A DNA stretch of 64,000 nt from Actinoalloteichus hymeniacidonis. GTDB lineage: Bacteria; Actinomycetota; Actinomycetes; Mycobacteriales; Pseudonocardiaceae. The notes below the pieces were generated by a model, which was not told the origin of the DNA, searched no databases, and saw nothing but the letters and a program-made list of their open reading frames with translations. The position numbers and the translations under genes were made by a program. Positions 1 to 64,000 of the stretch are shown piece after piece. Within the stretch, counting starts at the first letter, position 1. Every line of letters begins with the position of its first letter. The stretch covers positions 1,550,001 to 1,614,000 of the forward strand of contig NZ_JACHIS010000001.1 of NCBI RefSeq assembly GCF_014203365.1, given 5' to 3'.

Positions 1-151
1 CGATCTCGCCGAGCAGGTCTCGATTCTTCGATCCGTCTGAGCGCTCCGCGATCTGCCGCCCTACTCGACAGAACTATTGGGTCGGGACTATCGGCTTCAC
101 TCGTCACATGTTCGTCGACTGCCCGGCCATGCTGGCAGGAGTCCCCGAGCA

Positions 152-388
152 ATGGGAGTGATCGTGATGCCCTCGTTCCAGCATCCGCCAATCCCGATCC
201 CTACGACGAACCCGGCGATCCGACCGATACCGATCGCGAGCGATCCGTGGCGGCCGGAGCGGAATTCGCCCGAGGTGTTCCACCGTGCCGAGGTCCGATC
301 CGACCGGCCAGGCGCCGCCGTGCGACCGGCGGGGATCGCGGAGCTCGCTGCGCTCCGGGACAACGGTTGGACCTGGGGTTCGGCGTGA
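152..388 (+). CDS. small hypothetical protein, possible first gene of a cysteine-pair operon
   Basis: This is a reading frame of about 78 codons with no recognised domain; the product is rich in Pro, Ile and Arg. ATG 152 is chosen because a GGAG-type ribosome binding site lies about 10 bases upstream, but GTG 158 and ATG 167 are also possible. Its stop codon overlaps the GTG start of the next gene in a GTGA junction, the usual sign of translational coupling, and this is the main reason to call it. It may be a shadow of something else; confidence is low. Confidence 0.35.
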   Translation: MGVIVMPSFQHPPIPIPTTNPAIRPIPIASDPWRPERNSPEVFHRAEVRSDRPGAAVRPAGIAELAALRDNGWTWGSA

Positions 389-786
389 ATCCCAGCATGG
401 GCCCCGGAGCGGGACCCACCACCGAGTCCCGCTGGATCGGGCTGTTCCGCAATCTGGAGCACCGCCTCGATGGGACGTACCAATCAGTCACCGTATCGGT
501 GTGTGGCGCGGTGGTCCGACCTGCCGATGCGGCCATCGCCATGCCGTCCTGCCCGCTGTGCTTCCCGATCGTCGTCAGGCGACCGGCCGAGCCGCCCGGA
601 CCGCCCGCCCGGCCCGCACCTCACACGATCAAGCGTGATCAGTCGGGGCGATCGCCGGGAGCCGAGGGGGAACGGCCACCCGCCGTCGAGGGGATCGCGT
701 TCCGGACACCCGACTCGCAGACTGCCGTCGGTCGGCGTCCGCCATCCCGGCGGCCGGAACGCATTCGGACCTGCGCCACTGAGTAG
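385..786 (+). CDS. small cysteine-pair (zinc-ribbon-like) hypothetical protein
   Basis: A product of about 133 residues starting at GTG 385, overlapping the preceding gene by four bases. Around residue 45 it has a V-C-G-A segment, and about 17 residues later a P-S-C-P-L-C-F pair. This spacing of single cysteines followed by CxxC resembles a small zinc-binding ribbon. The next gene has the same arrangement (CG...CxxC), so the two may be diverged paralogues. The C-terminal half is Pro/Arg-rich and probably disordered. The stop at 784-786 is 11 bases before the next start, so an operon is likely. Function unknown; the zinc binding is inferred. Confidence 0.45.
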   Translation: MNPSMGPGAGPTTESRWIGLFRNLEHRLDGTYQSVTVSVCGAVVRPADAAIAMPSCPLCFPIVVRRPAEPPGPPARPAPHTIKRDQSGRSPGAEGERPPAVEGIAFRTPDSQTAVGRRPPSRRPERIRTCATE

Positions 787-797
787 AAGGAGACGAC

Positions 798-1373
798 GTG
801 TTGTCCATTGGGGGGAATCGTTGGTCGCCGGAACCGATTCGGTCCACCGGACCGGGCCGATTCGGCGTGCCGATGCCGAACGAGTGCTACTACCAGGACG
901 CCGTGCCATCGGCCGGGCTGATCTTGGACCGACATGTGGTGCTCGGACGCAGACCGCCGCCGGGGGGCGAGGCGACTGCGTTATGCGGTCGGGTCCTGGT
1001 GATCGGCCCAGGACCATTCGAGGCGGAGCCAGGGGTGCCCGCCCTGGGACACCGGAACTGCTGGGACTGCCAGGACGTGATCCTCGGTGTCACACCGGAA
1101 CCACCCGAGCGGCAGGCGGAGCCGGTGCGCCTGGTTCGGACGGCCCCACGGGCGGGCAGCGTGGTCGGTGCGACCCGGCGGGTGGTGCACGTCTGTTCAG
1201 CCGACACACCGGTCGATGCGCCGTTGCTGACTCGCTGCGGTACCCGGCTGTCGGAAGCCGAGGTGGAGACGGTCGCCCCCGGCGTCGGCATGCCGTGCTC
1301 CGCGTGCCTGCTCGCCGGTGACCCGCCGCCGCAGGCCTATCCGCTGCCCGACATCGGCCGGGCGGCCAGCTGA
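798..1373 (+). CDS. hypothetical protein with two CxxC-type cysteine clusters
   Basis: 191 residues from GTG 798, with a good ribosome binding site (AGAAGGAGA) 5 bases upstream. Two similar halves are visible. The first contains A-L-C-G and then N-C-W-D-C; the second contains T-R-C-G-T and then P-C-S-A-C-L-L. Each half could bind one zinc ion, so this looks like an internally duplicated zinc ribbon. There is no signal peptide or membrane segment. It converges on the metalloprotease gene, which ends 37 bases away. I do not recognise a named family. That it is a real gene is fairly sure from its start signal and regular codon use; its role is unknown. Confidence 0.6.
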   Translation: MLSIGGNRWSPEPIRSTGPGRFGVPMPNECYYQDAVPSAGLILDRHVVLGRRPPPGGEATALCGRVLVIGPGPFEAEPGVPALGHRNCWDCQDVILGVTPEPPERQAEPVRLVRTAPRAGSVVGATRRVVHVCSADTPVDAPLLTRCGTRLSEAEVETVAPGVGMPCSACLLAGDPPPQAYPLPDIGRAAS

Positions 1374-1410
1374 GGCGGGGGAGGCGACCGCCACGCTGGG
1401 ATCCGCCCGG

Positions 1411-2313
1411 TCAGAGGCCGTATCGATCGCGCAGATGCCGCCAGAAGTCCTTGAACATCCAGGCGTCGAACTCGGTGACCTCCGAGGCACTGCCCGCCTT
1501 CATCAGGAAGCCGCCGACTCCGCTGGGAGTCCAGTCGTAGAAGTCGTCGAGTCCGAAGGTGTGCCCGATCTCGTGCAGCAGGATGTGGATGTTGTCCTGG
1601 CCGAGCGAGCCGACCATGTACTCGCTGCCGATCCGTTGACCCCAGTCGCCACCGGCGCCGCCGCCCATGCCCGAGGTCAGCCACAGTGACTGGTCGTAGT
1701 GCCGATCGGCGCCGCCGGGACAGCGCGAGTAGTCGCCGTCCTGGTTGAAGAACCGGCCGCACGGCTCGGCGCACTGGGGCGCGTTCTCCCGGATGTCGTT
1801 GACGTAGATGTCCACGGAGTCGTCGTTCCATTGCAGCGTCGAGCGATCGCGTACCGCCCAACCGACGACCTTCACCTCGACGTGGTCGTACGGCCAGCCC
1901 AGTTCCCCCGGTTGGAAGACGTCCATCCACTTCGATACCTGGCGTTGCAGGGCGACGTGGATCTCGTCGCGTAACTGTGCCGACACCGGTGCGGCCGAAT
2001 CCCAGCGGACGCAGTAGTTGATCTGACCGTTATTGGCGATCAGCTGATCCCAGCCGTAATTGCGGAACCCGTACAGATCGGGATAGGTGCTCTCCACGTG
2101 GTTCCATACCTCGTTGAGCGGGTTGACCAGGTGGCTCGGCGGATTCCAGTCCTGATCGGATCGAATCGCGGCATCCGTGGTGCTCGCGACGACGTCCGTG
2201 GTTGTCGCGGCACTCGCACCGACGTCGTCCTGTGCGGCGTACGCGGTGGGGGCAAGCGCGGTGACCAGTGCGAATGTCGTTGCTAGACCGAACATCGTGG
2301 TGCGACGGCGCAT
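1411..2313 (-). CDS. secreted zinc metalloprotease-like protein (metzincin motif)
   Basis: 300 residues. The start is ATG 2313, because a GAGGAG ribosome binding site lies just upstream and the product then begins with a typical Sec signal peptide: basic MRRRTT, a hydrophobic stretch, then AYAAQ as the likely cleavage site near residue 27. The metzincin zinc site HEIGHTFGLDD is at residues 247-257: three ligands in HExxHxxGxxD order, where Asp replaces the usual third His, as in the snapalysin type. A possible Met-turn (FLMKAG) follows about 20 residues later. Cysteine pairs in the middle suggest disulfides outside the cell. Likely an extracellular protease; the substrate is unknown. It has no operon partner. 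Confidence 0.82.
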   Translation of the reverse strand: MRRRTTMFGLATTFALVTALAPTAYAAQDDVGASAATTTDVVASTTDAAIRSDQDWNPPSHLVNPLNEVWNHVESTYPDLYGFRNYGWDQLIANNGQINYCVRWDSAAPVSAQLRDEIHVALQRQVSKWMDVFQPGELGWPYDHVEVKVVGWAVRDRSTLQWNDDSVDIYVNDIRENAPQCAEPCGRFFNQDGDYSRCPGGADRHYDQSLWLTSGMGGGAGGDWGQRIGSEYMVGSLGQDNIHILLHEIGHTFGLDDFYDWTPSGVGGFLMKAGSASEVTEFDAWMFKDFWRHLRDRYGL

Positions 2314-2464
2314 CAGCGGGCTCCTCACGAAATCATGCTCGCGGTGTCGCACGCGCGGCGTCTCGCGCGCCCGACGCATCGATCGAGGCGGTGTGAATGC
2401 CCAGGCTAGAACTCCGAAGAATCAACCGACAGAGGCGAGCTGACTTTCCGGAATCCGCGATACC

Positions 2465-2486
2465 CGGTCGTCGAATTCGACGACCG
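2465..2486. promoter_or_regulatory. 22-bp perfect palindrome between the metalloprotease promoter and the CRISPR array
   Basis: A perfect inverted repeat centred on GAATTC, with arms CGGTCGTCGAA and its complement and no loop. It lies about 150 bases upstream of the metalloprotease start and about 20 bases before the first CRISPR repeat. A perfect dyad of this length suggests a dimeric regulator site, possibly acting on the protease gene or on the array leader. The binding protein is unknown. Confidence 0.5.
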
Positions 2487-2504
2487 CCGTCGTATTAACC
2501 GAAC

Positions 2505-3045
2505 GGTGACCCCCACGAATGTGAGGAAGGCTCCGGCTGACGCCTACTGCCCACCGAACCAGGTGGCACCCCCACCTAGGTGAGGAGCGTTGCCGTGGCC
2601 GCGCCATGCAGGCTGCGCCCTCTGGCTCACCCCCACCATCGTGAGGAGGATCGTCCCGCCGTGCGAAGCGGAGCGATCGTGTCGGCCGGTGATCTCCCCA
2701 CTGAAGGTGAGGACGACCTCGGCGTCGCCGAGGACCTGCTCCCGCCGTGCGGTGCACCCCCACGCTGTGAGGACCCGCTGAGTCGACCGGCCCTCGACCG
2801 CGTTGTGTACCTCCGTGGCACCTCCACCCCGCCGTACCGGACGACACTGTGGAGACGAACGAGACGGACCGTCATGACGCGACGCCGACGACTGTTCGTC
2901 GGCGGTGATCCAACGGGCTCCTCGATGCGTCGGCCGAGGGAAGAGGCGAGCAGACCCCCACGGCTGTGGGGAACGGGTCTCCGAACTGCGACGGATCGCC
3001 GATGCGGACTGGGGTGCACCCCCACGACGTGGGGAGGGACCTCGG
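2505..3045 (+). CRISPR. short, degenerate type I-E CRISPR array
   Basis: A CCCCCAC core followed by a 3-4 base loop and GTGRGGA recurs. Core starts are at 2510, 2569, 2630, 2695 (TCCCCAC), 2757, 2821 (CCTCCAC, decayed), 2955 and 3019, a period of 59-65 bases with one missing unit near 2885. The best copies are the last two (core ending GTGGGGA; the final unit continues GGGACC, the usual 5' handle side of I-E repeats). The first five share GTGAGGA, which breaks one stem pair. By comparison with I-E repeats the crRNA sense is the plus strand. The array abuts the cas6e end of Cascade operon A. Spacers are about 31-37 bases. It appears to be eroding. Confidence 0.75.
2883..2904. repeat. 9-bp perfect hairpin at the position of the missing CRISPR repeat
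   Basis: Arms CGCCGACGA and TCGTCGGCG flank a 4-base loop. The hairpin sits where the array period predicts a repeat stem (about 64 bases after the decayed unit at 2821 and 70 before the unit at 2955), but its sequence is unrelated to the repeat. Confidence 0.4.
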
Positions 3046-3095
3046 ACGGGAGTCGCCTGCGTCCTCGCCTGCCGAGCCCGACGTCGATAGCCGAG

Positions 3096-3737
3096 TCACG
3101 CTCGTTTCTTCACCGGGACGACACTGAGCAGTCCGCAGCCGTAGGCCCTGGCCCGACCGACCCCGGTGAGGACCGCCTCCCGCAACAGTTCGACATCGGA
3201 GACCGTTGCGACACCTTGGAATCGGGTGCGGGCATGGCGGATCGCCGTCCGGTCCTTACTTCGTGGCGTCGTCACCGCGCTGGCCTCGGTGGAGGCCAAG
3301 GCGAGACCGTGCTGTGCGCTGCGACGCTGCCACCATTCCAACACCTCCCCGCCCTTCAACGCGACGAGCTGACCTCGGCGATACCGCTCGTTGTCCTTGG
3401 CCAGCCGTTTGCTCGTGTTCGCCACCAGCCGGTAGTGCACGGCCATGCCGTTGCTCAGGGCGGCCAGTAAGGCGGTGAGCTCGGTGGTGCGCACCGTCCC
3501 GTAATCCGCGGGCAATCGGGTCGCCTCGGGACGCAGGCTGCTCTGCACCAGCAACTGGTCGCCGGCCGGACCGGAATCGACGCGGAACAGCGCGCCCGCC
3601 TGCCGTCGAGGTGCCTCCCCGAGCCGTTCCGGGAACAGGGACATGACGGTCCGGTGCAGCCCCACGAAATCGTGGAGGTCCGCCCTGGTCCGCGGATTGC
3701 GTAGGTTCGGTTGGATTCGGGTGAGCCAGATGGTCAT
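3096..3737 (-). CDS. cas6e: Cas6e crRNA endoribonuclease (operon A)
   Basis: 213 residues starting at ATG 3737, which overlaps the cas5e stop in an ATGA junction; a longer reading frame upstream lies within cas5e. Cas6e cuts the CRISPR transcript at the base of the repeat stem and stays bound to the 3' hairpin in Cascade. Diagnostic features are the N-terminal beta strand, the putative catalytic His28 in LHRTVMSLFP, and the C-terminal Gly-rich motif VGRARAYGCGLL near residues 189-203. It is last in a five-gene operon and its stop is about 50 bases from the nearest CRISPR repeat. It is quite different from the second Cas6e at 26137-26817, so the two probably recognise different repeats. Confidence 0.93.
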   Translation of the reverse strand: MTIWLTRIQPNLRNPRTRADLHDFVGLHRTVMSLFPERLGEAPRRQAGALFRVDSGPAGDQLLVQSSLRPEATRLPADYGTVRTTELTALLAALSNGMAVHYRLVANTSKRLAKDNERYRRGQLVALKGGEVLEWWQRRSAQHGLALASTEASAVTTPRSKDRTAIRHARTRFQGVATVSDVELLREAVLTGVGRARAYGCGLLSVVPVKKRA

Positions 3738-4501
3738 GGTGACCAGATCCCCAGGTAGACGGCCAGAGTATCGAGATAGTCGGTGCCGATCCCGCCGCAC
3801 AGGGCAGCAGGCAGTGCTTCGGTACGCACCACGACCCGCCGCGTGTGGTAGGCCCGCCGATGCGGGTGGAAGGAGATCGGGATGTCATCGAGTTCCTCCC
3901 CGTGCTCGGTGCCCTGCTGCGCGCCGCACGCCGAGCGGATGAAATCGACCTCGACCAGTTCGGCGTGGTCGTCGGGCTGCCGCCGAGCCAGTGGAACCCG
4001 ATACAGCTCCGCCTCGGCATCGGCGATCGGATACGGCGTGAGCAACATCGGCTGATCGGCGGGGCAGGAGCGTCTACCCAGATACGGCGCCCATTGGGGA
4101 ACCCGCAGCGCCAAGGCCACCCGCTCGGTCAGCGGGTCGGGCCCGTGCGCGGCGACGACGAAGGCCGCATCGCTGAGGTAGTGCCGCCGCGAGACCAGCG
4201 TCGCGGTGGCCTCGGACCGCCGCCTGCCCTCGGATGTGGGCACCGTGCGGTGCCTCGGATAGCCGCCGCCGACGGTGTGGAAGTCGACCAGCCGCGTCCC
4301 TGGGCGGTCGATGCGCACCGTGAACTGCAGATCGGTCCACTCCGGGCCGAGTTCGTCCTCCCGACTGCGCCCCTCGGCGGCCAGGATCAGGCCTAACAGC
4401 CCGGAACGGGTCGGGTGGTTTCGAGTGTCCCGCTCGGCGAAGGCCGCAGCCGTGCCCCAAGCCTGCAGCGGCCCCGCGAGTCGGAGCAGTACCCCGCTCA
4501 C
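3734..4501 (-). CDS. cas5e: Cas5e Cascade subunit (operon A)
   Basis: 255 residues, GTG start at 4501, overlapping the cas7e stop by four bases (GTGA). Cas5e caps the 5' handle of the crRNA in the I-E Cascade complex. Family signs are the N-terminal LRLAGPLQAWGT strand, the following RDTRNHPTRSGLLGLI segment that begins the RAMP fold, and the central GGGYPRHRTVPTSEGR and SRRHYLSDAAF segments typical of Cas5e. The length is normal for the family. It is coupled on both sides, so stoichiometric expression with cas7e and cas6e is expected. Confidence 0.94.
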   Translation of the reverse strand: MSGVLLRLAGPLQAWGTAAAFAERDTRNHPTRSGLLGLILAAEGRSREDELGPEWTDLQFTVRIDRPGTRLVDFHTVGGGYPRHRTVPTSEGRRRSEATATLVSRRHYLSDAAFVVAAHGPDPLTERVALALRVPQWAPYLGRRSCPADQPMLLTPYPIADAEAELYRVPLARRQPDDHAELVEVDFIRSACGAQQGTEHGEELDDIPISFHPHRRAYHTRRVVVRTEALPAALCGGIGTDYLDTLAVYLGIWSP

Positions 4502-5643
4502 CTCTCGACGCCGTTCACCGCGTCCAGCGCCTCGGCCACCAGACCGGGGTAGCTCGACTGACGGGCTCCCAACGCGGGGAAGACGTCGTCGTCGAGCGTG
4601 GCGTGCCCGTGGAAGGCGACCTCGCCCTCGCCGAGCAGCATGGCGATCTTGCCGTTGTAGGAGTCCAGCCGTCGACGGGACGCCTTGGCGAAGCCCGCGC
4701 CGTCCCGGAGCGATACCGCGTCCTCGAAGGCCGCCGCCAACGACACCGGCCGATCGGCCCGCGCGGCGACGTAGGCCAGGTCGGGAACGGTGAAGGGAGC
4801 GGTGCTGGTCTTCTTGGCGTTGGGCATCGCGCTGAGGAAGGAGGATACGAAGGCCTCGGTCACGGCGGAGACCTTGGCCTGATCACCACCGAGGTTGGTC
4901 GACAGATCCGCGAGATTGAGGCTGGCGTATCGGTAGAACACACCCGAGCTGAACTCGGCGGTGTTCAGGTGCCCGCCCCCGGTGGCCTCGATCGGATTGA
5001 GGTCGTCGACCGCGGTGAAGAAGTCGATCTCGGGTTCGGTGGCGTGGGTGGTGAACGCGTGCGCCAGTTGGACGGCTCCGTCCACCTTGGACTCCGGTAG
5101 CTCGGCGAGCATGCGGCCGAACAACGCGGTGATGCTGTTCCGCCCGCCGATCAGCTCCTTCACGGTCGCCGATGGCAACACGCTCTCGCCCTTCTTCGGT
5201 TGAGGGCGAGTCCGACCTCTGAGGGCGACGAGTGCGGTATTCAGATCGTCCCGGTGTGCGACACACAACTCGACCAGGTCGACGACGGCGCGGGCGGGCA
5301 GGAACACCAGAACGGTCAGATCGTCCTTGTCCACGCCGAGACCCGCTGCCGCCGCGACATGACGTCCGGCGAATTCGGCGATGTCGACCGGCCAACCGTG
5401 CTCGCCGACCAACGCGCCGGCCACCTCGACCGGTAGTCGTCGGGTCCGCACGGCGGACTCGCCTACCCCGGACTCCACGGCCAATCGGACGGCGCGTTTC
5501 CAACATTGACTGGAGACCCTGGTACGCGGGGTGCCGCCGAAGAGTAATGACTTGGGTGAGCCGAGATCGTCCCGATTCAGGTTCGAATACGGCAGCGTGT
5601 GCAGGATGTGGATATCGAGATGACGGGGAGCGGACGTGGTCAT
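4498..5643 (-). CDS. cas7e: Cas7e (Cse4) Cascade backbone subunit (operon A)
   Basis: 381 residues. Cas7e forms the six-subunit backbone along the crRNA spacer in I-E Cascade. Family motifs are clear: HILHTLPYSNLNRDD at the N-terminus, FGGTPRTRVSSQCWKR, a central ALFGRMLAELP, HAFTTHATEPEIDFFTAVDD, and GVFYRYASLN. The stop overlaps the cas5e start and the start overlaps the cse2 stop (four bases), as in a tightly coupled operon. It lacks the Lys/Ala-rich insertion found in the paralogue at 24163-25380, which points to separate origins of the two operons. Confidence 0.95.
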   Translation of the reverse strand: MTTSAPRHLDIHILHTLPYSNLNRDDLGSPKSLLFGGTPRTRVSSQCWKRAVRLAVESGVGESAVRTRRLPVEVAGALVGEHGWPVDIAEFAGRHVAAAAGLGVDKDDLTVLVFLPARAVVDLVELCVAHRDDLNTALVALRGRTRPQPKKGESVLPSATVKELIGGRNSITALFGRMLAELPESKVDGAVQLAHAFTTHATEPEIDFFTAVDDLNPIEATGGGHLNTAEFSSGVFYRYASLNLADLSTNLGGDQAKVSAVTEAFVSSFLSAMPNAKKTSTAPFTVPDLAYVAARADRPVSLAAAFEDAVSLRDGAGFAKASRRRLDSYNGKIAMLLGEGEVAFHGHATLDDDVFPALGARQSSYPGLVAEALDAVNGVER

Positions 5644-6353
5644 CGCTCTACCTCCTGGATGGCGGGATGGGTGTCACGCGGGAGAGCCCGATAGAAGGAC
5701 TGGAGCCACCGGCGTGCCACGGAGCGGGGTGCGTCCTCCCAGATCAGCAGGTCCGCGAGCAGCCGGGACCAGTCGATCTGCTGATCGAGCTCGTGCAATC
5801 GCCGGACGACCGCGGGAAGGTGCCGGTGGATACCGGTGATCCCCTGTCGGGACAGCAGATGGAGGTGTTTCTCCGCGTTGCTCACCGGCATCGGGCGCTT
5901 CTCGCCCCGGTTCGCGATGGTGGCCCTGGCCAGCGACACACCCAGATCAGCGGGCTCGACTGATTCGGCGAGCGGGATCGGGTCGGCCAGTGCGGCCGCA
6001 CCTCGACGGGCCCCGGCCTGCTGTGTCCACGAGGCGGCGGGCAGCCCGGCGGATGCGCTGTCCGTACCGACCGAGTCCTCGATCGCCGCAGCCGAGGCGG
6101 CGAGCTGGACTGCGGTGGTCGGACGTGCTGCGATGAGGGACGCGATCGTGTAGAACGCCTGTTCGGCCGCGGGCGAGGTCCCGGCGGGCAGCCTGCTGGT
6201 CACCGCGGCGTGCACCTCGGGCCGAATCCGCTCCGAGGTGCGGCTCGTGGCGCCGCGCAGCGCCGATCGGATCCGTGCCGACTCGCGACACAGCCGCACG
6301 ATGTGCGCGACGAACTCCTCCTGGACCGCGTGATTCGGTTGGAGGCCGGTCAC
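5640..6353 (-). CDS. cse2: Cse2 (CasB, Cas11e) small Cascade subunit (operon A)
   Basis: 237 residues, mainly helical. Cse2 forms a dimer along the belly of I-E Cascade and stabilises the R-loop. Sequence signs are conserved basic helices (HIVRLCRESARIRSALRG), the region around EQAFYTIASLIAARP, and the late AEKHLHLLSRQG and PAVVRRLHELDQQIDWSRLL segments typical of CasB. It overlaps cse1 upstream and cas7e downstream by four bases each. Identification rests on these motifs and on position. Confidence 0.9.
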   Translation of the reverse strand: MTGLQPNHAVQEEFVAHIVRLCRESARIRSALRGATSRTSERIRPEVHAAVTSRLPAGTSPAAEQAFYTIASLIAARPTTAVQLAASAAAIEDSVGTDSASAGLPAASWTQQAGARRGAAALADPIPLAESVEPADLGVSLARATIANRGEKRPMPVSNAEKHLHLLSRQGITGIHRHLPAVVRRLHELDQQIDWSRLLADLLIWEDAPRSVARRWLQSFYRALPRDTHPAIQEVER

Positions 6354-7891
6354 CGGGTCTCCTTCGTCAGGCGGCGGCTCAGCCGCCGTCGGACCAGGTC
6401 CACCGCCCGGGCGATCCGCAGATCCGCTTCGTCGGTCGGGCTCAACGCCATGTCCACGGCGCGATGGGCGATCTGCTGGAACACGATGGGATCGGCGTCG
6501 ACCTCGCCGGTACGGACCCGTGACCAGAACTCACGTTCGGCCGCAGGCCAGTAGTACTGGGCGGCGCGCACCGGCCAGGGCCCACTGCGGTCCTTCTCGC
6601 GAGACGCGGCAGAGGTGACCTCCCGCCAGGCATCGCCGAGGCAGTGCTGCAGCCTGCGGCCGACCGCCTCGGCGCAGCGGCGCAGCTCGGAGATGTGATG
6701 TGCGCCGATCGGGTCGTGTTCCTCCAGGTGATGCAGCACCGGAGGCGTGGAGGAGGAGAACCACTGCCGGTCCCGAGTCTGCCCATCCTGGTCGAATCCA
6801 TAGGCCTGCAACCGGAACCGGTCGCGCATCTCGACGGGGAGGCGGGCGAGGCCGTCGATCACCGAGGGCCTGCGCGGTGTGGCGTCCGAACCGGCCGGGC
6901 TCGCCAACAGCAGTGCATCGAGGTCGCGCCAGACCGCGCGATCGCAGGAGGCCGGTCGCGGATAGGCCCGGCCCTCTCGGCTGGTGTCGTACACGAGATA
7001 GGGGTCGCGCGCTTCGATGGAGGGCGCCCGCCATGCCCAGGTGAGGTAGGCATCGACGACCTGCTTGCCGGTGGCGTCGGGGATCAGCAGGACCGCGTGG
7101 CGGCTGCGGCCGGTGAGCAGTCCGCCGGGCCAGGTCGGTTCGGGGGGAGTGCCCAACGGGTCGGCGAGCGGCCGTTGCCAGCCGCAGCGGTCCGGTCCGC
7201 CCGCCTGCCTGCTGGCCGGGCTGGGCACGCCCGCGACCAGCGATTCGAAGAGATTGGCGCCGATCGGGTGAAAGGAGGTGGTGGAGCGCAATACTCCTTT
7301 CGTGCTATTGGATTCGGAGCGGCCCGCCACCCGGCGGGCGGTGCACTTTCCGGCCGGGCCGTAATAGAGCTGCACCAAGAGATGCAGGATGGCCTCGCCG
7401 GTGGGAATCGGCTGCGGTTCGACGTCGCTGAAGTGACCGAACCAGACCTGATTATTGCCAGCCGGTCGACCCGCTACCAGTTTGTTGACTCCGGACGCAA
7501 CTAAACATTCTTCGGCGAGCCTCGGCTCCTGCATCCATGGGCGATTCGGGTGAAATAGGTCGAACGATGCGTGATTCTCGTCGAAGTATGCCGAGACGTT
7601 CTCAGCGGGTAGCTCGCCGAGCTCGAGCACCGCATTCCGGGCGGTGATCCACGCGTCGATATCGGCATCAGCACTGGTTAACGACCGATCGAGGCCGGTA
7701 ATCTGAGCGGTGATCGCATAGAGGACTCGCCAGAGAGCCGCAGCTGCAGGTGGGATGGGTACGGCTAGATCGTCGATCTCGTGTGCTTTCCTGAACAACT
7801 CTCGTAATCCGATACTGCGAACCGTGCCGCCGGTACGTACCGGAATCCAGGGTTGTTCGGATAGGTGGAAAGTCGACCGGTTGTCGACCAT
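6350..7891 (-). CDS. cse1: Cse1 (CasA, Cas8e) large Cascade subunit (operon A)
   Basis: 513 residues from ATG 7891, chosen because AGGAG lies 8-10 bases upstream and the product then begins near FHLSEQPWIPV, the usual Cas8e N-terminus. Cas8e recognises the PAM and recruits Cas3. Visible family segments are FDLFHPNRPWMQ, GPAGKCTARRV in the position of the Cse1 loop, and a C-terminal helical bundle. It is the first gene of operon A. No cas3 lies upstream, where one would expect it; a hypothetical gene is found instead. Target cleavage by this complex would need a Cas3 supplied in trans, for example from operon B. Confidence 0.93.
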   Translation of the reverse strand: MVDNRSTFHLSEQPWIPVRTGGTVRSIGLRELFRKAHEIDDLAVPIPPAAAALWRVLYAITAQITGLDRSLTSADADIDAWITARNAVLELGELPAENVSAYFDENHASFDLFHPNRPWMQEPRLAEECLVASGVNKLVAGRPAGNNQVWFGHFSDVEPQPIPTGEAILHLLVQLYYGPAGKCTARRVAGRSESNSTKGVLRSTTSFHPIGANLFESLVAGVPSPASRQAGGPDRCGWQRPLADPLGTPPEPTWPGGLLTGRSRHAVLLIPDATGKQVVDAYLTWAWRAPSIEARDPYLVYDTSREGRAYPRPASCDRAVWRDLDALLLASPAGSDATPRRPSVIDGLARLPVEMRDRFRLQAYGFDQDGQTRDRQWFSSSTPPVLHHLEEHDPIGAHHISELRRCAEAVGRRLQHCLGDAWREVTSAASREKDRSGPWPVRAAQYYWPAAEREFWSRVRTGEVDADPIVFQQIAHRAVDMALSPTDEADLRIARAVDLVRRRLSRRLTKETR

Positions 7892-8201
7892 TGCTCGGCT
7901 CCTGTTCACTGCGTGCCAGTCGATCAGCACGGTACATTCTGTTCGAGCATCGTCCGTCTGCGCGAGCCCGTTACGGCGTACGGGTGATTCCCGCCGATAA
8001 TTTCATCCGACTGCTATTCGGGTGGCAGCCGTGAAGAAACAGCTCGGTAATTCACATGCGTGCAGGTATGGGCCCTACGCAACCGCCGCACCTGCTGTTC
8101 GGCGGGCACGGCTGCGCTGGCTGATTCGGGTGATCTCCGGGCCGGTAGACGGCCCGGCTAGCGGATGGTCGGGATGGCCGGTTCGACGGCGAGTACGAGG
8201 C
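7892..8201. other. promoter region of Cascade operon A, no gene seen
   Basis: About 310 bases between cse1 and the next minus-strand gene. It contains an imperfect dyad CCCGT...ACGGG at 7967-7984 about 75 bases upstream of the cse1 start, which could be a regulator site. I see no convincing reading frame and no CRISPR repeat here. Confidence 0.4.
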
Positions 8202-8858
8202 TCACGGCCGCCGAGCGCCGCCCGGCGCGACCAGCCGGGTCCGAGTCCGCGCACCTAAGGAGTGCGGTAAGGACGCTCGGGTCGTACATCGGATGTCTGC
8301 CTGCGCCAGGGCGCTGGCGGCGTGTTCGGTCTCGTCGACGCCGTCTGCCGGGCTCCCGACCGCCCAGCCGTGATCCGCCCAGCCGTGATCCGCCCAGCCG
8401 TGATCGGCCGCAACTCGCTCGACCGTGGAGTGGTCGCCCGGAAGTTCGATGCGCACGGCCTCGGCCGAGTGCGGGCCCCCGTACGGCTGACCCGAGGTGT
8501 CGGGCGGCGACATCCGAGGTGCGATCAGGTCGTCTCGGGGCATCGGGGTGGCGCCGAGGACCTCGGGTCGCCTACGTCGCCCGCCTGGATGCGGGCGTAG
8601 TCGGGGTAGTCGGTCGGAGCAGGCCGCGCTCGGCGCCGATGGCGCGATGATCGTCGCTTCATCGGCGCTGTCGAGGGCGCCGGTCGGTGCCGAACGGCGT
8701 GGTTCGGCGGCGACCGCGAGGAGATCGAGGTCGAGTCGAGCACTCGAGAGATCGGTTGACTCGACCATGGTCGGCTGTGCGTAGAGGACGGACTCCGTCC
8801 GAACATCCACGATGGTTACACCCCCGTTGATCGGTCTCCCCACACACAGCTTGTTCAC
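8202..8858 (-). CDS. hypothetical protein with a short DHGWA tandem repeat
   Basis: 218 residues from GTG 8858. Third codon positions are mostly G or C in the first half, as in real genes of this genome, but the start has only a weak AGAAG ribosome binding site. No domain is recognised. The middle is Pro/Arg-rich and three copies of the pentapeptide ADHGW occur around residues 150-165, encoded by three exact 15-base repeats. It sits where cas3 might be expected upstream of cse1 but has no helicase or HD motif. It may be a real lineage-specific gene or partly spurious. Confidence 0.4.
   Translation of the reverse strand: MNKLCVGRPINGGVTIVDVRTESVLYAQPTMVESTDLSSARLDLDLLAVAAEPRRSAPTGALDSADEATIIAPSAPSAACSDRLPRLRPHPGGRRRRPEVLGATPMPRDDLIAPRMSPPDTSGQPYGGPHSAEAVRIELPGDHSTVERVAADHGWADHGWADHGWAVGSPADGVDETEHAASALAQADIRCTTRASLPHSLGARTRTRLVAPGGARRP
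8361..8405. repeat. three exact 15-bp tandem repeats
   Basis: CGCCCAGCCGTGATC occurs three times head to tail (8361, 8376, 8391). In the minus-strand reading frame it encodes the ADHGW repeat. Copy number is likely to vary between strains by slippage. Confidence 0.85.
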
Positions 8859-9182
8859 TTCTGGGTCGATCTTCAGCTGCTTCGCCGGATATCACCCGAT
8901 TAGGTGACAGTTTGTGACTGCTTCGCGACGCTGGCGAAGGGTTGTCCGGTGTCGCAGGCGATCAGGGTCGGACGCCGGTCCCGCGACGACGGCTTCGGTG
9001 CTCGGGCGCGGGTTTTCGGAATTCACGACCGGCGACTCGTCGTCCGGGGCCGTGGGTGTCCATGTCAGGACCACCGCCGGGATCGTCACGGAACGAGGTC
9101 GAAATACCGGGTCGAATGTCACTCGATCGGCGGAGTCAGGAAATCCGGGAGACCGCCGATCCCTTGTATACCTCCTTACCGG

Positions 9183-9209
9183 CCCCGGCACTGTCCACTC
9201 GTGCCGGGG
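9183..9209 (-). terminator. hairpin terminator after the methyltransferase gene
   Basis: Perfect 9-base arms CCCCGGCAC and GTGCCGGGG with a 9-base loop, about 80 bases downstream of the methyltransferase stop on the minus strand. There is no strong U tract, as is common in actinomycetes. The 427-base gap 8859-9285 otherwise shows no convincing gene. Confidence 0.55.
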
Positions 9210-9285
9210 TCGTGGTCTGTCTGTGGCCGGCATGTTCGATGCGCGACGGTCGGCGGCGTGCCATCCGACGTACTCGCCCACCGCC

Positions 9286-10098
9286 TCATGTCCGAATCCG
9301 GCCCACGGCGGCATAGGTGCCCGAACGCTCGGGCTCGGCGGCGAGCAGCTCGTCGGGGCCGTCGGGACGCCATTGCGGTGTCCACACCAAACCGGGCTCG
9401 ACCAGATCCACCTGCGACAGCAACGCCGCCAACTCGGCGCGCGTGCGATGGGTGACCGGGGACGAGGTCGAGTTGAGCAACCGGCGCATCTCGGCTGCCT
9501 GTGCGGGCGGCAGGGCGTCGATGGTGGTGTGCGAGACCGCGAGCAGACTGCCCGGCGCCAGCGGTGCCAGGTACCGCGCCAACAGCTCCGCCGGGTCGTC
9601 CTCGGCGCTGACGTAATGCAGCACGGCCACCGCGAGCAGCCCGACCGGTTCGGACAGATCGAGGCGGCCCACCTCGGCCGAATCGAGGACCGAGGCCGGA
9701 TCGCGGATATCGGCCCCCACGATCTCCACCCCGTCGATGTCACTGAGCAGCCGCCGGGAATGAGCGACCGCCACCGGCTCGTTGTCGACGTAGACCACCC
9801 GAGCCGCCGGGTCCACGGCCCGGGCGACCTCGTGGGCATGCCCCTGGGTGGGGATGCCCGAACCGAGATCGAGGAACTGCCGGATGCCCTGCTCGACGAA
9901 GTACCGCACGGCGCGACGCAGGAAGGCCCGGTTCGATCGGCCGACGAGCGCGGCATCGGGATCGATGGTGAGCAGGCGGTTGAACGCCTCCCGATCGGCG
10001 GCGAAATTGTGGGCACCGCCCAACGCGTAGTCGTACATCCGGGCCGGATTCGGCCAGTCGAGGTCCACGCCGAGCAGCGGCTCTTGCGGATCGGACAT
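9286..10098 (-). CDS. SAM-dependent methyltransferase of the DUF574 type
   Basis: 270 residues from ATG 10098, with GGAGG upstream. It belongs to the actinobacterial S-adenosylmethionine methyltransferase family once called DUF574. Signs are PARMYDYALGGAHNFAADRE near the N-terminus, the SAM-binding motif I FLDLGSGIPT at residues 75-84, VVYVDNEPVAV for the acidic ribose-binding loop, and VLHYVSAEDDP. The family has many copies per genome and its substrates are mostly unknown. It stands alone, followed by a hairpin terminator. Confidence 0.9.
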   Translation of the reverse strand: MSDPQEPLLGVDLDWPNPARMYDYALGGAHNFAADREAFNRLLTIDPDAALVGRSNRAFLRRAVRYFVEQGIRQFLDLGSGIPTQGHAHEVARAVDPAARVVYVDNEPVAVAHSRRLLSDIDGVEIVGADIRDPASVLDSAEVGRLDLSEPVGLLAVAVLHYVSAEDDPAELLARYLAPLAPGSLLAVSHTTIDALPPAQAAEMRRLLNSTSSPVTHRTRAELAALLSQVDLVEPGLVWTPQWRPDGPDELLAAEPERSGTYAAVGRIRT

Positions 10099-10219
10099 CA
10101 ACGGCCTCCAACAGTGGTGAGTCGAGTTTCGCCGGGCGCGACCACGGGCCCCGATACGGCTGGCAACAGCCGGCTGTAGGGGGATGAATCCGTTCGGTGA
10201 CGGACCGAGTCTAGGCTGT

Positions 10220-10240
10220 GGGGGTGCTTTCGGTACCCCC
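10220..10240. promoter_or_regulatory. GGGGGT...ACCCCC dyad between divergent genes
   Basis: Six-base perfect arms with a 9-base loop, midway between the methyltransferase and GPP34 genes, which are divergent. It may be an operator or a transcript hairpin; nothing further can be said. Confidence 0.3.
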
Positions 10241-10370
10241 GAGAAGCCCGCCCACCACCCGGCCCACTACGCCGAATGGCGCCGGCGAAACCGCTCATCC
10301 AGTGTCAAAGGCGACACCCGGATACAGGGTCCCTCACCGACCCGATGGCGGCGGGGTGCAGGATCGAACG

Positions 10371-11018
10371 GTGGACGCTCCGAACAATCTCGCTGCCCGG
10401 CTCTATCTCCTCGCCTGCGATACCCAGCGTGAACGCCTGGTCAACCGTGATCATCTGGGGTTCGTACTACGTGCTGCACTGCTCACCGACCTGCTCGCCG
10501 AAGGCGCGTTGACCGAACAGGATCGCAAACCGACGGTGGCGCGGTCCCGCTCGACCGGCGACCCCGTGCAGGCCGACCTGCTCAACGCCATCGCGGAAGA
10601 ACGCCCCAGGTCGTGGACCTGGTGGATGCAGCGGGAAGCGAAGGCAACCGTGGAGGCCGTCGGGCAACAACTGGCCGACATCGATCTGATCCACCGCTCC
10701 GCCGGGCGCACCCTGGCGATCTTCCCGACCCGCATCGTCCAGGTGCTCCGTCCGGAGATCCGTGAGGACCTGCGGATGCGCTGCCACGACCTGCTCGGGG
10801 ACGAGACACCGGTCGACCAGCTCAACCAACGGGATGCGGCGATGGTGTCCCTGGCGGCCGAGGGCCAGCTGCGGTCGGTGTTCTCCGGATCGGACCGCAT
10901 TAGGCGGCGGGCCAGGCTTCGGGACCTGCGCGAACACCTGGGACCGGTGCCCAAGGCCCTTCGCAAGGTCATCAGTCAACGCGCGGCGGCCGCGAGTTCG
11001 GCGAGCTCCGGGGGCTGA
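10371..11018 (+). CDS. GPP34 family phosphoprotein-like protein
   Basis: 215 residues from GTG 10371; the reading frame is open further upstream but has no better start, and AGGA lies 9 bases before this GTG. The pattern LAARLYLLACD, then LGFVLRAALLTDLLAEGALT, and WTWWMQREAKATVEAVGQQL matches bacterial GPP34 (Golgi phosphoprotein 3-like) proteins, which in eukaryotes bind phosphatidylinositol 4-phosphate. The role of actinobacterial members is unknown; membrane-lipid association is a possibility. It is monocistronic, and a hairpin follows at 11051. Confidence 0.8.
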   Translation: MDAPNNLAARLYLLACDTQRERLVNRDHLGFVLRAALLTDLLAEGALTEQDRKPTVARSRSTGDPVQADLLNAIAEERPRSWTWWMQREAKATVEAVGQQLADIDLIHRSAGRTLAIFPTRIVQVLRPEIREDLRMRCHDLLGDETPVDQLNQRDAAMVSLAAEGQLRSVFSGSDRIRRRARLRDLREHLGPVPKALRKVISQRAAAASSASSGG

Positions 11019-11050
11019 GTCGCCACGCCGCTGACATCGCCGTTAGCCGG

Positions 11051-11073
11051 GCCCCAGACGTGATGCCTGGGGC
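11051..11073. terminator. hairpin between convergent genes
   Basis: Arms GCCCCAG and CTGGGGC with a 9-base loop, 33 bases after the GPP34 stop and about 145 bases beyond the end of the convergent NHL gene. It could terminate transcription from the left. Confidence 0.5.
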
Positions 11074-11217
11074 GGCTGTCGGCCTCCTGACCTGCGCGTT
11101 CGTTTATTGCTGGGTTTCCGGTGATTGGGTTCGGCGGTGGTTGGCCCGGCGTGGGGCAGGGGTCGACGCCGAGTCCAGCTCTACCGGATGCTCATCTCAT
11201 CACCGGCCGATAGGACC

Positions 11218-12561
11218 TCAGTTCGGGTTGGGAACCACACCCGGTGGTTCGACGGCGGCGGTGAAGGCCGCCACCCGGACCCCGACCGCGGCCTCGATGC
11301 GCACGGTTCCCGGCGTGGGACCCGCCGTCAACTCTGCTGCGGCCTCACCGGCCATGTTCGTACGCGCCACCCAGCGCGTGCGCGGCGCGTGGTTGAACCG
11401 TGCGCCCGAGGTGGTGTCCCCGGTGATCGTGAAGGTCACTGGCACGGCGATCACCGGCCTGCCCTCCCGGGTGATCCGGACGATGATCGGCCGGGGGAAC
11501 AGTCCGCCCGGCGCCGGGCGCTGTCCGTCACCGCCCACCGCCGTGAGGTCGTCGACCAGGGTGATCTTGCGAACCCGATGGCTGCCCGCATCGGCGACGA
11601 ACACGTTGCCGTACTCGTCGACGGCCACCCCGCGAGGCGTGTCGAGGGGAGAGACGACGGCACGGGCCCCGATCTCGCCACGGCCCGGCGAACCGATGCC
11701 CGCGATGGTGCTGATGGTGCCCGCGGAGAACTTGCGGATCCGATGGCTGCCGGAATCCGCGATGTAGACGTCACCGTGTTCGTCCACGGCGACCCCGCTC
11801 GGTTCGCTCAGCCGAACCCCGGCCTGCGCACCGGGCGCACCCGGTCCGGCGAGCACGCCGATCGTGCCACCGTCGTCGATGCGGATGATCCTGGCCGCAC
11901 CACGTTCGGCGACGTAGACCGCGCCCTTTCGATCCAGTGCGACGGCGACCGGGAAGTTCAGCACCGAGGCACCGGACTGCTCGATACCTGCGATGGTGCC
12001 GATGTGACCCGACAGATCGACCTTGCGGATGCGGTGGTTGGCGGAGTCGGCGATGTAGAGGTTTCCGTCGGGGTCGATGGCGATCCCGGTGGGGGTGGTG
12101 AGCCGGGCCCGGTCCGCTCGGCCGCCGTCGCCGCCGAACCCCGGTTCCCCCGTCCCCGCGATGGTGCTGATGTGGCCCGAGGGGTCGACCTTGCGGATGC
12201 GGTGATTGGCGGAATCGGCGATGTAGAGGTTCCCGTCGGGGTCGATGGCGATCCCGGTGGGGGTGGTGAGTCGGGCCTGATCGGCTGGACCGCCGTCGCC
12301 GCCGAACCCGGGCTCCCCGATACCCGCGATGGTGCAGATCCGTCCATGTTGGATGCGGCGAATTCGGTGGTTGCCCGCATCGGCGATATAGACGGTCTTG
12401 TTGGCGGTGTCGACGGCGATCCCGGTGGGACAGCGAAGCTGAGTGCGGATCGCGTGTCCGTCCTCGTCCTCGCCTGCCCCGCCCTCGCCTGCCCCGGCCA
12501 CGGTGGTGACCACCGCATCCGCGACTGTCGACTCCAGACTGGTCGTTGTCGAGCCTGTCAT
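11218..12561 (-). CDS. NHL-repeat beta-propeller protein
   Basis: 447 residues from ATG 12561, with AGGAG 7 bases upstream. It has at least five NHL repeats of the form P-x-G-I-A-I-D, LYIADSANHRIRKV, I-x-T-I-A-G. Two neighbouring repeats are almost identical in both DNA and protein, so recent internal duplication is likely. The last 90 residues after the propeller form an immunoglobulin-like beta region (VPVTFTITGDTTSGARF). No signal peptide is seen. Such proteins act as ligand-binding scaffolds; the partner is unknown. Confidence 0.85.
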   Translation of the reverse strand: MTGSTTTSLESTVADAVVTTVAGAGEGGAGEDEDGHAIRTQLRCPTGIAVDTANKTVYIADAGNHRIRRIQHGRICTIAGIGEPGFGGDGGPADQARLTTPTGIAIDPDGNLYIADSANHRIRKVDPSGHISTIAGTGEPGFGGDGGRADRARLTTPTGIAIDPDGNLYIADSANHRIRKVDLSGHIGTIAGIEQSGASVLNFPVAVALDRKGAVYVAERGAARIIRIDDGGTIGVLAGPGAPGAQAGVRLSEPSGVAVDEHGDVYIADSGSHRIRKFSAGTISTIAGIGSPGRGEIGARAVVSPLDTPRGVAVDEYGNVFVADAGSHRVRKITLVDDLTAVGGDGQRPAPGGLFPRPIIVRITREGRPVIAVPVTFTITGDTTSGARFNHAPRTRWVARTNMAGEAAAELTAGPTPGTVRIEAAVGVRVAAFTAAVEPPGVVPNPN

Positions 12562-12984
12562 GACTGACACTCCTGGTTGCCTCGGCGCGTCCCGCCCATC
12601 GTGACGCGCGATGAACGGACCCGGCGAGATCACTCAGCGGGTCCGGGCGAGGAGTGGGGCTTGGCAGCTACGAAGCTGGTGCCCCCGCTTCTCCTGCCAC
12701 CCAGATCGTGGAGGGCGGGAACCGCCGTGAGGAGCCTCTTCGGCCAAGATCACTACAACGAGTGGTCGAGGAACCACGAACCGGTGGGACCACTCAGGAC
12801 CGTGGTGTCATCTGCCGTAATTCCTGTCTGATCACAATGCTGTTCGTAGTCGGCCGATTCGGTGAACAACGGACGGTCTGCCACCGGTGCCCCTAGGCCG
12901 TTCAGCTGCCGCCGAATGCGTGATTCCGCCGGGATGAACTGCGGTTTCCGTTGCCGGACAGGCGCTTCATGGCAACCTGTTGAG
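12562..12984. other. divergent promoter region, no gene seen
   Basis: About 420 bases between the NHL gene and the TPR membrane-protein gene. No supported gene, repeat array or clear operator was found. Confidence 0.4.
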
Positions 12985-13929
12985 GTGAGACCGGGGGAGC
13001 GACCATGGGAAACGGCCCCACCGACGACATGGGCCCGGCATCGTCGGCCGACACGGCGCGAGTTGAGCACCGTTTCCCTGGCAGTGGCAGCCGTTCTGCT
13101 GCTCGCGCTCACTGTCTCCTCGATCGAGCTCCTCGTGTGGTTACTGGCATTGATCGGGCTTTTCACGGTGGCCGGTCCGCTGCGACCGGCACCGGGTCGA
13201 CAGGCCGTCGAGTCTGCCGAGGTCGACCTCCTCGATCGTGCGGGTCCGGACGCCGAGGACCATCATCGGAAGCGAATCGCCCTGCACACCCTCGTGCTCG
13301 GCGCCGATCATCCGGAGACCATCGCGGCGTGCAACGACCTCGGTGCTGCGCTCGGCGAGTACGGCCGGTGGAAAGAGGCGACCACCATCCTGCGGGCGAC
13401 GCTGAAGTCGGCGGTTCGTGCCCTGGGCGAGGAGCATGAGGACACCCTGAGCACTCGCAACGGACTGGCCGTCGCCTTGCACAGCTGCGGGCGAACCGCC
13501 GAGGCCGAACGCCTGCTGCGGACCGTGTTGACGGCGCGGACGACGATTCTCGGCGCTCAGCATCCGCATACGCTCAGCACCCGAGGCAACCTCGCGACGG
13601 TGTTGGCCGATCAGCAACGCTGGGCCGAGGCCGAGGAACATCTCCGCGTCGTGCTCGACATCAGGCTCGGTCGGCCCGAGTCGGATGGGTCGCTTCTCGC
13701 GAATACGCGACACAATCTCGCAGGCGTCCTGGCGAGGCGGGCACCGAACGCCGAGTCGCAACTGCTGTATGCGCAGGCACTGCGCTGGCGCCGGGACCAT
13801 CTCGGCGCCGACCACCCGCTGACCACCGCGACGAACCGAGCCTTGGTCGAACTGTTGCGGTCGGGAACCGCCGGTTCGACCACGCCCCCCTTCAGTCCTG
13901 GACCAGCTTCATCGACACGTAGTGGTTGA
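12985..13929 (+). CDS. membrane-anchored TPR protein (kinesin-light-chain-like repeats)
   Basis: About 314 residues if it starts at GTG 12985; earlier in-frame ATGs at 12862 and 12934 cannot be excluded. A basic N-terminus is followed by two hydrophobic segments (about residues 28-46 and 49-66), likely a hairpin in the membrane. The soluble part then has four TPR units of the TPR_10/12 type, each with LGADHPET or similar followed by N-LA-L, giving a cytoplasmic interaction surface. Its last 38 bases overlap the end of the convergent GNAT gene. Partner unknown. Confidence 0.75.
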   Translation: MRPGERPWETAPPTTWARHRRPTRRELSTVSLAVAAVLLLALTVSSIELLVWLLALIGLFTVAGPLRPAPGRQAVESAEVDLLDRAGPDAEDHHRKRIALHTLVLGADHPETIAACNDLGAALGEYGRWKEATTILRATLKSAVRALGEEHEDTLSTRNGLAVALHSCGRTAEAERLLRTVLTARTTILGAQHPHTLSTRGNLATVLADQQRWAEAEEHLRVVLDIRLGRPESDGSLLANTRHNLAGVLARRAPNAESQLLYAQALRWRRDHLGADHPLTTATNRALVELLRSGTAGSTTPPFSPGPASSTRSG

Positions 13930-14479
13930 TCCCGGTGAACCTCGTGTGTTTCACCGGCCGCCGTCGGTACTCGGTGAAACCGAGTCTGGTGTACAGGCCG
14001 AGGGCGGGCGCGTTGGTGTCGGCAATCTCCTCCAACACATAGACCTTGTACTGCGGCAGGGCCAGTAGGTGGCTCAGCAGTGCTTTCGCCACGCCCTTGC
14101 CCTGGTGGGCGCGGGCTGTGCCGACGAATTCCAGCGAGGCGGCCCCCGGCGCGACGGGCTCCGCCTTCGCGAACTCCCGGCGGAACATGGTGCCGACGAC
14201 CGTTCCCCGGAGAAGACCGAAGTGCTTGCGCAGGACCGTGCTGTCCGCCCGGAAGCTCTCCTGCCTGCCATCGGTCAGTGCGGTGATCGAGGCGGGTGTT
14301 CCATCGAGCAGCGCCACATAGAAGAGGTCCAGTGTCAGGAGCTGTTCGAAGCCGTCGGCGAGTCGCTTCCGATCCTTGGACAGTGCCACGAAATCGTCGC
14401 CGAAGGCATCGACGAAGACCTCGACGGCCTGTCTGCGTCCCGGCCCGTCCAATTCGAGGGCGGGCTTGATCTCGATCAT
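13892..14479 (-). CDS. GNAT family N-acetyltransferase
   Basis: 195 residues from ATG 14479, with AAGGAG upstream. The acetyl-CoA binding motif A is visible as AHQGKGVAKALLSHLL (Q/R-x-x-G-x-A type), followed by VYVLEEIADTNAPALGLYTRLGF, the typical GNAT C-terminal half. Substrate unknown. Its start overlaps the stop of the upstream TetR gene by four bases, so the regulator and enzyme are co-transcribed. It may detoxify a compound sensed by the regulator. Confidence 0.88.
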   Translation of the reverse strand: MIEIKPALELDGPGRRQAVEVFVDAFGDDFVALSKDRKRLADGFEQLLTLDLFYVALLDGTPASITALTDGRQESFRADSTVLRKHFGLLRGTVVGTMFRREFAKAEPVAPGAASLEFVGTARAHQGKGVAKALLSHLLALPQYKVYVLEEIADTNAPALGLYTRLGFTEYRRRPVKHTRFTGINHYVSMKLVQD

Positions 14480-15084
14480 CGTGCAGGCTCCTTGCGTAGC
14501 GATGCGGTCAGTGCCGAAGAACTCGGCACCACGAGGCGGTTCCCGAGGGAGAAGCGCAGCATTGCCAGTCCGCTGATCGTGGCGAAGTAGCAGGTCGCAA
14601 GCTCGACGGGTTCGCCTGCGCGGAATTCGCCGAGTTCCTGTCCTCGGCGTACCAGTCCAACGAAGGCGTCGACCATCGCGGAATGCTGTTCGACGAGTAG
14701 CTGAACCTGCGCGGGCGCCTCTGGCATCACGAAGGCGTGATTCATGATCATGAAGAAGTCGGCGAATCCGCCGTCGCCCCCGAGCTCGGCCAGGACTATT
14801 CGGGTGTACTCGTCCACGAGCGCGCCGGGGCTCTCGTCGCCGCGCAGCAAGGTGCCGATACGACGAAGACCCTCTGCGGCGAACGCGACCAGCCCACCGA
14901 ACAGCTCGTCCTTGGTCGTGAAGTGCCGGTAGATCGACCCGGTGCTGATACCGGCCTCGCGGGCGATGTCTCGCATGTTCGTCGCGGCGAAACCCTGCCG
15001 CGCGAAGAGCCTGATGGCGGCGGCCTCCACCTTCTCCAAGGTGGCCAGCCGCATGGCCTCGTTCTGCTCGCTGGTCCGGGGCAT
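14476..15084 (-). CDS. TetR family transcriptional regulator
   Basis: 202 residues. The N-terminal helix-turn-helix is clear: AAIRLFARQGFAATNMRDIAREAGISTGSIYRHFTTKDEL, residues about 22-61. The C-terminal two thirds should form the ligand-binding and dimer domain. It is first in an operon with the GNAT gene. A perfect 8+8 dyad lies 27 bases upstream of its start, the expected position for autoregulation. Confidence 0.93.
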   Translation of the reverse strand: MPRTSEQNEAMRLATLEKVEAAAIRLFARQGFAATNMRDIAREAGISTGSIYRHFTTKDELFGGLVAFAAEGLRRIGTLLRGDESPGALVDEYTRIVLAELGGDGGFADFFMIMNHAFVMPEAPAQVQLLVEQHSAMVDAFVGLVRRGQELGEFRAGEPVELATCYFATISGLAMLRFSLGNRLVVPSSSALTASLRKEPAR

Positions 15085-15110
15085 CTGCGCACACCTCCGA
15101 TCGGGAATAA

Positions 15111-15128
15111 AATGAACAGATGTTCATT
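15111..15128. promoter_or_regulatory. likely TetR operator
   Basis: Perfect inverted repeat AATGAACA-GA-TGTTCATT, typical of TetR family sites such as those bound by AcrR-like proteins. It is just upstream of the tetR/GNAT operon and in an otherwise AT-richer patch. Confidence 0.8.
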
Positions 15129-15232
15129 CTATAGCTCCGGTGCGGGCCTTTCCGATCGGGTGCGGGAAGCGGCGGTGCGGACGCCCGACATCGGCGGAGC
15201 GGCCTGCTGGCTCGCTCCGCCGACGTCCTAGA

Positions 15233-17101
15233 TCAAGGGGTGTAGACGTTCGGGCGCGGTGCGGCGCTCATGCCGTCGCCGATGTAGAAGCTCGGGTGCG
15301 GCGGTTGGTTGTAGGCCGTATTTTGCCAAGCCAGCGCGACCCGGTACTGGGTGTCGTGCACCAGGGTGGTGATGCGCCGATCGGTCTGGTGCGGCGTGCT
15401 GTAGATCCGCAGGGCGCTGCTGTCGGTGGTCGGCCAGATGACTTCCTCTCGCCAGTCGCCGAGAATGTCCCCGGACAGCGACGGTGTGGCCTTGGTGCCG
15501 TTGTTCGAGGTGACACCGCTGCCGGTCAGCAACCTGGTGTCCCCGGAGGGGCCGTACTTGTCGATCCGGGTGTCATCGAGCAACTCGCGCACCGGATCGC
15601 CATCCCACCAGGCCAGGAAGTTGATCGATGATGGCTTGCGGCCGACGCCCTGACCCTGCGGGTTACGCAGTTCCCCGTCCCGTGCCGACCACGATTCGGC
15701 CCCGGGACTGCCCGCCCAGATGTCACCTGAGACGCCCCGGCCGTTGTCGCCGCCCGACGCGGTTCGCCAGAGAATCTCGCCCGTTCGGGCGTCCGCGAGC
15801 CAGGAACCCGGTTGGTTGCCGCCCTCGTTGACCTTGAAGTACTCCAGGCCGGGCCTGGATGGGTCGAGGTCTCCCACGTGTCCGGCGTCGCCGTGGCCCG
15901 TGCCGTTCACCCATAGGCCCCAACCGTTGTCGTCGATGGCCATCGCGCCGTAGAGGATCTCGTCGCGACCGTCGCCGTCGACATCGGCGATGGACAGGCT
16001 GTGGTTGCCCTGACCCTCCCAGGCGGGACCATTGGTCGAGCTGTTGCTGTCGAAGGTCCACCGCCTGGTCAGCGAGCCATTGCGGAAGTCCCAGGCGGCG
16101 ACGACGGAACGGGTGTAGTAACCGCGCGCCATGATCAGGCTGGGTCGCGTGCCGTCCAGATATGCGGTGCCTGCCAGGAAGCGGTCCACCCGGTTCCCAT
16201 AGTTGTCACCCCAGCTGGAGACGTTGCCGCGCGGAGGCACATAGTCCACGGTGGACAGTGCGCGACCGGTGGTCCCCTCGAACATGGTGAGGAACTCCGG
16301 GCCCGCCAGTACGTAGCCCGAGGAGTTGCGGTGGTCGGCGTTGCCGTTGCCGATCACCGTTCCGGCGCCGTCCCTGGTGCCGTCCGCCGTCTTGGCCGCG
16401 ACCTCGGCTCGGCCGTCGCCGTCGTAGTCGTACACCTGGAACTGCGTGTAATGCGCACCCGCCCGGATATTGCGTCCGAGGTCGATCCGCCAGAGCTGCT
16501 CGCCGGACAGCTTGTAGGCGTCCAGGTACACGTTTCCGGTGTGTCCGGAGTGGGCGTTGTCCTTGGCGTTGCTCGGATCCCACTTCAACACGATCTCGTA
16601 CTGGCCGTCGCCGTCCAGGTCGCCGATGCTCGCATCATTGGCGGAGTAGCTGTAGTCGCCGCCGCCCGGCGGACGCTGAATCGGGACGTCCAGGTAACCG
16701 TTGGCAAACTGCAGCGCTGGTTCCGATGCGGGCTGCTCGGACCCGTTCACCACCGCGCGGACGGTGTAGGTGCTGTTGGCGGCGGCGCCGGAGTCCAGGT
16801 AGTTCGTCGAGTTCGTGATCGGCGAGGAGTTGACCAACGTGGAACCCCGGTAGACGTTGAAGCCCACCGAGTCCGGGTCGGTGGCCAGCCAACGCCAGCT
16901 CACCAGGTTGTCGTTGTCGGTGCGGACACTGACCACTCCACGATCCAGTGCCTCGACCTGCCTGCCCGTCTGCAGGGGCTGCGGGTCCGGGACCTGCGTG
17001 GCGCCGGGCTGTGCTGCGGTTGCGGGGGAGAGTGCGAGGGCGGTCGCGGTCAGCGCGGCCAACGCGGGGAGCACGGTACGACGTAATCGTCGTGGCTGCA
17101 T
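15233..17101 (-). CDS. secreted rhamnogalacturonan lyase (PL11 type)
   Basis: 622 residues from ATG 17101, with AAAGGAGA 8 bases upstream. The enzyme cleaves the rhamnogalacturonan I backbone of pectin by beta-elimination outside the cell. A signal peptide (MQPRRLRR, hydrophobic core, then ATAAQP) covers about residues 1-30. A fibronectin-like region follows, then an eight-bladed propeller with many calcium-binding D-x-D-G-D-G repeats (for example GDLDGDGQYE and YDYDGDGRAE), and the conserved GDILGDWREEVIW and FYIGDGMSAAPRPNVY ends typical of family PL11 (YesW/YesX). No pectin cluster surrounds it. Confidence 0.92.
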   Translation of the reverse strand: MQPRRLRRTVLPALAALTATALALSPATAAQPGATQVPDPQPLQTGRQVEALDRGVVSVRTDNDNLVSWRWLATDPDSVGFNVYRGSTLVNSSPITNSTNYLDSGAAANSTYTVRAVVNGSEQPASEPALQFANGYLDVPIQRPPGGGDYSYSANDASIGDLDGDGQYEIVLKWDPSNAKDNAHSGHTGNVYLDAYKLSGEQLWRIDLGRNIRAGAHYTQFQVYDYDGDGRAEVAAKTADGTRDGAGTVIGNGNADHRNSSGYVLAGPEFLTMFEGTTGRALSTVDYVPPRGNVSSWGDNYGNRVDRFLAGTAYLDGTRPSLIMARGYYTRSVVAAWDFRNGSLTRRWTFDSNSSTNGPAWEGQGNHSLSIADVDGDGRDEILYGAMAIDDNGWGLWVNGTGHGDAGHVGDLDPSRPGLEYFKVNEGGNQPGSWLADARTGEILWRTASGGDNGRGVSGDIWAGSPGAESWSARDGELRNPQGQGVGRKPSSINFLAWWDGDPVRELLDDTRIDKYGPSGDTRLLTGSGVTSNNGTKATPSLSGDILGDWREEVIWPTTDSSALRIYSTPHQTDRRITTLVHDTQYRVALAWQNTAYNQPPHPSFYIGDGMSAAPRPNVYTP

Positions 17102-17549
17102 GAAAGATCTCCTTTGATCTCGGCGGCCATGGTGCTGGCTGCCCCGGCGGGGTCGGGCGAGAACACACACCGAGAAGACAGCGGTGCGGTTAGGCTCGGG
17201 CCTACCGCGGTGCGGGATTCTTCGAGCGGATGTCTAGCGGCGGATTTTCCGCATAATCGGCCAGCTGAATGATTAGCATGCGAACGGCGTGGTTTCGGCC
17301 TTTCGGCGGCGATATTGGCCGGAATCGGCGACCGCAGGCGGGCGTGATCCGCTATTCGATTGCGGGATCGACGAGGCGTTCTAGAGCTGAAACCGCAGGT
17401 AGAGGCGATGATATTCCGTCGTGTGTGCCGTCGAGCGGACGGTAGAAAAGCGTACTTCTTGTTCGACGATGGCGCGCGGAATCGATTGTTCTAGTCGAAT
17501 TGTGTCGCGAATCCTCGGCGGCGTTTGCGGGTCGCCCCGGTGTCGTGTT
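17102..17549. other. AT-richer promoter region of the lyase gene
   Basis: About 450 bases upstream of the rhamnogalacturonan lyase, lower in G+C than its surroundings. I see no gene or strong dyad. It probably holds the lyase promoter. Confidence 0.4.
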
Positions 17550-18266
17550 CTACCCGTCCCGTTGTGAACCCGACTGTTCGATTTCGGTGTCGTTCGAGTC
17601 GCTCTCCGGGTTGGACTCTCCTCGATGCCGTTCGTCGCCGCCGCGTCGCCGGAAGAAGCCGAAACCGGGGATGCCGAGCACGGCTTTACGAACCTCGTCG
17701 GCGACGCTGAGCAACTGGTGGATGTCGGGACCGACCCGGTCGAGGGTGCCCAGGATCGGCAGGATGTCGTCGAGCAGGTGCTCGGTCAAAATCGGCAGCT
17801 TGTCGACCAGCCGATTCGCCGCCTCGACCTCCTTGGGTGACAGGTGGTCGACGAACTGGGTCGCCATCGGCGCCAACCGCCGGGCCAGTGGTTCGTACTC
17901 GGCCAGCAGCGCCCGAGCCCGCGAGGTCGCGTCCTCGGCCCGGGCGACCACCCCGCTCGCGGTGTCGGTGATGCGGCCTGCGTCGTCGACGGTGCCCGCC
18001 GCCACCGTGACGATGTCCGCGGTCCTGTCGAGAGTCGACTCCGCCTCGTCGACGACCAGTCGGGCGCGGGCGAGCAGCACCTCGGTGGCATCGAGCACCA
18101 GGCTCACCCGGGACACGAGCATCTCGATGGTCTCCAGCAGGACCACCACCCGCAGCGGCAGCGAGATCAGGGCCGTGACCGACTCGACCGCGTAACCCGT
18201 CGCCCGCCCGATGCTCGTGCCGATCCGCTCCGCCACCGCGATCGGAGCAACCCCCCACAGCGCCAT
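17550..18266 (-). CDS. hypothetical helical (coiled-coil-like) protein
   Basis: 238 residues from ATG 18266; the longer open frame upstream runs antisense through the S4 gene and is not credible. It is mainly helical: an N-terminal hydrophobic stretch (ALISLPLRVVVLLETIEML) is followed by long amphipathic helices, a segment rich in Asp, Ala and Arg without proline, and a conserved GIPGFGFFRRR motif near the C-terminus before an acidic, disordered tail. The pattern resembles membrane-associated actinobacterial proteins of unknown function. It diverges from the S4 protein gene. Confidence 0.65.
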   Translation of the reverse strand: MALWGVAPIAVAERIGTSIGRATGYAVESVTALISLPLRVVVLLETIEMLVSRVSLVLDATEVLLARARLVVDEAESTLDRTADIVTVAAGTVDDAGRITDTASGVVARAEDATSRARALLAEYEPLARRLAPMATQFVDHLSPKEVEAANRLVDKLPILTEHLLDDILPILGTLDRVGPDIHQLLSVADEVRKAVLGIPGFGFFRRRGGDERHRGESNPESDSNDTEIEQSGSQRDG

Positions 18267-18375
18267 CCCGCCACTGTGCACCCGAGCAGGCCCGACGGCG
18301 AGCCGGCTCCGGCTGGCCGGTGCAGCGCGGGACTTGCCTGGGCTTGGGCGGGGTGTCCCAGGCAGAATGCGGGTC

Positions 18376-18594
18376 ATGCGCGACGTGGAGATCCAGGACG
18401 ACAGCATCCGGTTGGGCCAGTTCCTCAAGCTGGCCGACCTCGCCGAGGACGGCGGCGACGCGCGCGAACTGCTGTCGGCGGGCGAGGTGACCGTCAACGG
18501 CGAGTCGGAGTCACGGCGTGGGCGCCAGCTCGTCCCCGGCGACGTCGTGGTGGTCGGCGAGGACGGCGCCCGGGTGTACGCGCCGTCGGCGTGA
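18376..18594 (+). CDS. S4-domain RNA-binding protein
   Basis: 72 residues, almost entirely one S4 domain: IRLGQFLKLADLAEDGGDARELL, then GEVTVNGESESRRGRQLVPGDVV. The S4 domain binds structured RNA, and small solo S4 proteins of this size (YaaA/RqcP-like) are linked to ribosomes. ATG 18367 is an alternative start; 18376 is preferred because homologues begin M-R-D-V. Single gene. Confidence 0.85.
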   Translation: MRDVEIQDDSIRLGQFLKLADLAEDGGDARELLSAGEVTVNGESESRRGRQLVPGDVVVVGEDGARVYAPSA

Positions 18595-18675
18595 ACTGTT
18601 TTCGGGAAATGCCCTGATTCAGGTGAGGGGATTTCCTTCGAAAAGTGCGTGCACAATCAACTAAATAGCGCCACC

Positions 18676-18695
18676 GATCACTCGATCGGGTGATC
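18676..18695. promoter_or_regulatory. near-perfect dyad upstream of cas3
   Basis: GATCAC-TCGATCGG-GTGATC has 6-base outer arms, an inner CGATCG palindrome and one mismatched pair. It is centred about 80 bases upstream of the cas3 start in an AT-richer promoter region. It is a candidate operator for the whole of operon B; the binding regulator is not known. Confidence 0.5.
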
Positions 18696-18765
18696 TTCGC
18701 GTTTTCGGGTCGCTATCCCGCAAAACCGGTACGAAGTGTCGGTCGGGGGCTTTAGCTTCCATCCC

Positions 18766-21387
18766 GTGACAGAGCAACCACCCGATTTCCCGCCGAAGGG
18801 GCGAACAGCCGCCGACGGCGATCGCGAGCAGTTGTGGTTGTGGGCCAAAGCCGGCAAGGGCAGCGTCCCGCATCCGCTGATCTGCCATGCGCTGGACACT
18901 GCGGCGGTGGCCTACCAGCTGTATCCGGTGCTTCTGGGATCGGCGATCCGTATGGAACTCACCGTGGCCTTCGGTGAGTTCGAAGGCATCGGCGACGCTG
19001 AGGAGAACGCTCGCCGATGGGTGGCGGTTCTGTGCGGACTGCACGACCTGGGCAAAGCCTCACCTGCATTTCAAGCACTCCGATACGACTTGATCGAGAA
19101 GCTGTATAAGACGGAGCAGAGCAGGCTCCAGACTCTGAAGCGGGTGCGACCCACGGATGGGCCTCGAGTGGACGCTCCACACGGTTGGATCACACACCTC
19201 CATCTCGATCGGCTGCTCCGGCTCGCGAAGGCCAGCCCGTCCATCCTCGCGACCGTGGCCCCCGGATTGGCCGGACATCATGGCGTTATCCCCGATGCTG
19301 CGCGTCGGAGTGAGACCGCTGGTTATCCCCGCGATCACGGTGGCAAGGTATGGGAACAGATCGCTGATCAGTTGGTCGACCGACTGGTAGAGCTGTGCGG
19401 GCTCTCCCATTGGCAGCTGCGGCCTTGGTCTCAGGCCTACCTTGGGTTAGCTGGTGCGATCGGCCTGACCGGCCTTGCCTCGGTCAGCGACTGGATCGCG
19501 TCGAACTCGCGCAACTTCCCTTGGGCTGGCGTGGATTTCGAGCTGGTGGAGTACGCGCCGAAAACGGCAGCGCTGGCGCACCAAGCCATCCACGCCATGC
19601 GCTGGACGAAGTGGACTCCGCCCGAGGACACCCGTTTCAGTACGTTGTTTCCAGGTACCGAGGATGCCCCGACACCGCCGCGACCGGTGCAGGTTGCGGC
19701 GGAACGAATGCTGGCCGATGTCACCGAACCGGGGCTGCTCATCGTCGAGGCCCCTACGGGAGAAGGCAAGACCAAGCTGGGATTCCAGGCGGCTGCCCGG
19801 CTGGTGAGCGCGCTCGGGTTGGCCGGCCTGTACCAGGGCATGCCGACGCGGGCCACCGGAGATCAGGCCTTCGAGGAATTCGACGATTTCGCCGCTGGTT
19901 ATCAAGCCGATCTGCGCGTCCGGCTCCTCCACGGTGCTGCCGATCAGCATCCGAGAATCAAGGAACGGAACCCGCCCACCAAGAAGGGTGAGGCGAAACG
20001 TCTCGATCCGGAGGCGATCGTCGATGTGGGACCCGACCACCCCGAAGAGGACATCACCGAGGTGCGGGAATGGTTCGCGGGTAAACGCGGAATCATCGTG
20101 CCGGTCGGCATCGGCACGGTCGATCAGATGCTGATGGGCATGATCCGGGCCCGGCATTCGTTCGTTCGGCTCACCGGACTATCGAACAAGGTGCTGATCC
20201 TCGATGAGGTACACGGCTACGACATCTACATGTCCACGTTGATCGACTGCCTCATCGAATGGGCGGGCAGGCTCGGCATTCCGATGATCCTGATGTCGGC
20301 CACCCTGCCATCCGGCCGCAAAAGCGAGCTGATCCGCGCGTGGCGCGCGGGACGGCTTGGCAGGCCCGTCACCGAGGTGCCCCTGGTATCGACCGCCCAG
20401 GTCTACCCCGAATTGACGTGGGCCGATGCGGCGGGAGTTCGGACCTGGAGCGATCTGCCCACCGATCCGGGCGCCAGCCGGGTCTCGCAACGCAACGGCA
20501 ATCGGATCATCGAGGTGGACCTCAATCCGCTGGCCGGTGATGACGCGGATCAGCGCGCGGAGTGGCTGCTGGACCAGGTCGACCTCGCCCCCTCCGCTCG
20601 GCCCATCGGTATCGCCGTGGTGCACAACCTGGTACGCCGAGTCGGCACGACCGCCGCAGCGTTGCGGCGTGCGATCAAGAGGCGAGGCGGCAAACGCCGC
20701 TACGACATCGACCTGATCACCATCACCGGCCGGATGTCGGTTGCCGAGCGTGGTAGGGCCAACCAAGCGGTGAAGGACAGCTTCGGTCGAGGCGTGAGCC
20801 GATCACGCCCGACCATCGTGATCGGAACCCAGGTTCTCGAGCAGGGGCTCGATGTGAGTTTCGATCTGATGGTCAGTGATCTGGCCCCCATCGACTGCCT
20901 GGTGCAACGTGCTGGACGGGTCCTGCGGCACGAGGACCGAGGGGCGGCCCCACTCACGGTACGGCTGGTGATCACGGGTCCGACCTGGAAGGGCGAGCGG
21001 CTGGAGTTCCCGCGCTACACGGTGGGGATCTACCCCGCGTTGTTGCTGCTGCGGACGTGGCTGTTGTTGAGGGCATTGCCCACTACCGACTCGGGCCCGG
21101 AAGCGGCGACGGGTGATGGTGTGCGGCTCATCCGCTGTCCCGAGGATCTCCGTGGACTTGTCGATCGACTCTATGCCGAGGATTTCGATTTACCGGTCCC
21201 GGCGGGCTGGGCGAAGGACTGGGCCAAGGCGAAGGTCGCACTCGACAAGCGGTTCGACGATGACTACCGCGCCCGATCGTTCCGGATCCCCACACCGTCC
21301 GATGGAAAAGTCTTCCAGCGCTTGACCAACGATCCGACACGAGCGAACCGAACCCGCAAAGAGGGGCGTCCCGATGACCACCGATGA
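18766..21387 (+). CDS. cas3: Cas3 HD nuclease-helicase, lacking its C-terminal domain (operon B)
   Basis: 873 residues from GTG 18766 (GTG 18736 is also possible). Cas3 is recruited to Cascade R-loops and degrades DNA. The HD nuclease shows PHPLICHALD near 37-44, HD in GLHDLGKA (93-94) and GHHGVIPD. The helicase has Walker A PTGEGKTK (about 329-336), the DEVH box (about 478), SATLP (about 509) and QRAGRVLRH (about 712). The reading frame stops in the linker after RecA2. The expected C-terminal domain is encoded by the next ORF in a different frame, overlapping by 14 bases. All catalytic motifs appear intact. Confidence 0.94.
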   Translation: MTEQPPDFPPKGRTAADGDREQLWLWAKAGKGSVPHPLICHALDTAAVAYQLYPVLLGSAIRMELTVAFGEFEGIGDAEENARRWVAVLCGLHDLGKASPAFQALRYDLIEKLYKTEQSRLQTLKRVRPTDGPRVDAPHGWITHLHLDRLLRLAKASPSILATVAPGLAGHHGVIPDAARRSETAGYPRDHGGKVWEQIADQLVDRLVELCGLSHWQLRPWSQAYLGLAGAIGLTGLASVSDWIASNSRNFPWAGVDFELVEYAPKTAALAHQAIHAMRWTKWTPPEDTRFSTLFPGTEDAPTPPRPVQVAAERMLADVTEPGLLIVEAPTGEGKTKLGFQAAARLVSALGLAGLYQGMPTRATGDQAFEEFDDFAAGYQADLRVRLLHGAADQHPRIKERNPPTKKGEAKRLDPEAIVDVGPDHPEEDITEVREWFAGKRGIIVPVGIGTVDQMLMGMIRARHSFVRLTGLSNKVLILDEVHGYDIYMSTLIDCLIEWAGRLGIPMILMSATLPSGRKSELIRAWRAGRLGRPVTEVPLVSTAQVYPELTWADAAGVRTWSDLPTDPGASRVSQRNGNRIIEVDLNPLAGDDADQRAEWLLDQVDLAPSARPIGIAVVHNLVRRVGTTAAALRRAIKRRGGKRRYDIDLITITGRMSVAERGRANQAVKDSFGRGVSRSRPTIVIGTQVLEQGLDVSFDLMVSDLAPIDCLVQRAGRVLRHEDRGAAPLTVRLVITGPTWKGERLEFPRYTVGIYPALLLLRTWLLLRALPTTDSGPEAATGDGVRLIRCPEDLRGLVDRLYAEDFDLPVPAGWAKDWAKAKVALDKRFDDDYRARSFRIPTPSDGKVFQRLTNDPTRANRTRKEGRPDDHR

Positions 21388-21790
21388 CTCCACCGACGAT
21401 GCAGGGTACCGAGGTCCTGCCGAACTCCGGCTCATCATCTGCATCGCGTCGGAACCGGCGTCCGATGGCGGCTGGTGGGTGACGCCGTTGGAGGGTGACC
21501 TGCCCCTGGCGCTGGATCGCACCGTCGACCTGTCCGAGGAGATGAAGACGGCGCTGCTGAACTCCGAGATCCGTCTGGCGCCGCCGTACGAGTTCCCTGA
21601 CGTGGTGATCGAGGCTCTGGAGGAACTTCCGCTGCCCGCCGCGTTCGAGGGGGTGGGCTGGCTGGCTTCGCACCGTGCGCTGGTCTTGCACCCCGGCGGC
21701 GTCGAGATCGGGGGCGCCCTGTTGCGCTATGAGAAGGGGTTGGGATTGGTCGCCGAAGAGGAGATCGCCGACGGCTACGGCACCGACTGA
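21374..21790 (+). CDS. small protein resembling a detached Cas3 C-terminal domain
   Basis: 138 residues from ATG 21374, with GAGGGG 7-12 bases upstream inside cas3. The two genes overlap by 14 bases in different frames (cas3 frame 1, this frame 2), so it is probably made by translational coupling. Its pattern matches the Cas3 C-terminal domain of type I-E as I know it: a first strand (ELRLIICIAS), a linker with PLALDRTVDLSEEMKTALLNSEIRL, PDVVIEAL, and a closing GALLRYEKGLGLV where intact proteins have L-x-Y-x-x-x-L-G-L. In intact Cas3 this domain lies over the helicase cleft and helps contact Cascade. It could also be a frameshifted tail. Assignment is by pattern, not alignment. Confidence 0.7.
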   Translation: MTTDDSTDDAGYRGPAELRLIICIASEPASDGGWWVTPLEGDLPLALDRTVDLSEEMKTALLNSEIRLAPPYEFPDVVIEALEELPLPAAFEGVGWLASHRALVLHPGGVEIGGALLRYEKGLGLVAEEEIADGYGTD

Positions 21791-21838
21791 GGCTGTGTTC
21801 TCGTCTGAGTATCGAGGTAAGAAAAGAAGGAACCACAG

Positions 21839-23473
21839 TTGACCTTTGATCTGATCAGTGAGATATGGTTGCCTGTCGTCACTGAGAATGGCACTACCCG
21901 AGAGGTCGGTCTGGCGGAGCTACTCGGCTCTGCGCAAGATTTCCGCAGGCTCGTCGGTTCATCACCGACGATGACCGCCGCGTTGCACCGATTGGTTTTC
22001 GCGGTGATGCATCATGTGTTCCGGCCTACCAGCGACGAGGAATGGGCACAACTGTGGCAGCGCCCCGACCTGCGCACCGATGCGGTGACGAAATTCTTCC
22101 ATGAGGAACGGGACTCCTTCGACCTGTTCCATCCCGACCGGCCGTTTATGCAGAGTAAGAGTCTGGCCGAGGTCGAACCGGCTGGCATCGCACGGCTCGT
22201 TCCCTTTCGTGCCAGCGGAAACAACGTCACCCTCTTCGATCACACCACGGCGGCGGACCGGCTTACCTTGACTCCGGCCGAGGCAGCTCGCTGGTTGGTG
22301 ACCTTGCAGTGCTATGACCCAGGCGGCATGAAATCCGGGGCTTATCGAAATGCGCCGAGGTCCTCGAAACGTGCGCCCATCAACGACTTTGGCTGCGTTG
22401 TGGTGGAGGGCGGAACCCTGAAGGAGACTCTGCTGCTCAACCTTCTGCGCTACGACCCGGCGCGCGACGAACCCTCGATGACCGGCGTCGACGATCGACC
22501 GAATTGGCAGGACCCCGGATCGACGGCAGCAACTCCCAACGCGCGCACGCCTCGTGGTTGGCTGGACCTGTTGACGTGGCCATCGCGGCGGGTGTTGTTG
22601 CGTGCCAGCACCGAGCAGTCGGATGCCGAGTCGGGGCATCCGTTGGTCGACGGCGTGGTGATCACGCCGGGCACGGAGTTGCGCCCGGTCGCCGAGGACC
22701 ACGAGCACGACTGGATGGCAGCCCTGCGTATCCCGATCACCAAGGGACCTAGGAAGACCGGCAAGAAGAAGCCGATCATGCCACCTCGGGTCCCGGTGCG
22801 GTTGGAAGAGCAGCGCGGTGTCTGGCGGCACGCCGAAGAATTGCTGTTGGGCGCCCAACAGCACAACGATCAGAGCAGACGACGTCGTCCCGCCGCATTG
22901 GACCAGATCGCCGAGCGAGCAGAGCACAACCTGATTCCCGCTGATGCTGTTTTCACACTTCGCGTCTATGGCCAGCAACTCGACGACAAGCAGGCCATCG
23001 TGCACAACTGGCAGGAGGAGTCGGTCCCCGCTCCGGTGGCCCTCCTGCGGGAGAAGTCCGCGCGATTGCGACTCAGTCGGGTGGTAGGGCTCTCATGCAG
23101 GTTGGCGGATGATGTGGGCTTCCTGGTGCGTCAGCTGGACCGGGGGTACCGGGCGGATTTCAACGCTTCGCCGCCGCCAACGCTGGAAGTGTCCTACTGG
23201 CCGCACCTGACCGCGCCATTCCACACCTTCGTCCGTGACTTGGGCAAGGCGATGGAGATGGAGAACAACGGGGCGGGCGAGAAGGCGGCGGTTGACAAAT
23301 GGGGCCGTGCGGTACGTGGTATCGCCGCTGACGCTGCGGACCGCTGGGTGTTCGGCGCAGCGCGATCCAGTGCTCGGGCGCTGTCGATGGCCGGGAAACA
23401 CGACATCGTGTTCCGTGCGGAGCTCAGCCGAGTGCTCAAGCTGTTTAGTGACGAAGTCGATCGGTCGTTGTAG
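21839..23473 (+). CDS. cse1: Cse1 (CasA, Cas8e) large Cascade subunit (operon B)
   Basis: 544 residues starting at TTG 21839, 8 bases after AAGAAGGA; no ATG or GTG fits the conserved N-terminus FDLISEIWLPV. Cas8e reads the PAM, opens the target and docks Cas3. Family segments include DSFDLFHPDRPFMQ, the GGMKSGAYRNAPRS loop, a central domain, and a C-terminal four-helix bundle. It shares order and motifs with the operon A copy but is clearly divergent. It is separated from the upstream small gene by 48 bases, unlike the overlapping junctions further along. Confidence 0.94.
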   Translation: MTFDLISEIWLPVVTENGTTREVGLAELLGSAQDFRRLVGSSPTMTAALHRLVFAVMHHVFRPTSDEEWAQLWQRPDLRTDAVTKFFHEERDSFDLFHPDRPFMQSKSLAEVEPAGIARLVPFRASGNNVTLFDHTTAADRLTLTPAEAARWLVTLQCYDPGGMKSGAYRNAPRSSKRAPINDFGCVVVEGGTLKETLLLNLLRYDPARDEPSMTGVDDRPNWQDPGSTAATPNARTPRGWLDLLTWPSRRVLLRASTEQSDAESGHPLVDGVVITPGTELRPVAEDHEHDWMAALRIPITKGPRKTGKKKPIMPPRVPVRLEEQRGVWRHAEELLLGAQQHNDQSRRRRPAALDQIAERAEHNLIPADAVFTLRVYGQQLDDKQAIVHNWQEESVPAPVALLREKSARLRLSRVVGLSCRLADDVGFLVRQLDRGYRADFNASPPPTLEVSYWPHLTAPFHTFVRDLGKAMEMENNGAGEKAAVDKWGRAVRGIAADAADRWVFGAARSSARALSMAGKHDIVFRAELSRVLKLFSDEVDRSL

Positions 23474-23527
23474 CCGTTTGATCCGCCACCCGATCCGCCC
23501 AAACCACCCTGACGAGGAAGATGACCA

Positions 23528-24163
23528 GTGAGTACGGATTCGATCGGTATCCGGCCATCCAGCAGTCGGAAAGAATTCACCAATTCTCTCTATTTGTTGT
23601 ATTTCAAGCTGAACAGCGGAAACGACCATCTGGTGTCGGATGCACGGCGGGTGCTCGCGGCGTTGCGGCGAAGCTTGACCGGCCCCGAGCAGGCATCTGC
23701 TGCGTACCAGTTGGTCTTCGATGCGAAACCCGCCGAAAAGGACGAGGAGGCATTCCTTCTTGTCGGCGGACTGTTCGGTATCCATCCGCAGCCGCGAATG
23801 TCCAGTGCCTATAAGGCTCGGCGCACGCTGGGTGCTGCCATGCGCAGCCTCAATGCCGAGAAATATGGCACGGCAGATCGACGCTTCGAGCAACTGTTGG
23901 GAATGAACCGGCGCAACCTTCCGCACTATCTTCGCCAGACGGTGCGATTGTTGAGTACCAAGAAGGTTTCGCTCGACTATGGACTGCTCTTGGACGACGT
24001 GATCGTCCTGCTGGGTGAGCGCACCGATGAGGCGGAGCGACGCCGAGTTCGCCTCGCCTGGGCCCGTGACTATCACCGACGCCCGAGCAACACGGCCGAC
24101 GGAGAGTCGGACGAGTCCCCCGCTGGCGAGCCCACCACTGACTCTAGCGACACGGAGAACTGA
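23528..24163 (+). CDS. cse2: Cse2 (CasB, Cas11e) small Cascade subunit (operon B)
   Basis: 211 residues from GTG 23528. Helical Cascade subunit that stabilises the displaced strand. Signs are the basic N-terminal helices (EFTNSLYLLYFKL), ARRVLAALRRSLTGPEQASAAY, RRFEQLLGMNRRNLPHYLRQTVRLL and LDYGLLLDDV, matching the CasB pattern. The stop and the cas7e start share one base (TGATG). The acidic tail (GESDESPAGEPTTDSSDTE) is an uncommon extension. Confidence 0.9.
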   Translation: MSTDSIGIRPSSSRKEFTNSLYLLYFKLNSGNDHLVSDARRVLAALRRSLTGPEQASAAYQLVFDAKPAEKDEEAFLLVGGLFGIHPQPRMSSAYKARRTLGAAMRSLNAEKYGTADRRFEQLLGMNRRNLPHYLRQTVRLLSTKKVSLDYGLLLDDVIVLLGERTDEAERRRVRLAWARDYHRRPSNTADGESDESPAGEPTTDSSDTEN

Positions 24164-25380
24164 TGATCATCGAACTGCACCTGCTTCAGTCCTTCCCGGT
24201 GAGCAATCTCAATCGGGACGACATGGGCCAACCCAAGACGGCCACCTTCGGGGGTGTCCCGAGGGGGCGGATCTCCAGCCAGTGCTTGAAGCGTTCCGCG
24301 CGGCAGCTTTTCGGAAAGAACGGGCTGCGGGAGGACGAGACCGGGGTTCGAACCAAGAGGCTGTTGCACCAGGCGGCGGTGACGTTCGTGGAGAAGGGTT
24401 ATACGGAAGAGGATGCCAGGCTGATCGTGGAGGAGGGTTTGGCGACGTTGGGCTTCGGCATCGACCGCAGCACCCAGCTCACCGAGTATCTGCTTTTCGT
24501 CGGGCGCGAGGCGTCGAGTTTCTTGGCGCAGTACTGCATCGACAGGCAATCGGAACTGGAGGTGAAGGTCACGGAGCGAAAAGACGCCGCCGCGAAAGCA
24601 ACGCAGAAGAAGACCACAGCCAAGGACGGCGCGAAACCGGCTGTCAAGGCCGCGAAGACCAAACCGTCCAAGGAGCAGGTCGCCGCAGCATCCCACATCC
24701 TCGACGCCCGCAAGGTTGCCGACATCGCCCTGTTCGGCCGGATGATCGCCGACAACAAGGGGTTCAACGTCGACGCGGCATCCCAGGTCGCCCATGCCAT
24801 CTCGACCCACGCCGTGGCCACCGAGTTCGACTACTACACCGCCGTCGACGACGAGAAGCCCGAGGACTCCGCAGGCGCGGACATGATCGGCACCGTCGAC
24901 TTCAACTCGGCCTGCTATTACCGCTACGCCAACGTGGACCTCGGCCAGCTGCTCAAGAATCTGGACGGCGACGCCGACCTGCTGGCCCGTACCGCGAGCG
25001 CCTGGCTGCATGCCTTCGTGCAGGCCCGGCCCAGCGGCAAGCAGAACTCGATGGCCGCATTGACCATGCCGCACACCATGCTCGGCGTGGTCCGAGACGC
25101 CGGAAGTTGGAATCTGGCCAACGCGTTCCTCAAGCCAGTGGACAGCCTCGACGTGATGACCGATTCCACCGAACTGCTGCTGCGGCACTTCGACTCGCTG
25201 CGCAGCTTCTACGGCGATGCGGGCATCCAGTCGGTCACCGCCGCGACGGTATCCGGCGACCTCCCGCACATCGATCCCGCCGAGGCCGTCCCGAGCATGG
25301 CCGAGTTCGCGAACCGGGTGCTGACGACGGCGGGCGTCGCGAGCCGAGAGCAGGACCCGACGGCGGTTCCGGCGCCGTGA
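24163..25380 (+). CDS. cas7e: Cas7e (Cse4) backbone subunit with a Lys/Ala-rich insertion (operon B)
   Basis: 405 residues. Cascade backbone protein. Core motifs match the family: LHLLQSFPVSNLNRDD, FGGVPRGRISSQCLKRSAR, ADIALFGRMIAD, HAISTHAVATEFDYYTAVDD and ACYYRYANVD. Residues about 139-171 form an inserted low-complexity segment, roughly 10 Lys and 9 Ala in 33 residues, just before the ALFGRM strand; the operon A protein has only a short loop there. The insertion resembles histone-H1-like or Ku-like basic tails and could add DNA or crRNA contacts along the filament. Coupled to its neighbours at both ends. Confidence 0.95.
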   Translation: MIIELHLLQSFPVSNLNRDDMGQPKTATFGGVPRGRISSQCLKRSARQLFGKNGLREDETGVRTKRLLHQAAVTFVEKGYTEEDARLIVEEGLATLGFGIDRSTQLTEYLLFVGREASSFLAQYCIDRQSELEVKVTERKDAAAKATQKKTTAKDGAKPAVKAAKTKPSKEQVAAASHILDARKVADIALFGRMIADNKGFNVDAASQVAHAISTHAVATEFDYYTAVDDEKPEDSAGADMIGTVDFNSACYYRYANVDLGQLLKNLDGDADLLARTASAWLHAFVQARPSGKQNSMAALTMPHTMLGVVRDAGSWNLANAFLKPVDSLDVMTDSTELLLRHFDSLRSFYGDAGIQSVTAATVSGDLPHIDPAEAVPSMAEFANRVLTTAGVASREQDPTAVPAP

Positions 25381-26162
25381 CCCTCTCATTGGCGCTGTGT
25401 TTCGACGCCCCCATGCAGTCGTGGGGCACCCGGTCCGCACACATTAAACGGGACACCGCCAGGGAACCGACGAAGTCCGGGGTGGTCGGCCTGCTGGCCA
25501 GCGCGTTGGGGGTGAGCCGCGACGACGACGAGAAGGTCGCCGCGCTCGCCGAGCTGAAGCTTGGGGTTCGTGTGGATCGGGAAGGCCTGGTGGAGGTCGA
25601 CTACCAGACCGCGCAGAACGTCCCGAATACGGCAGGTGGTGGGCATCGGACGGTGGTTAGCCATCGGTACTACCTGTCGGATGCGCTGTTCCTCGTCGTC
25701 CTGGGCGCGTCGACATTGCGGCAGGAAGCATTGTTGCGGCGGGTGGAGATCGCGCTGCGGGTGCCAGAGTGGCCGCTCTACTTCGGACGCAAGGCGTTCG
25801 TACCTGCTCGGCCGCTGTTGCGGGATGCGAGTTCGGACGCGTTGTCGGGTTGGGGGCTGTCGGATCGGCCGGTCTGCGAGGTGCTGCACGCCCATCCCTG
25901 GCTGGAGACCGGACCGAGTCGTGAGGCCGTCGCCCGACGCTTCCGGGGCAGCCGTGAACCCATCCCACCGCCGCCGTTGAGAGCGGTGCAGGACTGCGCG
26001 ACCACCGACCAGCGGGCGGAGATCCGCCCCGACCACCCGCTGTCGTTCCGGCGGGGAAACCGGCGCTTCGCCAGCCGTAGCTTCAAGACCATCGACATCG
26101 AGTTCACCGAGGAACTGCTCATGGCGGGAGGCGCTCGTGTTCCTGAGCAGATTGACTGTTGA
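25377..26162 (+). CDS. cas5e: Cas5e Cascade subunit (operon B)
   Basis: 261 residues from GTG 25377, overlapping the cas7e stop by four bases. Family motifs: LCFDAPMQSWGTRS, REPTKSGVVGLLASALG, GGGHRTVVSHRYYLSDALFLV, and PEWPLYFGRKAFVP. It binds the crRNA 5' handle. Its 3' end overlaps the cas6e start by 26 bases. A longer open frame upstream in the same phase runs through cas7e and is not real. Confidence 0.94.
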   Translation: MTLSLALCFDAPMQSWGTRSAHIKRDTAREPTKSGVVGLLASALGVSRDDDEKVAALAELKLGVRVDREGLVEVDYQTAQNVPNTAGGGHRTVVSHRYYLSDALFLVVLGASTLRQEALLRRVEIALRVPEWPLYFGRKAFVPARPLLRDASSDALSGWGLSDRPVCEVLHAHPWLETGPSREAVARRFRGSREPIPPPPLRAVQDCATTDQRAEIRPDHPLSFRRGNRRFASRSFKTIDIEFTEELLMAGGARVPEQIDC

Positions 26163-26817
26163 CGTGACCTCGCGGAGCTTCCGCCGGGACTTGGCCAACG
26201 TCCACGAGATGCATCGCACCGTGATGTCGGCCTACCCGGACATCACGGCGGACACCCCTGCCCGCGCGCACTGCGGGGTGCTGTGGCGGCTCGACGAGCG
26301 GGAACGCGGTTTCGTGATCTTCGTGCAGAGCCGAGTGGAACCGAAATGGGCGGGCCTGCCGGATGGCTACGTCATCAAAGAACCGGAGGTCGGACCCTTG
26401 GAGCCGTACCTCCCGACGATCGAGCCCGGCCGCAAACTCGGATTTCGATTGGTGGCCAATCCGACCCGTGCGGTCTTCCCGGAAGGATCGGTGCCGGGCA
26501 ATCGGGGCCGGGGCAAGCCGGTGCCGGTCAGGATGCCCGCTGAACAGCTGGACTGGTTGGCGCGCAAGGGCGAGCAGCACGGTTTCGTGCTGCCGCTAGG
26601 CAGGAATGGGGAGGCCGATATCGCACCCGCACCTCGTCCGAAGCTGACCGGCCGATCGGACAAGAACACGATCACGGTCGAGCCGGTCCGCTTCGACGGT
26701 CATCTCGTCGTGACCGACGCCGATTCGATGCGGGCAGCGGTGTTCGAGGGGATCGGCCGCGCCAAGTCCTATGGCTGCGGTCTGCTCAGCCTCCGGCCGG
26801 TCCGCGCGACGACGTGA
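26137..26817 (+). CDS. cas6e: Cas6e crRNA endoribonuclease (operon B)
   Basis: 226 residues from GTG 26137. It carries the candidate catalytic His26 in EMHRTVMSAYP and the Gly-rich C-terminal loop IGRAKSYGCGLL. It processes repeats in the I-E system. No repeat array is seen near operon B, so its substrate is either the array at 2.5-3.05 kb or one outside the window. It is last in the operon; a strong hairpin terminator begins 6 bases after its stop. Confidence 0.93.
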   Translation: MFLSRLTVDVTSRSFRRDLANVHEMHRTVMSAYPDITADTPARAHCGVLWRLDERERGFVIFVQSRVEPKWAGLPDGYVIKEPEVGPLEPYLPTIEPGRKLGFRLVANPTRAVFPEGSVPGNRGRGKPVPVRMPAEQLDWLARKGEQHGFVLPLGRNGEADIAPAPRPKLTGRSDKNTITVEPVRFDGHLVVTDADSMRAAVFEGIGRAKSYGCGLLSLRPVRATT

Positions 26818-26822
26818 AGAAC

Positions 26823-26862
26823 GCGGGCCGTCCGAATCGCAAGCCCCGGTCGGACGGCCCGC
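26823..26862. terminator. strong hairpin terminator after operon B
   Basis: Perfect 12-base arms GCGGGCCGTCCG and CGGACGGCCCGC with a 16-base loop, immediately after the cas6e stop. It should end transcription of the cas operon before the DUF397 gene. Confidence 0.85.
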
Positions 26863-27075
26863 GCTGCGCATCCTCAGGTCTCCAGGCTTCGATCGAAGTG
26901 GATGTAAAACCGGTTACCCGTCGGTAGAACACCAGGTCAGGAAGTGTCTTCCCCGCGCCCCCGAATCGTCCCGTCACCGACGCCCCTGTCCACCAGAAAA
27001 CGGAGCACCCGATGAACCCAATGGCCGATAATTCAGCCTGCGGCGGAGGTTTGAATCGGACGAAGGAGCGAGGAG

Positions 27076-27264
27076 ATGGCAACTCCGAACTATCCGACGT
27101 GGCGAAAGACGAGTCGGAGCAACGGCCAGGGCGGCGAATGCATCGAGATCGGTTCGGCCCCGGGCTGGGTCGGCATCCGCGATACCAAGAACCGTGACGG
27201 TGGGACCTTAGTGGTCGATCGTGCCGTGTTCGGTGCCTTCCTTGCTGCGGTGAAGAGACACTGA
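27076..27264 (+). CDS. DUF397 protein, orphan
   Basis: 62 residues from ATG 27076, with GAGGAG directly upstream. The family signature is plain: WRKTSRSNGQGGECIEI, VGIRDTKNRDGGTLVV, and a final FGAFLAAVKR. DUF397 proteins usually lie next to an Xre-type helix-turn-helix regulator and act with it in development or as antitoxin-like partners. No such regulator is beside it here, so it is an orphan or its partner is elsewhere. Confidence 0.88.
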   Translation: MATPNYPTWRKTSRSNGQGGECIEIGSAPGWVGIRDTKNRDGGTLVVDRAVFGAFLAAVKRH

Positions 27265-27730
27265 GTCATCGGGCCGCCGCCCCGTTCCGGTTCGCTGAGT
27301 CTGGGGCGCTGGCCTGGTGCTCGACGACCGGTGCCCGCGGTTGTGAGCTTTGGTGGTCAGTGCACTCGACCCCACAGGCTCGCCCTGGTCGCATCGCTAC
27401 CGCCTCGGAGGCGCGTAGTTCCCAAGCGGTCGCGAACTGGCTGCTGGCCAATCCGCCGCACGCGACGCGACCGCCGGGTTCGGTACTGGGGGGCGGGGGG
27501 AGCGCAGTGGCGGAAAAACCGGTGCCGCTTCGGCAGCCCGCCGAACCGACCGAATCGCTCGCTTGGCGGCGCGAGCGACATGGCATCGTGGGCATGCACC
27601 GGCTTCTTACGTCGAAACAGATGTCGAACTGCATCGGAACGAGTGGGATCGAGGCAACAAGCCCCCGGAAACGGAGAAGCTGCGGCAAGGTGGGCGTCAC
27701 GGCGTTGCGCCGTGGCGGGGGTGGTGGGAC
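27265..27730. other. no supported gene
   Basis: About 465 bases between DUF397 and the NB-ARC gene. Several reading frames are open on both strands, but none has a start signal or recognised motif. It probably carries the promoter of the NB-ARC gene. Confidence 0.4.
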
Positions 27731-29920
27731 ATGGAGGAGGATCACAACGGGGCCGCTTCGGGGTGCGGCAACATGGTCGCTGGTGCGCTCACGGGGCAAG
27801 CGGTACAGGCGGGGCTGATCCGCGGCGACATCCACTTTCATTCGAGCGTTGGCGCCGCACCGTACCCGCCTCCCCGGCAGGTTCCGCATTCGTCCGGCCA
27901 TTTCACTGGGCGAGTGGCCGAAATCGACCTATTGAATGCTCTACGAACAGATCACCAGACGCGCAGGCTGGTCCTCGCGATGTCAGGGCTCGGTGGGGTG
28001 GGAAAGTCGACGTTGGCGAGACGCTGGCTGCACCAGATCTGGCCGCATACTGGAGATGGGCAGTTCTATGCAGAGCTCGGTGGATTCAGCGGCGGCAGCC
28101 CGGCATCCCCGACCAAAGTCCTCGCGGGCTTCCTACGTTCGATGGGCGTGGGCGAGGAGCAGATCCCCGCAGACCTAGCGGATCGAGCCGCGCTGTTCCG
28201 GACGTTGACGGCCGATAAGGCCGTTGCAGTGTTGTTGGACGACGCGGCCACAGCCGCCCAGGTCCGCCCGCTGCTTCCGTCGTCTTCCCGCAGCGTGGTC
28301 GTTGTGACCAGCAGGATGAGGCTCGTCGGGTTGAGCCTGGAAGGCTGCAGATTCGTCGAGCTGAGACCCTTGGACGAGTCGAGTTCGGTGGAGTTGCTCA
28401 CCAACATCGTCGGCGCGCAGCGAACCGACGCCGAGCCGGCTGTCACCACTGCGTTGGCGCGACAGTGTGCCGGTCTTCCCGTTGCATTGTCGGTGGCGGG
28501 CGCCCGATTGGCGGCACGTCCTCGACAACCGATTAGAAGATTGGTAGCGGAGCTGTCTTCGAGTGATAAGCGGCTGTCCCGCCTAGCAGTGGATGCGATG
28601 TCGGTCGACGCGGTCTTCGATCTGTCGTATCGGAACCTCGAACCCGAGGTAGCCGAGGTATACCGATTGGTGGGCTGGCATCCGGGGCGGGAGTATGGCG
28701 CCGCCGTGATAGCCGCTGTGGCAGGTCTACCGGTGGACGTGGTCGAGGAGTTGCTCGCTGGCCTCGCCGAAGCATCGATGCTCGAGGAGCCGGCCGAAGG
28801 TCGATTTCGACAGCATGACCTCCTTCGGCTGCACGCGGCAGCACAATGCGACCATGCCAGGGGTGTGCAATGGGTACGCGCTATGGCGGAGTACTACCTA
28901 CGGCGGGCAGTAGGCGCTGACCTAGTGGTTGTGCCGCTTCGGCCGAGGGTGGGTCCGGTCTACGCCACTGCGCGATCGGCGCCGCCCGCATTCGACTCCG
29001 CTGCCGCAGCGCTGGGTTGGCTCAGGCTCGAACGAGAGAATCTGTCCGTCGTATTGGAACAAGCCGTCCAACATGAGTGGTTCGAGTTGGCCTGGCAATT
29101 GAGCGAGTCTTTGTGGGGGCTGTTCCTGCACTCGCGTCGTGCCGAGGAATCACTGGCGGCGATCAGGCTGGGGATCGACGCTGCACGCAGATGTGGCCAT
29201 GTCTTGGGCGAGGCCACCTTGATGGGGCAGGAAGTGTTCGTCCTTCTTGAGATCGGCTCGACGGACGCAGCCCTCCAGTCCGGTACCGAGGCGTTGACGC
29301 TCGCCCATCGGGTGGGCGATCGGCAGCTCGAAGCCAGCGCCCTCGCCCATCTCGGCGAAGCTGCTCGGAAGCGTTGCCATTTCACCGACGCGCTGGATTA
29401 TCTACGTCGTTCTCTGGACTTGGAGGAAGGCCCCGGTGCTACCCGAGGCGCAGCATTTCGTCACCGTTCGATCGCGCGAGTCCTGCTCGACCTGGACCGC
29501 GTCGACGAGGCGATCGAGGAGTTCGAATGTGCCCGTCGGTTGCTGACAGCGATCCCTGATCAGGTAGGCGCGGCTCGGATAGCGATGTTTCTCGGCGGTG
29601 CCCGCTTGCGTGCAGGTCGCCCAACCGAGGCCGAGTCAGCGTTGGCCGAGGCATTGACGGTGATGGAGTCGGGCGGTTCACCGTTCTATCAAGCCGAGGC
29701 ACACCGGGGCCTTGGCGAGGTCGCCGAGTACCGAGGTGACCAAGCCAAGGCCGAGCACCACTACCGGCGCGCCCTTGATCTGTATGGCGGGGCTCGGATG
29801 TCACCGAAGTCGGAGATCGTGCAGGCCGCTCTGGAACGACTTCGGGTCGCCGATATCGACGCAGTGGGCGAGTCTCCCGGCCCGGACACACCGGGTAGCA
29901 GTCCTACCGACATCCTGTGA
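27731..29920 (+). CDS. NB-ARC/TPR STAND-family ATPase
   Basis: 729 residues from ATG 27731; this start gives the usual short N-terminus MEEDHNGAASG...GDIHFHSS of streptomycete-type NB-ARC proteins. The P-loop GLGGVGKST is at residues 86-94, the Walker B AVLLDDA is near 165, a sensor VVVTSRM near 193, and GLPVAL marks the ARC helix. The C-terminal 300 residues contain TPR-like repeats (EASALAHLGEAARKRC, GAAFRHRSIARVLLDL). Such STAND ATPases oligomerise on binding a ligand and act as regulators or in defence. It lacks an N-terminal DNA-binding or effector domain, so it may work with a separate partner. Its 3' end overlaps the next convergent gene. Confidence 0.85.
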   Translation: MEEDHNGAASGCGNMVAGALTGQAVQAGLIRGDIHFHSSVGAAPYPPPRQVPHSSGHFTGRVAEIDLLNALRTDHQTRRLVLAMSGLGGVGKSTLARRWLHQIWPHTGDGQFYAELGGFSGGSPASPTKVLAGFLRSMGVGEEQIPADLADRAALFRTLTADKAVAVLLDDAATAAQVRPLLPSSSRSVVVVTSRMRLVGLSLEGCRFVELRPLDESSSVELLTNIVGAQRTDAEPAVTTALARQCAGLPVALSVAGARLAARPRQPIRRLVAELSSSDKRLSRLAVDAMSVDAVFDLSYRNLEPEVAEVYRLVGWHPGREYGAAVIAAVAGLPVDVVEELLAGLAEASMLEEPAEGRFRQHDLLRLHAAAQCDHARGVQWVRAMAEYYLRRAVGADLVVVPLRPRVGPVYATARSAPPAFDSAAAALGWLRLERENLSVVLEQAVQHEWFELAWQLSESLWGLFLHSRRAEESLAAIRLGIDAARRCGHVLGEATLMGQEVFVLLEIGSTDAALQSGTEALTLAHRVGDRQLEASALAHLGEAARKRCHFTDALDYLRRSLDLEEGPGATRGAAFRHRSIARVLLDLDRVDEAIEEFECARRLLTAIPDQVGAARIAMFLGGARLRAGRPTEAESALAEALTVMESGGSPFYQAEAHRGLGEVAEYRGDQAKAEHHYRRALDLYGGARMSPKSEIVQAALERLRVADIDAVGESPGPDTPGSSPTDIL

Positions 29921-30415
29921 TCCTGTGGCCATCGGTATGGCAGAGGCCAACCGCGCCAACGGATGCCCTTGCACCACCCAGGTGAACGCGGCCGCCGCCC
30001 ACCACCGGACCGGGCATTCGTCGATCCCGTCCCCTTCGAACGGGATGTCGACGTGGATCGGCTCGCCGACCGCTGCACCGATGCTCAAATGCCGGTCGAT
30101 TCCAGCAACGACCGCCATGCCTGCCCCGACATGGACAGCCAACATTTCGTCTACTCGCTGAGCGGGTGCTTCCTGCGGTCTGGTGTCGATCAGAACGTCA
30201 ACAGATTCCACGTCGGAGTTCGATAACCGTCCGACATCGCCCAGTAAGAAGGTGGCGGGAGGCAGCTGCTCGCCGAGCTGAGGAATCTCGGGATCCTCGA
30301 TGGCGAACGTCCAGGTCCCCGGGAGCGAACCGGGGTTCTTCGGGAGCTGGCGGATCGACATCGGAAGCAGAAGGCGAAGCACTTCTGCGGTGGGACCGGC
30401 GACATTGCCTCTCAT
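29801..30415 (-). CDS. hypothetical protein coupled to a glycosyltransferase-like gene
   Basis: 204 residues from ATG 30415, which overlaps the preceding stop in an ATGA junction, so it is probably real and co-translated. No domain is recognised. It contains DPEIPQLGEQLPPATFLLGDVGRL near residue 45 and a later VHVDIPFEGDGIDE. The last 120 bases overlap the end of the convergent NB-ARC gene, an unusually long overlap, so the true stop region deserves checking. Confidence 0.55.
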   Translation of the reverse strand: MRGNVAGPTAEVLRLLLPMSIRQLPKNPGSLPGTWTFAIEDPEIPQLGEQLPPATFLLGDVGRLSNSDVESVDVLIDTRPQEAPAQRVDEMLAVHVGAGMAVVAGIDRHLSIGAAVGEPIHVDIPFEGDGIDECPVRWWAAAAFTWVVQGHPLARLASAIPMATGSQDVGRTATRCVRAGRLAHCVDIGDPKSFQSGLHDLRLR

Positions 30416-31644
30416 AGGGTTCTCCCATCGAACGACAGGGTGGCAGGCAGCGGAACTGGTGATACGGGCAGTCGCCGGGAGGGCTCTGGTAACCCGAGGA
30501 TCCGATACATGAGTTGCCGCAGGATGCCACTCGCCTGGCCCTGTCGCGATGTCAGTGCACCCGCCAGCACCTCGCCGATATGCGAAGGCCAGCTCGCCAT
30601 GGCGGCGTCGACCTGCGCGCGGATCGGGCATCGCAGGTTCAGCAGCTCAGCGTGCTCGGCGACCTTCGCCGCGAGGCTTTCCGCCCTGAGTTGGAATCGA
30701 GGGTGTGCCGCCAGCAAGACGGGCCGACCGAGGCCTGCTGCGTACTGCGTCACCGAGCCGTGATCGCCGATGACGCAGTCTGCCGCGACGAGCGCAGCCC
30801 GCCAACCCTCTTCGGGCGGCACCATACGAAGTCCTGCCTGCATGGCCTCGCTGAGCCAGGCGGTGATCTGGCGCCTACCGTGCACCGTCCAGGCATTGGG
30901 GTGCAGGATGCCGACCACCTGGAAGTCCTCGCGCGGGAGGCCTTCCACGATTCGGCTGAAAAGGTCGTGGTGCTCACCGAAACCCGACTGCGGAGTCCAG
31001 GTGGATGTGACGACCACCAACCGCCTGCCATCGTCGACACCCAGGGCACGTCGATACAGATCTCGATAAGGCAGCGAGGCCAACAGCCGGTCGAAACAGA
31101 CATCGCCTGCGACGACGGCCGTCGATACCGCCTCGGGACAGGATTGTCGGAGCACAGCCAATTCGTCATCGTGTGTCAATGCCAAGGCTGCCGACACAAG
31201 CCGCCCGTCTCGCACGAGATGTTGTCTGCCGAGACCGTGTTCTGGTCGGAAGCCCGAGGCAGGGTCGGCAGGGCGCAGTCGAGACTTGAGGAGGCTTGCG
31301 CCGTGCGGCAGAGTCAGGACCGGCCCGTGCACACGATCGACGTCGGTGCGGGCTGCTGCCAGCACCAGATCGAATCGAGTGCGCTGGGCCTGATGCCACG
31401 GCATCACGATGCCGCCGTGCTCCCGGGCGAATTCGGCGGCGCCAGGCCAATTCTCCTCGGAACCCGACACCGTTGTGACCACCTGGATTCGGTGGTCGGT
31501 CTCCAGCAACGGCAGCACGTCTAAGAGCCGGACGCCCGCGACAAGGTGCGGCACGAGCATAAGGACGTCCTTGCAGCCGCGCCGAGTGATTCGGCCCGCC
31601 GCATCCGGACCTACCGGTCCGCGAATCCACGCTTCCCCCGACAT
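30412..31644 (-). CDS. glycosyltransferase-like protein (GT-B/CDP-glycerol transferase-like fold)
   Basis: 410 residues from ATG 31644, with GAGAGGGG upstream; the longer open frame extends into the promoter region and is not used. The layout suggests a GT-B fold: an N-terminal Rossmann part (DVLMLVPHLVAGVRLLDVLPLLE), TLPHGASLLKS, VVVTSTWTPQSGFGEH, and a second half with PVVGILHPNAW-type and DCVIGDHGSVTQYAAGLGRPVLLA, where GDHGS/T and GRPVL are typical of nucleotide-sugar or CDP-glycerol transferases. Substrate unknown. It diverges from the SARP regulator, and repeats at 31742-31793 lie upstream, so it is a likely target of that regulator. Confidence 0.6.
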   Translation of the reverse strand: MSGEAWIRGPVGPDAAGRITRRGCKDVLMLVPHLVAGVRLLDVLPLLETDHRIQVVTTVSGSEENWPGAAEFAREHGGIVMPWHQAQRTRFDLVLAAARTDVDRVHGPVLTLPHGASLLKSRLRPADPASGFRPEHGLGRQHLVRDGRLVSAALALTHDDELAVLRQSCPEAVSTAVVAGDVCFDRLLASLPYRDLYRRALGVDDGRRLVVVTSTWTPQSGFGEHHDLFSRIVEGLPREDFQVVGILHPNAWTVHGRRQITAWLSEAMQAGLRMVPPEEGWRAALVAADCVIGDHGSVTQYAAGLGRPVLLAAHPRFQLRAESLAAKVAEHAELLNLRCPIRAQVDAAMASWPSHIGEVLAGALTSRQGQASGILRQLMYRILGLPEPSRRLPVSPVPLPATLSFDGRTL

Positions 31645-31741
31645 GGCGATCCCCTCTCTTCCCCTCCGGCCGTGGTGACGCCCGGGGTTCTTCTGGACGA
31701 CGGTCGAACGACCGGGCCCGTCCCAGGCTGACGGCCGATGT

Positions 31742-31793
31742 GGACAGAACAGGGACAACGAGCGAGACAGCACCGGGGACACCAGGGGGGACA
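31742..31793. promoter_or_regulatory. five (G/A)GACA direct repeats at 11-12 bp period
   Basis: GGACA or AGACA begins at 31742, 31753, 31765, 31777 and 31789, steps of 11, 12, 12 and 12 bases. SARP regulators bind direct repeats spaced by about one helical turn, and a SARP gene starts about 300 bases to the right. The block lies about 100-150 bases upstream of the divergent glycosyltransferase-like gene. Confidence 0.55.
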
Positions 31794-31821
31794 GAGTGCG
31801 GACGCGGCTGGTTCTCGCTGC

Positions 31822-31846
31822 GGCGAAGATCTTGAAACTCTTCGCC
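31822..31846. promoter_or_regulatory. 8-bp inverted repeat in the divergent promoter region
   Basis: Arms GGCGAAGA and TCTTCGCC with a 9-base loop, between the glycosyltransferase-like and SARP genes. It may be an operator or a transcript hairpin. Apart from this and the repeats at 31742-31793, the 31645-32086 gap shows no gene. Confidence 0.4.
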
Positions 31847-32086
31847 TCCGTGCTTGACTGGGTTTCGCGGTGGCACGATCTGCTGCTCATAGGCTGGCGC
31901 CGGTCCAGCCTCCCGGTGGGATTCGGCTTCTGCGCTGTTGAATCGGAATGCTTCGGCGGCGGTGCGCTCCACCACTTGGGGTAATTCCGGGTCTCGCGTC
32001 GAATCGCTCTACGGAAACCACTCGAATGTGATCCAGCTCTCGGCGACACTATGGGTGAAGCCGGTGCCAGCGGAGGGTGGGACTGG

Positions 32087-35005
32087 GTGACGGTCGAGTT
32101 CAAAATTCTTGGAGAGACCAGGATTCTCGTCGGTGGCACACCGGTCGAGTTGAAGAGAAACAGAGTCCGATGTCTTCTCGCTCTGCTGTTGTTGCATGCA
32201 AATACAACGGTGAGCCGGGATCGGTTGCTGCACTTGGTGTGGTCCTCTTCCACCGCTGTGGATTCCAGTCAAGTCGATCGATCTTCGCTTCAAGATCATA
32301 TTAAGTTGGTGCGGCGATCGATCAAGAACCTGCCTGCGAGTCTCAGTTCGGTGGGAGCGGGTTATCGGTTGGATGTCGAGAAAAAGTTGATCGACTATCA
32401 CCGCTTCGGTGACGTGTTGGCTGCGGCGCGTAGTGTCGGTGTTGGAAGGGATCCCGCGCGGGTACGCGATCTACTCGCACCTGTCGTCGATCTCTGGGAC
32501 GCGCAGCCGCTGCTCGATCTGAAGAGTCAGCGGGCAGAATCCCTGCGCGAGGAGATGATCAAGGATCGATTTCTTCCTGCCTGCCTGCTGTTGGCGGAAA
32601 GCCATCTCGCCTTGGGCCACCCTGGCGATGTCCTGGCGCTATTCGACCGGGTCGAAGCTGCCCACGACGTCGACCAGCGTTTCGCGGTGGCCCGGATTGA
32701 CGCTCTCATCGGCCTCGGCAGACACGAGGATGCCGCGAGCCTGTGCGAGCGGACCCTAGAGGATCTCTCGAAACGAGGGCGATTCATCGGGCCGGAGATT
32801 CAGGCCCGGCAGGAACTGCTTCGTCCATCTCCGCAATCGAGTGTGCGCCCCGCGCCCATCCCCGTCGCAGTCGAGATGCCGCGACCGCAGCAACTGCCCC
32901 AGGCGAGCAACCTCGTCGGGCGTGCCGATCTGCTGGCCAAGCTTGACGACGCGATGCCAGCGGAGCATGAGCCGATCTCCGGCGTGATCGTCCTGCATTC
33001 CGCAGGAGGGTGTGGCAAGACGGCTCTTGCGGTGACCTGGGCCCACCGCCCGCCTCAGCTGGCCCGCTTTCCGGACGGACGGCTCTTCGTCGATCTCGAG
33101 GGCTACGGTCCGGGTCGCCCGGCGGACTCCGGTCAGGTATTGGCTGACTTCCTGGTGAGTTTCGGTGTCGATCCCGACGCCATTCCCGCCAGGCTTGATC
33201 AGCGTGTGGACCGCCTCCGCGAGCTCCTTGCGGGGAAGCGGGTCTTGGCGATCCTGGACAACGCCCGCGACGAGGCCCACATCCGTCCTCTCCTGGATGC
33301 TCTGTCGGGATGCCACATCCTTGTGACGAGTCGCAACCGCTTCGAAGATCTCACCGTCCACTACGGCGCCGAGGAGATCGAGGTGGGTCCACTCACGGTT
33401 GAGTCCAGCCGCCGGTACCTCACAAGGGGAATCGGGTCGCCGCGTGCGGTCGGCGACCCGATGGCCTTCAACGCTCTGATCGATCTCTGCGGCGGGATCC
33501 CGCTTGCGCTGCGCATCCTCAGGGCGCGCGCATCGAAGCAGCGCTCGACGCCGTTGGCGGCGTTACTCGAAGAGGAGCCGAGGCATTTGCTGGAATACGG
33601 CTCAAACAGGCCGTTGTCTGTGGTCTTCTCGGGGTCCTACGAGGTGCTCGGTCCTGAGACGCGGTGGTTGTTCCGCAGCCTTGGCGGCCATCCGGGCGCC
33701 ATCTTCGGGGTGGAGGCGGCGGCGGCCGTCGCCGATCTGAGTGCCGAAGCCACCCGACGTAACTTGGAGCTGTTGGTAGAGGCGCATCTCATCGAGCCGG
33801 AGGTGCGCGGGAGGTACCGTTTTCACGACCTCTTGCGGGAGTACGCGGTTGGGCTGCTGGATCTCGATCCCACGGGCCAGGAGCGAACCGCGGTGGTGCG
33901 GCGGATCCTCGATTGGTATCTGCTCGTGGCGCGCAACGCCGAGTCGGTGATCAACCCGACCAGAGAGCTGGATCCGTTGCCCGGCGAGGTCTCCACCCTC
34001 CAGCTACTCACCTTCTCCGGGGTCGATGACGCGATGGGATGGTTCGAGCGGGAAGGCCCCAACCTGTTCGCCGCCGTCGAAGCAGGGCATACCTGCGGTA
34101 TGGACGCGCAGACGTGGCGAATAGCGAACACCTTCGGCGATGTCTTTTATCGATTGGGACAGGCAGACCGGGCTACCCGCGCACTGGAGACGGCCCTGGC
34201 CTCGGCCCGGCGGATTCGAGAAAACGAGCCTGCCGCCGAGTTCAAGGTGCTGAACAATCTGGGATTCTCCTACATGAACCAGCGGCGAAATAGCGACGCA
34301 TTTCGGGTGTTCCGGCTGGCATATTCGGGTTTCGAGCGAATGGATCATGCTGAAGGGATGGCCAGCATCCTAGCTAATCTGGCATTCCTGGAGACCAGAA
34401 TCGGGGATCCGCAGCAAGCGGTGGTGTTAGCTGAGAAATCTTTGGACATCTATACCCGACTGAATAAAATTTTGGAGGTTGGTCAGCTGCGCGTCGTGCT
34501 CGGTATTGTCTATCGGATGGTCGGGGATAGATCCAACGCGATCGGATCATTGTGGCTCGCCGTGGGTATCGGACGTGAAATCGACGCCCTTCAGGTGACG
34601 GGAGACGGGCTCCTCGAGTTGAGCGTCGTCTATCTGGAAATGAAGGAAATCGACCTTTCCGTTAGCTGCGCTTCTGACGCACTCGCGCTGCTGACACAGG
34701 TCAAGAGCGGTCCTCGCATCGCGGCGGCGCACCTGGCGCTGGCAAAGGCGCTGTACGGGCAGTCCGATCTCGTGGCGGCCGAACGGCATGCGGGTGCGGC
34801 GGTGCATCTGCTCCGACTTCGCCCCGATGCGGAGGCTGCCGTCCGCGCGCTGGAAATCCTGTCCGACGTGCTCATCGCACAGGATCGATTAGCGGAGGCA
34901 CGCGAGGCGACCGGGCTTGCCATCGAACTGCTGGCGGCGGGGCACCCGCTTCAGGCGGACCTGCGCTCCAAGCTGGCGGCTCTCGGGACGACTTCCCCTC
35001 GATAG
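32087..35005 (+). CDS. SARP/AfsR-type regulator with NB-ARC and TPR domains
   Basis: 972 residues from GTG 32087, preferred over ATG 32051 because GGAGGG precedes it. Domain order: OmpR-like winged helix (FKILGETRILVGGTPVELKRNRVRCLLALLLLHANTTVS, residues 1-90), bacterial transcriptional activator domain (about 95-245), NB-ARC ATPase with P-loop GGCGKTA near 306 and ILDNARDE near 390, then TPR repeats to the end. AfsR-like proteins activate secondary-metabolism or development genes. It is divergent from the glycosyltransferase-like gene. A leucine TTA codon is not obvious, so control by bldA is not indicated. Confidence 0.92.
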   Translation: MTVEFKILGETRILVGGTPVELKRNRVRCLLALLLLHANTTVSRDRLLHLVWSSSTAVDSSQVDRSSLQDHIKLVRRSIKNLPASLSSVGAGYRLDVEKKLIDYHRFGDVLAAARSVGVGRDPARVRDLLAPVVDLWDAQPLLDLKSQRAESLREEMIKDRFLPACLLLAESHLALGHPGDVLALFDRVEAAHDVDQRFAVARIDALIGLGRHEDAASLCERTLEDLSKRGRFIGPEIQARQELLRPSPQSSVRPAPIPVAVEMPRPQQLPQASNLVGRADLLAKLDDAMPAEHEPISGVIVLHSAGGCGKTALAVTWAHRPPQLARFPDGRLFVDLEGYGPGRPADSGQVLADFLVSFGVDPDAIPARLDQRVDRLRELLAGKRVLAILDNARDEAHIRPLLDALSGCHILVTSRNRFEDLTVHYGAEEIEVGPLTVESSRRYLTRGIGSPRAVGDPMAFNALIDLCGGIPLALRILRARASKQRSTPLAALLEEEPRHLLEYGSNRPLSVVFSGSYEVLGPETRWLFRSLGGHPGAIFGVEAAAAVADLSAEATRRNLELLVEAHLIEPEVRGRYRFHDLLREYAVGLLDLDPTGQERTAVVRRILDWYLLVARNAESVINPTRELDPLPGEVSTLQLLTFSGVDDAMGWFEREGPNLFAAVEAGHTCGMDAQTWRIANTFGDVFYRLGQADRATRALETALASARRIRENEPAAEFKVLNNLGFSYMNQRRNSDAFRVFRLAYSGFERMDHAEGMASILANLAFLETRIGDPQQAVVLAEKSLDIYTRLNKILEVGQLRVVLGIVYRMVGDRSNAIGSLWLAVGIGREIDALQVTGDGLLELSVVYLEMKEIDLSVSCASDALALLTQVKSGPRIAAAHLALAKALYGQSDLVAAERHAGAAVHLLRLRPDAEAAVRALEILSDVLIAQDRLAEAREATGLAIELLAAGHPLQADLRSKLAALGTTSPR

Positions 35006-35226
35006 GTGCCTCGGCGACCTATCGCACTCCGCTCGGTGACCAGAATAATCACTCTCAGTATTCCTTGAATTTTTGACTACCCCTTGGGTCGCCTGTTCGA
35101 GGCGGTTCGCTGCCGAGTTTCTTTACGTTGGGCCCGACCATTCCCTATCGGTGTGGCGCGGTAGTGTCTCGGAGACCGAAAAGGATGACGGGAAGGAGGT
35201 ATCGCGAGAGGAGGTGAGTAACACCT

Positions 35227-35307
35227 GTGTTAGGAACCATCGCAATCTGGGCCACCGGTCTTCAGATCGGCGTGATGAGGATCTTTGAGGTGTGGCCTTT
35301 TATGTGA
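35227..35307 (+). CDS. 26-residue hydrophobic peptide, toxin-like small ORF
   Basis: A GTG at 35227 lies 9 bases after a near-perfect AGGAGGTGA ribosome binding site and opens a 26-codon frame ending at TGA 35305. The peptide is strongly hydrophobic (I, L, V, F and W), with one Arg and one Glu near its C-terminal end, consistent with one membrane helix. A G+C-rich hairpin begins five bases after the stop. A competing frame from the GTG at 35215 inside the same ribosome binding site gives a charged peptide and is less likely. The layout (tiny hydrophobic ORF, strong start signal, structured 3' end) resembles type I toxins or holin-like peptides, but no antitoxin RNA can be shown from sequence alone. 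Confidence 0.5.
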   Translation: MLGTIAIWATGLQIGVMRIFEVWPFM

Positions 35308-35311
35308 CCGG

Positions 35312-35336
35312 CCCCCGACGCTGACACCGTCGGGGG
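35312..35336. terminator. hairpin directly after the small hydrophobic ORF
   Basis: Perfect 9-base arms CCCCCGACG and CGTCGGGGG with a 7-base loop, starting five bases after the small ORF stop. Probable transcript end. Confidence 0.75.
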
Positions 35337-35348
35337 GACGGCCCCTCT

Positions 35349-35384
35349 CCCGCCTTCGCAAGGCATGGCCTTGAGGCTGGCGGG
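35349..35384. other. second, nested hairpin downstream of the small ORF
   Basis: Outer arms CCCGCC and GGCGGG enclose an inner AAGGC-ATG-GCCTT stem. Together with the preceding hairpin it makes a highly structured RNA segment. It could be part of a small regulatory RNA or a double terminator. The following 35385-35833 stretch shows no supported gene. Confidence 0.5.
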
Positions 35385-35833
35385 CGGTCACTGGGATTCA
35401 CAGTTGTAATACTGTATCTCTTGGTCCGGGCGGCGCATCGAGCATTCTCCATTGGTGCGCCGCCTCACCAGGCTCTGAACGGGTGGGATTGCTGGCTCTT
35501 GACTGCGCTGGGTGACCTGCATGAATGCCGCAATGGTGGATTGCTAACCTTGATTTCAAGATTTACGATCCGGCTCCCCGTTCGGGACATTCTCCTCTGG
35601 CTGGCGAGTGCTCGGGTATCCGAGCCTTGGCTGAGCCACCTGAACCGAACTGAGGTGGTAGCCACTCTGCGGGGCCGTGGGTCGGCTCGTTGATCGTCCG
35701 AACGGCCGAGTGCACGCCGAACTCCAGGTCAGGTTCTGTTCTGGGCCACGAGATGCCGCCTGCCTGTTTCACCGTCCGCTGCGTTGCCGGCGTCGGGGAG
35801 GGCCGATCACGTGTGGTCGATCCCGCTCATCCC

Positions 35834-35925
35834 CGACGCCCCTGGACTTGGGACGGACTTCCGTTACTCTGATCGATCCGGTGGTGCGTCGGTTGCAGAG
35901 CGATTGTTGTATCCACCGGATCCAC
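35834..35925 (+). pseudogene. remnant of a cytochrome P450 gene and its promoter
   Basis: 35834-35872 (CGACGCCCCTGG...CTTCCGTTACTCTGA) matches the promoter DNA at about 37009-37043 upstream of the first P450 gene. It is joined directly to 35873-35925, which encodes D-P-V-V-R-R-L-Q-x-x-x-C-I-H-R-I, the N-terminal segment of that P450 (37174-37226). About 130 bases between promoter and segment are missing, and the rest of the gene is absent. This is a deleted third copy left by tandem duplication. It reads into unrelated sequence and cannot make a P450. Confidence 0.8.
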
Positions 35926-35940
35926 ACCACCCCCTCAGTC

Positions 35941-36897
35941 TCAGCCGCTCGGTTTCTCGGTCGGCGGCGGCAACGACACCTCAGCGGGTTTTGACCCGAC
36001 CGCCAGCACGACCACCGCGCCGAGCAGCAGCAACCCACCCGCAATCGCGGTGGGGCTCAGCCGCTCGTGCAGCAGCGCTACCCCGATCACCGCCGCAGCC
36101 AACGGCTCCACCAGCGCGATGACCGCAGCCGTGTTCGCCTTCACCGAGGTCAACCCGAGGAAGAACAACGCGTAAGCCAGGGCGCTCGGGCCCACACCCA
36201 AGTAGACGAGCAGGACCACCGTCAGCCCGAGATCTTCCGGGCCGGGCAGAATGCCTGCCGCCAGCGCCAACGGCAGCAGACACAACGAGCCCACCACGAA
36301 GCCGATGACCGCGTTACCGATCGGATTGGCGTCCTGGGCACTGCTCATCGCCCGATTGAGCAGGGTCGTTCCCGCGTAGCCAAACGCCGAGAGCAGCGCC
36401 ATCCCGATGCCCAACACCGAGTCGGCCCCGCTGGTTGCCTCACCACCGAACACCAACAGCACCAGCCCGGTCAGCGAGGTGGCCATGATCACCGCCCCGG
36501 CGCGGCCCAGCCTCTCGCCCATCCAGATCCTTGATCCGATGGCGATCAGTACCGGCCCCGACCCCAAGGTCACCACCGTGGCCACCGCCACGCCCGCCGC
36601 ACCGACTGCGGCGAAGTACGCCGTCTGGTAGACCGCCAGACCGACACCGGTCACCACCAACCGGACCGGCGCGGCGGTGAACTGCTTCCACAGGCCCGCA
36701 CCGCGACGCAGAAACGGCCAAGCCAAACCCAACAGGACGGCTCCGCCCAGGAAACGCCAGAACGACACCGATACCGCGCCCAGCCCACTGATCGGATAGA
36801 GCATGGCCGCAGCCGCCCCGCCGGTGCCCCAGGCGGTGGCCGTGATCGCGATGTAGACCAGCCCGCGACGGTGGGAGACCACCGGAGATGAGGCCAT
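35941..36897 (-). CDS. EamA/DMT family transporter
   Basis: 318 residues if it starts at ATG 36897; ATG 36960, with GAGG upstream, is an alternative that adds 21 residues. Ten hydrophobic segments in two repeated EamA halves are evident: GLVYIAITATAWGTGGAAAAM and later GIGMALLSAFGYAGTTLLNRAM, each followed by membrane helices and ending with LLHERLSPTAIAGGLLLLGAVVV. Likely exports a small metabolite. It diverges from the P450 pair across an AT-rich dyad region, so it may export the P450 product or its substrate. Confidence 0.9.
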   Translation of the reverse strand: MASSPVVSHRRGLVYIAITATAWGTGGAAAAMLYPISGLGAVSVSFWRFLGGAVLLGLAWPFLRRGAGLWKQFTAAPVRLVVTGVGLAVYQTAYFAAVGAAGVAVATVVTLGSGPVLIAIGSRIWMGERLGRAGAVIMATSLTGLVLLVFGGEATSGADSVLGIGMALLSAFGYAGTTLLNRAMSSAQDANPIGNAVIGFVVGSLCLLPLALAAGILPGPEDLGLTVVLLVYLGVGPSALAYALFFLGLTSVKANTAAVIALVEPLAAAVIGVALLHERLSPTAIAGGLLLLGAVVVLAVGSKPAEVSLPPPTEKPSG

Positions 36898-37056
36898 GGA
36901 TTGATAACTCTTGCCACTCACTCGGTCACCCGTCGTCACACCTATGAAAGCAGGCACCATCAACCTCGTTTCGTTCGTCGGCGCAGCCCGTGGTGTGAGC
37001 AGTACTCGACGCCCCTGGTCTAAGAACCAACTTCCGCTACTCTGACTACGTAGAGT

Positions 37057-37080
37057 GTCAACATATGTTCAATATGTGAC
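37057..37080. promoter_or_regulatory. AT-rich dyad between transporter and P450 genes
   Basis: A perfect 10-bp palindrome AACATATGTT (37060-37069) sits inside a larger imperfect dyad GTCAaCATAT...ATATGtGAC. It lies about 45 bases before the first P450 start and about 160 upstream of the transporter, a typical place for a MarR- or TetR-like regulator to control both. No such regulator gene is adjacent. Confidence 0.5.
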
Positions 37081-37125
37081 TACCGGTGGCGGCCGAGGGA
37101 TCGCCCCGACTCGAAGGAGCGTTTC

Positions 37126-38325
37126 GTGACGGGTTCTGTGCAGCTCTCACTTGAGCAGTCGCGTCCACTGCATATCGATCCGGTGGTGCGTCGATTGCAG
37201 GGCGAGCGTTGTATCCACCGGATCCGCACCGCGCTCGGCGCCGAGGGGTGGCTGGTCACCGGGTACCGCGAGGTGCGCCAATTACTGGAGGATCCTCGGC
37301 TCGGTCGATCGCATCCCGATCCGGAGAACGCGGCTCGGTCCGGCGAATCGGCGATGTTGGGCAACCTGCTGGGCAACTACGAGACCGAACGGGCCGACAG
37401 CAAGCGGATGCGTGGCCTGTTGCTGCCGCAGATGTCGCCTCGGCGGATGCGGGAGCTACGGCCGAGGATCGAGGAGATCACCACCGAATTGATCGACGGG
37501 ATCCTCGATGGTGACCTATCGGCCAGCGATACCGAACCCGTCCGCAAGGCCGATCTGCAACAGGCCTTGGCCTTTCCCCTGCCCGTCTCGGTGATCTGTG
37601 AGTTGCTCGGCGTCCCGCTCTCCGACCGCCAGCGGTATCTCGAATGGACCTATGCCGCCGCGTTGCAATCGGATCGGGTCCGGTCCGAACAGGGGCTGGC
37701 CGACCTCCACACCTACGGCCGGGAACTGGCGGCCGCCAAACGTCGTGCACCTGCCGACGACGTCATCTCCCGGCTTTGTGCCATCGAGGGTGTCGACGAC
37801 GCCGAGGTCGCCACGCTGTCGATGACCCTGCTGTTCGCGGGCGAGGCCGCCATCATGGCCCTGGGCATCGGCACGGTGATCCTGCTGCAGAACCCGGATC
37901 AGGCCGAGGCGCTGCGGCAGGATCCGCAGTTGATCCCCGGTGCGGTCGAGGAGATTTTGCGCTCTCTGGACAAGGGCGGCGACGGCATCATCCGCTATGC
38001 CCGCGCCGATGTGGAGGTCGACGGTCTGACGATCCGGGCAGGTGATCTGGTCCTGCTCGACACCGGGGCGGCCAATCACGATTCGACGATCTTCGCCGAA
38101 CCCGATGCGTTCGACATCCAGCGCGCCGCCAACAGCCATCTTGCGTTCGGGCACGGCACCTACTACTGCGTCGGCACGGCGTTGGCCCGGATCGAACTCC
38201 AGGTTGCCTTCGAACAGATCATCACGCGCTTCCCGAAGCTGAGATTGGCCGTGCCTGCCGAGGAACTACGGCTGGATCGGGAGATCGTGGCGGGCGGCCT
38301 CGTGGAGCTTCCCGTGACCTGGTGA
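37126..38325 (+). CDS. cytochrome P450, first of a tandem pair
   Basis: 399 residues from GTG 37126, with AAGGAGCG upstream. It is a soluble actinobacterial P450. The heme-thiolate loop is FGHGTYYCVG (about 341-350), with Cys348 as ligand and Tyr where many have His. EEILR gives the K-helix ExxR motif. The I-helix reads AGEAA near 238-242; the usual acid-alcohol pair (D/E-T) used in proton delivery is replaced by Ala-Ala. This suggests non-standard oxygen chemistry, a peroxide-type or substrate-assisted reaction, or a lost function. It is paralogous to the next gene, with the same GAAGGAGCGT start region. Confidence 0.92.
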   Translation: MTGSVQLSLEQSRPLHIDPVVRRLQGERCIHRIRTALGAEGWLVTGYREVRQLLEDPRLGRSHPDPENAARSGESAMLGNLLGNYETERADSKRMRGLLLPQMSPRRMRELRPRIEEITTELIDGILDGDLSASDTEPVRKADLQQALAFPLPVSVICELLGVPLSDRQRYLEWTYAAALQSDRVRSEQGLADLHTYGRELAAAKRRAPADDVISRLCAIEGVDDAEVATLSMTLLFAGEAAIMALGIGTVILLQNPDQAEALRQDPQLIPGAVEEILRSLDKGGDGIIRYARADVEVDGLTIRAGDLVLLDTGAANHDSTIFAEPDAFDIQRAANSHLAFGHGTYYCVGTALARIELQVAFEQIITRFPKLRLAVPAEELRLDREIVAGGLVELPVTW

Positions 38326-38502
38326 GCGCGCAGGCGCTCTGATCCTCGAACCGTGCGACGGCGAATCGTCGCACGTCTACGCCACCGTGAGTCGATCGGT
38401 TGGCACACCCACCCCTGAGCTCTCGCCGTTTTTCGGCTGCTCGACGTTCGAAGTTCCCCCATGCCCACGTCCGGTATGTCCGCACCATCGAAGGAGCGTG
38501 TC

Positions 38503-39678
38503 GTGACGACCCCAGTCCAACTGACCCTCGATCAGAGCTATCCGTTCCGCCTCGACGACGCGGTACGTCGACTGCAGCGCGAAGCGTGCATCCACCGCGT
38601 TCGAACGGCTCCAGGTGATGAGGCATGGCTGGTCACCGGGCACCGTCAGGTGCGGCGACTACTCGATGATCCTCGGCTGGGCCGCTCGCATCCGGCCCCC
38701 GACGAAGCCGAGCAGCTGGGCGAACCACCGGTCCTGGCCAGCCTGCTCGGCGGCGGTGAGAGCGAACAGGCGGATAGCATCCGATTCCGAAAACTGCTGC
38801 AACCCTTGCTGTCTCCGCGCCGGGTGCACGAGATGCGTTCGCGCATCGAGGCGATCACCGCCGAGACGCTCGATCGCATCGTCGCAGCCGGTTCCCGACA
38901 CGTGGACCTGCAACGGGAGCTGGCGGCACCGTTGCCGGCCACCGTGCTCGCCGATCTGCTCGGGGTTCCGGAGAACGATCGAGCTCAGCTGCTCGAATGG
39001 AATGACGATCTCGCCTGCTGGCAAAACCGGGCCCAATCGGAACAGGGCCTGGGGAATCTGATCGTCTACGGCAGGCAACTGGCTGCCGAGAAGCGTCGGT
39101 GCCCGACGGACGACGTCATCTCGCAGCTCGTCTCCGCCGAGGGTGTGGACGACGACGAGGCCTCGCGGCTCGCGCTGGCGCTGCTGGTCGCGGGCGCCGC
39201 GACCACCATGGCGTTGGGCTTGGGCATAGTCCTGCTGCTGGAGAACCCGGAACAGCTGGCGAGGCTACGACACGATCCGCAGCTGATTCCGGGCGCGGTC
39301 GAGGAGATCCTGCGCGCCCTGGACAAGGGCGGGGACGGCATCGTCCGATACGCCCGCACCGACCTGGAGGTCGACGGTCTGACGATCCGGGCAGGCGAGC
39401 TGTTGTTGCTGGATGCGGGTTCGGCCAATCACGACCCGAATGTCTTCCGCGAGCCTCAGCGCTTCGATGTCGGCAGGCGGGAGAACTGCCATCTGACCTT
39501 TGGACATGGCAGCTACTACTGCCTGGGCTCTGCGCTGGCTCGGGTCGAACTCCAGATCGCCTTCGAGCAGTTGCTCGCTCGTTTCCCCGACCTGCGGCTG
39601 GCCGTCGAGCTGGAGGAACTCCGGTTGAACCGGGAGGTTCTGGCGGGCGGTTTGATGGAGCTGCCCGTGACCTGGTGA
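38503..39678 (+). CDS. cytochrome P450, second of a tandem pair
   Basis: 391 residues from GTG 38503, preceded by GAAGGAGCGTGTC, nearly the same leader as its upstream paralogue. The heme loop is FGHGSYYCLG. The I-helix reads AGAATT near 230-235, so the Thr is kept but the acidic residue is Ala. EEILR is present. The protein resembles its neighbour over its full length (for example DDPRLGRSHP against EDPRLGRSHP), so the two arose by tandem duplication and may act on related substrates. It converges on the conservon, whose last gene ends 88 bases away. No ferredoxin or reductase gene is adjacent. Confidence 0.92.
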   Translation: MTTPVQLTLDQSYPFRLDDAVRRLQREACIHRVRTAPGDEAWLVTGHRQVRRLLDDPRLGRSHPAPDEAEQLGEPPVLASLLGGGESEQADSIRFRKLLQPLLSPRRVHEMRSRIEAITAETLDRIVAAGSRHVDLQRELAAPLPATVLADLLGVPENDRAQLLEWNDDLACWQNRAQSEQGLGNLIVYGRQLAAEKRRCPTDDVISQLVSAEGVDDDEASRLALALLVAGAATTMALGLGIVLLLENPEQLARLRHDPQLIPGAVEEILRALDKGGDGIVRYARTDLEVDGLTIRAGELLLLDAGSANHDPNVFREPQRFDVGRRENCHLTFGHGSYYCLGSALARVELQIAFEQLLARFPDLRLAVELEELRLNREVLAGGLMELPVTW

Positions 39679-39765
39679 TCCGATGATCGCGTCGTCCGCA
39701 GCGTGTTCGCCCCTCGGCCTCGGCGCGACGGATCTGCCGAGGCCGAGGAGCTCACCCTGTCCGGG

Positions 39766-40368
39766 TCAGCGGGCCGCGATGGTCCGCTTGGCGGTCTCGA
39801 CGACGTGCTCCATCAGCGTGGTGAGCACCTTCTTGCCGGATTCACGGCTGCGCGCATCGCACATCTCGATGGGGATACCCGCATCGAGGTCCAGCGCGTC
39901 GCGTACCTCGTCGTGGGTGTAGCCGTCGGCGCCGTCGAAGCAATTGACGCCGACGACGAACGGGATCCGGTTGCGTTCGAAGAAGTCCACCGCCGGGAAG
40001 CAGCTGTCCAGCCGTCGGGTGTCGGCGAGCACCACGGCGCCCAGTGCGCCCATGGCCAGTTCCTTCCACATGAACCAGAACCGGTTCTGGCCGGGTGTTC
40101 CGAACAGGTACAGGATCAGGGACGGGTTGATCGTGATGCGTCCGAAATCCAGGGCCACCGTCGTGGTGGTCTTGTTCTCCACACCGACGAGGTCGTCGGT
40201 GCCGACGCTCATCTCGGTGAGGTTCTCCTCGGTGCGCAACGGGGAGATCTCGCTGACCGAGCCGACCAACGTCGTCTTGCCGACCCCGAAGCCACCGGCG
40301 ACCAGTAACTTCGCCGATGTCACGCCGAGGGTCGACCCTGGAGGTCTGTCAGAGATCACGGAGGCCAT
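39766..40368 (-). CDS. cvnD: CvnD, conservon Ras-like GTPase
   Basis: 200 residues. Small GTPase of the MglA/Ras type found as the fourth conservon gene. G1 P-loop GGFGVGKTTLVG is at residues about 25-36, T-T-T-V-A-L-D-F-G precedes the G3-like loop LFGTPGQ, and G4 appears as VGVNCFDG. The protein cycles between GTP and GDP forms and, with CvnA-C, makes a membrane signalling complex in actinomycetes. Its start lies within the 3' end of cvnC (20-base overlap). Confidence 0.92.
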   Translation of the reverse strand: MASVISDRPPGSTLGVTSAKLLVAGGFGVGKTTLVGSVSEISPLRTEENLTEMSVGTDDLVGVENKTTTTVALDFGRITINPSLILYLFGTPGQNRFWFMWKELAMGALGAVVLADTRRLDSCFPAVDFFERNRIPFVVGVNCFDGADGYTHDEVRDALDLDAGIPIEMCDARSRESGKKVLTTLMEHVVETAKRTIAAR

Positions 40369-40726
40369 TCAGTACCGCCTGCAGTAGGTCCATATCCGGG
40401 GTCTCCACCGGAGGTGGCGGAGCCTGGAAGATCAGGTATTCCTGTTCGATCAGATCGCCGATCAGCACCTTCGACACCGCCAACAAGAGATTCAACCTGG
40501 CGGAGATCTCGGCGACCGACAGCGGTCGCTGCTGACACATGCGCACGATCTCCGCCGACTCCCGGTCCAGGGTGACGGCATCGGCATCCGATCGGACGGC
40601 GACCACCAAAGTGATCATATTAAGTTCGTAGCGGGTGCTCGGAGCGCGGCCACGGGTCATCGCGAAGGGCCGGACCAACGGTCCGGCGTCCTCATCGAAC
40701 CAGGACTCACTCCCGTCCATGATCAC
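40349..40726 (-). CDS. cvnC: CvnC, conservon DUF742 protein
   Basis: 125 residues from GTG 40726, overlapping the cvnB stop in GTGA (ATG 40720 is also possible). DUF742 winged-helix-like protein: LVRPFAMTRGRAPSTRYELNMITLVV at the N-terminus, then RMCQQRPLSVAEISARLNLLLAVSKVLIGDLIEQEYL, typical of the family. It is an adaptor that links sensor and GTPase in the conservon complex. Well placed third in the cvnABCD order. Confidence 0.93.
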   Translation of the reverse strand: MIMDGSESWFDEDAGPLVRPFAMTRGRAPSTRYELNMITLVVAVRSDADAVTLDRESAEIVRMCQQRPLSVAEISARLNLLLAVSKVLIGDLIEQEYLIFQAPPPPVETPDMDLLQAVLNGLRDL

Positions 40727-41175
40727 GGGATCGGGTCAGGCCGTAGGTCTTCCAGGACATCTTGGCGTGGACCTGCCGCGAGGTTCGCGCCGACCTGCTG
40801 CACCATCACGTTCATCTCGTAGGCCACCATGCCCATGTCGGCCGTGTCAGCGGCCAACAGGGCGAGGCAGGCGCCGTCGCCCGCCGCGGTCACGACGAGG
40901 AACGCTCGATCGAGTTCGACGACGGTCTGGCGGACCTGGCCCTTGTCGAAGTGGCTGCCCACCCCACGAGCCAGGCTCTGGAACGCCGACGCCATCGCCG
41001 ACAGGTGCTCGCCGTCCTCGCGCGACAGGTTCTGCGAGCGGCCGATGAGCAGGCCGTCCGCCGACAACACCACCGCCTGCTCAGCCCCGACCAACCGCTT
41101 GACCAGGTCGTCGAGCAGCCAGTCCAGATCGTTCGTCTCGGGTTTGACCATCGTGTTCTCGTCCGCTTTCTTCAT
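40723..41175 (-). CDS. cvnB: CvnB, roadblock/LC7 protein of a conservon
   Basis: 150 residues with a roadblock/LC7 domain: LDWLLDDLVKRLVGAEQAVVLSADGLLIGRSQNL, then FLVVTAAGDGACLALLA. Such domains dimerise and act as GTPase-activating or adaptor modules for MglA-like GTPases, here probably for CvnD. It starts eight bases after the cvnA stop. Confidence 0.93.
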   Translation of the reverse strand: MKKADENTMVKPETNDLDWLLDDLVKRLVGAEQAVVLSADGLLIGRSQNLSREDGEHLSAMASAFQSLARGVGSHFDKGQVRQTVVELDRAFLVVTAAGDGACLALLAADTADMGMVAYEMNVMVQQVGANLAAGPRQDVLEDLRPDPIP

Positions 41176-41183
41176 CGTCTTCG

Positions 41184-43904
41184 TTATAGGTCTGGATTGG
41201 TTTGAGTGTCACGGCCCTCTTTACTGCCTCGGACGAACGCCGACATCGCGGCGCGCGCCTCCTCCGGCGACCGAGCGGGGCGGATATCGGTCGGAGCGGG
41301 ACCAGGCGTCCGGATCTCACCGGTCAGCTGCGGCGCGAGGTTGCGCTGCTTGCGTCGTCTCGGCAAGGGCGCCCGGGTGTCCTTCGGCGCGGTGCCCGCA
41401 GCGGCGGGACCGGCGGGCGCGGGTCCGGAGGCCGAGGCGCCCCCGGGCGTGCTCTCCGCCGTCGGGGGACGCGGGGTGGCGGGCCGGGTCGCCGTCTCCT
41501 TCGACGGGGACGGCGTCGATGCCGAAGGGGTACGGATCGGCAGTCCGGCGCTGGATTGCCTACGCGGCAACGAGGTGGAGCTCTGCGTGGTCGGCTTCTC
41601 GGACGACATGTCCTCCTCAGGCCAGTGCACGGCCGCTGTCGGGACCTCGCGTTGCGTGGCCGTGGACGCTACTGAAACAGGGTTCTCCATCGGGTCGGGT
41701 TCGGTGGTCTTGCCGGTCTCGCTGCCGGAATCCGCCGCCACGGCGGGAATGACCCGGGTGTCGGGATCGGCCGTGGGCGCATCGCGGTCGACGGTGCTGC
41801 CGTTGGTCGAGCCCGACGATGCACCGGCATCGGAGGTCGTGACAGCCGGTTGCGATGCGGACTGCTTGTTCTTCGGCGCGTCGTCGGCCGGTTCGTAGCG
41901 GGACCGTCGTTCGGCCCGCTGTTCGGGAAGCAGCGTCTGGGCGGCCTGGCGACGAGGCAGCTCGGTGCGCTGGTCGTCCTCGGACTTGGTTGCCATCAGC
42001 GAGGCCGGGATCAGCACGATCGCGTGGATACCGCCGTAGGCGGATTCGGCCAGTGTCACCGTGACGCCGTGCCGGTGAGCCAGCTGGGCCACCACGAAGA
42101 GGCCGAGGCGCATCCGCTCCGAGAGCGTCATGACCTCGAAGTTCGGCGGGTCGTGCAGCGTGTGGTTGATCCGCTCCCGCTCCTTCTCTGGAATGCCGAG
42201 TCCCTGATCTTCAACCTCTACCACAACGCCCTTGCCGACGAGGTTGCCGCGAACCTCGACCCGGGAGTCCGGCGGAGAGAAGGAGGTCGCGTTGTCCACC
42301 AGCTCGGCGAGAAGGTGGATGAGGTCGGCGACCACACCGCCCTCCATCGACACATCGGGTAACCGCAGTGCCTGCACCCGCGCGTAGCCCTCGGTCTCGG
42401 AGACGGCACTGCGGACGATCTCGTCGAGCGGAACCGGGTTGCGCCACCGCCGACCGGGACGCTCGCCACCGAGGATGACCAGGTTCTCCGCATTACGGCG
42501 GGCACGGGTCGCCAGGTGGTCCAGTTTGAACAGCAACTCCAGGTGCTTGGGGTCCTCCTGCTTGCTCTCGGCCTCGTCGAGCACCTCGAGCTGCCGTCGC
42601 ACCACGACCTGGCTTCGGTGGGCGATGTTGAGGAACACCGCGTTCATGCCCGCCCGGGTCTTGGCCTCCTGCGCGGCGGCCGAGACCGCGGCCTGCTGGG
42701 CCTTGTCGAAGGCCGCCGCGACCTCGCCGAGTTCGTCGTCACCGGCGCTGAGTCGGGGGATGTCGGTCTCGGGCGTGATCTCCTCGCCCTTGCTCAGCCG
42801 CTCGATCAACGCGGGCAGCTTGACCTCGGCGGAGTCCAGGGTCTCGTTGCGGAGGTTCTTGAGCCTGCGGATCAATCGGTTGGACAGTCGGGCGGCGATC
42901 ACCATCGCGGCGACGGCGATGATCAGGACCAGCGCGCCCGCCAGCAGCGAGTTGGTGAAGGTGCCCTGGCCGCTGGTGGCCGCCAGCTGTTGGGCGTAGC
43001 GGTGGTGCTGACTCCACAGACCGAGCAGGTCCTCGGTGACCTCGCTCGCCGACTCCTGCCAGGCCTGCACGTTCAGCGGGAGTTCGCCGCCTGCCGAGGT
43101 CGACAGTCCTCGGTCGATGATGGCGTTCTCCATCGACGTCAGCCGCTGCCAGGCCTCACCCTGGGTCATCTCGGCGTAGCTTGCGCGGCCCTCGGAGGTG
43201 AGGCGGGGCAGCAGTTGCTCCAGACCGACGTGATAGGTGTCCACCTGGCGTCGGTATTCGTGCATATCCTCGACCGAGATGACTCCGGATGCGATGGAGC
43301 CCGCACCCAGCGCATTGGCGCGCGCCATACCTTCGACGAGGTGGAAGAGCTCGGTGGCGGTCGCCTCGGCGCCCGCTGCGGCCGGATCCGGCGCGGTCTG
43401 GGCGACACCCTGCAGTGTCAGGCCGATGACGTCGACGAGCTGGTTGTAGAAGTTGTAGGCGTCCCTGATCGGGAGCTGTCCGGTGTCGACGCCTTGGCGG
43501 ATCGTCGGGAGCTGATCGAGGGAGTCGGCGTAGACATCGCTGGCCGAGCGCATCGCGTCCGGGTTCAGCTCGCGGAGCGCGGCATCGACCTCACCAGTCT
43601 CGACGAGGACCGAGTCCACCTGGGTGCGTTGCTGTTCGAGATCCCCCGAATCCTGGGTGTCCCCGGCCAACCGCAGCAGGCTGAGCCTGCGCTCCTCCTC
43701 CAGTTCCGTGATGAATCGGACCTGTGGGTCGATGGCCGCCTCGACGACGTTCGACCATTCCCGCGCGGTGTTGCCCTGGTTGAGCAGGTAACCGGCTGCG
43801 CCGATTCCGAGGACGAGCAGCGCGATGCTCGGAATGAGCGCGATCGCCAGTACTCGCGACCGGATCGTCTGTCGCCTGCCAAGCCAGGTCGGAATTCGCT
43901 TCAT
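41184..43904 (-). CDS. cvnA: CvnA, conservon sensor histidine kinase-like protein
   Basis: 906 residues from ATG 43904. A first membrane helix (about 20-40) is followed by an extracytoplasmic NIT-type nitrate/nitrite-sensing domain, a second helix (LLAGALVLIIAVAAMVIAA, about 325-345), a HAMP linker, a helical segment with NIAHRSQVVVRRQLEVLDEAE near 427, and a HATPase domain (ELVDNATSFSPP and a GLGIP G-box). The 250-residue C-terminal tail is Pro/Ser/Thr/Arg-rich and unstructured. It senses an external signal and passes it to CvnB-D. The gene is first in the operon; its long upstream region has boxes at 44097-44128. Confidence 0.93.
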   Translation of the reverse strand: MKRIPTWLGRRQTIRSRVLAIALIPSIALLVLGIGAAGYLLNQGNTAREWSNVVEAAIDPQVRFITELEEERRLSLLRLAGDTQDSGDLEQQRTQVDSVLVETGEVDAALRELNPDAMRSASDVYADSLDQLPTIRQGVDTGQLPIRDAYNFYNQLVDVIGLTLQGVAQTAPDPAAAGAEATATELFHLVEGMARANALGAGSIASGVISVEDMHEYRRQVDTYHVGLEQLLPRLTSEGRASYAEMTQGEAWQRLTSMENAIIDRGLSTSAGGELPLNVQAWQESASEVTEDLLGLWSQHHRYAQQLAATSGQGTFTNSLLAGALVLIIAVAAMVIAARLSNRLIRRLKNLRNETLDSAEVKLPALIERLSKGEEITPETDIPRLSAGDDELGEVAAAFDKAQQAAVSAAAQEAKTRAGMNAVFLNIAHRSQVVVRRQLEVLDEAESKQEDPKHLELLFKLDHLATRARRNAENLVILGGERPGRRWRNPVPLDEIVRSAVSETEGYARVQALRLPDVSMEGGVVADLIHLLAELVDNATSFSPPDSRVEVRGNLVGKGVVVEVEDQGLGIPEKERERINHTLHDPPNFEVMTLSERMRLGLFVVAQLAHRHGVTVTLAESAYGGIHAIVLIPASLMATKSEDDQRTELPRRQAAQTLLPEQRAERRSRYEPADDAPKNKQSASQPAVTTSDAGASSGSTNGSTVDRDAPTADPDTRVIPAVAADSGSETGKTTEPDPMENPVSVASTATQREVPTAAVHWPEEDMSSEKPTTQSSTSLPRRQSSAGLPIRTPSASTPSPSKETATRPATPRPPTAESTPGGASASGPAPAGPAAAGTAPKDTRAPLPRRRKQRNLAPQLTGEIRTPGPAPTDIRPARSPEEARAAMSAFVRGSKEGRDTQTNPDL

Positions 43905-44504
43905 TGATCAACTCCGGCTGTGCGCATCGACGGTCGGTTACGGGGCGAGGTGAGTGAGCACTTGCGTGATCGGCTCACCCGGCCGCACCATTCTGCATTA
44001 CTCCGCAAGGGTGAACCACTGTAACCATGCGAAGTAGTTCGTTTTGTCCCGATGAACGCCTGAGGTCGTGAGGACCAAACACATTCCCGGCTAGAAGTCC
44101 ATAGTGGAGCTTATCGTCCACAGTGGACCGCGCGGTAGTTTTCCGCATGCGAGTGGACATGATGCCACGGGGGTCGGTCGTGATCCGGCCGGGATCGACC
44201 GTCGATGAGAGTGTTCGTATTACTCGCACTGCGATGCAGGTCAGCTCTGGTGCCATCGGTGCGTGACGGGTCCGGGCAAGAGTGCGACCGATGCGGTGGG
44301 CCGGTCGAGCGGCATGTGTCAATACGTTCGGGTAAAGCAGCGGGATATTCTCCGAGTTGCTGTGGACGACCTAAAGCGCACTGCGAAGATCACGGTATGC
44401 GCCTGCGTGGTCGACCGTCCGCAACGAACCTCTTGGCTCTCACCATCGAATGAGGGTGCCCTCACTCGTAGGTGGAACTCGGCGGGGCCGCCGAACACCA
44501 TTCC
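43905..44504. other. long upstream region of the conservon, no supported gene
   Basis: About 600 bases. Small open frames exist on both strands, but none has a convincing start or domain. It carries the GTCCA-A-GTGGA boxes and probably the cvnA promoter. Confidence 0.4.
44097..44128. promoter_or_regulatory. tandem GTCCAyAGTGGA palindromic boxes upstream of cvnA
   Basis: GTCCATAGTGGA at 44097-44108 and GTCCACAGTGGAC at 44116-44128 (the second perfect around its central A) are 19 bases apart. A further GAGTGGACAT occurs at 44151. They lie about 200 bases upstream of cvnA and form a likely regulator site. Confidence 0.5.
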
Positions 44505-45446
44505 TCAGGGCCGGCGCGCCGCCGTATCGAGCCGCTCGATCTCCGCGCAGCTGAGCGTCACCCCGACAGAGGCGAGCAACACCTCCAGCTGCTCGACGGT
44601 TCGGACACTGTTGACGGGCGCGAGGACCGCGTCCCGCGTGCGGACCCACGCCAGCGCGATCGCCCCGAGATGGACGCCGCGTTCCTGCGCGATCGCCTGC
44701 AGTTCGTCCACCACGGCGGTTCCCCGGACATACCCGGCCCGCCGGTAGCTCCGCGCAATGGCGGCAGAAAGGCCCACCGAAGCAGGCACCGCGCTGTTGG
44801 CCGTGCTGAAGACCGGAGTGTGCAGCGGTTCACGCGCGAGTACACCGATCCGGCGTCGAGACACGACTTCACGTAGTCCTGCGTCGAAATACTGTTGTCT
44901 GACGAGGCTGAACGGCGGCTGCACCACCACATACGGCGCCAAGCCCCCGTGCTCGGCGGTGGCGAGTGATTCCTCCAGCCGGGCACCGGTGATGTCGGCG
45001 GCGCCGAGATGGCCCACCAGCCCGTCCCGCAGCAGGGAATCCACTGCCACGAGGAATTCCGCAACCGGTATCTCCGGTTCATCGACGTGGAGATAGAGCA
45101 GGTCTATCCGATCGGTCCGCAATCGGCGCAGGGACGCCTCCACCGAGGCCCGAACGGTCGCGGCGGGCAGACCGTCATGGCCGGGCCGGATACCGACTTT
45201 CGTTGCCAGGACGACGTCGTTGCGACAGCGCCGGGCGGCCAGCCATCGGCCGATGACCGTCTCCGATTCGCCCCCGACATAGCCCGCCAGCGGTGCGGCG
45301 AACAGATCGGCGGTGTCGAGGTGGCGCCCGCCCGCCGCGCGAAAGGCATCCAGGATGGCGAACGACTCGCGGGTGTCCGCAGCCGAACCGAAGGCCACCC
45401 CGCCGAGGACCAGGGGAAACGCCCGGAGTTCATCGAGAACGGGCAC
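44505..45446 (-). CDS. aldo/keto reductase-like protein with altered catalytic residue
   Basis: 313 residues from GTG 45446. The AKR barrel is seen in LGGVAFGSAAD, ILDAFRAAGGRHLDTADLF, VVLATKVG (catalytic Lys) and YLHVDEP (catalytic His). The usual catalytic Tyr after DTADxY is Phe49 here, so standard carbonyl reduction may be impaired unless the Tyr of the nearby AGY takes over. It lies immediately downstream of a second, intact AKR on the same strand, so it is probably a duplicated and diverged copy. Confidence 0.85.
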   Translation of the reverse strand: MPVLDELRAFPLVLGGVAFGSAADTRESFAILDAFRAAGGRHLDTADLFAAPLAGYVGGESETVIGRWLAARRCRNDVVLATKVGIRPGHDGLPAATVRASVEASLRRLRTDRIDLLYLHVDEPEIPVAEFLVAVDSLLRDGLVGHLGAADITGARLEESLATAEHGGLAPYVVVQPPFSLVRQQYFDAGLREVVSRRRIGVLAREPLHTPVFSTANSAVPASVGLSAAIARSYRRAGYVRGTAVVDELQAIAQERGVHLGAIALAWVRTRDAVLAPVNSVRTVEQLEVLLASVGVTLSCAEIERLDTAARRP

Positions 45447-45510
45447 CTCGGTCCGGTCGTCGGTCGGGATGGCTCGCTCCTCGCTTCAATCGGAGACGGC
45501 GTGCGGAAGG

Positions 45511-46467
45511 TCAGCTCGACGCCGAGGTGAGCGCCGCGACCTCCGCGTCGTCGAGCGTCACCTCGGTCGAGGAGAGCAGCACTTCCAGCTGCTCCGTGGT
45601 GCGGGCGCTGACCACCGGGGCGACGACCGTGGGCTGAGCGCGTAGCCAGGCCAGCGCGACGGCCGTCACCGAGACGCCACGGGCCTCGGCTACCGCGTCC
45701 AAGGCGGCCAACACCGCGAGCCCGCGCGGCGAATCGAGGTAGACGCCCGCGCCTGCGGCCCGCGCGCTCTCGACGGTCGACCCGGGACGGTACTTTCCGG
45801 TGAGGAAGCCGGACGCCAACGAGTAGTACGGCAGCGCGCCGAGCCCGCCTTGCTCGGCGGCTGCGGCGAGCGGGCCCTCATAGGTGTCCCGCGAGACCAG
45901 GTTGTAGTGCGGTTGGATCGCCACGTAGCGAGCGAGTCCGTCCCGCTCCGAGACCTGCAACGCCTCCGTCAGCCGCTCGGCGTCGATGTTGGACGCGGCG
46001 ATGTGGCGGACCTTGCCCTCGCCGACCAACTCGGTCAGCGCGCCGAGGAACTCCGCCACGGGCACGGTCGGGTCGTCGTAGTGGGTGTAGAGCAGGTCGA
46101 TGTGCTCGGTCTGCAACCGCTGCAGGGAGGCCTCGGTGGCCTTGCGGACGTTGGCTGCGCTCAAGCCCTTGGCGTCCTCCCGAGCCCCGATCTTGGTCGC
46201 CAACACGATCTCGTCCCGGTTCTTCCTGGCCGCGACCCAGCGCCCGATGATCTGCTCCGACACACCGCCCGGGTTGCCGGGTACCCAGGCCGAGTACACG
46301 TCGGCGGTGTCGACGAAGTTGCCGCCCGCCGCCGAATAGGCATCCAGCAGTGCGAAGGACTGCTGCTCGTCGGCGGTCCAGCCGAAGACGTTGCCGCCCA
46401 GATTGAGTGGGAAGACCCGCAGGTCGGAGGAGCCCAGCGGTATACGTGCCTGCGTCGTATCGGTCAT
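45511..46467 (-). CDS. aldo/keto reductase
   Basis: 318 residues from ATG 46467. All four catalytic positions are present: DTADVY gives Asp53 and Tyr58, VLATKIG the Lys, and YTHYDDP the His. NADPH-dependent reduction of an aldehyde or ketone, or oxidation of an alcohol, in the cytoplasm. The substrate cannot be told from sequence. It is paired with the altered paralogue downstream. Confidence 0.92.
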   Translation of the reverse strand: MTDTTQARIPLGSSDLRVFPLNLGGNVFGWTADEQQSFALLDAYSAAGGNFVDTADVYSAWVPGNPGGVSEQIIGRWVAARKNRDEIVLATKIGAREDAKGLSAANVRKATEASLQRLQTEHIDLLYTHYDDPTVPVAEFLGALTELVGEGKVRHIAASNIDAERLTEALQVSERDGLARYVAIQPHYNLVSRDTYEGPLAAAAEQGGLGALPYYSLASGFLTGKYRPGSTVESARAAGAGVYLDSPRGLAVLAALDAVAEARGVSVTAVALAWLRAQPTVVAPVVSARTTEQLEVLLSSTEVTLDDAEVAALTSASS

Positions 46468-46668
46468 ACCCCAGCCAACGGGCCCGGCTCGGCGACTATT
46501 CCCCTCCCGCGCGTGAAACCATCGGCCCGACCAGCGATGATTCCGCCGATCAGGCGATGGGTCTCGCGGCCCATCGGGATGGACGACCATGATCGACGAG
46601 TGGGCGGCCTGCCCGGCACCTCGAGGTGAGCTGCGCCGTGGGTACGGACATGGACGAGGGGGACGCTG

Positions 46669-47706
46669 GTGGACCGGGGCGACTGGCCGGTGGTGGTGAC
46701 CGACCGTTGCGCACGTAGCTGCGCCGAGGCATTGGGTTTCGCCGATCAGGACTCGGCGCGGGCCTGGTTGACCGAGCAGATCCGCGTCAACGGCACGATC
46801 ACCGACCGGCTGCCCGCCTCGGTCGTCGGCCGTCGAAGCAGGTCGGGCTACTTCCTGGTCATCAAGGACGAGGTGCTGCTGCCCTTGGCCGAGGATCGCG
46901 ACGGTGCTCCGCAGTGGATCGGCACCAACTGCGTGATCTTCCCGGAACGCCGCAGACCCTCGGCCGCCCCGCTGACCCTCTCCGGCGCAGGACTGTTGGA
47001 CCAGATCGAATTACTCCCACACGCGGTCGAGCGGTTTCAGCAGTACTGCGGCGGTTCCACCGACATCGACGTCGCCCGCCGAGAACTACGGGCCAGGCTG
47101 GCCCCGACGGCCAGGGCGGCCAGCAGGGCGCCGCGCTGGTCCGGTACTCGACCGGCCGAGTTCTACCTGGTGGCGGGGCAGGACGACGAGTACGTCCTGC
47201 CGTGCCGGACCGGTGGCGGTGGCAGGCCGTTCGACGCCACGACCTGCATCCACCGCTCCCGGGACCTCTTCGAACTGGCCGGGCGACGTCTGATCGCCCG
47301 CTGCCGCGTCGATGCGGTGCCCGCGCGACGGCGAGCCCGGCTCACCTCGGGCCTCGGAGTCGTGCAGGCGCGGCTGGAATGGAACCGACCGTCGTGGGCG
47401 CCGGTGCGACGGGATGCGCGCTGGTGGGTGGTGTTGGCACCGAAGTTGGCCATCCCGGTGGCGTGGGAACCCGAGAATCGCAGGAGACCGCTGGTCGCGC
47501 TGGGCGTGGTCGACCGGCGTTCGATGGTGATCCGCGTGTGGGAGTGGCTGCGAGACCGGCTCACGCCCAACCCTCCGACCGCCCGGCAGGAGCCCCGAAA
47601 GCACCCGGGTGCTCGATCCGCCGCGAGCCGCGCGCGAACAGGAGGGCGCGCGGGCAGGCGAACCGGTAGAGCGGCGGGGAAGCGCGCAGGCCGAAGGCGT
47701 GCGTGA
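46669..47706 (+). CDS. hypothetical protein with repeated beta-rich domain and basic tail
   Basis: 345 residues from GTG 46669, with GAGGGGGAC upstream. No named domain is recognised. Two stretches (about 40-90 and 140-190) share the pattern of an Arg-rich strand, then Y-F-L-V or E-F-Y-L-V, an acidic turn, V-L-L-P or V-L-P, a Gly/Asp turn, and T-x-C-V/I, so the protein seems internally duplicated; a third, weaker copy may follow. The C-terminal 50 residues are rich in Arg, Ala and Gly and strongly basic, suggesting nucleic-acid binding. It stands alone. Confidence 0.6.
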   Translation: MDRGDWPVVVTDRCARSCAEALGFADQDSARAWLTEQIRVNGTITDRLPASVVGRRSRSGYFLVIKDEVLLPLAEDRDGAPQWIGTNCVIFPERRRPSAAPLTLSGAGLLDQIELLPHAVERFQQYCGGSTDIDVARRELRARLAPTARAASRAPRWSGTRPAEFYLVAGQDDEYVLPCRTGGGGRPFDATTCIHRSRDLFELAGRRLIARCRVDAVPARRRARLTSGLGVVQARLEWNRPSWAPVRRDARWWVVLAPKLAIPVAWEPENRRRPLVALGVVDRRSMVIRVWEWLRDRLTPNPPTARQEPRKHPGARSAASRARTGGRAGRRTGRAAGKRAGRRRA

Positions 47707-48525
47707 CGCGGAATCCGGAAGCCGCCGATGGCGGGTTCGGCGGGCGCGAAGCGGAAGATGGGGGAGTAGATGAGAATTGGCCGAGGTCGGACGCGTGAAG
47801 GTATAGACCAATGATCGGACAGTAATTCGCTGGATGCCGACCGGATTGAAGTCGATCATCGAATGGTTTGCCCAGGGCCCCGATTGCGTCGACTACCTCC
47901 GCGAACGGCCTGATTGATGTGTCGTCGCCCCGCCCTCCGTGCCGGGGTTCGGCCTGCCTCGGGTGGCGGCTGTATCGCGGGTCCGGGCCGATGCGCGATC
48001 CGACCGTGTGCCGCACGTCGACTTCGGTCGGGCCATCGGTGTGTCGGTTGGGTTCGCCCCGTTGCAGGCTGGTGGCGGTGTGAGGCGACGGCTGGCGATC
48101 CTCCGATGAGGGGCGGTCGGATCGGCTTGCGTCAGGCCAGGGGCTGATCGCCCAGGCCGCCCTTGTCTGCGCACCCGCGATCACGCTCGTCGAGTATTCC
48201 GTCGACTCGACTCGCGTACACCGGGATTCCGGCGGGATCGATCGGTTCCTCGAGCGCCGGAGCCGGTATTCGTGGTCGTTCCCATGGATTCCCGCGTTCG
48301 AGCCGGACCACCGATTGGAGGTGTGGGTACCCATGGGGACAATGCGAATTCGAATCGTTTCGACCTCGTAGCGAGAACAGAGATACGCAACCGGTTCCCG
48401 GGAAATACTCACCTATCCCATAGGTGTACGCAGAATTTCCGGTCGCTGTTGTGCGATCGGAACTCTCGAGTCGCGGCCGGGACCTCGCGAATAGTGTTTG
48501 CCGTGTCAACGAAAAGGGGTGATCG
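47707..48525. other. long gap without a supported gene
   Basis: About 820 bases. Overlapping open frames occur on both strands, but none has a ribosome binding site or motif. The part after about 48360 is AT-richer and may be the promoter of the molybdoenzyme operon. Confidence 0.4.
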
Positions 48526-48744
48526 GTGCAGGCCGACGCACGGCTTGCGGCGTGTCGCTCCGGCGGGACCGTGCCGGGGATCGCCGCTCGTGCTGCTCCG
48601 GTCACCGAGATCGCGTCGCTCGTCCACTGTGGACTACGCCCCCGAGTTTCACCAGATCACCCGAGACCTGGTGGTTTCCGCTTCGATCATCCCGGGTACT
48701 CGCGGACCGACGATGTGCAGCCGGTGGGAGAGGAACCCGCATGA
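48526..48744 (+). CDS. possible small leader gene of the molybdoenzyme operon
   Basis: 72 codons from GTG 48526, with AAGGGG 9 bases upstream; the stop overlaps the molybdoenzyme ATG by four bases (ATGA). The product has no domain and codon use is mixed. The ribosome binding site and overlap support it, but it may be chance. Confidence 0.3.
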   Translation: MQADARLAACRSGGTVPGIAARAAPVTEIASLVHCGLRPRVSPDHPRPGGFRFDHPGYSRTDDVQPVGEEPA

Positions 48745-51308
48745 CGGATCGCATCACGGATATCTGGGGCACCCGTACCCCGTACGACCGCGACCTGCCG
48801 TGGCCGGTACGGGTCGACTCACACCTGGACGACGGGGTCGAGGAGGCCGACGTCGATCGGTGGGTCGGCTCGGCATGTGTGCTGTGCAGCAACGGTTGCG
48901 GCTGCGAGATAGCGGTCAAGGACGGTCGGATGGTGGGCATCCGGGGCCGCGCCACCGACACGATCAACCACGGCAGACTCGGCCCCAAAGGGCTGTACGG
49001 ATCATGGCCGGACTCCACCCGCGACCGTCTCACCCGACCGTTGATCCGCGTGGACGGCGAACTGACCGAGACCGATTGGGACACCGCGATGACGCACATC
49101 GTGGACCGCTCCCGCAGCCTGCTCGCCGACCACGGTCCGCTGTCCCACGCCTTCTACACCAGCGGCCAGCTGTTCCTGGAGGAGTACTACACCCTCGCCG
49201 TCATCAGCGCGGCAGGTCTGGGCACGCCGCATCTCGACGGCAACACCCGCCTGTGCACGGCAACCTCGGCCGCCGCCATGAAGGAGTCCTTCGGTTCGGA
49301 CGGCCAACCCGGCAGCTACACCGACTTCGACTTCTGCGACGCGGTGTTCCTGTTCGGCCACAACATGGCGGAGACCCAAACGGTGTTGTGGAGCCGACTG
49401 CTCGATCGGCTCGCGGGCGCCTCGCCGCCGAAGGTGGTGGCCGTAGACCCCCGGCGGACCCGCGTCGCCGAGGCGGCCCTGGCCTCCGGCGGCGTGCACC
49501 TCGCCCCGATGCCCGGCACCAATCAGGCCCTGCTCAACGGGCTCATCCGGGAGATCATCGTCAACGAGTGGATCGACCGCGACTACCTCGCCGCGCACAC
49601 CATCGGCTTCGACGAGCTGGCCTCGGTGGTCGACTCCTACACCCCCGAGCGGGTCGCGTCGATCTGCGAGGTGCCCGCCGAGGACATCAGGCGGGCCGCC
49701 GAGATCTTCGGCACCGCCGACCGGGTGCTCTCCACCGTCCTGCAGGGCTTCTATCAGTCGCATCAGGCCACGGCGGCCTCCTGCCAGGTCAACAATCTGC
49801 ATCTGCTGCGCGGGATGCTCGGGCGGCCGGGCTGCGGACTGTTGCAGATGAACGGCCAACCGACGGCGCAGAACACCAGGGAGACCGGCGCCAACGGGGA
49901 TCTGCCGGGCTTCCGCAATTGGGCGAACCCGCAGCACATCGCGGAGCTGGCCGACCTGTGGAACGTCGACGAGCTCCAGATTCCGCACTGGGGTCCGCCC
50001 ACCCACGCCATGCAGATCTGGCGCTACGCCGAGCAGGGTTCGGTTCGACTGCTGTGGATCTCGGCCACCAACCCCGCGGTATCGCTGCCGGATCTGGCGC
50101 GGGTGCGCGAGATCCTGCGTCGTGCGGACCTCTTCGTCATCGTCCAGGACGGGTTCCGCACCGAGACCGCGGAGTTCGCGGACGTGGTGCTGCCCGCCGC
50201 GCTGTGGGGTGAGAAGCAGGGCACCTTCACCAACGCCAGCCGAACCGTGCACCTGTCCGACCGGGCCGTCGAGCCGCCGGGCGAGGCGCGCGCGGACCTC
50301 GACATCTTCCTGGACTATGCGCGTCGGATGGACCTGCGGGACCGGGACGACAATCCGCTGCCGCCGTGGTCGGACGCCGAAGGCGCGTTCCGAGGCTGGC
50401 AGGAGTGCTCGCGCGGCAGGCTGTGCGACTACACGGGACTGTCCTATCAGCGCTTGCGGGAGAACGGCTCGGGGATCCCTTGGCCCTGCACGCCGGAGCA
50501 TCCCGACGGCTCGGATCGGCTCTATGCCGACGGTGTGTTCCCCACCGATCCGCAGGTCTGTGAGACCTACGGCCACGATCTGCTCACTGGCGGCGCCGTG
50601 TCCGCCGAGCAGTACCGGGCCATCCGACCGGACGGGCGTGCCTTCCTCAAGGCCGCCGAGTACACCCCGCCCGAGGAGGTCCCCGACGAGGACTATCCGT
50701 TGGCGTGCACCACCGGCCGCACCGTCTACCACTTCCACACCCGGACCAAGACCGGCCGTTCGGCGGCCCTGCGGCGGGCGGCGCCCCGGCCGTGGGTGGA
50801 GCTCGCGGCCGCCGACGCGGAACGGGCGGGCATCAGCGAGGGAGACCTGGTGCGAGTGGAGTCCCGCCGGGGTTATGTGTGCGTGCCCGCGCGCATCGGC
50901 CGGGGCCGGGAGGGCACGGTGTTCCTGCCGTTCCACTACGGCTACTGGGATGTCGACGGCGCGGCGGGCGGGCCGCCGACCGGGGCGCGTGACGGCGAAT
51001 CCGCTCCGAGGGCGGCGAACGAGCTGACCCGGACGATGTGGGATCCGGTGTCCAAGCAACCGCTGTTCGTCATCTCCGCGGTGCGCTTGATCCGCGTCGC
51101 GCCCGGTAGGGAACCGGCGCCTGCGCCGACCACCGGGGCCTCCGCACCATGTGATCCGGGGATACCGGCCACCCGGGCGGCCGGTGACACCGAGGTCCGG
51201 GAGTCACTCGGCAGCGCTCGGCCACCTGCCGCGCCGTCCACGCCGACCCACACGCACGGCGTGCCCGCGCCCGGCACCTCCACTTCCCCGACGACTCCGA
51301 GGACGTGA
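48741..51308 (+). CDS. molybdopterin oxidoreductase (nitrate reductase/formate dehydrogenase family)
   Basis: 855 residues from ATG 48741 (the open frame extends upstream but the conserved N-terminus starts here). Large molybdenum-bis-MGD enzyme: CVLCSNGCGCEIAVKDG near 46-62 for the cluster, then the molybdopterin regions (YTSGQLFLEEYY, GNTRLCTATSAAAMKESFG, LFGHNMAETQTVLW, VVAVDPRRTR) and the C-terminal MGD-binding barrel (FHYGYWD). The usual fourth cluster cysteine is Gly81 (GRLGPKG), so the N-terminal iron-sulfur site is changed or lost. The reaction is probably nitrate or another oxyanion/alcohol redox step; the substrate is not certain. The C-terminus has a long Pro/Thr-rich extension. 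Coupled to the next gene. Confidence 0.88.
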   Translation: MTDRITDIWGTRTPYDRDLPWPVRVDSHLDDGVEEADVDRWVGSACVLCSNGCGCEIAVKDGRMVGIRGRATDTINHGRLGPKGLYGSWPDSTRDRLTRPLIRVDGELTETDWDTAMTHIVDRSRSLLADHGPLSHAFYTSGQLFLEEYYTLAVISAAGLGTPHLDGNTRLCTATSAAAMKESFGSDGQPGSYTDFDFCDAVFLFGHNMAETQTVLWSRLLDRLAGASPPKVVAVDPRRTRVAEAALASGGVHLAPMPGTNQALLNGLIREIIVNEWIDRDYLAAHTIGFDELASVVDSYTPERVASICEVPAEDIRRAAEIFGTADRVLSTVLQGFYQSHQATAASCQVNNLHLLRGMLGRPGCGLLQMNGQPTAQNTRETGANGDLPGFRNWANPQHIAELADLWNVDELQIPHWGPPTHAMQIWRYAEQGSVRLLWISATNPAVSLPDLARVREILRRADLFVIVQDGFRTETAEFADVVLPAALWGEKQGTFTNASRTVHLSDRAVEPPGEARADLDIFLDYARRMDLRDRDDNPLPPWSDAEGAFRGWQECSRGRLCDYTGLSYQRLRENGSGIPWPCTPEHPDGSDRLYADGVFPTDPQVCETYGHDLLTGGAVSAEQYRAIRPDGRAFLKAAEYTPPEEVPDEDYPLACTTGRTVYHFHTRTKTGRSAALRRAAPRPWVELAAADAERAGISEGDLVRVESRRGYVCVPARIGRGREGTVFLPFHYGYWDVDGAAGGPPTGARDGESAPRAANELTRTMWDPVSKQPLFVISAVRLIRVAPGREPAPAPTTGASAPCDPGIPATRAAGDTEVRESLGSARPPAAPSTPTHTHGVPAPGTSTSPTTPRT

Positions 51309-51769
51309 CCGGCATGGCACTGGCGGCTTATCTCGGCATGGTGTCCGATGCGCAACGCAGCCTCGCGACGGCCTTGCGCAAGCTCGGGTCCGCCCATCCG
51401 AGCGAACCCGATTTCGCGCATCTCGGGGCGGTGCTGGCGGGCCGCATCGACACGGTGTTGGAGCGGCTCGACCCGCTGATCGAGCACTACGGGGCTCGAC
51501 CGCAGTCCGAACCGGAACTGTTGCGTATCGCGGGCAGCGAATCCGGCGAGCGCTCCGGCGGCGTCGGGCTGCTGCGTGATCTCCAGGATGCGCACCTGTT
51601 GGCGTCGTTCGTGGCGACCAGTTGGACCGTGGTGGACCAGGCGGGGCAGGCGCTACGCGATCGCCGGTTGTTGGCCGTGGTGGCGGCGGGCGCTGCGGAG
51701 ACGGAACGCCAACTCACCTGGTTGCGGACGCGGATCGCCCAGAGCGCCCCGCAGGCCCTGCTCGCCTGA
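51305..51769 (+). CDS. small helical protein coupled to the molybdoenzyme
   Basis: 154 residues from GTG 51305, overlapping the molybdoenzyme stop by four bases. Mainly helical, without a known motif; repeating hydrophobic heptads suggest a helical bundle (LAAYLGMVSDAQRSLATALRKL; DLQDAHLLASFVATSWTVVDQA). It may be a dedicated partner, chaperone or redox-transfer subunit of the enzyme. Function inferred from context only. Confidence 0.65.
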   Translation: MTGMALAAYLGMVSDAQRSLATALRKLGSAHPSEPDFAHLGAVLAGRIDTVLERLDPLIEHYGARPQSEPELLRIAGSESGERSGGVGLLRDLQDAHLLASFVATSWTVVDQAGQALRDRRLLAVVAAGAAETERQLTWLRTRIAQSAPQALLA

Positions 51770-51840
51770 CCGCGTGGGCTCGCGCCGGGTGGGTGGGCTC
51801 GCATCCCCCGCCGCTCGGCGCGAGCATCGGGCGTGACGGA

Positions 51841-53052
51841 TCAGGAGACCGTGAGTACCGTCTTGAGCCAGTTCTCCTGCCTGCGGTCGAAGGTCTGGTA
51901 CGCCTCGATCGCGGAGGCGGGCGCCACCTGCTGGGTGATGAACGCCGAGGGCGTGACGGTGCCTGCGGCGACGAGGTCCAGCAGTTGGGGCACATAGCGA
52001 CGGTGGTTGCAGTTACCCATCGAGATGGTGAGGTTCTTGTTCATCGCCTCGCCGAACGGGAACGTGGTGAAGCCGGGCGGGTAGACCCCGATGACGCCGA
52101 TCGTCCCGGCCTTGGCCACCGCGCTGACCGCCCAGCGGGCCGCGAGGCTCGGTGCGTCGCCGGGCACCCATTGACCTTCCTGCGGATGGGCGTGTGGGGC
52201 GGCCTGGTGTCGCTCGCGCTCGAATTCCTCGGCCAGCTGGTCCAACTCGGCGGCCGCCGGGCCGCTCGTCGGGCGCTGAGCATCGACTCCCACCGCCTCG
52301 ATGACCCGGTCGACGCCGATGCCCCTGGTCAACTCCCGCACGGTCGCCACCGGGTCCTCGCTGTTGAAGTCGATCGTCTCGGCGTTCTGCCGCCGCGCCA
52401 TCGCCAGTCGGGTGTCCTCGCCGTCGACCACCAGTACCCGGCCCGCGCCCTGTAGTTTCGCGGCCACGATGGCGAACTGGCCGACCACCCCGGCCCCGAG
52501 GACCAACACCGTGTCCCCGCTGCCGATCTCGGCGAGCCGACCCCCGAACCAGGCGGTGGGGAAGATATCGGAGACCAGGATCGCCTCGTCGTCGGTGACC
52601 GAGTCGGGCACCCGCACCAGGGTGGTGGCGGCGTAGGGGACGCGGGCGTAGTCGGCCTGCAGACCGTGCACCGGCCCGGTGCCCTTGGGGCCGCCGAAGA
52701 ACGAGGTGCCCGCCCCCGGGCCATTCGGATTCGCCACGTCGCACTGCGCGTAGTAACCGGCGCGGCAGTACGAACAGGCACCACACCCGATCGTGGAGCA
52801 CACCACGACCCGGTCGCCCTTGGTGAAGCCGCGCACGGCGGAGCCGGTGGCCTCCACGACGCCGACGGCCTCATGGCCGAGCACCGTGCCGGGAACCATG
52901 CCGGGCAGCGTTCCGCGCACCATGTGTAGGTCGGTGCCGCAGATCGCACTGCGGGTCACGCGGACGATCGCGTCGGTGGGCTCCTCGATCTTGGGTTCGG
53001 GTACCTCGTCGAGCCTGATGTCCCCGGTCCCATGCCAAACGACGGCCTTCAT
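51841..53052 (-). CDS. zinc-dependent alcohol dehydrogenase (formaldehyde-dehydrogenase-like)
   Basis: 403 residues from ATG 53052. Medium-chain dehydrogenase: catalytic zinc from Cys38 and GHE near 59-61, structural zinc cluster GCGACSYCRAGYYAQC (about 92-107), and NAD-binding GAGVVGQ. An insertion near residues 265-310 and the length of about 400 fit the formaldehyde/glutathione-independent class rather than simple alcohol dehydrogenases. It diverges from the FAD monooxygenase gene across a dyad, so the two may share a regulator. Confidence 0.9.
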   Translation of the reverse strand: MKAVVWHGTGDIRLDEVPEPKIEEPTDAIVRVTRSAICGTDLHMVRGTLPGMVPGTVLGHEAVGVVEATGSAVRGFTKGDRVVVCSTIGCGACSYCRAGYYAQCDVANPNGPGAGTSFFGGPKGTGPVHGLQADYARVPYAATTLVRVPDSVTDDEAILVSDIFPTAWFGGRLAEIGSGDTVLVLGAGVVGQFAIVAAKLQGAGRVLVVDGEDTRLAMARRQNAETIDFNSEDPVATVRELTRGIGVDRVIEAVGVDAQRPTSGPAAAELDQLAEEFERERHQAAPHAHPQEGQWVPGDAPSLAARWAVSAVAKAGTIGVIGVYPPGFTTFPFGEAMNKNLTISMGNCNHRRYVPQLLDLVAAGTVTPSAFITQQVAPASAIEAYQTFDRRQENWLKTVLTVS

Positions 53053-53214
53053 CCTCGGGCTCCCCTTCCGACATGCGTGTTCTCCGCGACCAGAACTCGT
53101 CGGTTGCCCGGATCGGGTGACGCCCAAACGGGCCGGGACATGCTGGTGGGACCGGTCGAGGGCAAGGTCGACGCAATCCGGCGGTGCAATACAGAACGGT
53201 GACGCACGCCACTG

Positions 53215-53241
53215 ACTGACCATCTGACTATTCTGGTCAGT
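53215..53241. promoter_or_regulatory. inverted repeat between dehydrogenase and monooxygenase
   Basis: ACTGACCA and TGGTCAGT form perfect 8-base arms around 11 bases, ending 12 bases before the monooxygenase ATG. It is the best candidate operator for the TetR protein encoded downstream. Confidence 0.6.
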
Positions 53242-53253
53242 AGTATCCAGATC

Positions 53254-54534
53254 ATGGACGAGCGGAACACAGGACGAGTTCTCGTGGTCGGAATGGGCAT
53301 CAGCGGCATCGCCACGGCCACCCGGTTGCATCGGGCGGGCTGGACTCCGGTGCTCATCGAGCGGGCGCCTGCGCGGCGATCCGGCGGACACTTCATCGCG
53401 CTCTTCGGCGCTGGTCAGGCCGCAGCCCGACGGCTCGGGGTGCTCGATGCGATCCACGATCGCAATCCCTGGAAGCCCAACATCGAACTGGATCGGGATT
53501 CCACCCGGTATCCGGGGCTGTCCTTCGCCGACTTCCCCGGGCGGCCGTGGATGTTGTTGCGCGGCGACGTCGAGAAGGGCGTGTTCTCCGCCCTGCCCGA
53601 GGACGTCGAGGTGCGGTACTCCACCGTGCCGACCGCCATCGAGCAGGACGCAGCGGGCGTCGACGTGACACTGCTGGACACGGCAGCCGGGACCTCGGTG
53701 ACGGAGCGGTTCGACCTGGTCGTCGGTGCCGACGGTCTCCGATCCACCGTCCGGTCGCTGGTCTTCGGCCCGCACGACGAGTACCTGCACCGACTCGGCT
53801 ACATCGTCGCCGCCTTCCACTACCCCGGCACGCCTGCGGGACTGGCCCCCGGCGAGGGCGCCAACATGCTCGAACCCGGTCGCTGTATGTCGGTCTTCGC
53901 GTTCGCCGACCACGATCCGACGATCCTGCTGTCCTATCGGACCGAGGATGTCGACGCGGAGTTCGCCGAGCCACCCGTCGACCGAATCCGGGCCGTGTTC
54001 GGCGACAAACCATTCGGGCGAACCCTCGGCGATGTCCTCGACGTCATGGCGAACACCGAGGAACTGCTCTTCGACTCCGTCGAACAGGTGCGAATGGACA
54101 GCTGGCATCGCGGCCGGGTCGTGCTGATCGGTGATGCAGCCTGGTGCGTCACGCTGTATGCGGGGATGGGCGCCTCCACCGGCTTGGCCGCCGCCGATCT
54201 ACTCGGCGTCCTGCTCGAACGGCACCCCGGCGACCTCGCCACCGCCCTGCGCGAATGGGAAGGCGCCCTGCGCCCGTATCTCGACCGCTATCAGCGCAGC
54301 GCCACCGAGGACCGACAGATCTTCCTGGTCGACAAGCAGTGGCAGATCAACCTGCGGCGACTCGTCTTCCGCTTCGGGGCCTCCAGGTTCGGGCGCTCCC
54401 GGCTCGGCAGGTTGCTCCGCGACAAGGTGACTCCGAATACCGCCGCGAAGGATGTCGATATCGTCGGGGTCATCCTGGGCGAGACTCGTGCGCCCGGCCC
54501 GGCCGAGGGGGACATCGTTGCCAGATCTGCCTGA
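53254..54534 (+). CDS. FAD-dependent monooxygenase (aromatic hydroxylase/TetX-like)
   Basis: 426 residues. FAD-binding GxGxxG is seen as VVGMGISGIATA (residues about 10-21), the DG motif as VVGADGLRSTVR, and the GD motif as VVLIGDAAWC, in the order of class A flavoprotein hydroxylases. It would hydroxylate an aromatic or polyketide-like compound using NAD(P)H and oxygen in the cytoplasm. Its 3' end overlaps the start of a TetR gene, typical of drug-inducible detoxification pairs. Confidence 0.92.
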   Translation: MDERNTGRVLVVGMGISGIATATRLHRAGWTPVLIERAPARRSGGHFIALFGAGQAAARRLGVLDAIHDRNPWKPNIELDRDSTRYPGLSFADFPGRPWMLLRGDVEKGVFSALPEDVEVRYSTVPTAIEQDAAGVDVTLLDTAAGTSVTERFDLVVGADGLRSTVRSLVFGPHDEYLHRLGYIVAAFHYPGTPAGLAPGEGANMLEPGRCMSVFAFADHDPTILLSYRTEDVDAEFAEPPVDRIRAVFGDKPFGRTLGDVLDVMANTEELLFDSVEQVRMDSWHRGRVVLIGDAAWCVTLYAGMGASTGLAAADLLGVLLERHPGDLATALREWEGALRPYLDRYQRSATEDRQIFLVDKQWQINLRRLVFRFGASRFGRSRLGRLLRDKVTPNTAAKDVDIVGVILGETRAPGPAEGDIVARSA

Positions 54535-55228
54535 CCGAACCTCGCCGAAAGCGGCCCGCATCCTCGCCGCCGCCGGTGAGATGTTGCGGGCCAGAGGGAA
54601 TCGAGGCATCACCATCGCCGAAGTCGCCAGGAAAGCGCACGTCGGCAAGGGCACCGTCTATCTCTACTGGGCGACCAAGGAAGACCTGTTGGTGGAGTTG
54701 ATCGGCCGCGACTTCCTCGCGGTCGCCGACGAACACATCGCCATCCTCACCGCAGACCCCGAACTGGCCCGGCCCTCCCGAATGCTGCCGCACCTGCTGG
54801 GCACCGCCGCCGACCACTACTTCGTGAGCGCCTTGGACGGCGAGGACGACGAGTTGCTCGGCGTGTTGGTCGCCGACCCCCGAGCGAAACGGCTGGTCGA
54901 CACGTTGGGACCGCGCGCGGTGATGCACCGGGTGCTGCCGCTCTGGCGTCGCGACGGACTGGCCAGGACGGATTGGGCACTCACCGATCAGGCCTTCGCC
55001 CTGCATGCGCTCATCACCGGCTTCGTCGTGGCACAGCAGAAGCACAACCCACCACTGGAGATCGTCGACTCGGGAAAGGTGCTCGGCGCGGCGGTGACCG
55101 CCTTGCTCGGGCCGGAGCGAGCCGACGCCGAGCAGCTTCGCAACACCGCCGCCGACGGACTACGGATGCTCACCGAGATCCGGGACACCGTGCTGGAGAT
55201 CATCAAGGACGCAACGGTCTCGGGCTGA
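54518..55228 (+). CDS. TetR family regulator of the monooxygenase
   Basis: 236 residues from TTG 54518, chosen because GAGGGG lies 7 bases upstream and no later start keeps the full helix-turn-helix. HTH: EMLRARGNRGITIAEVARKAHVGKGTVYLYWATKEDLL (about 21-58). It overlaps the monooxygenase by 17 bases, so it is made with it. It probably represses the operon through the dyad at 53215-53241. A hairpin terminator follows. Confidence 0.9.
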   Translation: MPDLPDRTSPKAARILAAAGEMLRARGNRGITIAEVARKAHVGKGTVYLYWATKEDLLVELIGRDFLAVADEHIAILTADPELARPSRMLPHLLGTAADHYFVSALDGEDDELLGVLVADPRAKRLVDTLGPRAVMHRVLPLWRRDGLARTDWALTDQAFALHALITGFVVAQQKHNPPLEIVDSGKVLGAAVTALLGPERADAEQLRNTAADGLRMLTEIRDTVLEIIKDATVSG

Positions 55229-55281
55229 GCCCGAGCCGAATGGCGGGCACCGGCACCCGCGATCCGTGCCCACCCATGCGA

Positions 55282-55313
55282 AAGGCCCGGCGCCGCCCAC
55301 AGCGCCGGGCCTT
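55282..55313. terminator. terminator after the monooxygenase/TetR operon
   Basis: Perfect 12-base arms AAGGCCCGGCGC and GCGCCGGGCCTT with an 8-base loop, between the TetR stop and the convergent ABC operon. The flanking A and T residues make it work in either direction. Confidence 0.85.
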
Positions 55314-55330
55314 CTCGCGTCGGAGTCGAG

Positions 55331-55362
55331 TCGGCTTTCTCGGGGATGCTCGAGAAAGCCGA
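55331..55362 (-). terminator. terminator after the ABC transporter operon
   Basis: Perfect 12-base arms TCGGCTTTCTCG and CGAGAAAGCCGA with an 8-base loop, just beyond the stop of the second permease on the minus strand. Two back-to-back terminators separate the convergent operons. Confidence 0.85.
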
Positions 55363-55379
55363 TCCCGAACCGATCGGGC

Positions 55380-56258
55380 TTACTTCACCGCGCCCATCGA
55401 CAGGCCGCGCACCAGCTGCTTCTGCGCGATCCAGCCCGCGAGCACCACCGGCAGCGAGGCCAGCGTGGCGGCCGCCGAGAGCTGCGCCCAGTACAGACCC
55501 TCACTGGTCATGAAGCCCACCAGGAAGACCGGCACGGTCGCCGCATTGGCCGCCGTCAGGTTCACCGCGAAGAAGAACTCGTTCCAGGAGAAGATCACGC
55601 AGATCAACGCCGTCGCCGCGATTCCCGGCGCCACCACGGGCAACAGCACCCTTCGCAGCGTCTGAGGCAGGGTCGCCCCGTCGACGTGGGCTGCCTCCAG
55701 GATCTCCGGCGGGACCTCCATCAGGAACGAGCGCATCATCCACACCGCGATCGGCAGATTCATCGCGGTGTAGAGGACGGTCAGCGTCCAGATGTTGTCG
55801 GCGATACCGAAGGTCTGCGTGGTGACGTACAGCGGCACGATCACCGCCGCCGCGGGCAGCATCTTGGTCGAGATGAAGAAGAACAGCACGTCGCTGGTCT
55901 TCTTCACCGGCCGGATCGACAGTGCGTACGCCGCCGGAACGGCCAGCACGATCACCAGCAGGGTCGACGCAGTGGTCGCCCACAGCGAGTTCAGCAGGTA
56001 CGGCCCGACACCGCGTTCGAAGACCCCGGCGTACTGCTCCAGGGTCGGCACGAAGAACAGCGTCGGCGGCGACTGGAAGGCCTCGGCCTCGGTCTTGAAA
56101 CCGGTCAGCACCATCCACAGCACGGGGAAGAAGAACGCCAACCCGAGAATCCAGGCCAGCGCGCTCAGTAAAACGCCCCGCACGGCCCGACCGGTCCGCT
56201 TCGGCGGCCCGGCAGGCTCGGTCTCGACTCGCCTGGCGTCGTCGACTGTGACGGTCAT
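55380..56258 (-). CDS. carbohydrate ABC transporter permease (MalG type)
   Basis: 292 residues from ATG 56258, overlapping the first permease stop (ATGA). Six hydrophobic segments; the EAA loop is seen as EAAHVDGATLPQTLRRVLLPVVAPGIAA, the site that contacts the ATPase. It imports a sugar or polyol together with its neighbours. No ATPase gene is in the operon, so a shared MsiK-type ATPase elsewhere is expected, as usual in actinomycetes. Confidence 0.94.
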   Translation of the reverse strand: MTVTVDDARRVETEPAGPPKRTGRAVRGVLLSALAWILGLAFFFPVLWMVLTGFKTEAEAFQSPPTLFFVPTLEQYAGVFERGVGPYLLNSLWATTASTLLVIVLAVPAAYALSIRPVKKTSDVLFFFISTKMLPAAAVIVPLYVTTQTFGIADNIWTLTVLYTAMNLPIAVWMMRSFLMEVPPEILEAAHVDGATLPQTLRRVLLPVVAPGIAATALICVIFSWNEFFFAVNLTAANAATVPVFLVGFMTSEGLYWAQLSAAATLASLPVVLAGWIAQKQLVRGLSMGAVK

Positions 56259-57208
56259 GCTTCCTCCCTGCCGAAGCTGCGGAAGATCACGCGCAGCGCC
56301 ACGGTCGCCACGATGATCGTCCCGGCGACCACCACCACGCCCAGCGCGGCGGCCTGACCGACGTCGAAGCCGAGGAACGCCCGCTGGTACAGGTAGAACG
56401 GCAGGTTGGTGGTGTCGGTGCCCGGCCCGCCCTGCGTCATCAGGTAGATCGTGTCGAAGGTGTTGACCACATAGATCGAGCCGAGCAGCAGACCCAGCTC
56501 GATGTAGCGGCGCAGGTGCGGCAACGTGATCAGGGTGAAGGTCTGCCAGGCGCTCGCGCCGTCGGTGGCCGAGGCCTCCAACTGGTCCTTGGCCTGGCTC
56601 TGCAACCCGGCCAGCACCAGCAGCATCATGAACGGCGTCCACTGCCAGACCAGCGCCACGATGACCGAGGCCATCGGATACTGGCTGACCCACGCGACGC
56701 TGTCCACGCCGAACGGGCTCAGCACGAAGTTCAACAGCCCGAACAGCGGGTGGAAGATGGTGGTCTCCCACAGCAGTGCACCGGCCACCGGCATGATCAG
56801 AAACGGCGTGATCAGCAGGGTCCGCACGATGCCCCGGCCCTTGAACGGCCGGTCGAGCAGCATGGCCAGGCCGATGCCGATCACCATCGCGATGATCACG
56901 CAGCCTGCCGTGATCAGGATCGTGTTCAGCGCGGCGGTGCGGAAGGTGCTGTCGGTGAACACCGCCACGTAGTTCGCCAGACCGACGAACTCCTGCGAAC
57001 CCGGGCGAACCAGGTTCCAGGACTGCAGCGAGTAGAAGATGGTCAGTAGGAAGGGCAGCTGCGTGACGATGATCGCGAAGATCAACGCAGGCAGCAGCGG
57101 CGCGCGTCGGATCCAGCCGCCCTTGCGCTTGGCGGCGGTCGCGGTGCGGGTGGACGGGGGAGTCGGTGGTCTGGCCTCGCTCGCTGGCGCGGCGTCGAGA
57201 GTGGTCAT
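56255..57208 (-). CDS. carbohydrate ABC transporter permease (MalF type)
   Basis: 317 residues. Six membrane segments begin after a basic, Pro/Thr-rich N-terminus; the EAA loop is LEASATDGASAWQTFTLITLPHLRR. It forms the channel with the second permease. It starts 13 bases after the binding protein stop. Confidence 0.94.
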   Translation of the reverse strand: MTTLDAAPASEARPPTPPSTRTATAAKRKGGWIRRAPLLPALIFAIIVTQLPFLLTIFYSLQSWNLVRPGSQEFVGLANYVAVFTDSTFRTAALNTILITAGCVIIAMVIGIGLAMLLDRPFKGRGIVRTLLITPFLIMPVAGALLWETTIFHPLFGLLNFVLSPFGVDSVAWVSQYPMASVIVALVWQWTPFMMLLVLAGLQSQAKDQLEASATDGASAWQTFTLITLPHLRRYIELGLLLGSIYVVNTFDTIYLMTQGGPGTDTTNLPFYLYQRAFLGFDVGQAAALGVVVVAGTIIVATVALRVIFRSFGREEA

Positions 57209-57221
57209 CTCGAAACGGCCC

Positions 57222-58607
57222 TCACTTCCGGTAGGTCTGGCCGACGGTCTCGGCGTAGCGCTGCGATTGCTCGAGCGCTTCGTCGACGGTCACCGATCCC
57301 GCGATGGCGGCCGAGATCTGCTGCCCCACCCGGGTGCCCAGGTCCTGGAACTCGGGGATGCGGAGGAACTGGATGCCCTCGTAGGGCACCGGGGCGACGC
57401 TGGGGTCGAGTTCGTTCGCACTGGCCAGCGCATCGAGCGTGGGTTCGGCGTAGGCCTGCGCCTCGGCCGCGTACTCGGGAATCTCGTAGGTCGACTCGCG
57501 GGCGCCCGGGGGGACCCTCGGCCAACCGAACTCCTCGCCGACCATCCGCTGGTAGTCCTTGTCGGTCATCCAGGACACGAACTCCCAGGCCAGGTCCTTG
57601 TTCTCCGAGGTCTCCGGAATGGCCAACGCCCAGGTGAACAGCCAACCCGAGGTGTCGGTGTCCACGACCGGCGCCGGGGCGTAACCGCTCTCACCGACGA
57701 CGACGCTGTCATCGGGGTTCTCCACCGAGGCCACCATCGCCGAGGCGTCGTACCACATCGCCGCCTGGCCCTGGCTGTACCTGGTGATGCAGTCGGAGTA
57801 ACCGCTGGTCGCCGCGCCCGGTTGGCCGTGCTCCCGGACCAGGTCCACATAGAACTGGACCGCTTCGCGCACCTCGGGGGAGGTCAGCTGCGCGTTCCAG
57901 TTCTCGTCGAACCAGCGGCCGCCGAAGGTGTTGATCACCGAGTTGAGCGGGGCGAGGTTCTCGCCCCAACCGGCCAGCCCGCGTAAGCAGATGCCCACGC
58001 GGCCCTCTTCCGGGTCCTTGAGCTGCTCGGCGAACTCCGCGATCTCCGGCCAGGTCGGATTGGCGGGCATCTCCAGCCCGGCCTCCTCGAACAGGTCCTC
58101 CCGGTAGGCTAGGAAGGAGGACTCGCCGTAGAACGGCACCGAGTACATGTCGTCCTGATAGGACAGCGACTCGCGGACCGTGGGGATGAAGTCCTCGTGG
58201 TCGTAGTCCGGGGAGGCGTCGATCGAGGGTTGGAGATTGGCCAGCCAGCCGTTCTCCGCCCACATCTTGGTCTCGTAGTTGCTGACCATCACGACGTCGT
58301 ACTCGCCGCCGCCGGTGGCCACCGATGCGGTGATCTTGGCCCGAGCCTCGTTCTCGGCCAGGCTGACGAACTCCAGGTCGACATCCGGGAACTCCTCCTC
58401 GAATCGAGGAGACAGCGCGATGGCGTCCTGCATCTGAGGGTTGGACACGATCGCCACGGTGAGTCTGGTGCGGCCGTCGCCGCCGCCCAGGTCACCCGCG
58501 CCCGTGCAACCGGCCAACAAAGCCGTCGTGGTGACCAGAGCCAGGGGGATGGTGGTGGCTCTGTGTCGGCGACGGTGGGGATATCGCGGTGAACCGGCGG
58601 TGGACAC
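57222..58607 (-). CDS. sugar/polyol-binding lipoprotein of an ABC transporter
   Basis: 461 residues. A basic N-terminus, hydrophobic stretch and lipobox LLAGC (Cys34) mark a lipoprotein anchored outside the membrane. The rest is a type I sugar-binding fold (LTVAIVSNPQMQDAIAL; YDVVMVSNYETKMWAENGWL; SVPFYGESSFLAYREDLF; QGQAAMWYDASAMVASVE). The family is close to sorbitol/mannitol-binding proteins, and the polyol-type dehydrogenase downstream fits this, but the ligand is inferred. Confidence 0.92.
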   Translation of the reverse strand: MSTAGSPRYPHRRRHRATTIPLALVTTTALLAGCTGAGDLGGGDGRTRLTVAIVSNPQMQDAIALSPRFEEEFPDVDLEFVSLAENEARAKITASVATGGGEYDVVMVSNYETKMWAENGWLANLQPSIDASPDYDHEDFIPTVRESLSYQDDMYSVPFYGESSFLAYREDLFEEAGLEMPANPTWPEIAEFAEQLKDPEEGRVGICLRGLAGWGENLAPLNSVINTFGGRWFDENWNAQLTSPEVREAVQFYVDLVREHGQPGAATSGYSDCITRYSQGQAAMWYDASAMVASVENPDDSVVVGESGYAPAPVVDTDTSGWLFTWALAIPETSENKDLAWEFVSWMTDKDYQRMVGEEFGWPRVPPGARESTYEIPEYAAEAQAYAEPTLDALASANELDPSVAPVPYEGIQFLRIPEFQDLGTRVGQQISAAIAGSVTVDEALEQSQRYAETVGQTYRK

Positions 58608-58690
58608 CGATGTCCTCCTTCGAAGGTGGTCTCTCGCGGATGCCTGCCTGTACGTCCACGCAAGTGGTGCGAGCCCAGCCCTCCCGGTGA

Positions 58691-59680
58691 TCAGGGAGCG
58701 ATCTGGACCTTTACTCCCGTGCCCGCGCGCACCATCGCCACGGCTTCGGGAAACTCCTCGAGCGGCAGGGTGTGGCTAATCAACCCCGTGGTGTCGACCT
58801 GCCCGGTCTCCAACAAGCGCAGCGCGGGCTCGAAGCTGTCCAGGACGGCCATCGAACCGACGATGCGGATCTCGTCGTTGTAGATACGGAAGGGCGAGAG
58901 ACTGATGCGAGCGGTGTCCGCCGCGACGCCGAAGATCTGCAGCCTGCCCCCACGCCGCAGACTGTCGAAGGCGTCCTCGATGGCCTTGGGCGCGCCGGTC
59001 ACGTCCACTGCGGCATCGAACGGGGCGGCGTCCAACTCGGCGACACTGGTCGCGACGTGTTCGGCGCCGAACTGCGTCGCCAACGGCAGTCGCGCCGCGT
59101 TGCGGTCCACCACCGAGACCCGTGCGCCGCTGCCGACCAACAGCTGGGTGAGCAGCAGACCCATGGTCCCCGCGCCGACGACCAGGATGCGCTCGCCGAT
59201 CGAGGCGCCGAAGACGTCGAGGCCGTGCACGGCGCAGGACAGCGGCTCGACCAGCGCGCCCTGACCCATGCTCAGCGAATCGGGCAGCCGGTAGGCGGTG
59301 ACGGCGGGCACGGCGACGTACTCGGCGAAGGCACCGTCGACGGTGTCCCCGGTGGCGCCCCAGTTCGCGCACAGGTTCCCGCGTCCGGTGCGGCAGGGCG
59401 TGCAGTAACCACAGAACAGCGAGGGATCCACCGCCACCCGGTCGCCGACGCTGATCCCGGTGCGGACGTCGGAGCCGACCTCCACCACCTCGCCTGCGAA
59501 CTCGTGGCCGGGGACCAGCGGGAACGGGGCGGGCGGGAACTCGCCGTCGGCGATGTGCAGATCGGTGCCGCAGATCCCGCAGGCGCCCACCTTGACCACC
59601 ACGTCCGTCGCGCCGGGGGTCGGGTCGGCGACCTCACCCACCCGGATTGCGCCCGGCTCGTCGATGATCGCTGCTCGCAT
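58691..59680 (-). CDS. zinc-dependent polyol (sorbitol-type) dehydrogenase
   Basis: 329 residues from ATG 59680, with AAGGA upstream. MDR enzyme with catalytic zinc Cys37 and GHE (58-60), structural cysteine cluster FCGYCTPCRTGRGNLC, and NAD-binding GAGTMG. The short length and motifs resemble sorbitol/threonine dehydrogenase-like proteins. By position it is the catabolic partner of the ABC importer downstream on the same strand, oxidising the imported polyol to a ketose. Confidence 0.88.
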   Translation of the reverse strand: MRAAIIDEPGAIRVGEVADPTPGATDVVVKVGACGICGTDLHIADGEFPPAPFPLVPGHEFAGEVVEVGSDVRTGISVGDRVAVDPSLFCGYCTPCRTGRGNLCANWGATGDTVDGAFAEYVAVPAVTAYRLPDSLSMGQGALVEPLSCAVHGLDVFGASIGERILVVGAGTMGLLLTQLLVGSGARVSVVDRNAARLPLATQFGAEHVATSVAELDAAPFDAAVDVTGAPKAIEDAFDSLRRGGRLQIFGVAADTARISLSPFRIYNDEIRIVGSMAVLDSFEPALRLLETGQVDTTGLISHTLPLEEFPEAVAMVRAGTGVKVQIAP

Positions 59681-59824
59681 GTCCACATCCTTGTATCGCT
59701 CATCTGAGCATTGCCCTGCTCGTTTGTTGGAAGAGTGAATACCCTGACGTATGTGCATGTCAACAGCGCGAGGAGGACAGTCGATGAACCGAGTCTCAAT
59801 CGTGGTCCGCGTAGGATGGCCGCG

Positions 59825-60796
59825 ATGACCGAGCGCCCCGTGACCGTGGAGCCGGGCGACATCGGTCCGGTGGAACTCCTGCTGACGACCGCTGTCGCGC
59901 GGCGTTTCTACCTGGACTCGCACTCGAAGGTGCAGATCGCGCAGGAGTTCGGCATCAGTCGTTTCAAGGTGGCCCGGCTACTCGATTCGGCCAAGGCCGC
60001 CGGGCTGGTCCGCATCGAGATCGGCAGGCCTCCGGGAGTGGACGTCGAGCTCTCGGACCGACTTCGCGCCGTCTTCGGATTGCGCGCGGCGGTGGTCGCC
60101 GACGTCTCCGGCGAACCCGATCACGATCTGCGGGACCACGTCGGCGGGCTCGCGGCACGGCTGCTCGGTGAGATCGTCGGCGAGGGCGACGTCCTAGGCG
60201 TGGCCTGGGGACGTTCGCTGCAACGGATGAGCGCGCGGCTCACCGTGCTGCCCCGCTGCACCGTCGTGCAGCTCTGCGGTGCCGTGCCACAACCCGACGT
60301 CGAGGACCATTCCCTGGAGCTGACCCGGCGAGCCGCCCAGGCGGGTGGCGGCACGGCAGTCACCTTCTATGCGCCGCTGGTCATGCCGGACGCCTCCAGC
60401 GCCGCCGCCCTGCGCGGCCACTCCGACGTGGCCAAGGCCATGCAACGCTGCGGGGAGCTGACCGCCGCGGTCGTCTCCATCGGCGGCTGGTCGACGGGCA
60501 CCTCCACCGTGCACGGTGTTCTGGAACCCAGGGAGCGGGCCGCGTTCGCCGCCAAGGGCGCGGTGGCCGAACTCTGCGGAATCCTGCTGGACGCCCAGGG
60601 ACGTCCCTTGGCCGACGGCCTGCAATCCCGGGCCATCGGCATCACCTTCGAGCAGTTGCACGCAACCAACGAGGTCGTCGCACTGGCCTACGGCTCCGGC
60701 AAGGCCACCGCTGTTCGAGCCGCCCTGCGCGGTGGGCTGATCACGACCTTGGTGACCGACGCCGCCTTGGCGAAGGAACTATTGGCGCAGGAGTAG
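59825..60796 (+). CDS. SorC/DeoR-type sugar-responsive regulator
   Basis: 323 residues from ATG 59825 (ATG 59816 also possible). An N-terminal helix-turn-helix (RRFYLDSHSKVQIAQEFGISRFKVARLLDSA, about 25-55) is followed by the SorC sugar-phosphate-binding domain (GVAWGRSLQRM; VVQLCGAVPQP; TFYAPLVMPDA; GDVLGVAWG). It is divergent from the dehydrogenase/ABC operon and very likely controls it in response to a phosphorylated sugar. Confidence 0.92.
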   Translation: MTERPVTVEPGDIGPVELLLTTAVARRFYLDSHSKVQIAQEFGISRFKVARLLDSAKAAGLVRIEIGRPPGVDVELSDRLRAVFGLRAAVVADVSGEPDHDLRDHVGGLAARLLGEIVGEGDVLGVAWGRSLQRMSARLTVLPRCTVVQLCGAVPQPDVEDHSLELTRRAAQAGGGTAVTFYAPLVMPDASSAAALRGHSDVAKAMQRCGELTAAVVSIGGWSTGTSTVHGVLEPRERAAFAAKGAVAELCGILLDAQGRPLADGLQSRAIGITFEQLHATNEVVALAYGSGKATAVRAALRGGLITTLVTDAALAKELLAQE

Positions 60797-60994
60797 GGCG
60801 CCGGGGGCCGGCCGCGTGCTGTGAACAACGTGTTGCCGTCTGTCGTCGGAAGTTTTCCATGGTTTTGCTATGGCCGGATTAACCGTGTCCAGGCTTACCG
60901 CCTGACGATCACTCGTCCTTCGTGTCGCCTGAGCAGGACTGGCCGAACCGAATTTCGATCGCGGGAGCGGAAGGAGCTGTGCCAGGGTGCGGGC

Positions 60995-61402
60995 ATGACG
61001 AGCCGGATCGCGAACACCGCCATCGACGCGCACGATGCCTTCGCGCAGGCCTGCTGGTGGGCGGAGGTGCTGGGCATGACCGGCGACCCCGACGAACCGG
61101 GTGCGCCGGGCGACGAGGAGTGCCTGATCATGTCGCCCGATCGATCGGTGCGGGTCCTCTTCATCGAGGTGCCCGAACGAAAGTCGATCAAGAACCGGAT
61201 TCACTTCGACCTTCGCCCGACCGATCGGACTCAGGCCGAGGAGATCGAGCGGGTGCTGGCCCTGGGGGCTCGCGAGGTCGAGGACCTGCGCACGCCGGAG
61301 GGCGGCGGATGGATGGTGCTCGCCGACCCGGAGGGCAACGAGTTCTGCATCCTGCTCAGCGAGGCCGAGCGGGAGGCATTCCTGGCCCGCTGCGACTCCT
61401 GA
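60995..61402 (+). CDS. VOC-fold (glyoxalase-like) protein
   Basis: 135 residues from ATG 60995. Short glyoxalase/bleomycin-resistance-type protein: HDAFAQACWWAEVLGM, RVLFIEVPERKSIKNRIHFDLRPTDR, and LADPEGNEFCILL, the common GLOXI-like subgroup of actinobacteria. A role in detoxification or small-molecule binding is possible; the metal ligand set is incomplete in what I can see. It lies just left of the integrated cassette. Confidence 0.85.
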   Translation: MTSRIANTAIDAHDAFAQACWWAEVLGMTGDPDEPGAPGDEECLIMSPDRSVRVLFIEVPERKSIKNRIHFDLRPTDRTQAEEIERVLALGAREVEDLRTPEGGGWMVLADPEGNEFCILLSEAEREAFLARCDS

Positions 61403-61448
61403 ACACCGAGCACGGCGGTCGGGGGTCGCCGTACGACGATCCGACCTC

Positions 61449-61508
61449 GGCTACTTCTGCTCCTTCGCCGCCTTCTTCGCTGCCTGCTTGGTGGCGCGGA
61501 CCGCCGCG
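61449..61508. repeat. left 60-bp direct repeat (displaced 3' end of the HhH-GPD gene)
   Basis: 58 of 60 bases equal those at 63637-63696. Read on the minus strand it encodes the last residues (ATKQAAKKAAKEQK and stop) of the HhH-GPD gene; both differences are synonymous. It marks the left edge of the AT-rich cassette, like an attachment-site copy. Confidence 0.85.
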
Positions 61509-61561
61509 CCGACGGCGGTTGTGCTTCGCTTGTAGCCCAACCTATGGTGGATTGACCCTGC

Positions 61562-62251
61562 TCATTCATTCGCGCGTCTGAAGCTCTCATTTCGAACTGC
61601 AGCGTAGATGTCGAGCATTAGAACTTCGCAAAGCTCGAAGACGTCGTTTTCGAGATGGCTTAGATCGTCGTGCTCGGCAACGCGCATTTGCTCTCCGTGG
61701 GCGATAGCGTTTCTTTTTTTGAGTAGTCCGTCAAGCTTGTCTACGAACCGGCGAAATCTGTGGTCATCGAGTGCTAGTAGTTGAAGATTTCTGCGAAGTA
61801 TGCTTGGGGTAAGATTTGAGTCGGTAGAGCAGATTTTCTGCACGTCCAGCGAAACTAATTGATCGCGTACGTCCAGGACTGACTCCACAAGTTCTGCATC
61901 GCGCATGACTTGGCGTGCCTTTGAGGCGGACATGTCATTTCGATCGACGTTCTCGGGAGTTCGATACCGTTTGAAGGCATCGCTTAGGCAGGCCGCAGTT
62001 AGTTGCTTCTTCGCTTCCCCTAGTGTTATCTGAGATTTGTTTATAGTCGTGGCGTACTCTTCAAGTGCAGACCGGACGAATCCTTCTAGGTGTGCGTAAA
62101 GCATTACTATTATCGCACGTTTATGGCTATTCTTGACGCGTGCCGATGAACTGTCGGAGAGCATGTTCCGCAGATCCTTGATTTCGACTCGCCTCCATGT
62201 GAGCTCCCCTTCAAGGGCGGCTCTGAGTGACACTAGTGGAGAGGCGGACAC
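61562..62251 (-). CDS. MAE_28990/MAE_18760-like HEPN protein, putative RNase
   Basis: 229 residues from GTG 62251, five bases from the DUF262 stop, so the two are co-transcribed. The HEPN signature R-x4-H is seen as KKRNAIAHGE with Arg180 and His185; LYAHLEGFVRSALEEY near residue 51 is typical of the MAE_28990 group. HEPN proteins are often metal-independent RNases in toxin or anti-phage systems. AT-rich codons, unlike its neighbours, show recent transfer. No recognisable antitoxin other than the DUF262 partner. Confidence 0.8.
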   Translation of the reverse strand: MSASPLVSLRAALEGELTWRRVEIKDLRNMLSDSSSARVKNSHKRAIIVMLYAHLEGFVRSALEEYATTINKSQITLGEAKKQLTAACLSDAFKRYRTPENVDRNDMSASKARQVMRDAELVESVLDVRDQLVSLDVQKICSTDSNLTPSILRRNLQLLALDDHRFRRFVDKLDGLLKKRNAIAHGEQMRVAEHDDLSHLENDVFELCEVLMLDIYAAVRNESFRRANE

Positions 62252-62255
62252 AGTG

Positions 62256-63407
62256 TTAGATGTCCTTTTCTATTTCGTTGGCAAAAAACTGCACCCGCGC
62301 ACGGTATGCGGGAGCCGTGTTCTTTCCTCCGCCGGTAAACTCGCGAAGTGTCCTATCTCCCTTAATTCTTTCGATGGCACTGCCAAGTTTTTTCATTTGT
62401 TCTGTATTGCTTGGATCGAGGCGCTCTAGGATTCCTTGCAAGCCGAAAGCGAAACCCTCGAAATGATATACTGCAAATTGTCCGCGGATTTTTCCTGATG
62501 CGTTGACGGAGCCGAAGACTTTCGGTCCTACTGCTTCATTGGATTCTGCTGCTAGGCGTAGAATCTTGAAGGTCTTTTCAAAAGTTGCTGGATCGGCTAC
62601 CGGATCCCATGTCTTAATGCTCGGACCATCGGGGTCGGACGCATCCTCCATGTACTCTGTTAGGAATTCGCCAAGCTCGTGCCGGTACTCGTCACCGCGT
62701 TTGAGGAAGGCGAGAAACCTCAGCACCAATTCTTCATCGTATCTTTTTTCTTTTTGAGCTTCAGCGACTGTGCTGATGCAGTATTTAAAATCATCGTTAC
62801 GGGAAAGTTTGATAACGGTATCGTTAAAATCGGGATTAAGAAGCCTGATTGTGCAGTTGCGAATTTCCTGCTGCTCGAGTGGTTCTCCGCCCGAATTTAG
62901 GCGCTTAAACATGTAGTAACGAAGGCGAGCGTCGCTCTCTTTTCGCAGGATCTCTGCGCGTATGAAATTGCGCTTCAGGCGACGCACAAGGGCAGGTGGC
63001 AAGGATTCATAAGTGTGTCCGTTTAGTTCTTCAACTATATCGCAGTCTTCAAGTTTCAGCGGTTGCTGCGCATCGCCTTCTCCAACTTTGAGGAGGCCTC
63101 GGAAATTCAGATATGACGAGACGCGCTGCAGGCCGTCGATGAGTTCATAAACGTTCTCTTCTGTCTCCATCAAAAATATTGGAGGAACCGGGAGCTCCAG
63201 GATTAGTGTTTCAATGAAGCGTGATTGCGCGCCTTCAGTCCAGCGAAATAGCCTTTGATACTCGGGCTGTACAACAAGTTCGCCCGTCGTGTACATATCG
63301 GCAAGCTCGTTGAAAGATAGATCCAACTGACGTGTCCGTACAGAGGAAACTGCATCGTCTACCGAATCGATCAGTTGTACCGTCTCGTCGGCGTTCGCTG
63401 CTGTCAT
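62256..63407 (-). CDS. DUF262 (ParB/Srx-fold) nuclease-like protein
   Basis: 383 residues from ATG 63407. The DUF262 N-terminal motifs are plain: VVQPEYQRLFRW (47-56) and LIDGLQRVSSYLNF with DGLQR at 91-95, where the DGxQR core takes part in nucleotide binding or catalysis in GmrS-type proteins; FKRLNSGGEPLEQQEIRNC follows. DUF262 proteins are found in restriction of modified DNA (GmrSD) and other defence systems. The C-terminal GmrD-like HNH domain is absent. Paired with the HEPN gene. Confidence 0.85.
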   Translation of the reverse strand: MTAANADETVQLIDSVDDAVSSVRTRQLDLSFNELADMYTTGELVVQPEYQRLFRWTEGAQSRFIETLILELPVPPIFLMETEENVYELIDGLQRVSSYLNFRGLLKVGEGDAQQPLKLEDCDIVEELNGHTYESLPPALVRRLKRNFIRAEILRKESDARLRYYMFKRLNSGGEPLEQQEIRNCTIRLLNPDFNDTVIKLSRNDDFKYCISTVAEAQKEKRYDEELVLRFLAFLKRGDEYRHELGEFLTEYMEDASDPDGPSIKTWDPVADPATFEKTFKILRLAAESNEAVGPKVFGSVNASGKIRGQFAVYHFEGFAFGLQGILERLDPSNTEQMKKLGSAIERIKGDRTLREFTGGGKNTAPAYRARVQFFANEIEKDI

Positions 63408-63453
63408 TGGCGACTCTCTCTTTGAAATTTCAAACCCCGGTCTTGCGTACTCT

Positions 63454-63466
63454 GTCTATCGTAGAC
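63454..63466. promoter_or_regulatory. GTCTA-TCG-TAGAC dyad upstream of the DUF262 gene
   Basis: Short perfect dyad about 50 bases before the DUF262 start, inside the AT-rich cassette. A candidate operator for the DUF262/HEPN operon. The remaining gap to 63636 shows no gene. Confidence 0.35.
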
Positions 63467-63636
63467 CATGATCTTACGCGGTGATGTTGGGACTTCCCGA
63501 TGGGGAGCCGCAAGTTTCGCTAGCTGCCCATAGGAATGACCTGGTCTTAGTGGTTGCCCTGCTAGTCAGGATTGATCAGTCTGTAGTGTGCAATTTTTAC
63601 TGATGACCAGCTGCGGCATCGACGTAAGTCGAGTAA

Positions 63637-63696
63637 GGCTACTTCTGTTCCTTCGCCGCCTTCTTCGCGGCCTGCTTGGTGGCGCGGACCGCCGCG
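63637..63696. repeat. right 60-bp direct repeat (present 3' end of the HhH-GPD gene)
   Basis: 58 of 60 bases equal those at 61449-61508. It includes the stop and last codons of the HhH-GPD gene and forms the right edge of the cassette. Confidence 0.85.
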
Positions 63697-64000
63697 AGGG
63701 TCTGCGAGTCGACGACGTCGGCGACGCTACGTCGGGCGCCTTCCCCGCCGTAGGCCCCCGCCGCCTCGCGCCAACCTGCGGGTTGGATGCCGCGTTGCTT
63801 GCCCAGCAGCGCCAGGAAGATTCGGGCCTTCTGCTCGCCGAAACCGGGCAGTGCCTGCAACCGAGTCCGCACCTGCTCACCGGTCGGCTCGTCGCGTGTC
63901 CAGATCGCCTCGGGCTCGCCGTCGTAGTGCTCGATCAGATACTGCGCCAGGGCTTGCAGCCTTTTGGCCATCGAGCCGGGGAAGCGGTGGATCGCGGGTG
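63639..64000 (-). CDS. HhH-GPD-type base-excision DNA repair protein, 5' part outside the window
   Basis: The frame is open to the window edge (AIHRFPGS precedes MAKRLQAL), so this is the C-terminal part only. The helix-hairpin-helix region is seen as RLQALPGFGEQKARIFLALLGKQRG, then GWREAAGAYGGEGARRSVADVVD, matching the actinobacterial HhH-GPD family. The Lys/Ala-rich tail KQAAKKAAKEQK is encoded by the 60-bp direct repeat, so the gene's end has been exchanged or restored by the insertion. Confidence 0.85.
   Translation of the reverse strand, partial: PAIHRFPGSMAKRLQALAQYLIEHYDGEPEAIWTRDEPTGEQVRTRLQALPGFGEQKARIFLALLGKQRGIQPAGWREAAGAYGGEGARRSVADVVDSQTLAAVRATKQAAKKAAKEQK

Follow-up and report, generated by a model that had tools for sequence, protein, structure and literature searches.

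The C-terminal domain of Cas3 as a separate protein in an actinobacterial clade of type I-E CRISPR-Cas loci

The C-terminal domain (CTD) of Cas3 mediates the contact with Cascade, at the base of Cse1; Cas3 of Thermobifida fusca lacking the CTD has a lower affinity for Cascade, and the domain may transiently leave the core, opening the channel (PMC5965380, accessible part). A “substrate filter” proposal for the CTD is reported in the accessible part of PMC11417383, according to which the isolated CTD of type I-C does not bind DNA and CTD structures differ widely, so the roles of the domain may differ among subtypes. In Cas3'/Cas3'' systems the HD nuclease and the helicase have genes of their own (PMC5965380, same part), Cas3-Cse1 fusions are called naturally occurring in an excerpt of PMC9241507, and a Cas3-Cse1 fusion has been engineered in E. 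coli (PMC3890593, also in excerpt). The 2025 classification, in its accessible section, characterizes I-E2, I-E3 and I-E5 by an added HNH or PD-(D/E)xK nuclease, or by a transposon link (PMC12669027). The extra nuclease domain lies in Cas5 in I-E2 (HNH) and in Cas11 in I-E3; I-E5 is the Tn7-linked form, with tns genes next to the operon. A detached Cas3 CTD is described nowhere in the literature searched, as had been supposed in the original prediction, made from the sequence of the locus considered here.

The operon and the small protein encoded after cas3

The window, that is, the whole 64-kb stretch of Actinoalloteichus hymeniacidonis DNA that was analysed, contains the following features. 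Long ORFs are frequent in GC-rich DNA such as this window.

18736..21387, + strand: cas3, 883 aa, GTG start; HD nuclease, SF2 helicase and linker, without the C-terminal domain
21361..21366, + strand: Shine-Dalgarno-like GAGGGG, 7 nt before the C3C ATG
21374..21387, + strand: 14-nt overlap of the cas3 end and the C3C gene in different frames, candidate coupling element
21374..21790, + strand: detached Cas3 CTD, named C3C, 138 aa, ATG start; PF18395, 4q2c profile match and fold
21839..23473, + strand: cse1/cas8e, large subunit of Cascade; PF09481, E 2.9e-99
23528..24163, + strand: cse2/cas11; PF09485, E 2.4e-24, the sole family match in the Pfam scan
24163..25380, + strand: cas7/cse4; PF09344, E 5.5e-113
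25377..26162, + strand: cas5; operon position and phmmer matches to equally placed ORFs in related loci
26137..26817, + strand: cas6/cse3; PF08798, E 3.7e-58

The genes listed make up a CRISPR-Cas interference operon of type I-E, with family matches of cse1, cse2, cas7 and cas6 exceeding the cut-offs, and cas5 assigned by position and homology only. Cas3 carries the HD and SF2 helicase motifs and matches Cas3_HD (PF18019, E 1.4e-38), helicase families and TIGR01587 above the cut-off, while the Pfam scan yields no Cas3_C match in its 883 residues up to E 1. The profile of 23 CTD-less Cas3 proteins aligns with residues 37–812 of 949 in the Cas3 structure 4q2c, in agreement with the original prediction that cas3 stops in the linker past the helicase.

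The small protein C3C is the Cas3 C-terminal domain. Its match to Cas3_C (PF18395; E 5.7e-8, 33.6 bits at a cut-off of 27, profile positions 17–107 of 107) is the sole Pfam match up to E 1, the NCBIfam scan gives none, and PF18395 matches all 30 aligned members of the C3C family, A. hymeniacidonis included (E 0.1 or better). Comparison of the single sequence with PDB produced weak CutA-type matches alone (best E 0.4); the 30-row family profile was required for the match to residues 846–947 of 4q2c (E 9.7e-12). The AlphaFold2 model of C3C has mean pLDDT 81, and the top five Foldseek matches are Cas3 chains, with E 1.7e-5, TM 0.64 by query length and rmsd 4.4 for 4q2c, and weaker values for T. 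fusca Cas3 chains (E 0.08–0.14). The motif G-x-L-L-R-Y-x-x-x-L-G-L closes the protein, as GALLRYEKGLGL. The C3C ORF is regarded as more than chance: its frame has a third-position GC content of 0.848, and the other two frames there carry 3 and 4 stops. Both the CTD-like pattern of the small ORF and its start within cas3, with the 14-nt overlap, the other frame and the putative ribosome-binding site listed above, had been noted in the prediction and are borne out. A mismatch with the Cas3 C-terminal fold, which would have counted against the prediction, is not what the family, profile and fold comparisons give. In both congeners discussed below, the C3C ATG likewise lies 14 nt inside the cas3 end, preceded by purine-rich stretches similar to GAGGGG.

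Distribution of the split, fusions to Cse1 and neighbouring genes

The two congeners (G001 and G002, the only ones among the 100 relatives searched) contain the C3C ORF at 59% and 48% identity. In the tree of 77 Cas3 proteins, built by a quick method without bootstrap, 47 split-type loci form one actinobacterial clade (SH-aLRT 100), the sister of which retains the CTD fused to Cas3. The CTD is encoded by a separate gene after cas3 in 36 loci of the clade, fused to Cse1 in seven and absent in four; hence it is kept directly 3' of cas3 in 43 of 47 loci and found on the Cas3 chain in none. Throughout the clade, Cas3 retains its HD and DExH motifs. Loci without the CTD are those of Nocardiopsis, Streptoalloteichus and Dactylosporangium, and Actinocrispum has a fusion to Cse1. 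The sequence comparison shows a single fission of Cas3, which parted the CTD from the linker in an ancestral actinobacterium.

These counts rest on the Cas3 search, a profile scan of genome contigs and local profiles, and omit L112 (both Cas3 and Cse1 incomplete, no C3C), L079 (a Cas3 remnant in G178) and 15 contigs duplicating loci already present in the family set. Used as a genome-wide DNA probe, PF18395 matched 16 of 396 genomes of the phylum, with no stand-alone domain among the matches, which is weak evidence because the probe undercounts, having no match in the A. hymeniacidonis genome itself. The search of plasmid records with C3C gave no match, and that with Cas3 gave matches in 74 records, all below 60% identity (29–31% among the 20 matches listed).

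In the seven fused loci, the CTD precedes Cse1 (Cas8e) as an in-frame N-terminal fusion, so that Cas3_C and Cse1 are found in a single ORF, both above the Pfam cut-off; several of these fusions have Pro/Ala-rich linkers. The model of one fusion has mean pLDDT 91; both domains lie largely above 90, the linker at 120–126 is of low confidence, and Foldseek matches the model to Cse1 as well as to the CTD of Cas3. This architecture points to Cascade docking as a selected role of the domain. The distances between C3C proteins track those of Cas3 and of Cse1 equally (Spearman 0.73 and 0.73) and give no choice between these partners.

The adaptation genes cas1 and cas2 are usual in type I-E loci, though not obligatory, and no Cas1 was detected in the A. 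hymeniacidonis genome by PF01867 or TIGR03638. Within the stretches of the loci that were examined, cas1 is present in 3 of 47 split-type loci compared to 21 of the 30 fused-type ones, the latter chosen by us from the loci in hand. Since the fused sister L119 is likewise without cas1 (within 15.8 kb), the loss of this gene may be older than the fission, and a link between the two is unproven. Arrays are observed in the examined flanks of 20 of 47 split-type and 14 of 30 fused-type loci; Amycolatopsis and Micromonospora are examples of array-bearing relatives. In A. hymeniacidonis, a search for CRISPR arrays was negative over the window, and a scan of the genome with two generic I-E repeat patterns gave zero matches, hence this copy of the operon may be idle; contrary to this result, 15 CRISPR repeats are listed for the species in PMC5168871. 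In the clustering of neighbouring genes, the two largest clusters are frames read through CRISPR arrays, the others being small. The window ORF at 31985–35005 clusters with ORFs of four other loci.

A proposed trans-acting CTD and the alternatives

The reading we prefer, and consider probable, is that a single fission converted the CTD into a trans-acting adaptor between Cas3 and Cascade and a lid of the channel, later captured by Cse1. The CTD gene remained between cas3 and cse1, its translation being probably coupled to the end of cas3. The protein probably acts in trans and binds both the Cse1 subunit, within Cascade bound to its target, and, on Cas3, the top of the helicase, and would recruit Cas3 and then close the single-strand DNA channel after loading. 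The later fusion to Cse1 in several relatives fixes the CTD on Cascade.

A lone frameshift, pseudogene or sequencing error would have parallels in the broken cas3 genes that do occur, L040, in which a stop interrupts a single frame, and L041 and L063, each spread over several frames, but these match A. hymeniacidonis Cas3 weakly (2e-53, 7e-22 and, for the first fragment of L063, 6e-39) and lie outside the close group, while the split is common to both congeners and to one supported clade. We give this explanation practically no credence, and a lone frameshift of cas3 is refuted by the conservation of the split: an unbroken cas3, by which the prediction could have failed, occurs in none of the 47 loci. 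Programmed ribosomal frameshifting, yielding some full-length Cas3 and making the split merely apparent, finds room in the 62 nt over which the cas3 and C3C frames of A. hymeniacidonis openly overlap, yet this open overlap is just 4 nt in one relative, the offset of the CTD frame relative to cas3 varies (2, 1 and 0 in 31, 11 and 1 of 43 loci), and in seven loci the CTD is joined to the next gene instead, making such a mechanism very improbable. The offset of 2 in 26 of the 30 C3C family loci is a non-random feature; the 4-nt NTGA overlap is not to be over-read, as the start nearest the stop was chosen by us and any TGA not preceded by C yields a start-like NTG.

The CTD could also be a vestige, largely dispensable after the fission and slowly lost, with the small ORF having little function. 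The four losses (three separate changes on the tree) left the HD motifs and helicase motifs I, II and VI of Cas3 in place, meaning that the CTD is not needed everywhere, or that these systems are weakened. No second C3C was found elsewhere in the four genomes, where matches are seen only inside 994- and 943-aa frames in two, and C3C changes faster than its neighbours (mean identity 33%, compared to 47% for Cas3 and 49% for Cse1). Against this, retention directly after cas3 in 43 loci, the foldability of C3C by AlphaFold2 and the seven Cse1 fusions holding the domain above the Pfam cut-off make decay unlikely. Less likely still is that the CTD, when free, serves above all to regulate Cas3 as a lid or off-switch whose effect depends on dose, rather than as an adaptor to Cascade: a lid or filter role has been proposed (accessible parts of PMC5965380 and PMC11417383) and a separate gene permits other stoichiometry, but the Cse1 fusions tie the CTD dose to Cascade, not to Cas3.

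The suggestion in the prediction that a Cas3 in two pieces could allow separate assembly or regulation stays conjectural, and is sharpened by the relatives that carry the CTD on Cse1. Tentatively, and with some doubt, we suggest that the CTD has changed sides and become a Cascade subunit, either free or as the N-terminal domain of Cse1, so that Cascade would carry its own Cas3-capturing lid, and Cas3 would be an open, lidless helicase-nuclease completed only on target-bound Cascade. If true, this arrangement would act as a safety lock that is not available to fused Cas3. Leaving out a single small protein might serve to switch a two-part Cas3, a prospect relevant to controllable Cas3 tools, and the joining of the CTD to the targeting complex in some relatives hints at how Cas3 is recruited.

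Comparison with known systems

Like the type I-E Cas3 proteins with a fused CTD, 4q2c from Thermobaculum terrenum and 4qqw from T. fusca, the A. hymeniacidonis system possesses all four parts, the HD nuclease, the helicase, the linker and the CTD; unlike them, it distributes these between two polypeptides. It shares with the Cas3'/Cas3'' split of types I-A, I-B and I-D the location of Cas3 domains on separate genes, whereas here the HD nuclease and helicase are in one ORF and the CTD is set apart. As with I-E2, I-E3 and I-E5, we deal with a rare I-E derivative of altered architecture, but a detached Cas3 CTD is absent from the descriptions of these variants in the accessible section of PMC12669027. 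Taken as a whole, the clade offers three natural constructs, with the CTD apart, on Cse1, or missing. The second of these, similar to Cas3-Cse1 fusions, covalently joins a part of Cas3 to Cse1; unlike those fusions, which contain the whole Cas3 as far as the excerpted sources describe them, only the CTD is joined, and the nuclease-helicase stays separate.

The detached C-terminal domain of Cas3

The type I-E operon lies on the plus strand of the window in the order cas3, small ORF, cse1, cse2, cas7, cas5, cas6, ending at 26817. Its first three genes are as follows.

18736-21387, +, cas3: 883 residues, HD nuclease and helicase matches
21374-21790, +, small ORF: 138 residues, sole Pfam match Cas3_C (E 5.7e-8, above cut-off)
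21839-23473, +, cse1: type I-E operon gene (Cse1, or Cas8e, the large subunit of Cascade)

As the original prediction had it, the last 14 nt of cas3 also encode the beginning of the small ORF in another frame, and a ribosome-binding-like GAGGGG lies 7 nt upstream of its ATG. The small-ORF frame has a third-position GC of 0.848; across its length the other two frames are interrupted by 3 and 4 stops.

The small ORF had been taken for the Cas3 C-terminal domain (CTD), and cas3 had been proposed to end in the linker after the helicase; both claims hold. The Pfam scan yields no Cas3_C match in the 883-residue product, and a profile built from 23 of the CTD-less Cas3 proteins aligns with residues 37-812 of 4q2c (949 residues), the Thermobaculum terrenum Cas3 structure with a fused CTD (E 2.7e-181). 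Every one of the 30 aligned members of the small family hits Cas3_C with E no worse than 0.1 (the set includes the window protein and, for three Cse1 fusions, just the portion that aligns), and their profile, compared with all PDB sequences, matches 4q2c residues 846-947 (E 9.7e-12; second PDB match, E 0.26). Between them, the two gene products thus span a single known Cas3, divided within its linker. A phmmer search of PDB with the single small-protein sequence did not find Cas3. The AlphaFold2 model of this protein has mean pLDDT 81 and pTM 0.69, and its top five Foldseek matches are all Cas3 chains: 4q2c (E 1.7e-5), 4q2d (3.8e-5) and three T. fusca chains (0.08-0.14).

Conservation and history of the split

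With the 883-aa Cas3 as query, 390 family genomes yielded two groups. The close group comprises 31 intact loci, the window included (E 4.4e-81 or better; the other 30 at 38-63% identity), and one Cas3 remnant beside them (genome G178); alignments extend to query residue 867 or further, except in G413 (to 780). The second group has E 2.8e-76 or worse, 31-41% identity and frames mostly of about 900-1000 aa. The domain is found directly 3' of cas3, in another frame, in 30 of the 31 close loci (absent in G048). The overlap between its chosen start codon and the end of cas3 is 4 nt in 26 loci, 14 nt in three (the genus) and 8 nt in one.

Scanning two peptide patterns over an 84,980-species collection gave 191 relatives, the best 80 of which were analyzed. 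Among these 80, the 32 close relatives (Cas3 E 1e-113 or better) carry the domain stand-alone in 21 cases and in the Cse1 frame in six, and lack it in five; in the remaining 48 it is fused to Cas3 in 43 (some matches weak, E up to 0.01), undetected in five and never stand-alone. Hence the split is conserved in relatives and is no lone frameshift. Cas3_C was also found in 16 of 396 phylum genomes, always in frames of 918-1665 aa, a survey of little weight, as the probe fails to detect the copy in the window itself. Three loci of this family, from the fused-type lineage, have broken cas3 genes, either interrupted by a stop within a single frame or spread over several, and contrast usefully with the conserved split. 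Genome G140 (locus L042, 6551-6880, minus strand) has an isolated Cas3_C match (E 5.2e-16) within a 387-aa frame that has no Cas3 match; a fused-type Cas3_C match lies some 6 kb away in that genome, and the isolated one is perhaps a duplicated Cas3 tail.

In a quick IQ-TREE tree of 77 Cas3 helicase regions, a branch with SH-aLRT 100 separates all 47 split loci (31 from the family, 16 from elsewhere) from the rest. Their named members come from Pseudonocardiaceae, Micromonosporaceae, Streptosporangiaceae, Nocardiopsidaceae and Jiangellaceae, and the sister of the clade (support 92) is Actinomadura kijaniata, with the domain inside its 909-aa Cas3 frame. The domain is stand-alone in 36 split loci, fused to Cse1 in seven and absent from four; the tree requires two changes for Cse1 fusion (starred branches force one) and three for loss. 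The CTD split off once and was later captured by Cse1 or lost.

Fusions were observed in Actinocrispum wychmicini, Actinokineospora auranticolor, Acrocarpospora catenulata, Spongiactinospora gelatinilytica, Streptosporangium saharense, Micromonospora sp. HM5-17 and genome G018. All seven have Cas3_C and Cse1 above cut-off within one ORF, the linker being Pro/Ala-rich in several. The Actinocrispum model (mean pLDDT 91, below 50 at residues 120-126 between the two domains) matches the Cse1 structure 3wvo (Foldseek E 3.3e-30) and, at rank 24, Cas3 structure 4q2d (115 columns, rmsd 2.6, probability 1.00, E 1.8e-3).

The four domain-less type I-E loci (L114/L075, L105, L110, L116; Streptoalloteichus, Dactylosporangium and two Nocardiopsis) retain Cas3 with HD motifs and helicase motifs I, II and VI, motifs III and V varying in some. 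Their cas3-cse1 gaps contain no CTD ORF, and in searches of the whole genomes, with at most 150 candidates scored in each, CTD matches occur only inside long frames in two genomes (994 aa, E 3.6e-6; 943 aa, E 0.006).

Translation and possible role

Relative to cas3, the domain frame is offset by 2 in 31 of the 43 loci with the domain, by 1 in 11 and by 0 in one, and in one locus the two frames share an open overlap of only 4 nt. Such variation and so short an overlap make a conserved signal for frameshifting improbable and agree with coupled re-initiation, in which the small gene would be translated by ribosomes re-initiating at the cas3 end.

Excerpts of PMC5965380 describe the CTD as contacting both RecA domains and closing the ssDNA channel, as possibly dissociating transiently upon recruitment, and as the part through which Cas3 touches Cascade, at the Cse1 base; T. 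fusca Cas3 lacking it binds Cascade with lower affinity. A domain that touches Cse1 and briefly leaves the Cas3 core could plausibly exist as a separate protein, and if Cascade contact were the selected trait, capture by Cse1 would be expected. The captures, not part of the original prediction, are the strongest clue to function. Domain distances do not pick a partner, since they correlate equally with those of Cas3 and Cse1 (0.73 each; Cas3-Cse1, 0.74; 30 loci).

Genomic context and comparison with known systems

In the regions examined, cas1 accompanies three of the 47 split loci (L078, L062, L110) and 21 of the 30 fused-type ones; among the nine fused-type loci without it, several are on short contigs. 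Within the family, 30 of the 31 split-locus genomes were searched with profiles, which place cas1 next to that locus only in G407 and G413, and two profiles find none in the entire window genome (6,306,207 bases, one contig). As cas1 is mostly missing at the locus, the split clade looks like a mainly interference-only branch of type I-E. Within the flanks examined, arrays accompany 20 of the 47 split loci in the tree and 14 of its 30 fused-type loci; the 64-kb window showed none. Two generic I-E repeat patterns have no match in the window genome, the second matching both congeners. An excerpt of PMC5168871 does give A. hymeniacidonis 15 CRISPR repeats, which may thus be unlike these patterns, and an array serving the window operon may or may not be present.

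Several frames downstream of the operon were also noted.

27198-27818, +, after cas6: a stretch of ~50 residues resembles part of the window's own Cas6, perhaps a partial-duplication remnant or a composition artefact
27563-29920, +: NB-ARC and TPR protein (PF00931, E 7.6e-14); frames antisense to it cluster with operon-adjacent frames in the two congeners, so the gene may be common to the genus
31985-35005, +: long ORF that groups with frames close to four further split loci (L006, L007, L049, L064), its start resembling a SARP-type regulator

Overall, the original observation was right, and its main interpretation is supported by domain identity and conservation in one clade. It knew of no described CTD detachment; likewise, titles and abstract beginnings of the literature matches listed, with subscription papers mostly outside the search and a prior description thus possible, describe neither a separately encoded Cas3 CTD nor a CTD-Cse1 fusion. 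An excerpt of PMC7074321 names Cas3 fission only for HD nuclease and helicase. The 2025 classification names I-E2, I-E3 and I-E5, none of which, in excerpts of PMC12669027, has a detached Cas3 CTD, unlike the split clade. The detached-CTD architecture is type I-E with its own defined clade rather than a new kind of system.
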